A stretch of 32,913 nt of DNA from Candidatus Bipolaricaulota bacterium. GTDB lineage: Bacteria; Bipolaricaulota; Bipolaricaulia; UBA7950; UBA9294. Both the position numbers and the translations under genes were made by a program. Where the stretch lies: positions 1-32,913 of the forward strand of contig JAKLFO010000004.1 of the NCBI GenBank assembly GCA_022711155.1. Direction: 5' to 3'. The notes beneath the pieces were generated by a model that saw only the letters and a list, made by a program, of their open reading frames with translations, ran no database searches and was not told the DNA's origin. This document shows, one piece after another, positions 1-32,913 of the stretch (the first letter of the stretch is position 1; every line of letters starts with the position of its first letter).

Positions 1-737
1 GAGGCCTCGTTGACCATCGTGCAGTAGACCTCGTCGATCTTCACGTTCGCCGCGTCGTAGTAGTTCGGGTTCTTGACCAGGACCAGATGGTCATCGTGGA
101 CCCACTCCCCGAGGAGGTACGGTCCGTTGGTCTGCATGTACTTCGCCTCGGTCCACTGGTCGCCGTAGCGCTCGATCGCCGCGCTGGGAAGCGGGGCGCA
201 GAGCCACAGAGCGGCCATGGTCGGGAAGTAGCCAGCCGGGAAGTTCAGCGTGATCGCGACGGTGACATCGTCCACCGCCACAACGCCGACGTCATCCGCT
301 GAGCCGACGCCCGTGTTGTACGCTTCCGCGCCCTTGATGAGATACAGGACGTAGGCGTACTCGGACGCCGTGTCAGGAGCCAGCAGTCGCTTGATTCCAT
401 ACTCCACGTCGTGCGCCGTGACGACGCCGAGCGGCAACGCGCTCTGGTCCACCCAATAGACGTCATTGCGGAGATGGAACGTCCAGGTGTTCGTCGCAGC
501 ATCGAAGTCCCAGGTCGTCGCCAGGTCGGGCAACACGTTCATCGTCACGTCGTCGAACTGCAACAGGCTGACGAACGTGCTCTTGATGATCTGGTGGGAC
601 GTCGTGTCCGTCGCAAGGCTCGGGTCTAGGGATGGAGGTTCGGAAGCAAGATTCCATCGGAGTGTTTTGGCTTCGCCGGCGAGCGCCAGCCCAACGAGCA
701 AAGCCACAGCGAGAACGAACAGCATCATTCTCTTCAC
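1..737 (-). CDS. Peptide-type ABC transporter solute-binding protein, 3' part beyond window
   Basis: Reverse-strand reading frame open to the left edge, about 245 residues visible. The N-terminus is a signal peptide (KRMMLFVLAVALLVGLALA, then GEAKTLRWNL). The mature part reads like the family 5 (OppA/DppA) binding proteins: SEPPSLDPSLATDTTSHQI, then ATTWDFDAATNTWTFHLR and later the NGPYLL segment. Such proteins capture oligopeptides or other small solutes outside the membrane and pass them to an ABC permease. I chose GTG at 737 because AGGAGG (750-745) lies 7 nt upstream; the ATGs at 728 and 725 are too far from it. The gene stands alone behind its own promoter (883-910) and a structured leader. 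Any permease genes would lie past the left edge. Family call is firm; substrate unknown. Confidence 0.9.
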   Translation of the reverse strand, partial: MKRMMLFVLAVALLVGLALAGEAKTLRWNLASEPPSLDPSLATDTTSHQIIKSTFVSLLQFDDVTMNVLPDLATTWDFDAATNTWTFHLRNDVYWVDQSALPLGVVTAHDVEYGIKRLLAPDTASEYAYVLYLIKGAEAYNTGVGSADDVGVVAVDDVTVAITLNFPAGYFPTMAALWLCAPLPSAAIERYGDQWTEAKYMQTNGPYLLGEWVHDDHLVLVKNPNYYDAANVKIDEVYCTMVNEA

Positions 738-767
738 TGCTCTTCCTCCTTGATCGTGACCTACCTC

Positions 768-836
768 GCGCGGCCAGGTACTGCGCTGGCCGCGCCTCGC
801 ACCGCTTCCCTCGCATGGCCTCCTCAAAGAGGCCAT
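768..836 (-). promoter_or_regulatory. Two-hairpin leader of the solute-binding protein gene
   Basis: The predicted leader, about 140 nt from a start near 876 to the GTG at 737, holds two perfect stems. The first has 8 bp (815-822 with 829-836, 6-nt loop). The second has 10 bp (768-777 with 786-795, 8-nt loop) and lies 17 nt upstream of the Shine-Dalgarno sequence. Neither is followed by a T-run, so these are not obvious terminators. I cannot match them to a known riboswitch class. They may affect stability or translation of a highly made binding protein. Confidence 0.4.
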
Positions 837-882
837 ACGTTGTTACGATCTACCGTTCCCATCTAGTGAAGAGGCTATGAGC

Positions 883-910
883 AGTATAGGGACCTGCTGA
901 AGGATGTCAA
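883..910 (-). promoter_or_regulatory. Sigma-70-type promoter of the solute-binding protein gene
   Basis: Reverse strand: TTGACA (910-905), 16-nt spacer, TATACT (888-883). This is a consensus -35 and a near-consensus -10. The start is predicted near 876. Confidence 0.75.
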
Positions 911-966
911 CCGTTGCGGCTTCCCAAGCGGGAGAGAGAACGGGACGTCTCACCTGCCTGACCGGT

Positions 967-1761
967 TCACCGCGTCCCGCCCGGCCTCTTTGGCCCCTCA
1001 GACTGACGGCTTCCGGCGAGCGGACGCCGTCGGGCCGTCGAGGCGACGGAGCGCCTCGACGGCCCGCGCCGCGCCACGTACAAGCCCCGTCCGCTGAGAC
1101 CCTCTTCGTCGTAGGCGACCGTCCACCCAGGGGCTCGCAGGGCGGCCTGCATCTCCGCCGTGGTGTACAGGCCCATTTCGTGACGTTCGAGGAGATGCTC
1201 CGTCCCGTCCGGCGTGCCGATCAGATAATGAAGATCGAGAATCGACGCCCGACCCACAGCGAAACTCGTGTTCACCCGAGCGATCTTCAGCTCAGGCTCG
1301 TCCACGAAAACTGCGTGGACTGTCCGCGATTGCCACGCGTCGGGCGTAAACCAGGGCTCGATGGCGAGCGCGCCGCCGGGCTTGACGTGCGCTCGCATGC
1401 ACTCGATGGCGTCCTGCATCTCGCGGAGCGTCTTTGCGTAGCCGATGGAGCTGAACAAACAGGTGACGACGTCGAACGTCCTCCCGAGAGAGAAATGCCG
1501 CATGTCGGCCTCATGAAGCGGCACGCCGGGGATCCGCTGTCGAGCAATCGCCAGCTGCTCGCTCGACAGGTCGAGCCCTTCGACATCGAAACGCTCGCGG
1601 AGGTGCTCCAGATGCCGGCCGGTTCCGCACGCCACGTCGAGAAGCGTGCCTCGGCCGTCGCCCCCCACGATCTCGATCAGGCGGCCCGCCTCTGCGGCGT
1701 AGTCCTTCCATGCATACAGCTTGTCGTAGTACGCGGCCAGAACTCCATACTCCCCTGTCAT
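967..1761 (-). CDS. Class I SAM-dependent methyltransferase
   Basis: 264 residues. The SAM-binding motif I is LLDVACGTGRHL (about residues 41-51). It is followed by VEGLDLSSEQLAIAR (motif II acidic residue) and FDVVTCLFSSIGY at the end of the fold's central sheet. The methyl acceptor cannot be told from sequence. ATG at 1761 is preceded by GGAGAAG at suitable spacing. The frame runs upstream to 1803, but that extension (MVCGAEGRTEKGRR) is not conserved-looking. The C-terminal 30 or so residues are Arg/Ser-rich and are encoded by a 15-bp perfect inverted repeat (1031-1066). The protein may originally have ended near ARRG, about residue 230. It is divergent from the MoxR operon. Confidence 0.88.
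   Translation of the reverse strand: MTGEYGVLAAYYDKLYAWKDYAAEAGRLIEIVGGDGRGTLLDVACGTGRHLEHLRERFDVEGLDLSSEQLAIARQRIPGVPLHEADMRHFSLGRTFDVVTCLFSSIGYAKTLREMQDAIECMRAHVKPGGALAIEPWFTPDAWQSRTVHAVFVDEPELKIARVNTSFAVGRASILDLHYLIGTPDGTEHLLERHEMGLYTTAEMQAALRAPGWTVAYDEEGLSGRGLYVARRGPSRRSVASTARRRPLAGSRQSEGPKRPGGTR
1031..1066. repeat. 15-bp perfect inverted repeat inside the methyltransferase 3' end
   Basis: CGGGCCGTCGAGGCG (1031-1045) pairs perfectly with 1052-1066 across a 6-nt loop (ACGGAG). It lies within the last 35 codons of the methyltransferase frame. No T-run follows on either strand, so it is not a classical intrinsic terminator. It could be a mobile palindromic element that was read into the gene, or an mRNA 3'-end stabiliser. 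Confidence 0.7.
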
Positions 1762-1835
1762 GCGTCGACCCTTCTCCGTTCTTCCTTCTGCGCCGCACAC
1801 CATACTCCGAAAAGCGCCGCCGGACGGCGCGGCGG

Positions 1836-1864
1836 TTGACCCGACGCCATGCGGCCACTAGAGT
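1836..1864 (+). promoter_or_regulatory. Promoter of the MoxR/VWA operon
   Basis: TTGACC (1836-1841), 17-nt spacer, TAGAGT (1859-1864). The predicted start is near 1871, about 86 nt before the first ATG at 1957. A GC-rich 6-bp stem (1814-1819 with 1825-1830) sits just upstream of the -35. No other strong plus-strand promoter was seen before 11077, consistent with one long transcript. Confidence 0.6.
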
Positions 1865-1956
1865 GCAGCCGGCACGCCTGCGCGCGCAGGGGATCGCACC
1901 GTGTCGGCCGGCTGTCGGCAGAGACCCAGCGCCCGCCGGCCCAAGGAGTCATCGTC

Positions 1957-3651
1957 ATGGGAAGAGTCGGTCGGCACGCCATCTTGTGGTTGCCTCTCCT
2001 CGCCACACTGCTTGCGAGCCCGGCGTGGCCGGCCTCCGGCGCGCTCACCTGGGCTCCCGCGATCGGGCTGGGCGGGCACCTGGTGCCGGGGCGCGTCACG
2101 TCCGTCGGCGGCGCGCTCGGCGATCCAGGCGAAGATGCGTACGTCATCCGCGTCGTTCAAGAGGTCGGCAATGCGTGGCGGGGCTCCGGCACGATCTCGT
2201 TCGAGTTGCCCGCCGTTCCCGACGACGATGGCGCCTTGGAGGCGGCGTTCCCGGTGTACGGCGAGGCGACGCAGTTGCGCGTGGAGCTCGCAACCCGGGA
2301 CGGGAGGACGCTCGCTTCGCGCGACTTCGCGATCCGCGAGCTGGCGGAGGACGAGCCTTTCCCCGTTGCTGTGGGCGCCTTTCCGGCGACGCCGTCGGCG
2401 CGGGCCGTTCACCTCGGCCCGTCGGATCTTCCGCACAACGGCGCCGCGTACGGATCCGCCTCCAGCGTCTGGATCGGCCGCGCCGCCGCGGGGCTCGATG
2501 CTGCGCGCTGGGATGCGCTCGCGCGCTGGGTTCTCGACGGCGGGTGCCTCGTCCTCTTCACTGGGTCCGAGTATCTCCTGCTCGACGCGCCGCGCTTCCG
2601 CGATCTTCTGCCGCTGGACGAACCTGCGCTGACCACGCATCGGGACGGCACTCCGTACCTGACCGGCCGTCTCCGCGAGGGCGCCCGGGTTGCCCGCGAG
2701 CGCGACGGGTACGCCGACATCGTGGTCGGGAGGTACGGCGCGGGCACGGTGGTCTTGGTCGCGAGGGATGCATTCCGGTACGGCCCAAGCGAGTTCGCCG
2801 AGATCGCCGGACTCGTACCGACACCTGGATCCCTGTCGCTCGCCGACGTCGCATCGCAGATCCTCGCCGAGCAGCCGATCCTGCACCCCAGCCCATGGTA
2901 CGCCGCGCTGCTGCTCGCCGCGGGCGTCTTCGCCCTGGCGGCCGTCGTCCTCGTCCAGCGGTCGCCGGTGGCTCTCCCTTCTCGTTCAAGGACCCCGTGG
3001 CTTGCGGTGTCGTTCCTCCTCCTTGCGGGAGTGTCGTGGCTTCTGACGGGACCGACGCGCGTGCGGGAAGACGTCTACCAGACGCAGGTGTCCGTCTCCG
3101 TGAGCTCGTCGCGCAGCCCGCTCGCCGTGACGAGTTCGTGCACGGCGGTCGCGTCGGCGTCGCGTCGCGCGGAGTCGGTCCGGCTCGATCTAGATGCCGC
3201 TCCTCTAGAGCCGCTACCGGCGCGCTTCTCCGAGGGAACGTACGATGTGGCCTACGCTGCGGGCGTCGCCGGCGTCACAGTGACCTCGGGCGCGCGTCGC
3301 ACGTTCGGCACGCAGGCCGATGCGCCGCCCGCCCTGCAGGCGTGGCGAACCGGGGACGAGGGCGTGCGTCTTCGCAACGGGACGGGACGGCGGCTGGCGG
3401 ATGCTCTTCTCTTGCACGACGGCGAGGCGCTCGCGCTGGACGCCATCGAAACGGACGAGTCGATGATCTACGCCGGAACGAGCGTCCTGGGTCTCGGTGC
3501 GCCGGGCGCCCCCCTCGACGTCCTCTTCGCCGCCGTGTCGCGCGCGCTCCACCTCGGCCGAGGGGACTGGCTCATTGCCGGCGACGTGAGAGAGACGGGC
3601 GCGGGCCGCCGCCAGGTGACGCTGTGGGTCGCGGAGGTGGGTCGTGGGTAG
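1957..3651 (+). CDS. Exported two-helix membrane protein, first gene of the MoxR/VWA operon
   Basis: 564 residues. ATG 1957 follows AAGGAG with an 8-nt gap; the frame is open to 1849 but has no ribosome site there. There is a signal peptide (AILWLPLLATLLASPAWPASG). Next comes a long extracytoplasmic region whose middle (ARWDALARWVLDGGCLVLF) resembles the GATase1-like fold seen in other membrane proteins of MoxR operons. Two membrane segments follow, near residues 313-332 and 346-364, and then a second exported beta-rich domain. I do not recognise a named family. In related operons, large membrane proteins of this design accompany MoxR and VWA proteins and are thought to form the periplasmic or outer-face part of a chaperone-like complex; that role here is inference. 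It overlaps the next gene by 8 nt. Confidence 0.75.
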   Translation: MGRVGRHAILWLPLLATLLASPAWPASGALTWAPAIGLGGHLVPGRVTSVGGALGDPGEDAYVIRVVQEVGNAWRGSGTISFELPAVPDDDGALEAAFPVYGEATQLRVELATRDGRTLASRDFAIRELAEDEPFPVAVGAFPATPSARAVHLGPSDLPHNGAAYGSASSVWIGRAAAGLDAARWDALARWVLDGGCLVLFTGSEYLLLDAPRFRDLLPLDEPALTTHRDGTPYLTGRLREGARVARERDGYADIVVGRYGAGTVVLVARDAFRYGPSEFAEIAGLVPTPGSLSLADVASQILAEQPILHPSPWYAALLLAAGVFALAAVVLVQRSPVALPSRSRTPWLAVSFLLLAGVSWLLTGPTRVREDVYQTQVSVSVSSSRSPLAVTSSCTAVASASRRAESVRLDLDAAPLEPLPARFSEGTYDVAYAAGVAGVTVTSGARRTFGTQADAPPALQAWRTGDEGVRLRNGTGRRLADALLLHDGEALALDAIETDESMIYAGTSVLGLGAPGAPLDVLFAAVSRALHLGRGDWLIAGDVRETGAGRRQVTLWVAEVGRG

Positions 3652-4285
3652 GGCGTACGCGCTGATCGACCGAGAGAACTGGCGGCCGTATCTGATCCCG
3701 GTCCTCCTCTGCGGAACGAGTCTCTTGCTCGCGACTCCCGCTGCTCGCGTCGTGCAAGACCTCGCCGGTGGGCCGCTCTTCGCTCGCATGCCCTTCTACC
3801 TCTCCGCGTACGCGGTGTCGATGGGGTTGCTCGGCCTGGGACTTGGGGCGACGAGCGCCGAGCGCGACGAGCGCGGGGCGCGCCTCCTGCTGTCGCTCGC
3901 TGTGCGCGTCGTACTGGCCCAGCTCCTCTGCTTGCCGTACACGGTGTTTGCCTACTCCCTCTCGCCCGGCCACGGCGGTCACTTCCTGCTCCTCGGCCTC
4001 CTTACGACGTTGACGGCCTTTGTCCTTGCCTTGATCAGCCGCCTCGTCGAGGGCTTCGCCCGGTTGCGGCCGTCCCTCGCGTTCTTGGCCAAGTACTCCG
4101 CCTTCGCGGCCTACCATGTCCTCCCGCTCCTCTGGCTCCCTGTTGCGTCGCCCATCGGCGCGGCCAACCGCCTGTTCGACGAAATCACGCCGCTGGAGAC
4201 GGCCCTGGCGTTTGCGATCCCCATCGGCCTCGCGCTTGCTCTCATCTCGTGTGCGGCCGGGTATCTGGGAGTTCGGCGTGCTTGA
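3644..4285 (+). CDS. Multi-pass membrane protein of the MoxR/VWA operon
   Basis: 213 residues, very hydrophobic, with about five or six membrane helices (for example IPVLLCGTSLLLATPAARVV, a helix pair around LGLGLGAT and LLSLAVRVVLAQLLCLPYTV, and a C-terminal ALAFAIPIGLALALISCAAG). GTG 3644 lies inside the end of the previous gene, with GGAGGTGG just upstream, so translation is probably coupled. No catalytic motif was seen. It resembles Yip1-like or ABC-2-like hydrophobic subunits only in general shape. Function unknown; membership of the operon is clear from the overlaps on both sides. Confidence 0.75.
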   Translation: MGRAYALIDRENWRPYLIPVLLCGTSLLLATPAARVVQDLAGGPLFARMPFYLSAYAVSMGLLGLGLGATSAERDERGARLLLSLAVRVVLAQLLCLPYTVFAYSLSPGHGGHFLLLGLLTTLTAFVLALISRLVEGFARLRPSLAFLAKYSAFAAYHVLPLLWLPVASPIGAANRLFDEITPLETALAFAIPIGLALALISCAAGYLGVRRA

Positions 4286-5743
4286 CGTGGGGCGGATGGA
4301 GAAAGCCGTGAGTCGCCGCGCTCGGGCTCTGCGCGGCTTCCGAGTGGCCGGGATCGCCCTCGCGGGTGCCGCGCTCGTCACCCTGGCCGGCGCCTGTGCC
4401 GCCCGTGGCCTCGGCGCACGGCCGGGCGCCGCGGCCTTCACGGCGGCGGCGACGGTCTGCGTCGGGGCCTCGGCCGTCGGCTACGCACTCGGCCGTCTGC
4501 GCGAGCCCTGCGTGCCGGACCTCTTCTTGTCCCTTGACCTCGCGCTCGGAACGGGCGAACTCCTCTGTTCTCTCCACGAGGTCCGCGCCCGGCGTGGCGA
4601 CGACCCGTTCCGCGAGAGGATCTCCCAGAAGCTTGAAAGCGCGCCGCTTCCGTGGCGCAGAGTCATGCGCCCACGCGCGCGCGACCTGGCGCCGTGGCTC
4701 GTCGCGCTCTTCGTCTTGGGGGCTGCGGCCGCCGTCGTGTTCGCGCTTCCGGGCGGGACACGGGCGACCCGCGTGGAGGAAGAGAGACAGACGCGCGCTG
4801 CGGCTTCCGACTCCGGCCCAGTGGTGCGTTCCGACGGCCAATCGACGAGGGAAGGGGACGTCGCCGTCCGAGCGGACTCGCAACCGGGCGCAGCCCCCGA
4901 GCCGCTGGTCGACACGCTTGCCGAGATCCTGCCGGCTCCTCCCTCGCGCGGGCTCCTCGCCGGCGCCTTGGCGAGCGAGGACGCGGGAGCGGAGTCCCTC
5001 TTGTCCCGGGACGCGGGCGGTTCGGTCTCCGAGTTTCTGTCGCAGATCGCGCGCCGCGCGCAGGCAGACGCGCGATCTACGCTCACGCTGACCGAGGAAG
5101 AGAAGGAGGCCCTGCGCGCCCTGCTTGCGGAGATGCCGCGCTCCCCCCTGCGGGACTCCTTGTCCGCGGTGCTGGAGTCCGAGCCGGGGGACGCGCTCAA
5201 GGACCGCCTCGCGGAGTCGCAGCGCCTGCTCGACTCAGCCGGCGCGAGCGAGGACCACCCCGGCAACGCGGGGATCGCCAGCGCGCCGCCGGAGAGCGGG
5301 GAGCGTGCGCAGGGCGACGAGCCCGACTCGATCGGGTGGGCTCCAGTGAAGACGTCGCCCCAAGGACGGACGGGCACGGGGGCGGGAGAGAGGACCCCGG
5401 CCGAGCTGGGGAACGCGCCTCCTTCGGGCGCCGACTCCGCGCCGGCCACCGACGAGGGCGGCGCCGCTGCAGGTCGGACCGAGCCAAGCGGCGCCGCCGC
5501 CGCGCTCGGAACGGCGGGCCTGACGCCCGAGGTTCTGTTGGGGAGCCTCGGCAGAGAAGGCTCGGTGAAGCAGTTCCTCACGAAGGGCGTTCCGTTTGAG
5601 CCGCCGGCCGCTGCGGGCCCTGACGCGATGGCGACTTCCTACAGCTACGTGAGACTGCAGGCGCTCTTGGAGTCGCGGTCCGTCGCGGCACAGGTGCGCG
5701 ACCTCGTGCGCGAGTACTTCGAGGGCGTGACGGAGGTCGGTCC

Positions 5744-5747
<4 letters not shown>
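4278..5747 (+). CDS. Membrane protein with long Ala/Glu/Ser-rich tail (DUF4175-like architecture)
   Basis: 489 residues from GTG 4278, which overlaps the upstream stop by 8 nt exactly as that gene overlaps its own predecessor. ATG 4296 is an alternative. Two membrane helices lie near residues 22-41 and 48-66, and a third around residue 150 (APWLVALFVLGAAAAVVFAL). The rest is a long acidic, low-complexity region with predicted helix (TLTEEEKEALRALLAEMPRS) and Gly/Ala/Pro-rich linkers. This layout, N-terminal helices then a long disordered or coiled tail, resembles the DUF4175-type proteins found in MoxR operons, but I base that on architecture and context, not a clear motif. It shares an ATGA junction with moxR. 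Confidence 0.65.
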
Positions 5748-6727
<980 letters not shown>

Positions 6728-6788
6728 TGCGCACGGTTTGGGCTTACGTGGAGCGAGCCGGTCTGACGCCGGCCGTGAGGTGGTGCGC

Positions 6789-8582
6789 GTGATCCTCTCG
6801 AGCCCCGCCCAGCTGGGCATCCTTCTCCTCTCCCTGCTCATCCTCTTCCTGCACTTCCTCCACTCCCAGCGGAAGCGCCGTGAGGTGGCGGCTCTCGTTC
6901 TCTGGGAGAAGTTGCCGACTCTTCCTGAAACAAGGGCTGCGCGGCTCCGAGCGCGTTTCGATCTTCTCCTGCTCCTCCAGCTTCTCGTCCTCGCCTTCGT
7001 CGCCGTCGCACTCGCCGATCCGTGCCTGCGGACGGCGCGACCGCGCCTCGCGAGCCTGGCTATCGTGCTCGACGGGAGCGCGAGTCTCCGCGCGCAGACC
7101 GCGGAAGGAGAGGACATCGCAGCGCTCGTGCGTGCGGAAGCTCTCGCTTTGTTCGACCGCTACCCGACGACCCCCGTGGCGGTCCTCGAGATCTCGAGGT
7201 CCCCGCGCGTCCTGGCTCCCCTTGCGGAGCGACACGATGCCGCGCGCCGGGCGGTGGCCGCCTGGGAGCCCACGTGGTATGGTGACGGCGCCGACGAGGC
7301 GCTCGCCGCGCTCCTCGCGAGCCAGGACTCGTTCTTCGAGCGGGTCGTCGTTCTGACCGACGCCCAGGCGCAGTTCGCTCTCCCTGGCCTTGAGGTCGTC
7401 GCCTTCGCCGCAGGAGAGAACGTGGCGATCTCGGCGTTCTCCGTCCGCGAGAGCCTTGATGGGACGGGGCCCGTCGCGTTCGTCCGCGTCCGAAACGACA
7501 CGTCGGCGTACCGCGAGGTCTCGGTGCGCGTGAGCGACGGAACCCGCCGCCTGTCCTACGACGCGCTCGTCGAACCCGGGGGCGAGCAGGCACTCGTCCT
7601 GCCGTTCCCCGCCTCGATCGGTGGGACGTTCACCGCGACCCTCGACGGCCGGGACGCTTTCTCGGTTGACGATGTCAGGCTATCCAGCCTCGCCCGCCGT
7701 GCCGGCGTCCGCGCACGCGTCATCGGCACGATGGACCGCTACCTGAAGACCGCGCTCACCGTCGCGGGGGTAGAACTCGTCGCTCAGGACGACCCCGGCA
7801 GAGCTGACCTGGTCGTCTGTTCGAGCGCGACCCTTCCCGCCGGCCTTCGTGAGGAGCGCGTCTTGCTGGTCCACGCCACGCTCGCAGGCATCCTCGATGT
7901 CGGAGAGGATGTCCGTGACGTCCGGGGGCCGCTCACCGTCGAGGTGCCGGGCGACCCTCTGCTGTTGGAGGTTGATCCGCTCAACTTCGTGCTCAAGACC
8001 TCGCCCGCCGTCCGCCCGATCGAGTCCGGAGTGACCGTTCTCTCCGCCGACGGCGTTCCCATCTTGTGGCACGGCGAACCGGCCGGTCGGCGAGTCGTTT
8101 CTCTCTTCCCCGATCCGCTGGAGTCCAATCTGCCCCTCACGGTCGACTTTCCGATCCTCGTCCTGAACGCTGTTCGTTGGCTCCTGCGCACCGGCGGCTC
8201 CGCGCCCGAGGCATCCGCGATCGTCGGAGCCCCCGTCCCTGTCGCGCCGTACGGGGCTCCCGAACGCCTGAAGGACCCTACGGGGCACGAGATCGGGTTG
8301 CCCGCCGATTCCATCGGCTTCATCGCCAAGGCGCCCGGCATCTACGAACTCACCACGTCATCCGGTACGTACGCCGTCGCGGCCAACGTCGATCCCGAGG
8401 AGTCGCCCCGCCCGCCGGCAGTTGCCGCGGAGCCAGCCGCCCAGGCTTCAGGAGAGGAAGCCCGCCGCAAGACGGCGTACATCGACCTGTGGCCCGTGGC
8501 CGCCGCCCTGGCCTTGTGCTGCCTCGCGCTCGAGTCCATCGAGCGCGAGCGAAGCGGTTCTCTGAGGAGGCGACGGAGGTGA
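6789..8582 (+). CDS. BatA-like membrane protein with VWA domain
   Basis: 597 residues from GTG 6789 (GAGGTGG 5 nt upstream). The N-terminus has the two-helix aerotolerance/BatA module: VILSSPAQLGILLLSLLILF, then LLLLLQLLVLAFVAVALADP. A VWA domain follows with MIDAS motif DGSAS (D95, S97, S99) and the LTDAQ acidic loop. The Thr that normally completes the site (GGTD in relatives) is replaced in YGDGADEAL, so metal binding may be altered. A middle exported region and a C-terminal helix (LWPVAAALALCCLALE) complete it. Likely a partner of MoxR at the membrane. It overlaps the next gene by 4 nt (GTGA). Confidence 0.82.
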   Translation: MILSSPAQLGILLLSLLILFLHFLHSQRKRREVAALVLWEKLPTLPETRAARLRARFDLLLLLQLLVLAFVAVALADPCLRTARPRLASLAIVLDGSASLRAQTAEGEDIAALVRAEALALFDRYPTTPVAVLEISRSPRVLAPLAERHDAARRAVAAWEPTWYGDGADEALAALLASQDSFFERVVVLTDAQAQFALPGLEVVAFAAGENVAISAFSVRESLDGTGPVAFVRVRNDTSAYREVSVRVSDGTRRLSYDALVEPGGEQALVLPFPASIGGTFTATLDGRDAFSVDDVRLSSLARRAGVRARVIGTMDRYLKTALTVAGVELVAQDDPGRADLVVCSSATLPAGLREERVLLVHATLAGILDVGEDVRDVRGPLTVEVPGDPLLLEVDPLNFVLKTSPAVRPIESGVTVLSADGVPILWHGEPAGRRVVSLFPDPLESNLPLTVDFPILVLNAVRWLLRTGGSAPEASAIVGAPVPVAPYGAPERLKDPTGHEIGLPADSIGFIAKAPGIYELTTSSGTYAVAANVDPEESPRPPAVAAEPAAQASGEEARRKTAYIDLWPVAAALALCCLALESIERERSGSLRRRRR

Positions 8583-11077
8583 TCCGGTTCGCGACTCCGC
8601 TTCTCCTGCTCCTCGCGCTCGTGCCGGCGGCCGCCCTCGTGCTCTTCCGTGCCCGGCTCCGCGCCCTCCTCCTGCCGTGCCTGGCCGCCCTGGCCTTCAT
8701 CGCGGCGCTTGCCGGGCCCGAGATCCGCAGGGCCGAAGGCGGGGAGAACGTGTTCCTCCTCGTTGACCGCTCTTCCAGCGTGACAGCTTCGGCGACGGCA
8801 GACGAGGTGGATGGGCTGGCCGCCGCAGTGCAGAAGGCCAATCCCGGCGTATCGTTCGGCACGATCGACTTCGCGTCGCGCGCCGTCCTTGCGGTCCCGC
8901 TCGCCGCGCACCCGACGCCCGCCTCCCTCCCTCCCGTGGCCGCGAGCCTCGGATCGGGCACCGATCTCGGCGCGGCGGTCAGGCTAGGCCTTGGCGCCCT
9001 CCCGCGCGGGGAGGCCAACCAGCTGGTGCTCTTGAGCGACGGCAGGGTCACGGGCGGCCTGCTCGACGCGCTGAGCGCGGCGCGCGAGCAGGGAGTGCCC
9101 ATCTCGGTTGTCCCCCTCGGGCGCTCTGCGCCGGCAGATGTCGCGCTCGTCGGGCTAGAGACGCCTGCTTTGGTTGATCCGTCGCGGCCTTTTCTGGTCA
9201 CGGCGACCGTTCGATCCGATGAGCCCGGCGAGGCCCTGCTCGCCCTGTACCGAAACGGTGAGATGGTTTCGTCGTCTTCGATCACGCTCGCGGCCGGGCT
9301 CTCGCGCTTCGAGGTTCGCCAGATCCTCGAGGTCGCAGGAACCTACTCCTACCGAGCGTCTGTGAAGAAGGTCGGCGATCCCTTAGCTGACAACGACTCG
9401 CTCTCCGCCTTCACGGAGGTCGGGGCCAGTTCTCCGCTGCTCGTCGTCTCGCAGTCGCCGGCCGACGCCTTGCTCGCCGCCCTGGCAGCCCCCGGGCGGC
9501 TCCTCGCCACCCGACCCTCCGTGCCTTCGCTCGAGGAACTGGCGGGCCGCCGCCAGGTGGTGTTGACCGGGCTCCCTCTCGGTGGGCTGGGGCCAACCGA
9601 CATCGCGACTCTGCGCTCGTTCGTCTCGGAGATGGGCGGCAGCCTGTTGGTCGCAGAGGGCGAGGCGGAGCTGCGCGGCCTGCGCGAGGCCGCCATCGAG
9701 GACCTGCTGCCTGTCTCCTACACGCTCCCGCAGCGGGCCGAACAGGCAAGTCTCGCCGTCGTCTACCTTCTGGATCGCTCCGCCAGCATGCTCGGGTCCG
9801 CCGCCGGCGCGATGAAGATCGACATCGTGAGGGAGGCCGCGGCCGCCAGCGTCGGGCTCCTCGGCCCCGACGCGGCGGCGGGCGTCATTGCGTTCGACCG
9901 GGATCTGCGCTGGCTCAGCCCGGTCGGGTCGGTGGGCGACGGAAGCGCGATCTACGCGTCGCTCCGAACCCTCGAGGCGAGCGGAGGGACGGACATCTTC
10001 GGTCCCGTGACGGCCGCCCTCGACGCGCTCGAGGCGGTCTCGGCGCGCGTCAAGCATGTTCTTCTCTTGTCCGACGGCAAGACCGTCGACGAGCCGAGGG
10101 ACTGGGAGGGGCTGTTGGCCCGTCTCGCGGCCCAGTCGGACATCCACGTGTCTGCCATTGCTGTGGGTCCCCAACCGAATCGGGAGCTCCTCGCGCGGCT
10201 CGTGGAAGCGGGCCGCGGGACGCTCTACACCGCAACGGACGTGGCCACGCTGCCGCAGGTGTCGATCGAGGCGACGCAACGCCTGTCGCGGAGCCGCTTC
10301 GTGACCGAAGAGTCGCCGGTCGCCGGCACCCTCGTGATCGGCGACCTCGCGACCCTTCCGCCCGTGCAGGGATACGCGCTGACGTATCCACGGCCGACGG
10401 CCGACGTCCTCCTGTCCGTCGCGAACGATCCGATCTTCGCCCGCTGGAGGCTGGGACTTGGCTGGGTGGGCGTCCTCAACGTCGACCTCTCCGGCGTTTG
10501 GTCGCGCGACTGGTTGGCTTGGGAAAGGGCGTCTCTCTTGCTGGACACCCTGCTCTTGGCGGTCGAGCCCGACGCCTGGGCCGCCCAAGGCCTCGAGCTT
10601 TGGGTGGACGTGGAAAGCCGGCCGGGAAGGCTCCGCGTCGAGGCAAGAGAGCCGGACGGGAGTTACGCCGACTTCCTCGCCCTCACGGCGACCGTCGTTC
10701 CCGGGGGAGACCGGCTCATCCTAGAGCAGACGGCCCCCGGGCTGTACGAGACCGACCTTCCGGACCTCAAAGAGGGAGCCTACATCGCGCGCGTCACCGA
10801 CGCGGCAAGGGATCGCGTTGCCACGCTTCCCTTCTCCGTTCCGTACCCAGCAGAGGCGCGCGAACTCGGAGTTGACGCGGAGACCCTTTCACTGATCGCG
10901 CGCGCGACCGGCGGCGAGGTTCTGAGAGGCAACATGCGGCTCGCGGAGAGGACCGCGTCCGGCGCCGCTTCGTATTTCCCGGCGCACCGGCCGTTCCTAC
11001 TCGGCGGACTTCTTCTCTTCCTGCTGGAACTCGGCTGCCGGAAGATCCCGCGGGCTGCCCGTCGTGGCGCGTCCTAG
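8579..11077 (+). CDS. Large membrane protein with two VWA domains and a GATase1-like domain
   Basis: 832 residues. Start GTG 8579 overlaps the upstream stop; an open frame back to 8066 is a shadow of that gene. Two N-terminal helices are followed by VWA1 with DRSSS (63-67), Thr128 in GTDLGAAV and Asp154 in SDGR. A GATase1-like stretch covers about 285-380 (LRSFVSEMGGSLLVAEGEAEL). VWA2 has DRSAS (399-403), Thr471 in GGTDIFG and Asp499 in SDGK, so both MIDAS sites look intact. A beta-rich C-terminal part and a last helix (PFLLGGLLLFLLELG) end the protein. Such proteins sit in MoxR operons; the VWA domains probably bind protein partners through Mg2+. The stop shares CTAG with the convergent symporter gene. 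Confidence 0.85.
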   Translation: MIRFATPLLLLLALVPAAALVLFRARLRALLLPCLAALAFIAALAGPEIRRAEGGENVFLLVDRSSSVTASATADEVDGLAAAVQKANPGVSFGTIDFASRAVLAVPLAAHPTPASLPPVAASLGSGTDLGAAVRLGLGALPRGEANQLVLLSDGRVTGGLLDALSAAREQGVPISVVPLGRSAPADVALVGLETPALVDPSRPFLVTATVRSDEPGEALLALYRNGEMVSSSSITLAAGLSRFEVRQILEVAGTYSYRASVKKVGDPLADNDSLSAFTEVGASSPLLVVSQSPADALLAALAAPGRLLATRPSVPSLEELAGRRQVVLTGLPLGGLGPTDIATLRSFVSEMGGSLLVAEGEAELRGLREAAIEDLLPVSYTLPQRAEQASLAVVYLLDRSASMLGSAAGAMKIDIVREAAAASVGLLGPDAAAGVIAFDRDLRWLSPVGSVGDGSAIYASLRTLEASGGTDIFGPVTAALDALEAVSARVKHVLLLSDGKTVDEPRDWEGLLARLAAQSDIHVSAIAVGPQPNRELLARLVEAGRGTLYTATDVATLPQVSIEATQRLSRSRFVTEESPVAGTLVIGDLATLPPVQGYALTYPRPTADVLLSVANDPIFARWRLGLGWVGVLNVDLSGVWSRDWLAWERASLLLDTLLLAVEPDAWAAQGLELWVDVESRPGRLRVEAREPDGSYADFLALTATVVPGGDRLILEQTAPGLYETDLPDLKEGAYIARVTDAARDRVATLPFSVPYPAEARELGVDAETLSLIARATGGEVLRGNMRLAERTASGAASYFPAHRPFLLGGLLLFLLELGCRKIPRAARRGAS

Positions 11078-12726
11078 TTTCTCCGGCGGACGACGCGCCC
11101 GAAGAGCCACAGCAAGAGGGAGAGCAACAGACAGAGCGCCGCGCACGCCCACGTCCACCACGGGAGCCCGAGCGGACCCAGGCGCGCGTCGCCCCACGCC
11201 CAGAAGTCGTTCGCCGCGACGAAGAGCCCCAGGAACGCTGCGCTCCACAGGATCTTCGACCTCCTCGACATCCCAACCACAAGGTGGACAGGAGGCCTGC
11301 CTCTGCCGCGCAGGAGGACGCAGCCGAGGACGAGCACGCACGTCGCTCCGACGACGACAGGGACGACGGGCAATGTACCGAAGGTCGGAAGCCACTTCTC
11401 GTGGTACGCGAGCACGAGAGCCTCGCCGACGACGATCGATGCGACCGCCGCGCGCGCATCAAAGCGCCGCCAGTACAGGGCGGCGACCACGGTGGGGAAG
11501 AGGACGGCCAGTCCGGTGAACGTCTCCGTGGTGATCTCGACGAACGTTCCCGGCGGTCGGCACGCGATACCCAGACCGGCGAGCGCGAGCGCGATCACGA
11601 ATCCTCTCCCAACCCAAGCCGAGGGGGGCGCGACCGAAGGCGAGCGGCTGATCCGCGCGCGCAGCGGCTCCCACACGTCGCGCACCGCCATCGATGACAG
11701 GGTAAGGAGTTGCGAGTCGAGCGTCGTCACGAGAGCCGCCAGCCCGGCACATACGACCAGGGTCTCAACCCACGCGGGAGCCACTGCGTGGAGGACAAGC
11801 GGCAGGATCCGATCGGCCGCGACGCCAGCAGGCAAGGTCGGGAAGGCCAACCTCGCGATCACGCCGATCGAGACCGGCAGGAGGAAGAGGAAGCCCGTCA
11901 GCAAGGGATAGAGCGCCGCGGTCACAGCAAGCGAACGCGGATCGCGCGCGGCGTAGTACCGCTGAAACAGCTGGGGAAACATCGGATCACACAGGAACCA
12001 CAGGCACATGTAGCCGAACCAGACGCCGGGCGTCAGCGACGAGCCAAGTCCCGGGCGGCCGAAGAGCTCCGGCCAGGTTGCCGCGACGGCGCGGTTCGCC
12101 TCGCTGATCCCGCCGAACTCGCCTGCGACGACGACGAGCGCGAGCGCCATGATCGAGATCATCATGAGTCCCTGGAACGCGTCTGTCCAGACCTCGCCGC
12201 GGAAGCCGCCGAGGACGACGTAGGCCACGACGACGGCTGTTGTGATCGCTGCCCCGGCATAGTACGGGATGCCCAGGAGCGCCTCGAGGGCGTACCCCGC
12301 AGCCATCGGCTGCAGGGCGAGGTACGGCAGCGTGAACGCCGTCATCACCACGAGGAACGTCACGCGGAGGGTCCGACTTGCCGAACGTTGGTAGGCGAAC
12401 TCCGGCGGCGTGACCAGACCATGCTCCTTGCCCAGACGCCAGACGGGCACGCCGATGAGGAGGAAGGCCAGCGCCATGAACCCGGTGCCGAACGCCATGA
12501 TGGGGTAGAAACCATAGCCCATCTGCCAACCCGCCCCTGAGAAGCCGTAGACGGTGAACGCGCTGAAGTTCGTCGCGGCCATGGTCAGGAACAGGACCCA
12601 ACCTGGTAGGGAGCGCGAAGCGAGGAAGTACTCCTCCTGATGGTGGCGTGCCCGCGGCCGTGCGATGATCCCGATCACCAGAAGGAGCGAAGCATAGAAA
12701 GCCATGAAGGCCAATCGCAGGACCAC
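11074..12726 (-). CDS. Sodium:solute symporter (SSS family)
   Basis: 550 residues, about 13 membrane helices. Family signatures are the EEYFLASRSLPGWVLFLTMAA region after helix 1, the unwound-helix segment NFSAFTVYGFSGAGWQMGY, and VLGGFRGEVWTDAFQGLMM, the usual sodium-site region. Members import sugars, amino acids, nucleosides, vitamins or carboxylates with Na+; the substrate cannot be assigned. GTG 12726 follows GGAGG with a 7-nt gap. The gene is convergent with the MoxR operon and overlaps its last gene by 4 nt. A possible -10 (TATGCT) lies near 12783-12778, without a clear -35. Confidence 0.92.
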   Translation of the reverse strand: MVLRLAFMAFYASLLLVIGIIARPRARHHQEEYFLASRSLPGWVLFLTMAATNFSAFTVYGFSGAGWQMGYGFYPIMAFGTGFMALAFLLIGVPVWRLGKEHGLVTPPEFAYQRSASRTLRVTFLVVMTAFTLPYLALQPMAAGYALEALLGIPYYAGAAITTAVVVAYVVLGGFRGEVWTDAFQGLMMISIMALALVVVAGEFGGISEANRAVAATWPELFGRPGLGSSLTPGVWFGYMCLWFLCDPMFPQLFQRYYAARDPRSLAVTAALYPLLTGFLFLLPVSIGVIARLAFPTLPAGVAADRILPLVLHAVAPAWVETLVVCAGLAALVTTLDSQLLTLSSMAVRDVWEPLRARISRSPSVAPPSAWVGRGFVIALALAGLGIACRPPGTFVEITTETFTGLAVLFPTVVAALYWRRFDARAAVASIVVGEALVLAYHEKWLPTFGTLPVVPVVVGATCVLVLGCVLLRGRGRPPVHLVVGMSRRSKILWSAAFLGLFVAANDFWAWGDARLGPLGLPWWTWACAALCLLLSLLLWLFGRVVRRRN

Positions 12727-12833
12727 GAGCCCACCTCCGTTTGAGAGACCGCGAGGCGGGATGGCGCCAGGCGCCTAGCATACCTCGGCGATAGTGTACG
12801 CGTTCCACAACGCGGATGAAGTACGATGGGCGG

Positions 12834-13436
12834 ATGGCGGACGCGCAGCTGGCACGCGTACAGGGGGAGATGCGGCGCTGCCGGCGGTGTCCGGACGCTG
12901 GGTTCCCCGTCCAGGCGGGAGCCGTGTTCTCCGGCCGAGCCGGGGCCGACTGGATGCTCGTCGGACAGGCGCCCGGCCAGACGGAGTCCGATCTCGGAGT
13001 TCCCTTCTGCGGTCCCTCCGGCCGCCGCCTCTTCCGCTGGCTTGCCGAATGCGGATGGGACGAAGACGAGTTCCGCGCAAGCTCGTACATCACGGCCATC
13101 ACGAAGTGCTTCCCGGGGAGGGCGACAAGCGGTCGCGGGGATCGCGCCCCGTCGCGCCGCGAGCGTCTGCTCTGTCGCCCGCACCTCGAGTGCGAGCTGC
13201 GCCTTGTGCGACCGCGCGCGATTCTGGCGGTCGGAGGAGCTGCCATCGAGCACTTCCTCGGGCCGGGAACGCTCGACGAGCGCGTCGGCCGCACGTTCGT
13301 CGCCGACGGGCGCGTCGTCGTCCCGCTGCCACATCCGTCCGGCGCGAATCTCTGGCTCAATCGGCCGCGCAGCCGCGTCCTCTTGCGCGAGGCCCTCGCA
13401 GCCATCCGCGCGGTGCGCGACGAGGAGCGACCCTAG
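12834..13436 (+). CDS. Uracil-DNA glycosylase, family 4-like, with 4Fe-4S cysteines
   Basis: 200 residues. It removes uracil from DNA in base-excision repair. Four Cys sit as expected for the iron-sulfur type: C16 and C19 (CRRC), C92 (TKCFPGR) and C114 (LLCRPH). Motif 1 reads GQAPGQTESDLGVPFCGPSG (44-63) and the second active-site motif is PHPSG (166-170). Family 4 enzymes usually have GEAPG, so the first-motif Glu is Gln here, which could shift substrate preference. I prefer ATG 12834: TACGAT sits 6 nt upstream, as in a leaderless gene, and no Shine-Dalgarno is seen; ATG 12816 would add six residues. Confidence 0.85.
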   Translation: MADAQLARVQGEMRRCRRCPDAGFPVQAGAVFSGRAGADWMLVGQAPGQTESDLGVPFCGPSGRRLFRWLAECGWDEDEFRASSYITAITKCFPGRATSGRGDRAPSRRERLLCRPHLECELRLVRPRAILAVGGAAIEHFLGPGTLDERVGRTFVADGRVVVPLPHPSGANLWLNRPRSRVLLREALAAIRAVRDEERP

Positions 13437-13440
13437 ACGC

Positions 13441-13469
13441 TTGCTCGGGAGAGCGCGATCCGCTATCAC
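13441..13469 (+). promoter_or_regulatory. Promoter of the signal peptidase gene
   Basis: TTGCTC (13441-13446), 17-nt spacer, TATCAC (13464-13469), directly after the glycosylase stop. The start is predicted near 13476, giving a leader of about 29 nt. Confidence 0.5.
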
Positions 13470-13504
13470 TACGCGAACTGCGACGCGAACAGATGGGGGT
13501 GGCG

Positions 13505-14383
13505 ATGTCGTGGAGATCGAGGCAGGGGCGAGAGCGGAAGCCCGCACTCCTCGTTCGGTTCGTCGAGCGATGCGGCGGCCGTCCCGACCGCGGTGTGACG
13601 GAGCTGCTCGAGTGGGTCGAGGTTCTCGCCGTCGCTGCCGTGCTGGCTACCTTCATCATGGTCTTCGTCACCGTCCGCATGCACGTTCCCACCGGCTCGA
13701 TGGAGCCGACGATCGGGAAGAGCGACTCATTTTTCGTCGATCGGATCACGTACTTCTTCCGCGATCCTAAGCCGGGAGACATCATCGTGTTCCGCCACAC
13801 CGAGGAGGTCTACGTTCGCTCGGTCGCGAAGGACTCCGCGGCGGGCAGGGCCGGCGTCCCCGTTGGGGTCCGCCTGGCGACCCTGACCGCTTTGACGAGC
13901 ACGGCCTCGAAGCAGGAGTCCGTCTACACGACGGCGTTCATCGACGGGCAAATCTCGAAGTGGCCCAACGGGGCGACCATCACCCTCATCGCGTCAGACG
14001 GCAAGCGCTACGACCTCGGGAAGAAGACTTCGGAGACGAAGTCGCTCGCCGACCTCGGGATCCGCACGCGCGAAGCGCGGATGCGCTACGTGAAGCGGCT
14101 CGTCGCAGTGGGCGGGCAGACGGTGCAGATTCGCGACGGCGACATCTACGTGGACGGCTCGAAACTGCAGGGGCCGCGCTTCGCACGGTTCTATTACTCG
14201 AACGACGCGCGCTTCCGCTTCGGCGTAGAGCCGACGCTGGTCCCCCAGGGCATGTACTTCGTCCTCGGCGACAACTCCGTAGACTCCTTTGACTCCCGCT
14301 TCTGGGGCTTCGTCAGCGACAAGGACATCCTCGGAGTGCCCTTCCTGCGGGTATGGCCGCTGTCGCGATTCGGCGCCATGTAG
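13505..14383 (+). CDS. lepB: Signal peptidase I with inserted PDZ-like domain
   Basis: 292 residues. One N-terminal membrane helix (about 36-57) is followed by box B with catalytic Ser65 in PTGSMEPTI, box C (KPGDIIVFR, 89-97), box D with catalytic Lys197 in RYVKRLVAVGGQ, and box E (GDNSVDSFDSRFWG, 255-268). The enzyme cleaves signal peptides from exported proteins outside the membrane. Between boxes C and D lie about 95 extra residues. Their start (VRSVAKDSAAGRAGVPVGVRL) and later strands (IDGQISKWPNGATITLIASDGKRYDL) match the plan of a PDZ domain. I chose ATG 13505, 5 nt after a GGGGG; ATG 13493 is possible. No neighbour depends on it in an operon. Confidence 0.92.
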   Translation: MSWRSRQGRERKPALLVRFVERCGGRPDRGVTELLEWVEVLAVAAVLATFIMVFVTVRMHVPTGSMEPTIGKSDSFFVDRITYFFRDPKPGDIIVFRHTEEVYVRSVAKDSAAGRAGVPVGVRLATLTALTSTASKQESVYTTAFIDGQISKWPNGATITLIASDGKRYDLGKKTSETKSLADLGIRTREARMRYVKRLVAVGGQTVQIRDGDIYVDGSKLQGPRFARFYYSNDARFRFGVEPTLVPQGMYFVLGDNSVDSFDSRFWGFVSDKDILGVPFLRVWPLSRFGAM

Positions 14384-14419
14384 CACGAGACGCCGCCGCA
14401 TCACGAGATGCCGCCGCGG
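14384..14419. repeat. Two tandem 18-nt units at the lepB/oxidoreductase junction
   Basis: CACGAGACGCCGCCGCAT (14384-14401) is followed at once by CACGAGATGCCGCCGCGG (14402-14419), with three mismatches. The second copy includes the stop and last codons of the convergent oxidoreductase gene. Probably a small local duplication. Confidence 0.6.
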
Positions 14420-14973
14420 TATCGCTCCTCTTTCCACGGATCGCCGCGGTCGTGGTAGCCGCGTGCCTCCCAGAACCCGCGCACGGGCGCGCGCAGGAAC
14501 TCCAGTTCATCCAGGTACTTAGCGCTCTTCCAGGCGTACAAAGACGGCACGACGAGGCGAAGCGGGTACCCGTGCTCCGGAAGGAGCGGGGCGTCGGCCA
14601 TGCGGTACGCGACGAGGCTATCCGACGCAGCGAAGGCGTCGAGCGGCACGAGAGTGGAGTAGCCGTCGCGCCCGCGCGCGAGGACCCAGTTCGCGTCGCT
14701 GTCGGGTTCCACTCGTCCAACGAGCTCGGCGGTCAAGACCCCTTCCCACAGAATGGCGCGCACGCTCCAGGCAGTCACGCAATGGAAGTCCCGGGCCACG
14801 CGGGTGCGGGGCAGCGCTTGGAGATCGGTCCACGAGAACTCGAGGGGGCGTCTGACGGCGCCGTGGAGGCGCAGCCGAAAGCTTGCCAGATCCACCGGCC
14901 CGGCGGGCGCCACATCGTAGACGATTGGGCGATCGACCCACCGTTGCCCGGGAGGCAGCTGAGAGGAGATCAT
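14401..14973 (-). CDS. Sulfite-oxidase-like molybdenum oxidoreductase (YuiH type)
   Basis: 190 residues. The molybdopterin-binding fold of sulfite oxidases is shown by RDFHCVTAWS with the Mo-ligand Cys65, LPEHGYPLRLVVPSLYAWKS, and the C-terminal GFWEARGYHDRGDPWKEERY typical of the small YuiH-like subfamily. No Tat or Sec signal is present, so it should be cytoplasmic. The physiological substrate of this subfamily is not established. ATG 14973 places the usual LPPGQRW segment near the N-terminus; no Shine-Dalgarno is seen. ATG 15042 in frame would overlap the promoter. It is divergent from a cysteate synthase gene 78 nt away, another enzyme of oxidised sulfur chemistry. Confidence 0.88.
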   Translation of the reverse strand: MISSQLPPGQRWVDRPIVYDVAPAGPVDLASFRLRLHGAVRRPLEFSWTDLQALPRTRVARDFHCVTAWSVRAILWEGVLTAELVGRVEPDSDANWVLARGRDGYSTLVPLDAFAASDSLVAYRMADAPLLPEHGYPLRLVVPSLYAWKSAKYLDELEFLRAPVRGFWEARGYHDRGDPWKEERYRGGIS

Positions 14974-14979
14974 GGGGAG

Positions 14980-15008
14980 AGCGTACGCGCGCGCATCGGT
15001 CCAGCCAA
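14980..15008 (-). promoter_or_regulatory. Promoter of the YuiH-type oxidoreductase, leaderless
   Basis: Reverse strand: TTGGCT (15008-15003), 17-nt spacer, TACGCT (14985-14980), 6 nt before the ATG. Transcription would start at or next to the start codon. On the plus strand a weaker pair, TTGCGA (15017-15022), 17 nt, CATGCT (15040-15045), lies 6 nt before the cysteate synthase ATG. Confidence 0.45.
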
Positions 15009-15051
15009 CAGCGCGGTTGCGATCGCGGCACTCTGGCGACATGCTCTGCTC

Positions 15052-16341
15052 ATGACTCAGAGCGCTGAACGCGACAAGCTCAGCATCTTCTGCGCGCGGT
15101 GCGGCTCGACGCTCGCGCCGTTGGCGCAGTCGTGTCCCCGCTGCCCGGACGCCCTTCCTTGCGCCGTCTATGCCGAGCGGCGCTTCCGCCCCCTCGAACG
15201 TGGCGGCATCTTTCGCTTCGCCGCCTGGCTCCCTCCCACCTCCGTGTTCGACACGGAGATCGGCCCCGTGATCGTGCGACACGAGGGACTTGCTGCGGCG
15301 CTGGGGCTCACGGATCTGGCGGTCGCGTTCAGTGGGTACGCGCCCGAACTCGGCGCACGCAACGCCACAGGCACGTTCAAGGACTTCGAGGCCCTGCCGA
15401 CGCTTCTCTACCTGCGAGAACACGGGGTGGATGCCGTCGTCCTGGCTTCGGCGGGGAACACGGCGCGCGCGTTCGCGCACGCTGCGAGCCTCTTGGACTT
15501 CGCCGCCTACATCGTCGTGCCGGAATCCGCCTCCGCCCGGCTGCGGATCCCGGCGCGCCCGTCGGAGTCCGTCCGGCCGATCGTCGTCTCGGGATCGAAC
15601 GACTACGCGGCCGCGATCCGCCTCGCCGCCGCGGTGGCCGAGCACAGCGGCATGGCGTCCGAGGGCGGAGCGAGGAACGTCGCCCGCCGCGACGGGATGG
15701 GGACGGTGGTGCTCGAATACGCGCGCACACAGGGCCGTCTGCCAGACCACTATGTTCAGGCGGTTGGAAGCGGCACAGGGGCCATTGCAGCTTGGGAGGC
15801 CGCGATGCGACTCGTCGAGAGCGGCGCGGTCTCCGGGGCGCCGCCGCGCCTCCACCTCGCCCAGAATGCGCCGTTCACTCCGGTGCACGATGCCTGGACC
15901 CGCGGAGGGGGGATCGAGGCGCCGGGCGACCGCGCCCTGCAGCTCCGCCGAATCGGCGGCCTGTCCGCACCGACCCTCGCCAATCGAACGCCCCCGTTCT
16001 CTGTCGTCGGCGGGGTTCGCGACGCGCTCGCCGCGACCTCTGGGCGGACGTACGCTGTGACGAACGCGGAGATCGCCGCATGCCAAGCTCTGTTCAAGCG
16101 TCGGGTGGGCGCGGAGATCGCGCCCGAGGGCGGCGCGGCGTTGGCGGCGCTCGCCCAGGGCGTCGCCCGAGGCTGGATCCACCGCGCGGACGCCGTTCTC
16201 CTGCACATCACCGGATCGAGCGACGCGAGGCTCGAACGGGAAGCCGCCCTGCGGCCGGTTCCCGTCTGGCGTCGCGTCCCCGCCGATCTCCGCGGGGCCC
16301 TCCGCGCGCTTGCGCCGGACCTCGAGCGGCGCCGGGGCTGA
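15052..16341 (+). CDS. Cysteate synthase (PLP-dependent, threonine synthase fold)
   Basis: 429 residues. An N-terminal zinc ribbon (C14, C17, C28, C31) precedes a fold-type II PLP domain with Lys110 in ATGTFKDFEALPT and the SAGNT loop (133-137). Segments FSGYAPELGA, EGGARNVARRDGMGTV, PDHYVQAVGSGTG and LANRTPPFSVVGG match what I recall of the Methanosarcina cysteate synthase better than housekeeping threonine synthase. That enzyme (EC 2.5.1.76) turns O-phosphoserine plus sulfite into L-cysteate, a precursor of coenzyme M in methanogens and of sulfonates more widely. The role here is unknown; no coenzyme M genes are nearby. No Shine-Dalgarno precedes ATG 15052, so the gene may be leaderless. 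The frame is open far upstream, but that part is antisense to the oxidoreductase. Confidence 0.8.
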   Translation: MTQSAERDKLSIFCARCGSTLAPLAQSCPRCPDALPCAVYAERRFRPLERGGIFRFAAWLPPTSVFDTEIGPVIVRHEGLAAALGLTDLAVAFSGYAPELGARNATGTFKDFEALPTLLYLREHGVDAVVLASAGNTARAFAHAASLLDFAAYIVVPESASARLRIPARPSESVRPIVVSGSNDYAAAIRLAAAVAEHSGMASEGGARNVARRDGMGTVVLEYARTQGRLPDHYVQAVGSGTGAIAAWEAAMRLVESGAVSGAPPRLHLAQNAPFTPVHDAWTRGGGIEAPGDRALQLRRIGGLSAPTLANRTPPFSVVGGVRDALAATSGRTYAVTNAEIAACQALFKRRVGAEIAPEGGAALAALAQGVARGWIHRADAVLLHITGSSDARLEREAALRPVPVWRRVPADLRGALRALAPDLERRRG

Positions 16342-16356
16342 CGGAGGCCGCTTCCC

Positions 16357-16388
16357 ACACGGGCGCCCGTGTCGGCGGGACACCCGCC
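16357..16388. repeat. 16-bp perfect palindrome plus a second small hairpin
   Basis: ACACGGGCGCCCGTGT (16357-16372) is a perfect palindrome 15 nt after the cysteate synthase stop. GGCGGG-ACA-CCCGCC (16374-16388) follows. Without a T-run this is a weak terminator candidate; a protein-binding site is equally possible. Confidence 0.5.
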
Positions 16389-16435
16389 CAACCTCCGGCC
16401 TCGCGCTCCGCTAGGATCTCGGCCGTGGCCTGCGG

Positions 16436-16477
16436 CGGGCCGGGCAGCAGGTGCCCCTGGCACCCGCGAGCGGCCCG
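16436..16477 (+). other. Structured leader upstream of the flavin-reductase-like gene
   Basis: Nested pairing: CGGGCCG (16436-16442) with CGGCCCG (16471-16477) encloses GGTGCC-CCT-GGCACC (16450-16464). It ends 25 nt before the AGGAGG. A possible -10 (TAGGAT, 16412-16417) lies upstream without a good -35. It is too short and too different to be the FMN (RFN) riboswitch. Possibly an RNA regulatory stem, possibly chance in GC-rich DNA. Confidence 0.3.
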
Positions 16478-16515
16478 GGGAACGATCGCGGCCCTGCACT
16501 TCAGGAGGACTAGGC

Positions 16516-17046
16516 ATGAATGAGGGACGCGGCTTCGAGTGGAAGGACGACACGGACCAGCTGTGGGGCGCCCTGTCGAGCGGCGGCGCCTTCCTCGTGT
16601 CGGTTGATGCGGCGGGAAGGCCCAACCCGATGACGATCGGCTGGGGGCAGATCGGCATCGTCTGGAGCCGGCCAATCTTCACCGTGCTCGTCCGGCAGAA
16701 TCGCTATACGTACGAGTGCTTGTCCGCCTCTCCCGCCTTCGTCGTCAGCGTGCCGGCGCCGGGAAGGCTCAAGGACGCGCTCGCGCTGTGCGGCACCAAG
16801 TCGGGCAGGCTCATGGACAAGTTCGCCGCGGCGGGCATCACGCCGCATCGGGCCCGGTGCGTGGAGCCCCCCATCGTGGCAGAGTGTTCGGTCCACTACG
16901 AGTGCCGCATCCTGGCGCGCACTCTCGTCGCGCTCCCGGACATCGCGGATGCAGAGCTGGTCGAGCGTTTCTCGTATGTCCCAGGCAGCACCCACGCGGC
17001 GTTCTTCGGAGAGATCCTTGCCGCGTACAGGACGAGCCGGGCCTAG
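16516..17046 (+). CDS. Flavin reductase-like domain protein (flavoredoxin family)
   Basis: 176 residues. The flavin-reductase-like fold is seen in GGAFLVSVDAAGRPNPMTIGW, the first strands and FMN-contact loop, then FTVLVRQNRYTYECL and FVVSVPAPG. Members bind FMN and either transfer electrons or reduce free flavin; the partner is unknown. AGGAGG at 16503-16508 lies 7 nt before ATG 16516. The gene follows the cysteate synthase on the same strand with a 174-nt structured gap, so it may be separately transcribed. Its stop shares a CTAG with the convergent 5'-nucleotidase gene. Confidence 0.85.
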   Translation: MNEGRGFEWKDDTDQLWGALSSGGAFLVSVDAAGRPNPMTIGWGQIGIVWSRPIFTVLVRQNRYTYECLSASPAFVVSVPAPGRLKDALALCGTKSGRLMDKFAAAGITPHRARCVEPPIVAECSVHYECRILARTLVALPDIADAELVERFSYVPGSTHAAFFGEILAAYRTSRA

Positions 17047-18614
17047 CTCGCTTCCGGACTCGCTCTTGCGATCCGCCCCTCGACCTCGACGTGGAGCGGC
17101 GACTCCGCCTTCAGGTACTCGGCGAACGCGTCCGACACAAGCCAGCCTGTGTCGTATCTCTCGGCTCCGCCAGCGAGAGCCGAGTACCCGTCGCCTCCCC
17201 CCGCGAGAAAGTCGTTCGTCGCCACGACCACCTCGTCGTCGGCGCGGAGCGCCCGGTACTGGCCAGTCCCCGGGTCGCGCAGCTCGATGGTCGAGACTCG
17301 AGTCCCGTCTGCCGCAGCCGCGCCGTAGCGAAAACGCACTCCGGCGACCTGCGGGAAACGCCCGCCGCCCGTCTCGACCTGGCTCACGCCGTTCTCGAGC
17401 GCCGCACGCAAGTCGCTTCCAGACAGTGTGACGACGGTGACCTCGTTGCCGAACGGTAGAACCTCGAGGACCTGTCCCATCGTCACGGGTCCCGCGGGGA
17501 TAGAGGCTCGGATCCCGCCTCCGTTTTGAATCGACACGGACGCTCCGAGCGGCGCCGCCTTTCGCAGTATCGCGTCGGCGATGGCGTTGCCCAGGTTCGT
17601 CTCCTCGCTGCGGGTGCGGCTGCGGTCTCCGTCGAGGTCCACATCGCTGACTCCGACGGGCTGCCCCAGGAGGGCGTCCGCGAGCGCGGCGTACGGCGCG
17701 ACGAGGGCGTCGACCTCCGCCACGCTCGGCACGTCGTCCGTAATGGGCACAGGTCCGCCGGTTGCGCCGACGATCCGGCCCGCCGCGTCGAACACGATGT
17801 CGAGACGCCCGAGCGTCTTCCCCCACTCGCCGTCTGTCACCACGAGGACGGGCTCGCCATCCGAGGAGGTCGCCCACGTCGGGTAGGGCGTCGCGACGTC
17901 GTCTCCGAGCGCCGTATGGCTGTGTCCGCCGACGATGACGTCGATCCCGGCCACGGCCGCGGCGAGGGCGAGGTCCTGCGCGTAGCCCAGGTGGGTCAAC
18001 GCGATGATCTTGTTGACGCCCTGGCGCTCCAACACGCGAACGAGAATCTGCGCCCGATGCACAATCGGCTCGAAGACGACGTCCGGCCCAGGGCTTGACG
18101 CCGTCGCGGCCGTTTCGGTTGTCAGCCCGAACACCGCCACGATCTCTCCGTCAAACAGGAAGACGTCGAACGGCCGAATGTCGCCGTCGAGCGACGCGTC
18201 GGCCGACGCGTCCACGTTGGCGCCCAGGATGGGGAACTCGGCCCGCTCGAGAAAGTCGGCCAGACTCGCCGGCCCGAGGTCGAACTCGTGGTTTCCTAGA
18301 GCCATCGCGTCGTACCCCATGGCGTTCATCACGTCGGCCACCACAGACGGACCGCCGACGGTGAACAGGAGAGTCCCCTGGAACTGGTCGCCCGCATCCA
18401 GGAGGAGAGAGTGGGGCGCCGTCAACCGCGTGGCGGCGATCAGATGGGCCATGCGGCCCGCGCCTCCCAGCCCATCATCCCCCGCCTCGTAGTGGCTGTG
18501 AACGTCGTTCGTGTGGAGAAGCGTGAGCTCGAAACCCGCCTCACGCGACGGGCCTCCGGCCATCCACAACGCCGCAGCGAGCACCAAACCCACGACGACG
18601 AGCTTCCAGATCAT
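17043..18614 (-). CDS. Secreted 5'-nucleotidase / 2',3'-cyclic phosphodiesterase (UshA type)
   Basis: 523 residues. A signal peptide (KLVVVGLVLAAALWMAGG) precedes a calcineurin-like metallophosphatase domain with HTNDVHSHYE, DAGDQFQGT, GNHEFDLG and GGHSHTALG as metal and catalytic motifs. The C-terminal substrate domain carries IQNGGGIRASIPAG and TNDFLAGGGDGY. Such enzymes hydrolyse extracellular nucleotides, salvaging phosphate and nucleosides. ATG 18614 follows GGGAG with a suitable gap. It lies 40 nt behind a PKD-like secreted protein gene in the same direction, so the two are probably one operon. Confidence 0.93.
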   Translation of the reverse strand: MIWKLVVVGLVLAAALWMAGGPSREAGFELTLLHTNDVHSHYEAGDDGLGGAGRMAHLIAATRLTAPHSLLLDAGDQFQGTLLFTVGGPSVVADVMNAMGYDAMALGNHEFDLGPASLADFLERAEFPILGANVDASADASLDGDIRPFDVFLFDGEIVAVFGLTTETAATASSPGPDVVFEPIVHRAQILVRVLERQGVNKIIALTHLGYAQDLALAAAVAGIDVIVGGHSHTALGDDVATPYPTWATSSDGEPVLVVTDGEWGKTLGRLDIVFDAAGRIVGATGGPVPITDDVPSVAEVDALVAPYAALADALLGQPVGVSDVDLDGDRSRTRSEETNLGNAIADAILRKAAPLGASVSIQNGGGIRASIPAGPVTMGQVLEVLPFGNEVTVVTLSGSDLRAALENGVSQVETGGGRFPQVAGVRFRYGAAAADGTRVSTIELRDPGTGQYRALRADDEVVVATNDFLAGGGDGYSALAGGAERYDTGWLVSDAFAEYLKAESPLHVEVEGRIARASPEAS

Positions 18615-18654
18615 CCTGTCTCCCTCTTCGCGAGCGGCCGGGCGTCCTCCGGCC

Positions 18655-19359
18655 TCACTCCCCGAAGCTCCCGGGCACGTAGATCGGAACGGTCAGAGAT
18701 GCGTTCTCCCCCCCCGCGTCCTTGACGGTCAGCGTGACCTCGAGGTCGATTCCCGACTCCGGGCTGAAGTTGGTGATGCCGCGCATGATGGCCGGACCGT
18801 CCTGCTCGAACCCATCGCTCCAGGCCCACGCGTACGAGACGATGGGACGCCCATCGGGATCGTACGACAGGAAACCGTTCAGGTTCACGCGAATTGTCAT
18901 GAGCGGGTAGAGGCTGGCGGAGTCGATCGAGCCGACGACGCGGATGACCGGGCTGTGCACGTCGATCGCTGCGACCAGGTTTGAGCCGTCAATCCACTCC
19001 GCCTTCGTGATCTGCGGACCGCTTGACGGCCACTGGATGTTGACCATGCCGCCGTGCGGGATGCTTCCGGAGATGGTCACGACGCCGCCCGAGTTCTGCG
19101 TCACGCGCACGTCGGCGTAGAAGCCAAACGCAATGGGCGAGCCGACCGACGAAGCGAAGGTCACGCGCAACCCCGTGACGACCTTATCCACGATCAGGTT
19201 CGTGAACAAGGCTCCGTTGGGCTCTCCGAGGAATCGTTGGTAGGCCAGCACCGCATCGCCGCTGTCGATGAACAGACCGGGTCCCGGGGACTCATCTCCC
19301 GCCAGAGCCGCCAGCGGACACATCAAGAGAAGCGCCGTCATGACGAGCGCAGTTCGCAC
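18655..19359 (-). CDS. Secreted protein with PKD-like domain
   Basis: 234 residues from GTG 19359 (GGAGG 6 nt upstream); the frame open to 19437 runs over the promoter. A signal peptide (VRTALVMTALLLMCPLAALA) is followed by a beta-rich region with no family I can name (residues about 25-150). A PKD-like Ig fold comes at the end: LSYDPDGRPIVSYAWAWSDG then LTVKDAGGENASLTVPIYV. PKD domains mediate extracellular protein or polysaccharide contacts. First gene of an operon with the 5'-nucleotidase; the pair would act outside the membrane. Confidence 0.75.
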   Translation of the reverse strand: MRTALVMTALLLMCPLAALAGDESPGPGLFIDSGDAVLAYQRFLGEPNGALFTNLIVDKVVTGLRVTFASSVGSPIAFGFYADVRVTQNSGGVVTISGSIPHGGMVNIQWPSSGPQITKAEWIDGSNLVAAIDVHSPVIRVVGSIDSASLYPLMTIRVNLNGFLSYDPDGRPIVSYAWAWSDGFEQDGPAIMRGITNFSPESGIDLEVTLTVKDAGGENASLTVPIYVPGSFGE

Positions 19360-19409
19360 GTCCCACCTCCGTCGGCGCGAGCCCCAGCCGGCCCGACTGC
19401 CGCGCGACC

Positions 19410-19437
19410 AGTCTAGCCCTCTCGGAGGTTCGGTCAA
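19410..19437 (-). promoter_or_regulatory. Promoter of the PKD protein / 5'-nucleotidase operon
   Basis: Reverse strand: TTGACC (19437-19432), 16-nt spacer, TAGACT (19415-19410). Start predicted near 19403, leaving a leader of about 44 nt that contains GGAGG. Confidence 0.65.
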
Positions 19438-19464
19438 GCGTTGGGCGTTTGTCGTGCGGGGGGC

Positions 19465-20532
19465 TCACCGAATCCAGGCGAGGTGCTTGCGTCGAATCTC
19501 GGCTGCGGTCTTCCCAAGCCGGGCCTCGTTGGAGGCGAGTAGCTCGCCGACGACGAGCACGGGGTGGGCTACGCGCGGCGCGATGCCGCCCATGACCCTC
19601 CCGATGTCTCCCGCGAAGGACTCGCACATCTCGACATTGCCCGCCGGCGACGGGACGAGCTGGAACGCCCGCTGCACGCGGCCGCGCTCGTCCTCGGGGA
19701 CGTAGAGCTTGAGGCCTCGCGCCCGGTCTTCGCCCGTCAGGAGGTCGGCCGCGTACTCGCCCCCCACCGTGACGTGATCCAGGTCCATCTCCTCTTCGGC
19801 CGATTCGATCATCGCGGTGAGATTCGACCGACCCGCAGCCCGGTACCGGCCCAGCGTGATCTTCGGCTGCAGAGTGTCCGCGTACGCGCGAACCCACATG
19901 TCGAGAAGTCGGACGCCGTGAACGATCTCGTACGTGCCGCGACTTCGCCGTTCCAGGATGCCATCCTTGACCCACTCCGACACCAGTTTGGAGATCATCC
20001 CAAGCGATACGCCCGTGCTCTCCTCGACGTCGCGGTACGTCGCTTCGACGAGCGGCCCGCAAGCGAGCAGCTCGTAGAGGACCTTCGCGCCCTGCTCGCT
20101 CATCCAGTGCGCCTTTCCCGCCCGCGCCGCCGGCCGTCTTCCTACCACGTAGACGAGCAACGAGCCCGGAACCTCGACGTACGCGTTGCCCGCGGCGTCC
20201 GCAAACCATATGCGGCGCTTCCGCAACTTGGCCGCGAGAGACTCCGAGACGTACTCCGACGCGAGGAGGACGGCCTCGCATTCGGCGTCTTCCCTCCAGC
20301 GCTCGATCTCCGTCTCTACCGTCGCGAGAAGCGAAGGGCGGAGCGTCGGCCACGCCGACACGAGGAGCTGGATCTCCTCCCGCGCGGGCAGCGTCAGAGC
20401 GTAGGCAGCGTCCGGCCCATTGGCGCCCAACTTGCGCCCGACCTTCCGCAACGAGGCGGATCGCCCCAGCGCGCCGCGCAGGAGCTGCATGCTCACGTTG
20501 ACTAGATCCTCGTGTCTATCGATGTTCACCAT
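19465..20532 (-). CDS. AbiEi-like transcriptional regulator (type IV antitoxin family), orphan
   Basis: 355 residues. The middle part (KRRIWFADAAGNAYVEVPGSLLVYVVGRRP) and the winged helix that follows (VEESTGVSLGMISKLVSEWVKDGILERRSRG) are typical of the AbiEi_2-type antitoxin/regulator family as I know it. The C-terminal half (IESAEEEMDLDHVTVGGEYAADLL, then VYVPEDE-like strands) is the usual companion domain. In AbiE systems such a protein represses the toxin operon; no AbiEii nucleotidyltransferase gene is next to it. The longest frame starts at TTG 20559, but that lies upstream of the predicted transcription start, so ATG 20532 is preferred; no Shine-Dalgarno is visible. The promoter carries a symmetric half-site array. 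Confidence 0.72.
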   Translation of the reverse strand: MVNIDRHEDLVNVSMQLLRGALGRSASLRKVGRKLGANGPDAAYALTLPAREEIQLLVSAWPTLRPSLLATVETEIERWREDAECEAVLLASEYVSESLAAKLRKRRIWFADAAGNAYVEVPGSLLVYVVGRRPAARAGKAHWMSEQGAKVLYELLACGPLVEATYRDVEESTGVSLGMISKLVSEWVKDGILERRSRGTYEIVHGVRLLDMWVRAYADTLQPKITLGRYRAAGRSNLTAMIESAEEEMDLDHVTVGGEYAADLLTGEDRARGLKLYVPEDERGRVQRAFQLVPSPAGNVEMCESFAGDIGRVMGGIAPRVAHPVLVVGELLASNEARLGKTAAEIRRKHLAWIR

Positions 20533-20574
20533 GTCGCGCCGTTCACGTAACGTGAACAAAGCCTACTCGTGAAC
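20524..20574. promoter_or_regulatory. Four-half-site operator array of the AbiEi-like gene
   Basis: GTTCAC occurs at 20524 and 20541, and its complement GTGAAC at 20552 and 20569. The inner pair forms a perfect 8+1+8 palindrome (20541-20557) and the outer pair is centred on the same base, 20549. Each step outward is 17 bp. The array covers the promoter spacer, the predicted start point and the first codons, as expected for autorepression. Confidence 0.7.
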
Positions 20575-20588
20575 AAAGGTGTTGTCAA
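20560..20588 (-). promoter_or_regulatory. Promoter of the AbiEi-like regulator
   Basis: Reverse strand: TTGACA (20588-20583), 17-nt spacer, TAGGCT (20565-20560). The predicted start, near 20553, falls inside the operator palindrome. One half-site lies in the spacer. Confidence 0.72.
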
Positions 20589-20654
20589 TGCCGATCTGAA
20601 CGGGAGGCCGATGCGGCGAGAAACAGCTGTTTTGCGCCCCTTCGAGTCGCGCAG

Positions 20655-21221
20655 CTAGTTCGCCGCCTGGAGCTTTGACTCCGCTTGCGCGAAGTCTCGA
20701 GCGGAAAGCGTGTACCGAGCCATCTCCATGCTGAAGTACTCCCGCAGGCAGTCGAACCCCATGCCTAGCTTCTCCATGACGCGGCGCGACGCGACGTTCT
20801 CGGGGTGCGCGAGCGCGATCACCCTCTCGAGGCCGAGATGGCGGAATCCGAAGCGGAGCGTGATGCGTGACGCTTCGGTCGTCAATCCCTGCCTCCACAG
20901 GGCGTGCTCCAGCAGGTAACCGATCTCCGTCTCCTTCGTGTCAGGGAGGTACTGCAGGCCGTTCCAGCCCACGAGCCGGCCCGACGTCTTGAGTTCGACG
21001 GCCCACCACGCGTATCCGATGCTCTGCCATTGCTCGATCTGGCGCGCCACGAGCCGTTCCACACGATCGAGAGGTGGACCGCCCGGACGCGGGAAGTACT
21101 TGAGCATGTCCGGCTCTGTGAGGATCCTGTGCAACTCGGGGGCATCTTCCGGGCGAAAAGGGCGCAGGCGCAGGCGCTCCGTCTCGAAGGTAGGCACGCG
21201 GGCCTCTGCGCTCTTCGGCAT
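20655..21221 (-). CDS. GNAT acetyltransferase (RimJ/RimL-like)
   Basis: 188 residues. It starts in the usual way for this subfamily (FETERLRLRPFRPEDAPELHRIL). It continues with GYLLEHALWRQGLTTEASRITLRFGF, the acetyl-CoA loop region, and HPENVASRRVMEKLGMGFD, the typical motif B. Such enzymes transfer acetyl from acetyl-CoA to N-terminal or other amines; the target is unknown. No Shine-Dalgarno precedes ATG 21221, and no -10 of the leaderless kind is clear. The frame remains open to 21830, but this part overlaps the divergent lipoprotein gene and lacks family character. It is followed by the AbiEi-like gene, which has its own promoter. Confidence 0.88.
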   Translation of the reverse strand: MPKSAEARVPTFETERLRLRPFRPEDAPELHRILTEPDMLKYFPRPGGPPLDRVERLVARQIEQWQSIGYAWWAVELKTSGRLVGWNGLQYLPDTKETEIGYLLEHALWRQGLTTEASRITLRFGFRHLGLERVIALAHPENVASRRVMEKLGMGFDCLREYFSMEMARYTLSARDFAQAESKLQAAN

Positions 21222-21489
21222 GATGCTCGCATCTTCGCCCAGCCGCCGCGCCACGGCAACCTCGTGGGACGCGCAACGGCCGGGAACGAGCCGATCCCCG
21301 CGCCCGAGCGTTCGATCGTCGCGCGCGGACGGCCCCGGCGGTCCGCAGAGGCGGTTGCGGACGTCTCCATGCGGAAGCCTCGCCTGGACGGCTCGCGCCG
21401 CGGTAGTATCCTTCACGCGGCCTGTTGCGCGAGTCGTTTCAGGCAAGCGCAGGCCGGCAAAACGGAACGATGCGTCGGAGGGCAGATAG

Positions 21490-22398
21490 ATGAGCACTTC
21501 ACGATGGCGCAGGCGGATGGCCGTCGCACTCGCCTGTGCGCTCTGTTTCGGGCTCGCCGCGTGCGACCCGGAAGACTTGGCGAGCGCACGCTTCACAGCC
21601 ACACGCGTTGACAGCGCGGCCTTTCCTGCCGCCGGAATACCCATCCTGGAGATCGAGAGCTCGAACGGAGCGGTCGACGTACGAGGAGTTCCGGGGCAGA
21701 CGGAGGTTCGTGTCACGGCCACCGTCACGTCGAGGGGGAGCACGCAGGCGCAGGCAAACGAGCGGGCTGCCGCGGTCTCGCTCCACATGGCCCAACAGGG
21801 AGGGCGGATCCTCCTTGCGTACCGCGCCAACGAGCAGACGGACGATGTCCGCCGCTATACCGGCGTGGCGTTCGAAGTCACTGCGCCGCCGGGTTTGGAT
21901 GTCCGGGCCGTGACATCGAACGGCGCCGTTTCGGCAGCGGCGGTCCAGGGGCGGCTCCACCTCACGACATCGAACGGAGCGGTCGACATCTCCGATGCAG
22001 TCGGGCAGTTGCGCGCGGTAACAAGCAACGGCAGGATCGGCGCCGCGCGTTGCCAAGGCGTCCTCGATCTCGAGACATCGAATGGCGAGATCGCGGTGGA
22101 GGACGTGAGCGCTACCGTAGACGCGCACACGTCCAATGGGCCGATTGTGTTCTCTGGCACGCTCATCGGGCCCGCGAACAGCCTTGGCACAAGCAACGGC
22201 CGCATTCGGTTCGCGACGCCGGCGACCGCGTCACTCGAGATCACGGCCAAGACATCCTCCGCGTCGATCTCCTCCGCCCTGCCCCTCGTCGGCGACACGC
22301 AAGGGAAGGAGTGGCTGGCCACGCTCAATCCGCCAGCGGCAGCCGGCGTGTCCCTGGTGACGAGCAACGGGGCGATTGAGATACTCCCCCGCCCATAG
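21490..22398 (+). CDS. Lipoprotein with 18-residue SNG repeats (DUF4097-like beta-helix)
   Basis: 302 residues. A lipoprotein signal ends in GLAAC with Cys25 as the lipidated residue. The mature part carries eight SNG triplets, at residues 58, 143, 161, 179, 197, 215, 235 and 292; five in a row are exactly 18 residues apart. Each repeat reads like TSNGAVDI followed by a short strand. This is the pattern of DUF4097-type putative adhesins, predicted to form a right-handed beta-solenoid. The role would be at the cell surface; no ligand is known. ATG 21490 is preceded by GGAGGGC with a 7-nt gap. There is no convincing promoter in the 268-nt gap before it; TAGTAT at 21404-21409 is a weak -10 candidate. 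Confidence 0.85.
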   Translation: MSTSRWRRRMAVALACALCFGLAACDPEDLASARFTATRVDSAAFPAAGIPILEIESSNGAVDVRGVPGQTEVRVTATVTSRGSTQAQANERAAAVSLHMAQQGGRILLAYRANEQTDDVRRYTGVAFEVTAPPGLDVRAVTSNGAVSAAAVQGRLHLTTSNGAVDISDAVGQLRAVTSNGRIGAARCQGVLDLETSNGEIAVEDVSATVDAHTSNGPIVFSGTLIGPANSLGTSNGRIRFATPATASLEITAKTSSASISSALPLVGDTQGKEWLATLNPPAAAGVSLVTSNGAIEILPRP

Positions 22399-22484
22399 GC
22401 CCGGCGCTCGGTGATGTGGGTGACAGACGAAACCAGTAGGATTGTGCAGAATGGAGTTGCTGGGTAGCCTCTGAGAAGAGGGTG

Positions 22485-22514
22485 GCGGCCGCGGGACTCA
22501 CGAAACGCGGCCGC
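22485..22514 (+). terminator. Possible terminator after the SNG-repeat lipoprotein gene
   Basis: GCGGCCGCG (22485-22493) pairs with CGCGGCCGC (22506-22514), 12-nt loop, followed by ATCGTTT. The T-run is poor, so this is only a candidate. The rest of the 153-nt gap shows no gene. Confidence 0.35.
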
Positions 22515-22551
22515 ATCGTTTCAGGAAACTCTGACGCCTACCCTCCCCACC

Positions 22552-23112
22552 ATGGACCTGGCTGGAGTTCCCATCGAAGTCGGCGAGCGGATCAGCGTCG
22601 TCGGCACGTGCGGATCGGGGAAGACGACGACCGCGCGTGCGCTGGCAACTCGCCTTGCGCTGCCGTGCGTCGAGCTCGATGCGCTGTCGTGGGGACCGAA
22701 CTGGACGCAGCGGCCCGACGACGTGTTCCGCGCCTCCCTCGTCAGGGCCGTCGCCGGCCAACGCTGGGTCATCGACGGCAACTACAGCAAGACGCGCGAC
22801 CTCGTCTGGGCGCGGGCCGACACGGTGGTGTGGCTTGACTACGCGTTCCCGCGCGTCTTCGCTCAGCTTGTCCGCCGGACGTTTCGCCGTGCTCTCCGCC
22901 GCGAGGTGTTGTGGCAGGGGAACCGCGAGCAGCTCGGTCGCCAGTTCTTCTCTCGCGACTCGATCCTCCTCTGGGCATTCAAGACCCACTGGCGGCGGCA
23001 GCGGGAGTACCCCGACCTCCTCGCCAGGCCCGAGAACGGACGTCTACTCGTTGTGCGGCTGCGGACACCTCGCCAGACCCGCGCATGGCTCGCCGAGGTT
23101 CGGCGGCGGTGA
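22552..23112 (+). CDS. Small P-loop kinase (FlaR / adenylate kinase-like)
   Basis: 186 residues. Walker A is GTCGSGKTT near residue 18. It is followed by LPCVELDALSWGPNWTQRP and WVIDGNYSKTRDLVWARADTVVWLDY, the pattern of the small kinases often annotated as DNA topology modulation protein FlaR or adenylate-kinase-like. A basic LID-like segment (RRTFRRALRREVLW) follows. The true substrate of these proteins is not known, and the FlaR name should not be taken literally. No Shine-Dalgarno precedes ATG 22552; TACCCT ends 7 nt upstream, so the gene may be leaderless, though the -35 is weak. Flanked by genes of unrelated function. Confidence 0.8.
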   Translation: MDLAGVPIEVGERISVVGTCGSGKTTTARALATRLALPCVELDALSWGPNWTQRPDDVFRASLVRAVAGQRWVIDGNYSKTRDLVWARADTVVWLDYAFPRVFAQLVRRTFRRALRREVLWQGNREQLGRQFFSRDSILLWAFKTHWRRQREYPDLLARPENGRLLVVRLRTPRQTRAWLAEVRRR

Positions 23113-23174
23113 CCGCGGCAGCGCGGATCCACCCGTCAGATCCGGACTCGCGCCCACCGCTCGGCGTCCGGTTG

Positions 23175-23204
23175 TTGACTCGCGCTCTCGTTTGCCGCTA
23201 GGTT
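23175..23204 (+). promoter_or_regulatory. Promoter of the amino-acid ABC transporter operon
   Basis: TTGACT (23175-23180), 18-nt spacer, TAGGTT (23199-23204). Start predicted near 23211, immediately before AAGGAGG (23213-23219), so the leader is only about 18 nt. Confidence 0.65.
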
Positions 23205-23228
23205 GTCTCAGCAAGGAGGTGCAGCAGA

Positions 23229-24083
23229 ATGAAGAAGCTTCTCCTAGTACTGAGTCTCCTGGCGCTCGTGGGCGTCGGGGGCGTGGTGGCCCTCGCCGAG
23301 AAGTACACGGTGGCGTCGGACACGACGTGGCCGCCGTTCGAGTGGCAGGCCGGCGATGGGCAATTGGTGGGCTTCGACCTCGACGTCATGAGGCTCATCG
23401 CGATCCTCGAAGGGTACGATGTTGAGATCGTGAGTTACAGCTGGGACATCATCTTCGTCGATGTCGGCGGCGGCAGCGTCGACATCGGCGCGTCCGGCGC
23501 CACGATCACGGCGGAGCGCGAAGCCGTCGTGGACTTCTCAGCGCCGTATTGGACGTCGAACCAGGCGGTCATCGTGATGGCGGACTCCGGCCTGAACATC
23601 GCCTCCGCGTTGTCCCCCGGGGCGAAGATCGGCGCCCAGATCGGCACGACCGGCGCTAAGTGGGTGCAGGAGCAACTCATCGATAAGGGCGTGGACGTTA
23701 CGCTGGTGGAGTTCAACCTCTACCCGCTTGCCGTGCTCGACCTGGTGAACGGGAATGTCGACGCAGTCGTCCAGGATGAGCCCGCGTCGCGCGCCAGCGT
23801 TGCAGCCGACGCTCGGCTCCTGATCGCCGGCGTCATCGAGACCGGCGAGCAGTTCGGCTTCTTCGTCGCGAACGGAGATCCCAAGGGCATCCTACCCAAG
23901 ATCAATGACGGCCTGCAGCAGCTCAAGGCGTCGACCGCATGGTCTGATTTGATCACGGCCTACATGGGCGGCGCCGAGCTGACCAAGATCGAGGCGGCGT
24001 GGGTCGCGGCCGCACCCTACCTGGCGGCGAAGGACGTCGTGGGATTCGCGCACGCGTTGGCCGCCGGCGCCACCGCACCGTAG
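23229..24083 (+). CDS. Polar amino-acid ABC transporter, solute-binding protein
   Basis: 284 residues. A signal peptide ([22 protein letters not shown]) precedes a family 3 binding protein: [50 protein letters not shown] (family signature) and [18 protein letters not shown]. The conserved VDAVVQDEP follows. It binds a polar amino acid outside the membrane; which one cannot be read. First gene of a four-gene transporter operon, with its own strong ribosome site (AAGGAGG, 9-nt gap). An 80-nt gap with a stem-loop separates it from the permease gene, which fits higher expression of the binding protein. Confidence 0.93.
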
Positions 24084-24107
24084 CAGGAGACGTTACCCAG
24101 AACTGAA

Positions 24108-24140
24108 CCGGGGCGCGGGGCATCTGCTTTCGCGCCCCGG
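24108..24140 (+). terminator. Intercistronic stem-loop between binding protein and permease genes
   Basis: CCGGGGCGCG (24108-24117) pairs perfectly with CGCGCCCCGG (24131-24140), 13-nt loop. It is not followed by a T-run. Likely a partial terminator or an mRNA-stabilising stem that raises binding-protein levels over the membrane components. Confidence 0.55.
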
Positions 24141-24163
24141 GCGGGCATTCGCAAGGAGGTGCG

Positions 24164-24865
24164 GTGAGCGCCGCCGAGATCCTTTGGCAGAACGTTCGGC
24201 CGTTGTTCGGTGCGCTGCCGGTCACGCTGGAAGTCCTCGGCCTCTTGCTCGTGATTGGGCTCACCTTGGGCACGGTCCTCGCGTTCGCACAGGCCTACGG
24301 CCGTCGGCCCCTCCGCTACCTCTGCATCGGCTACGAACAGCTCTTCCGCGGCATTCCCCCGCTCGTCGTCCTCCTCTTCTACTGGGGCGTGCTGCAGTCG
24401 TTCGACACGCCGCGCGTCCTCGTGGCGGCGCTGGCACTGGGGATGCGGTCTGCAGCGTACCAGTCGCAGATCTTCCGCGGCGCGATCCAGGCGGTGCCGC
24501 CCGGACAGATGATGGCGGCTCGCTCTCTCGGTATGAGCAGGCTGCAAGCGATTCGGAGCGTCATCGTGCCGCAGGCTTTCCGACTCGCCATTCCACCCTG
24601 GACCAACGAGTACTCCAGCGTCGTCAAGGATACCGCGTTCATCTGCGTCATCGGCGGACTGATCGACCTGACGCGGCAGGCGCTGATGAAGGTGGCTCCC
24701 CTCTCGATGCGTCGCCCCGTCGGCACCCAACTCATCCTCCCGTACCTCATCATCCTGGGGCTGTTCTACTTGGCGCTCACGTACGGAGGGAACGGGCTCC
24801 TCGCGATGCTCGAGCGACGCATGCGCATCCCTGGCTTCGAAATGAAAGGCAAGGTGGAACGCTGA
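24164..24865 (+). CDS. Amino-acid ABC transporter permease 1
   Basis: 233 residues with about five membrane helices. It has the HisM/GlnP-type family pattern: [18 protein letters not shown] early and the EAA loop [21 protein letters not shown], which contacts the ATPase. GTG 24164 follows AAGGAGG. The stop overlaps the ATPase start by one base (TGATG). A second, different permease is encoded after the ATPase, so the transporter is probably a heterodimer of permeases. Confidence 0.93.
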
Positions 24866-25650
24866 TGTCGGCCGCCACCAAACACGATCTGGGCGACGTG
24901 ATCCTCCGCGTCGAGGATCTCCACAAGAGGTACGGCAAGGATGAGATCCTTCGCGGCGTGACGTTCGAACTTCGGCGCGGCGAGACGAAAGTCGTGATCG
25001 GTCCTTCCGGGACAGGCAAGAGCACGCTCCTGCGCTGCATCAACCAGCTCTCGGTCCCTGATAAGGGACGGGTCTGGCTGGAAGACGTGGAGATCACCCA
25101 CGCCCGAACGAACATCAATCGCGTCCGCGCTCAGATCGGCTTCGTCTTCCAGGATTTCAACCTGTTCAACCACCTGACCGCGCTACACAACGTTAGCCTG
25201 GGCCTGATCAAGGTCAAGAAGATGCCGAAGGGCGCTGCGCTCCGCCGGGCTCGCGAGGAGCTGGCGCGCGTCGGCCTCGCCGCCAAGGAGAACTCCTATC
25301 CCGCCGAGCTTTCCGGCGGGCAGAAACAGCGCGTCTCGATCGCTCGGGCGCTCGCCATGGACCCGAAGCTCATCCTGTTCGACGAGCCGACGTCGGCGCT
25401 CGATCCCGAACTCATTGGAGAGGTGCTCGAGGTCATGATCCAGCTGGCGCGGGGCGGAATGACCATGATTGTCGTGTCGCACGAGATGGGATTCGCCCGC
25501 GCCGTTGCGGACAGGATCATCTTCATGGAGGGCGGCGGCATCCTCGAGGAGGGAACGCCCAGCGACCTGTTCACGTGCCCTCGCTGTGAACGCACGGGGC
25601 AATTCCTCCGCAAGATCACGGAGCTCTACGGGGAGACCGACGGACAATGA
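24865..25650 (+). CDS. Amino-acid ABC transporter ATPase
   Basis: 261 residues. Walker A GPSGTGKS (46-53), Q-loop VFQDFNLF, signature LSGGQKQR, Walker [13 protein letters not shown] and switch VSHEM are all intact. It powers uptake of the amino acid bound by the product of 23229-24083. ATG 24865 is chosen because it couples to the permease stop; the longer open frame from 24184 is a shadow of the permease. Near the end the usual FxxPxxxRTxxFL segment reads [14 protein letters not shown], with a Cys-x-x-Cys not typical of the family. It overlaps the next gene (ATGA). Confidence 0.95.
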
Positions 25651-26339
25651 ACTTCTTCGAGTTCGCGGGGTCGGTGCTGCCGCGCTTTCTCGGCGCCGTC
25701 GGCATCACGCTCGAGCTGACGGCCGTCGGCATCGGCGCCGGGCTCGTGCTCGGGCTACTCCTGGCGCTGACGCGCGTCTACGCGAACCGCGTCGTGAGCG
25801 GAATCGCGAACGTCTACATCCAGTTCATGCGGGGAACGCCCCTCGTCATCCAGGTCCTCGTCATCTACTTCGGTCTCCCGCCGTACTTCAAGGCCATCGG
25901 CCTCAAGCCACTGAGCTCGCTGGCGGCAGGCTGCCTGGCGATGGCCCTGAACAGCGCCGCCTACCAGGCGGAGTACATTCGCGGCGCCATCCAGGCGATC
26001 AGTTCGGGGCAGATGCAGGCCGCAAGGTCCATGGGAATGACGAAGACCCAAGCCGTAAGGCACGTCATCCTTCCGCAAGCGCTGCGCATCGTTCTGCCGT
26101 CGTGGTCCAACGAGCTGATCTACACGCTGCTCTACTCGTCGACCGTCTACTTCATCGGCCTGGAGGAGTTGTCGTACGCCAGCATGAAGATCGCGGCCAA
26201 GAGCGGGCGCGTCCTCGACTCCTACATTGTCGCCGGGGTCATGTACCTCATTCTGGTCGTCTTCCTGTCGAGGGTTCTCGCCTACGCGGAGGCGCGACTC
26301 CGAATCCCCGGGCTCGCCATCGAGGAGCGCGCGAGATAG
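25647..26339 (+). CDS. Amino-acid ABC transporter permease 2
   Basis: 230 residues. Same family as the first permease but clearly different: [20 protein letters not shown], then the EAA loop [21 protein letters not shown] and [20 protein letters not shown]. Five or so membrane helices. Start ATG 25647 overlaps the ATPase stop. Last gene of the operon. The next 153 nt before the convergent HAD gene contain no gene; a short imperfect hairpin near 26440 has no T-run. Confidence 0.93.
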
Positions 26340-26492
26340 CGCAGCGGACCGGCGCCGTCGCGTCCGCGACCGAACGCCCCTGGGTGACCGCGGACGGACG
26401 AGCCGGGGCGCACCTCTTCACGTCTCCAGAACAGGGAACCGCCGCGGTCCCATGCCGGCCCTTCAGAGAAGTGCGGCACGTCTCGCGCACCA

Positions 26493-27134
26493 CTAGGCGA
26501 CCAGCCGCTCGATGGTCGCGGGCAGTTCGGCGAAACTATGGATGCGTGCGTCGGCCGCCGCGAGTTCGCCGTCACGCGCGTACCCGTAGGCGGCGCCGAT
26601 CACCCGGCAGCCGTTGTGGCGCGCCGCTTCGATGTCGTGGTGGCGGTCGCCGACGACGATGCCCGCCCGTTCGGGGTAGGCACGCAACAGATCGCCCACC
26701 CGCTCGGCCTTCGATCGCCCATCCTCCTCGAACGTGCTCAACTGCGAGAACAAGCGAGCGATCCCGCCGCGCCCGAGCACGGCGTCCACGTAGCGACGGT
26801 CGCCGTTCGTGCACAACGTCAGAATCGACCCCGCTCGACGCAGGTCGCGGAGCGTCTCGGGCACCCGTTCGTAGAGAGCCCCATGCTCGCGGATCGCTGC
26901 GAGCTCGATGCGGCTGATCTCGTCTCGCAGGTCCTGCGGCGACCCGGTGAAGCCCTGCTCCACGAGCCAGTCCACAAAGGCGGCGAACGTCTCGCCCACG
27001 GTGCCCAGGATCGCCGCGTCGCCGGGATACGAGATCCCGTGGACCTCGTAGACGCGGCGCATGGTGCGCGCGAACGACGACTCGGTTCGGTAGAGAGTTC
27101 CATCAAGATCGAAGATGAGAAGCGCGGAAGTCAT
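26493..27134 (-). CDS. HAD-superfamily phosphatase (phosphoglycolate phosphatase-like)
   Basis: 213 residues. HAD motif I FDLDGTLY (Asp9 nucleophile, Asp11), motif II LCTNGD, motif III Lys in RSKAERVG and motif IV VVGDRHHDIEAA are all present, with a helical cap between I and II. Such enzymes dephosphorylate small metabolites; the substrate cannot be assigned. No Shine-Dalgarno precedes ATG 27134. Instead a promoter ends 8 nt upstream, so the mRNA is probably leaderless or nearly so. Confidence 0.9.
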   Translation of the reverse strand: MTSALLIFDLDGTLYRTESSFARTMRRVYEVHGISYPGDAAILGTVGETFAAFVDWLVEQGFTGSPQDLRDEISRIELAAIREHGALYERVPETLRDLRRAGSILTLCTNGDRRYVDAVLGRGGIARLFSQLSTFEEDGRSKAERVGDLLRAYPERAGIVVGDRHHDIEAARHNGCRVIGAAYGYARDGELAAADARIHSFAELPATIERLVA

Positions 27135-27142
27135 GGGCGGAA

Positions 27143-27171
27143 ACGGTACCGCGGACGGAGGCGCGACTCAA
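27143..27171 (-). promoter_or_regulatory. Promoter of the HAD phosphatase gene, leaderless type
   Basis: Reverse strand: TTGAGT (27171-27166), 17-nt spacer, TACCGT (27148-27143), 8 nt before the ATG. Confidence 0.5.
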
Positions 27172-27244
27172 CCGGCCTCTCCTAGCGTCTCACCGCTCTG
27201 CCATCGCGGGAGGCCGATTGGCCGCGTCGTTGCCGGAAGAGCTC

Positions 27245-27270
27245 GGCCGCTCGCGCGAGCGGGAGCGGCC
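27245..27270. repeat. 16-bp palindrome with an alternative overlapping stem
   Basis: CCGCTCGCGCGAGCGG (27247-27262) is a perfect palindrome. GGCCGCTC (27245-27252) can instead pair with GAGCGGCC (27263-27270). It lies in the 259-nt gap between the HAD gene and the IDG-repeat gene, where I found no other coding region and no convincing promoter. Could be an operator or an mRNA switch; chance is also possible in such GC-rich DNA. Confidence 0.4.
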
Positions 27271-27393
27271 TGCCGAGAAGCTCGCATCCTCGACTGCGTT
27301 CGCGGCCACGCTGAACCAACTCGCCTTCTTCTGCCACCTATTCGCGATGGGCGTGGATAGGGCACCCTTGGAGAAGCCGGGAGAGGAGAGGCC

Positions 27394-28194
27394 ATGGGAG
27401 ATCTACAGCGAGGTGCGGAGTCTGTCACGGTCGAGCGCGCGGTGTCCGAGTTCGAGCGCGTTCGCCTCGATGGGGTAGGCTACGTTCGAGTCACGCTCGG
27501 GGACAACGAGGGCGTCACAGTGGAGGCGCCGGGCGAGTGGGTCGATGACATCGTGACCCGCGTCCGCGGGGGGGTCCTCGAACTCGGCCTGCGCGGGAAC
27601 CACTACCACCTTCGCCGTAATGGCAAGATCCGCTTCCACGTGGCGGCGCGCGCCCTGCGAGGCCTCGCAATCGACGGAAGTGGCACGATCGAGGCCCCAC
27701 GCTTGGCGGCGGATTCCGTTGCGGCCGCCATCGACGGGGCCGGACGAATCCAGATTGACTCGATCGAGGCCGAACGCGTTCGCCTGGCGATCGACGGAGC
27801 GGGACGATTCGCTGTGGGGACGGCGAAGGCGCAAGAGGTCCAGTTCTCGATCGATGGGACCGGAACCATCGACGTCGAGCGTTTGGATAGCGAGCGGATC
27901 GCCGTGGCGGTCGATGGGATGGGGCGCGTCGTCGCGACGGGTACGGCGGACAGCGTGGAGATCCACGTCGACGGCACGGGGGAAGTCGACACGAGGCAGC
28001 TCATCGCACGCCATGTCGAGGTCGAGATCGACGGCGTTGGCAAGGTGTTCACGCGCGCCGAGGAGACGCTCGACGTCCGAGTCGACGGGTTCGGCCGGGT
28101 CGAGTACGCGGGAAGCCCCCGCGTGCGCGAGCGCGCGGACGGTGCCTGCCGCGTGGTCCGGCTGGATGCTCCGGATGAGCCCGCGCGCATCTGA
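27394..28194 (+). CDS. IDG-repeat protein (DUF2807/GIN-like beta-solenoid) without signal peptide
   Basis: 266 residues. Nine copies of a (I/V)DG(x)G motif: one near 25, then at 93, 113, 133, 153, 173, 192, 212 and 230, five of them exactly 20 residues apart. Each copy reads like LAIDGAGRI followed by a second strand. This matches the DUF2807 putative-adhesin fold, predicted to be a right-handed beta-solenoid. Known relatives are usually exported, but here the chain begins MGDLQRGAESVTVERAVSEF with no signal peptide or membrane segment, and no in-frame upstream signal was found. So it may be cytoplasmic or exported by another route. ATG 27394 follows a GGAGAGGAGAGG run. Confidence 0.82.
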   Translation: MGDLQRGAESVTVERAVSEFERVRLDGVGYVRVTLGDNEGVTVEAPGEWVDDIVTRVRGGVLELGLRGNHYHLRRNGKIRFHVAARALRGLAIDGSGTIEAPRLAADSVAAAIDGAGRIQIDSIEAERVRLAIDGAGRFAVGTAKAQEVQFSIDGTGTIDVERLDSERIAVAVDGMGRVVATGTADSVEIHVDGTGEVDTRQLIARHVEVEIDGVGKVFTRAEETLDVRVDGFGRVEYAGSPRVRERADGACRVVRLDAPDEPARI

Positions 28195-28222
28195 GCGCGG
28201 AGTCGGTGTAGGCGTCCAGGTC

Positions 28223-28228
28223 TATAAT
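28223..28228 (+). promoter_or_regulatory. Consensus -10 before the unknown secreted protein gene
   Basis: TATAAT, the only perfect -10 hexamer I saw placed before a gene. No clear -35 is found 16-18 nt upstream. The predicted start near 28235 falls on the GGAGG itself, leaving a leader of about 11 nt. Confidence 0.5.
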
Positions 28229-28245
28229 GGCCGGGGAGGTGGATG

Positions 28246-29130
28246 ATGATCCGACGTGCCGTCACGCTGGCTCTTGTGGGATTGGCTTTGGCATCCGCCG
28301 CGGCCACGGCGTCGCTCAAGGAGGTTCGGACGAGATCCGACCTCGCGGTCGACCCGAAGACCGGGAGTCCGGCCGTCTACTTCAGCGCGATTCTCGAGTA
28401 CGACCCGCGACCCGAAAACGCCGACCTCGTCATCTCGTGGACCACCTACGTCTTGGAGAGCGGCAGGGAGCAAGTGGTCGAGGCGACGTCGAGAACGTCG
28501 CACCAGGATCCGGCTCCCGGCAAACTCTACCTCATGTCCCCCGCCGTCCTCGTCGAGCCGGGCAAGACGTACGGCGCGCATCTCGTACTCGAGGACTCGG
28601 CGAACCGGCTGACGTACCGCAAAGACTTCCGTTACCTCGCGCCGCTCGTTGTCCCGATCGGACTCCGTCTCCAGGGCTGGGACGGCTCCGGAGCCGTGGA
28701 TCTGACGGGCGTCCCCGATGAGGAACTCGAGGACCTCGTCACGATCTACAACCACGTCAAGACGTACGTCCAAACCGCTTCCGAAGTGGAACTCAAGGTC
28801 TTCTTGTCGACCGCCATGGCGCCAGTGCAGACTTTCCCGGCTGTCGTCATGGTGATTCCGAACGCCGGTCTGTCCGAGACGTACGGGGTGACGAAGGGCG
28901 TGACGATCACGGTGGGTCAGTTCTCCGTGATGCACGTCCTGCCGTCGGCGAACGAGCTAGCCGCCCTGCGAACGCAGGTTGCCGCCTTCGAGCGCGACGA
29001 CATCCGCGGGCGCGTCTACCTGGGCAACGGCGACTTGGGGACGCTCACCGCGACCTGCGCCTACATCGACGAGATTGCCTGGACCGTGTTGCAGGCCGCA
29101 TCGGCGGAGTGGACGAAGCGGACGAAGTAG
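28246..29130 (+). CDS. Secreted protein of unknown function
   Basis: 294 residues. A signal peptide (IRRAVTLALVGLALASAAATA) is followed by a soluble chain. The first half is beta-rich (VYFSAILEYDPRPENADLVISWTTYV and LVEPGKTYGAHLVLEDSANRLTY), like an Ig or carbohydrate-binding sandwich. The second half has alternating helices and strands (LEDLVTIYNHVKTYVQTASEV and TFPAVVMVIPNAGLSETYGVTKG). I do not recognise a family and see no catalytic motif. ATG 28246 is 6 nt from GGAGG; ATG 28243 is directly before it and would be only 3 nt away. It has its own TATAAT box and ends 19 nt from a convergent gene. Confidence 0.75.
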   Translation: MIRRAVTLALVGLALASAAATASLKEVRTRSDLAVDPKTGSPAVYFSAILEYDPRPENADLVISWTTYVLESGREQVVEATSRTSHQDPAPGKLYLMSPAVLVEPGKTYGAHLVLEDSANRLTYRKDFRYLAPLVVPIGLRLQGWDGSGAVDLTGVPDEELEDLVTIYNHVKTYVQTASEVELKVFLSTAMAPVQTFPAVVMVIPNAGLSETYGVTKGVTITVGQFSVMHVLPSANELAALRTQVAAFERDDIRGRVYLGNGDLGTLTATCAYIDEIAWTVLQAASAEWTKRTK

Positions 29131-29149
29131 CGTCAAGCCGCCGTGAGCG

Positions 29150-29632
29150 TCACCTGTTCGGTGCGTTCTTCGTCCCGGTGCGGAGGAGCCAGATCGGCAG
29201 CAGCGGGTCGCCGCCGTCCGGGATCCGCTGCCAGGTCATGGCATCGTCGTAGTCGTCCTGGAACGGCCCGACTTCCTCGAGCACCGCGCCGGCGGCATCG
29301 AGGAGGCGCAGGAGAAACGACTCCTCGTTGCGCAGCCGCAGCCCGGAGTAGACGAACACGGTTCGCTGCCCCGGCCGCAGGACGAGCGACTCCGGGGCGA
29401 TGACGACCGCTCCCTCCTCCGGATAGTTGTAGGTCAGGGACCAGCCCGCGAGGTCGACGGACGCCGTGCCGACGTTGAGGATCTCCACCCACTCGGCATC
29501 GCGGTCGAACCCGTTCGGGTTCAGCTCCACCTCATTGATGACCACGGTTCGCGTCTCCGCCGCCCAACCGGCAAGGCCCATCGCGAGGCAGACGACGAGG
29601 GCCGACGCCGAAATGCGTCTCGCGCTGCGCAT
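29150..29632 (-). CDS. Secreted lamin-tail (LTD) domain protein
   Basis: 160 residues. A signal peptide (ISASALVVCLAMGLAGWAAE) is followed by a nearly complete lamin tail Ig fold: VVINEVELNPNGFDRDAEWV, EILNVGTASVDLAGWSLT, LVLRPGQRTVFVYSG and a DAMTWQRIPDGGDP end, all characteristic. In bacteria these domains occur in secreted or surface proteins, often as extra modules of nucleases; here it stands alone. ATG 29632 follows AAGGAG with an 8-nt gap. It lies 16 nt behind the FAH-family gene on the same strand, so they may be co-transcribed, although their functions look unrelated. Confidence 0.87.
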   Translation of the reverse strand: MRSARRISASALVVCLAMGLAGWAAETRTVVINEVELNPNGFDRDAEWVEILNVGTASVDLAGWSLTYNYPEEGAVVIAPESLVLRPGQRTVFVYSGLRLRNEESFLLRLLDAAGAVLEEVGPFQDDYDDAMTWQRIPDGGDPLLPIWLLRTGTKNAPNR

Positions 29633-29648
29633 GCTCCTGCTCCTTTTC

Positions 29649-30374
29649 TTACCTGACGGGGTTCCTCAACACGCCAACACCGTCGATCTCGACCTCGACG
29701 ACGTCGCCAGGCGACAGCCGTCCGACTCCCGCCGGAGTTCCTGTAGCGATGACGTCGCCCGCTTCGAGCGTCATGAACGACGTGATCTCCTCGATCAGTG
29801 CCGGGATCGGGAAGATGAACGAGCTCGTCCACCCATCCTGTCGCAGCTCACCGTTCAAGCGCAGGCGAACGTGAAGGGGCTCCGCGACCTCGTCCGGCGT
29901 CACCAACACAGGGCCGAGAGGCGCCGAGCCATCGAACGCCTTCGCGCGAACCCAGCTCTTCTCCCACTTTTGGGCCACGCGGTCCGACACGTCGTTGAGG
30001 CACGTGTACCCGAGCACGACTTCCATCGCACGCGAGGCCGGAACGCCGCGGCAGCGGCGGGCGATCACGACGGCCAGCTCGCCCTCGTAGTGCACCTCCT
30101 CGCTCGCCGGGAGGACGATGGGCTCGTCCGGACCGATCACCGCGGAGGGGGGCTTCAAGAAAAGCAGCGGCCGTTCTGGAACTTCATTTCCCAGCTCGGC
30201 CGCGTGGGCCGCGTAGTTGCGCCCGACGCAGACGATCTTCGTGGGCGCGCACGGCGCCGCCAGCCGGACCTCGTCGAGCGGCAGCTTGAGCGCGCCGGAG
30301 CGCACGAACCGACCCTCCAACACCCCATCTCGCACATCCTCGGACCGCGCCACCCGAAACCTGACCCGCCTCAT
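29649..30374 (-). CDS. Fumarylacetoacetate hydrolase-family protein
   Basis: 241 residues. The family core is seen in KIVCVGRNYAAHAAELG, the metal-binding HYEGELAVVI (Glu97, Glu99), CLNDVSDR (Asp128), and the C-terminal DVIATGTPAGVG. These cytoplasmic Mg2+ enzymes cleave or isomerise beta-diketo acids; candidates include acylpyruvase, oxaloacetate decarboxylase and dioate isomerase, and sequence alone does not decide. ATG 30374 is 4 nt from AGGAGG and lies behind a good promoter. The longer frame to 30620 is antisense to lspA. Confidence 0.93.
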   Translation of the reverse strand: MRRVRFRVARSEDVRDGVLEGRFVRSGALKLPLDEVRLAAPCAPTKIVCVGRNYAAHAAELGNEVPERPLLFLKPPSAVIGPDEPIVLPASEEVHYEGELAVVIARRCRGVPASRAMEVVLGYTCLNDVSDRVAQKWEKSWVRAKAFDGSAPLGPVLVTPDEVAEPLHVRLRLNGELRQDGWTSSFIFPIPALIEEITSFMTLEAGDVIATGTPAGVGRLSPGDVVEVEIDGVGVLRNPVR

Positions 30375-30392
30375 GACGCCTCCTTTCCCCAC

Positions 30393-30421
30393 AACGTACC
30401 TTCCCTGCGTCCGCCCGTCAA
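30393..30421 (-). promoter_or_regulatory. Promoter of the FAH-family gene
   Basis: Reverse strand: TTGACG (30421-30416), 17-nt spacer, TACGTT (30398-30393). Start predicted near 30387, right at the AAAGGAGG, so the leader is about 13 nt. Its -35 faces away from the lspA -35, 20 nt apart. Confidence 0.65.
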
Positions 30422-30441
30422 CGCGCGAGCCCGTTCCTGTC

Positions 30442-30470
30442 TTGACGAGCCCGCGGCGCTCGGATACGCT
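30442..30470 (+). promoter_or_regulatory. Promoter of lspA, leaderless type
   Basis: TTGACG (30442-30447), 17-nt spacer, TACGCT (30465-30470), 9 nt before the lspA ATG. The leader would be at most a few bases. Confidence 0.62.
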
Positions 30471-30479
30471 CGCGCCACC

Positions 30480-30947
30480 ATGCTGCAGGCTCTCTTCGTC
30501 GTTCTCGCGGGCCTCCTCCTCGTCGCGGATCGCGTGACAAAAGCTTGGGCCGTCCACGCTCTCGCGCTGGGCGACCCGCAGCCGCTCCTTGGGAACGTCG
30601 TTCGGCTCACACGCGTCCACAACGCAGGCGGCGCCTTCGGAGTGCTCGCGGGTCGGCCGACGCTGTTCATCGCCGTCTCGCTCGTCATCGCCGCGATCGC
30701 CGTCGCGGCGTTCGTCGTCTTGCGTCGCCAGAGTCCCTGGCTGCGCCTCGCCCTCGTCCTCGTGTTCGTCGGAGCGGTGGGCAACGTGATCGATCGACTG
30801 AGCGTTGGGTACGTCGTGGACTTCTTTGAGATCGTCGGGTTCCCGGTGTTCAACGTGGCGGACTCATGCGTCACCGTCGGCGCGGTACTGCTAGTCCTCT
30901 ACGCGTTCTTGGGAGGTAGACGACCATCGACCTCAAGGGAAAGCTGA
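30480..30947 (+). CDS. lspA: Lipoprotein signal peptidase (signal peptidase II)
   Basis: 155 residues, four membrane helices, normal family length. Conserved parts are ADRVTKAW (16-23), VHNAGGAFG (47-54), VGNVIDRLSVGYVVDFFE with catalytic Asp114, and FNVADSCVTVG with catalytic Asp128. It removes the signal peptide of diacylglyceryl-modified prolipoproteins, such as the SNG-repeat lipoprotein encoded in this window. ATG 30480 has no Shine-Dalgarno, and the promoter ends 9 nt upstream. Its 3' end contains the ribosome site and start of the thymidylate kinase gene (22-nt overlap). Confidence 0.95.
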   Translation: MLQALFVVLAGLLLVADRVTKAWAVHALALGDPQPLLGNVVRLTRVHNAGGAFGVLAGRPTLFIAVSLVIAAIAVAAFVVLRRQSPWLRLALVLVFVGAVGNVIDRLSVGYVVDFFEIVGFPVFNVADSCVTVGAVLLVLYAFLGGRRPSTSRES

Positions 30948-31549
30948 TCGTCTTTGAGGGACTCGATTTCACCGGGAAGTCGACGCACGCCGCCCTGATC
31001 GCCGACCGCCTGAGGCGGATCGGACAGGACGTCGTCCTCACGGGGGAGCCCGGCGGGACCGAGATCGGCTCGCGGATTCGCGAGATCCTGCTCTCGCCCG
31101 CCCATCGCGAGACGTTGACCCCGCTGTCTGAGCTGCTCCTATTCATGACGAGCCGCTCCCAGCACGTCCGAGAAGTCCTGTTGCCTTCCCTCGCCGCGGG
31201 CAAGACCGTGGTTTCGAGTCGCTACCGGCTCTCCAGCCTGGCCTACCAGGGCTACGGCCGCGGCCTCGATCTCGCGCTCATCCGCCGCCTGAACGAGGAG
31301 GCCACCTGCGGGCGCGCGGCTGACGTGACGGTGTTCATCGACGCTCCGGTCGCCACGGCTCTGGGACGCCGCCGCGGGCGCGGAGACCGCATCGAGGCCG
31401 AGGCGGCCGATTTCTACGAGCGCGTCCGCCGCGGGTTCCTCGAGCTGACCGCCGGCGACCCGAGCGTGGTTCGCATCGACGGAACAGGCTCGGTCGACGC
31501 CGTCGGGGGCGCCGTGCTCGACCGCCTCGGGCTCGGCGACGGACCGTGA
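30926..31549 (+). CDS. tmk: Thymidylate kinase with apparent ATC start codon
   Basis: 207 residues. It phosphorylates dTMP to dTDP. P-loop EGLDFTGKST (11-20); GEPGGTEIG, LLFMTSRSQHV and the AYQG segment are conserved; the LID region is GRRRGRGDRIEAEAADFYERV. In frame there is a TAG at 30917 and no ATG, GTG or TTG until TTG 31115, which would remove the P-loop. GGAGG (30912-30916) lies 9 nt before ATC 30926, exactly where the family's usual start (residues before KGKLIVFEG) belongs. So the start is a rare ATC, or the base is a sequencing error for ATG. The usual DRY motif reads SRY (VVSSRYRLSSLAYQG). Overlaps lspA by 22 nt. Confidence 0.88.
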   Translation: MDLKGKLIVFEGLDFTGKSTHAALIADRLRRIGQDVVLTGEPGGTEIGSRIREILLSPAHRETLTPLSELLLFMTSRSQHVREVLLPSLAAGKTVVSSRYRLSSLAYQGYGRGLDLALIRRLNEEATCGRAADVTVFIDAPVATALGRRRGRGDRIEAEAADFYERVRRGFLELTAGDPSVVRIDGTGSVDAVGGAVLDRLGLGDGP

Positions 31550-31568
31550 AGGCGCCGCGAGGCGCTTC
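31548..31568 (+). terminator. Hairpin with GCGA tetraloop after tmk
   Basis: GCGCC (31552-31556) and GGCGC (31561-31565) pair across a GCGA loop of the stable GNRA type. Outer GAA/TTC pairs extend the stem, with one bulged G. TTTT begins 12 nt further on. A weak terminator candidate between tmk and dnaN; it includes part of the tmk stop codon. Confidence 0.4.
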
Positions 31569-31581
31569 CTGCCTGTAGGTT

Positions 31582-31611
31582 TTGTCCCACTCCGGAGCGA
31601 TCGAGTATCAT
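31582..31611 (+). promoter_or_regulatory. Promoter of dnaN
   Basis: TTGTCC (31582-31587), 18-nt spacer, TATCAT (31606-31611). Start predicted near 31618, giving a leader of about 29 nt that contains GGGAGG. Confidence 0.55.
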
Positions 31612-31646
31612 GCCTAGCCGTCGGTAGGCAACAAGGGAGGTCAGGG

Positions 31647-32795
31647 ATGGACTTCGTGTGCGCGAAGAGCGACTTCGTGTTTGGCGTCCGGCTGGCGAGC
31701 CACGCCTTGGGAACTCGGAGCAGCATGCCCATCTTGGCGGGCCTGAAGATGGAGATCAGCGGATCGCATCTCTCTCTCCAGGCGACCGACCTCGAGCGCG
31801 CCGTCCGTTGCGAGATCCCGATCGAGAACAAGGGAGGAGCGGAAGCCGTCGTCCTGAATGGCGCCGTCCTCAACCAGATCGCCTCCCACCTCCCTGCCGA
31901 CGACAAGATCACGCTGAAGAGCGACGCCAAGGGCGGGACGAGCGTTGCGCTCCGCTGCGGCGAAGCATCGTTCGACCTTCCGACCCTCCCCGTCGACGAC
32001 TACCCGGAGATCGCCCCGCTGCCCGCGGCGAAGATTGCCGTGATCCGAGCGGCCGACTTCCACCACGGGCTCGAGCACACGGCGTTCGCCGCGCTCAAGG
32101 CCGGCGAGACGACGCGGATGAGCCTGACGGGAGTGGACCTCGTCCTGAAGGACGATCAGCTGCGCATGGTTGCGACGAACGGGTACCGCCTCGCGGTGAA
32201 GACCCTGGCCGTGGAGGAGTGCGCCGAGGAGGGCGAGTACTTGATCGAGGCGAGCGTCCTGACGGACCTCGACCGCGTCCTCGCGCAAGTCGACTCGCCG
32301 ACGCTCGACATTCGCCGCGGCGAGGGCCAGCTCTTCTTCCATGCCGGCTCGGTGACGTTCACGGCCCGAACGATCGGCGAGGAGTTCCCCGACTTCGAGC
32401 GCGTGATCCCGCGCGACAATCCGGTCGGCCTCACGTTCGAGCGGCGCGCCCTGCTCGAGGCCCTGCAGCGCATCCAGATCACCGCAGCCGAGGACTCCGG
32501 AGCCATCACGATCCACGCCGACGCGGAAGACGGTTCTGTTCGAATCCATTCTTCGTCCAAAGATAAGGGCGAGGCCGAAGAGCGCGTCCGTCTCAAGAAG
32601 GCGCCGTCGAAGCAGATCGAGATCTCGTTCCGAGCCGAGTACGTGATCGACGTCTTGCGCCGCCTCGCGTCGGACACGGTCACCGTGTGGTTGGCCGACA
32701 CGCGCAAGGCCGGGCTCTTGGAGCCGGGCGATCCGATCGCCGCGCCGGACCAGGGCTTCCTCTACGTCTGCATGCCCGTGCTGCTCTCGACGTAG
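31647..32795 (+). CDS. dnaN: DNA polymerase III sliding clamp (beta subunit)
   Basis: 382 residues, three clamp domains, normal length. Typical segments are RSSMPILAGLKMEISGSHLSLQATDLERAVR in domain 1, FDLPTLPVDDYPEI, LVLKDDQLRMVATNGYRLAV in domain 2, GEEFPDFERVIP (a family hallmark) and the C-terminal end FLYVCMPVLLST, where most clamps end in MPMRL. It forms the ring that holds replicative polymerase on DNA. ATG 31647 is 6 nt from GGGAGG. dnaA is not in the window, so this is not the classical dnaA-dnaN origin arrangement; the gene follows lspA and tmk instead. Confidence 0.96.
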   Translation: MDFVCAKSDFVFGVRLASHALGTRSSMPILAGLKMEISGSHLSLQATDLERAVRCEIPIENKGGAEAVVLNGAVLNQIASHLPADDKITLKSDAKGGTSVALRCGEASFDLPTLPVDDYPEIAPLPAAKIAVIRAADFHHGLEHTAFAALKAGETTRMSLTGVDLVLKDDQLRMVATNGYRLAVKTLAVEECAEEGEYLIEASVLTDLDRVLAQVDSPTLDIRRGEGQLFFHAGSVTFTARTIGEEFPDFERVIPRDNPVGLTFERRALLEALQRIQITAAEDSGAITIHADAEDGSVRIHSSSKDKGEAEERVRLKKAPSKQIEISFRAEYVIDVLRRLASDTVTVWLADTRKAGLLEPGDPIAAPDQGFLYVCMPVLLST

Positions 32796-32808
32796 CCTTC
32801 CGGCTACG
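32791..32808. terminator. Small hairpin holding both convergent stop codons
   Basis: CGTAGCC (32791-32797) pairs with GGCTACG (32802-32808) across TTCC. The dnaN stop TAG lies in one arm and the stop of the facing gene in the other. It could act as a short bidirectional 3'-end structure; there is no T-run. Confidence 0.45.
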
Positions 32809-32913
32809 CGGAGCCGCGCAGCGACTCGGAGGCCATCACCTGCCGCGTGGCCACGTTGACCAGCTTGTGCGACATCGACCAGCCGCCCGAATAGCTGACC
32901 AGCTCGCGGTCGG
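32804..32913 (-). CDS. 3' end of an unidentified gene running in from the right edge
   Basis: Reverse-strand frame open to the right edge, last 36 residues only: DRELVSYSGGWSMSHKLVNV, then ATRQVMASESLRGSA and TAG. The other two reverse frames are less protein-like or hit a stop. It ends 8 nt from dnaN. I do not recognise the family from this fragment. Confidence 0.55.
   Translation of the reverse strand, partial: DRELVSYSGGWSMSHKLVNVATRQVMASESLRGSA

Follow-up and report, generated by a model that had tools for sequence, protein, structure and literature searches.

A type I signal peptidase with a PDZ domain inserted between its catalytic boxes C and D is encoded in the 32,913-nucleotide stretch of DNA analysed here (the window), and PDZ-bearing signal peptidases are found in one lineage and in no other bacterial group searched. 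The explanation that best accounts for the whole, with a probability of about 60%, combines a single insertion of the PDZ domain into housekeeping LepB with a docking role for the inserted domain. The historical part of this explanation is close to certain: the enzyme belongs to the housekeeping LepB line, whose hairpin between boxes C and D received a bacterial PDZ domain on one occasion, in an ancestor of part of the phylum, and has kept it since. No description of a PDZ domain in a signal peptidase was found in the open-access literature.

The gene lies at 13505..14383 on the + strand, as do all its features described below, and translates stop-free to a protein of 292 residues, which was assigned by translation, alignment and two curated families, Pfam Peptidase_S26 (PF10502; 133.5 bits, cut-off 22.9) and NCBIfam TIGR02227 (LepB; 130.5 bits, cut-off 47). 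The start codon at 13505 agrees with those of relatives, and the frame stays open for 242 more codons upstream. A single transmembrane helix directly N-terminal of the catalytic domain (residues 29-55, 13589..13669), indicated by the AF2 model and by its hydrophobic sequence, is the predicted membrane anchor, with a presumed topology. Box B, VPTGSMEP (13685..13708), contains the nucleophile Ser65 (codon 13697-13699); box C, GDIIVF (residues 91-96, 13775..13792, from AF2 and alignment), lies at the start of a predicted strand, residues 93-107, that runs on into the PDZ domain; and box D, RYVKRLVAVGGQ (14084..14119), contains the general base Lys197 (codon 14093-14095). Both Ser65 and Lys197 are invariant among 28 aligned relatives, and Lys197 is also invariant among 39. 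Box E, GDNSVDSFDSRFWG (residues 255-268, 14267..14308), located by translation and alignment, matches the pattern GDN..(N/D)S.DSR, which is kept in relatives, and is likewise invariant among the 28. The earlier sequence-only reading had taken the protein for a signal peptidase I with all catalytic boxes present, and Ser65, Lys197, box E and the two family scores bear it out; judged by its sequence, the protein is a complete type I signal peptidase (S26A), and signal-peptide cleavage is its predicted activity.

Several other genes of the window are recorded here as separate observations. A frame at 29466-30947 (+) encodes signal peptidase II (LspA, Peptidase_A8, E=2e-35) at its residues 348-481, and signal peptidases I and II are both found within this window. 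At 5744-11077 (+), a MoxR ATPase gene is followed by genes for BatA/VWA and VWA/DUF58-like proteins, forming a cluster of the MoxR-VWA type, and a DUF4097 'toastrack' protein (21490-22395) and a DUF2807 head-GIN protein (27394-28191), both on the + strand, are encoded with about 5 kb between them.

The insert comprises the 96 residues from 98 to 193 (13796..14083), delimited by family profiles, AF2, Foldseek and a profile search of the PDB, in agreement with the previously noted spacing of about 95 residues between boxes C and D. This gap is about 10 residues in the sequence of E. coli LepB and mostly a short turn in the nearest insert-less relatives of the class. The insert is not a product of chance, because 39 sequences from three GTDB families carry it. 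The window's own copy is a poor representative of the domain: Pfam PDZ_6 reaches 7.6 bits on its sequence (E=4.4), below the curated cut-off of 27, and neither phmmer nor Pfam, given the window protein as a single sequence, detected a PDZ domain. Eight residues inside the PDZ domain (130-137, LTSTASKQ, 13892..13915) are present, according to the alignment of relatives, in this copy only. The missed call reflects divergence and not absence, and the copy is a degenerate example of its family. Among ten chosen proteins, the PDZ_6 scores included 50.0, 45.9, 40.2, 34.7, 28.0 and 27.8 bits in relatives with the insert, all above the cut-off of 27, with the best match in L119 (50.0 bits, E=2.4e-13) and the next in L131 (45.9 bits), and in the family alignment it matched 21 of 28 members at E<=1, the best at 2.6e-8. 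Moreover, a profile built from the 39 segments between box C and box D, searched against PDB sequences, retrieved DegP (E=4.3e-15), the site-2 protease Aq_1964 (8.6e-14) and human syntenin (3.8e-7), along with PDZ domains of the DegQ and RseP type.

Structure prediction leads to the same assignment. In the AF2 model of the full protein, pLDDT is mostly 90-96 across the insert, and the elements follow one another as strand 93-107, helix 112-116, strands 123-130 and 135-139, helix 143-152, and strands 158-163, 168-173 and 186-202; a separate model of the domain agrees with it. The insert is thus predicted to have a PDZ fold, with two helices and the PDZ order of strands. In Foldseek, the full model matched signal peptidases on top and then the PDZ domains of MTH1368, MucP and RseP with a probability of 1.00, and the high-probability matches of the domain alone were PDZ domains; despite these probabilities the E-values of the PDZ matches were weak (0.008 to 0.1), with TM scores by target length of 0.55-0.68. 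The comparison by structure prediction and Foldseek that had been suggested for this insert therefore returned the PDZ order of strands and helices, with RseP/MucP and MTH1368 as the best PDZ matches, and the ordinary signal peptidase beta-cap that had been named as the contrary outcome was not found in the AF2 models. That the insert is such a cap, or a variable loop that merely resembles a PDZ domain by pattern, has a very remote probability. Signal peptidases often carry variable inserts and the window copy alone scores poorly with PDZ_6, but the scores of L119 and L131, the match of the insert profile to DegP and the PDZ order of elements in two AF2 models all stand against it, as does the position of the LepB cap (domain II), which in sequence sits between boxes D and E rather than between C and D; short of a solved structure to the contrary, the profile and model results rule the reading out. 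The insert is confirmed as a PDZ domain between the catalytic boxes, an assignment formerly made by pattern only and now borne out by profile, structure prediction and relatives.

The limits of the domain had to be revised in one respect. The sequence-only reading ended the PDZ domain at 'RYDL', which is too early; it probably continues through 'SLADLGI' and the next strand to about residue 193, because Gly185 is invariant in SLaDLGI and the strand 186-202 is predicted in one piece with box D. Across the 39 sequences, Gly185 is the sole invariant residue of the insert, and Leu181, Leu184 and Ile186 are nearly invariant. Carboxylate-binding loops of PDZ domains are recognised by a hydrophobic-Gly-hydrophobic motif, and from sequence conservation LGI 184-186, with Gly185 and suitably placed, is probably this loop (candidate segment LADLGI, L181-I186, 14045..14062). 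The following strand, continuous from 186 to 202 in two models (AF2/DSSP; 14060..14110), would be the ligand strand of the PDZ domain running directly into box D.

From this arrangement we infer that the PDZ domain was opened at the turn between beta-B and beta-C, giving the order betaC-alphaA-betaD-betaE-alphaB-betaF-betaA-LGI-betaB. Joined through this turn, as strand order and sequence suggest, the box C strand would pass into beta-C, and the strand that follows the LGI carboxylate loop, beta-B, would pass into the box D strand that bears Lys197. The insert profile matches the site-2 protease of L193 in this order as far as LGI. Placing the LGI segment at the front of the profile gave a match to DegP in the PDB at 1.1e-20, against 4.3e-15 for the unpermuted profile, the two being trimmed differently. 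Matched profiles, including a control with the segment reversed, were compared on 26 targets. Permutation clearly raised the score of two of them, by 2 to 3 bits for E. coli RseP; the other was an ORF in L096. Since this matched-control test was weakly positive, we only infer the circular permutation.

The distribution of the insert was surveyed in 100 genomes of the class, which make up the whole phylum in the collection searched. In three related families, f1, f2 and f3, it is present in all 63 genomes where an S26 gene was detected, with no case of loss, and it is absent from all 19 S26-bearing genomes of six other families, f4 to f9. Twelve genomes of f1 and f3 had no S26 gene by profile (G011, G014, G017, G020-G023, G029, G039, G057, G061 and G065), some of them rated more than 90% complete (G022 95%, G039 93%), perhaps because contigs are missing or because the enzyme has diverged strongly. 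In a quick tree computed without the insert columns and without bootstrap, the 48 PDZ forms group together as a clade with an SH-aLRT of 99, and a single change of state accounts for the distribution of the insert across the class; as the PDZ forms are a single clade on the insert-less tree, the domain was gained once. Beyond the class, a sample of 1,452 genomes from seven other phyla contained no match, and 48 named genomes gave only partial matches, confined to the PDZ part; whatever was hit in either set belonged to ordinary PDZ proteins. In the larger genomes part of the candidates was scored, and both searches used thresholds of 1e-10 to 1e-12, below which an unrelated, independently gained PDZ insert might fall. 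No signal peptidase in the plasmid records aligned over most of the query. Other signal peptidases with the insert, a search for which had been proposed from the sequence, are thus located in families f1-f3 of the class, with none in the seven other phyla sampled. One PDZ-bearing signal peptidase, L128 (G060), has 139 residues between box D and box E, compared with about 60 in its relatives, and may hold a second insert.

Such a distribution also bears on the possibility of an assembly chimera or a frame artefact. The window's genome is a fragmented draft of 181 contigs and the frame is open far upstream of the start, but the same arrangement recurs in the 63 genomes without internal stops, including the closed genomes G036 and G037. 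An artefact has a negligible probability and was ruled out by these independent genomes.

In several relatives, the PDZ form occupies the housekeeping locus ffh-rpsP-trmD-rplS-lepB-rnhB. At L203 (f1) its neighbours are rplS, an RNA methyltransferase gene, trmD, rpsP, ffh and rnhB, at L205 (f3) it is preceded by rplS, and sequence clusters show the same neighbours at other f1 and f3 loci. The same gene clusters adjoin the PDZ-less lepB in L211, where rplS was checked by Pfam, and in L212. Because the PDZ form has the standard neighbours of lepB, and because G036 and G037 have one S26 match each, the domain entered the general signal peptidase. The window copy lies between a sodium:solute symporter gene and a PLP-enzyme gene, and copies in G003 and G007 are similarly placed. 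The window's genome encodes another PDZ-bearing signal peptidase (L002 94-945, contig C152), which shares 54% identity with the first, and G003 and G007 have two PDZ forms each; in G003 neither copy is beside rplS within the stretch examined, and loss of the standard locus, or a failure to detect it, may be the reason. Given its non-standard locus and the second PDZ form on contig C152, the window copy is probably a duplicate that arose within the family of PDZ signal peptidases.

The point of insertion suggests how the domain may work. In E. coli LepB, the box D strand with Lys145 lines the S1-S5 pockets, with Asp142 forming S3-S5, Ile144 forming S1-S3 and Lys145 acting as the base (PMC2259416; PMC12984324). 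Box D of the window protein aligns residue by residue, R194, Y195, V196 and K197 corresponding to LepB Asp142, Tyr143, Ile144 and Lys145, and the PDZ domain therefore joins the substrate strand at its signal-peptide-proximal end. We tentatively propose, with a chance a little short of even, that the domain serves for docking, next to the active site and on its signal-peptide side. It would bind the C-terminus or an extended strand of a membrane partner, for example a translocon or quality-control protein, and the bound partner would hold the peptidase at the site where preproteins emerge. The groove residues outside the LGI loop vary among relatives, and the partner may therefore differ among lineages or not exist. 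In addition, as the ligand strand and the substrate strand look continuous, binding could also alter activity. In its strongest form, a partner C-terminus on the PDZ domain would switch or tune cleavage through this continuous strand; such ligand control is unlikely, and if true it would be an allosteric input to an essential signal peptidase, of which we know no other instance.

Two further accounts of the domain compete with docking. The PDZ domain may have a purely structural role, as a folded spacer that makes the hairpin between boxes C and D stiffer or sets the height and tilt of the enzyme at the membrane and binds no ligand, a reading that we hold to be rather doubtful. It is favoured by the much faster evolution of the insert, with a mean pairwise identity of 37.5% in the PDZ core compared with 82% and 71% in the surrounding parts of the enzyme, by the AF2 strands that continue on both sides and therefore make a rigid junction, and by the fact that no partner of the PDZ domain is known. 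Invariant Gly185 and the near-invariant L181, L184 and I186 are what would be expected if the loop were used, although the needs of the fold could also explain them, and the retention of the domain in all 63 genomes likewise argues against a mere spacer. An insert that evolves fast yet is never lost fits the binding of shifting partners as well as it fits a structural role. That, as the sequence-only reading suggested, the domain instead picks substrates, or couples cleavage to misfolded exports through their C-termini in the manner of DegS/DegP, is distinctly improbable. The closest PDZ sequences are those of DegP/DegQ and site-2 proteases, which use their PDZ domains for envelope quality control, but the domain of the window protein meets the box D strand at its S3-S5 end, on the signal-peptide side (alignment and PMC2259416), the C-terminus of a preprotein is still unexported when most signal peptides are cut, and general processing is expected of an enzyme encoded, in several relatives, at the housekeeping lepB locus.

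Type I signal peptidase, an essential enzyme, usually does its work with no regulatory domain. In the present case, a module of the peptide-binding kind has been fused into its substrate-facing hairpin, at the housekeeping locus and across a lineage. The insertion point also marks a place at which the enzyme presumably tolerates a spliced-in domain, and the PDZ form makes it testable whether a partner can dock on, or regulate, signal peptide cleavage.

Combination with protease domains is the commonest use of PDZ domains in microbes, and a survey of microbial PDZ proteins lists S1C-type, S41, M50, M61, Lon, S55, aspartyl and M28 proteases with PDZ domains (Genome Biol Evol 2019, PMC6411480). 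Signal peptidase and S26 are absent from its main text, which is not proof, since 7% of its PDZ proteins are unclassified. The present enzyme extends the recruitment of PDZ domains by proteases to S26. The window protein shares with type I signal peptidases (LepB/SipS; MEROPS S26A; PF10502; TIGR02227) all the boxes, the Ser/Lys dyad and the N-terminal transmembrane helix, and its relatives share with them the ffh-rplS-lepB-rnhB locus; in E. coli LepB the additional domain II falls between boxes D and E, whereas the PDZ domain of the window protein lies between C and D. The site-2 proteases of the S2P type (RseP, MucP and Aq_1964) are likewise membrane proteases with an internal PDZ domain, and theirs is the closest in fold, but they are intramembrane metalloproteases (HExxH) whose catalytic fold is unrelated to that of the window enzyme. 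The HtrA/Deg proteases (DegP, DegQ and DegS) have the closest PDZ domains by sequence profile and are also envelope serine proteases with PDZ domains; unlike the window enzyme, they are trypsin-like, carry the PDZ domain at the C-terminus and use Ser/His/Asp catalysis.
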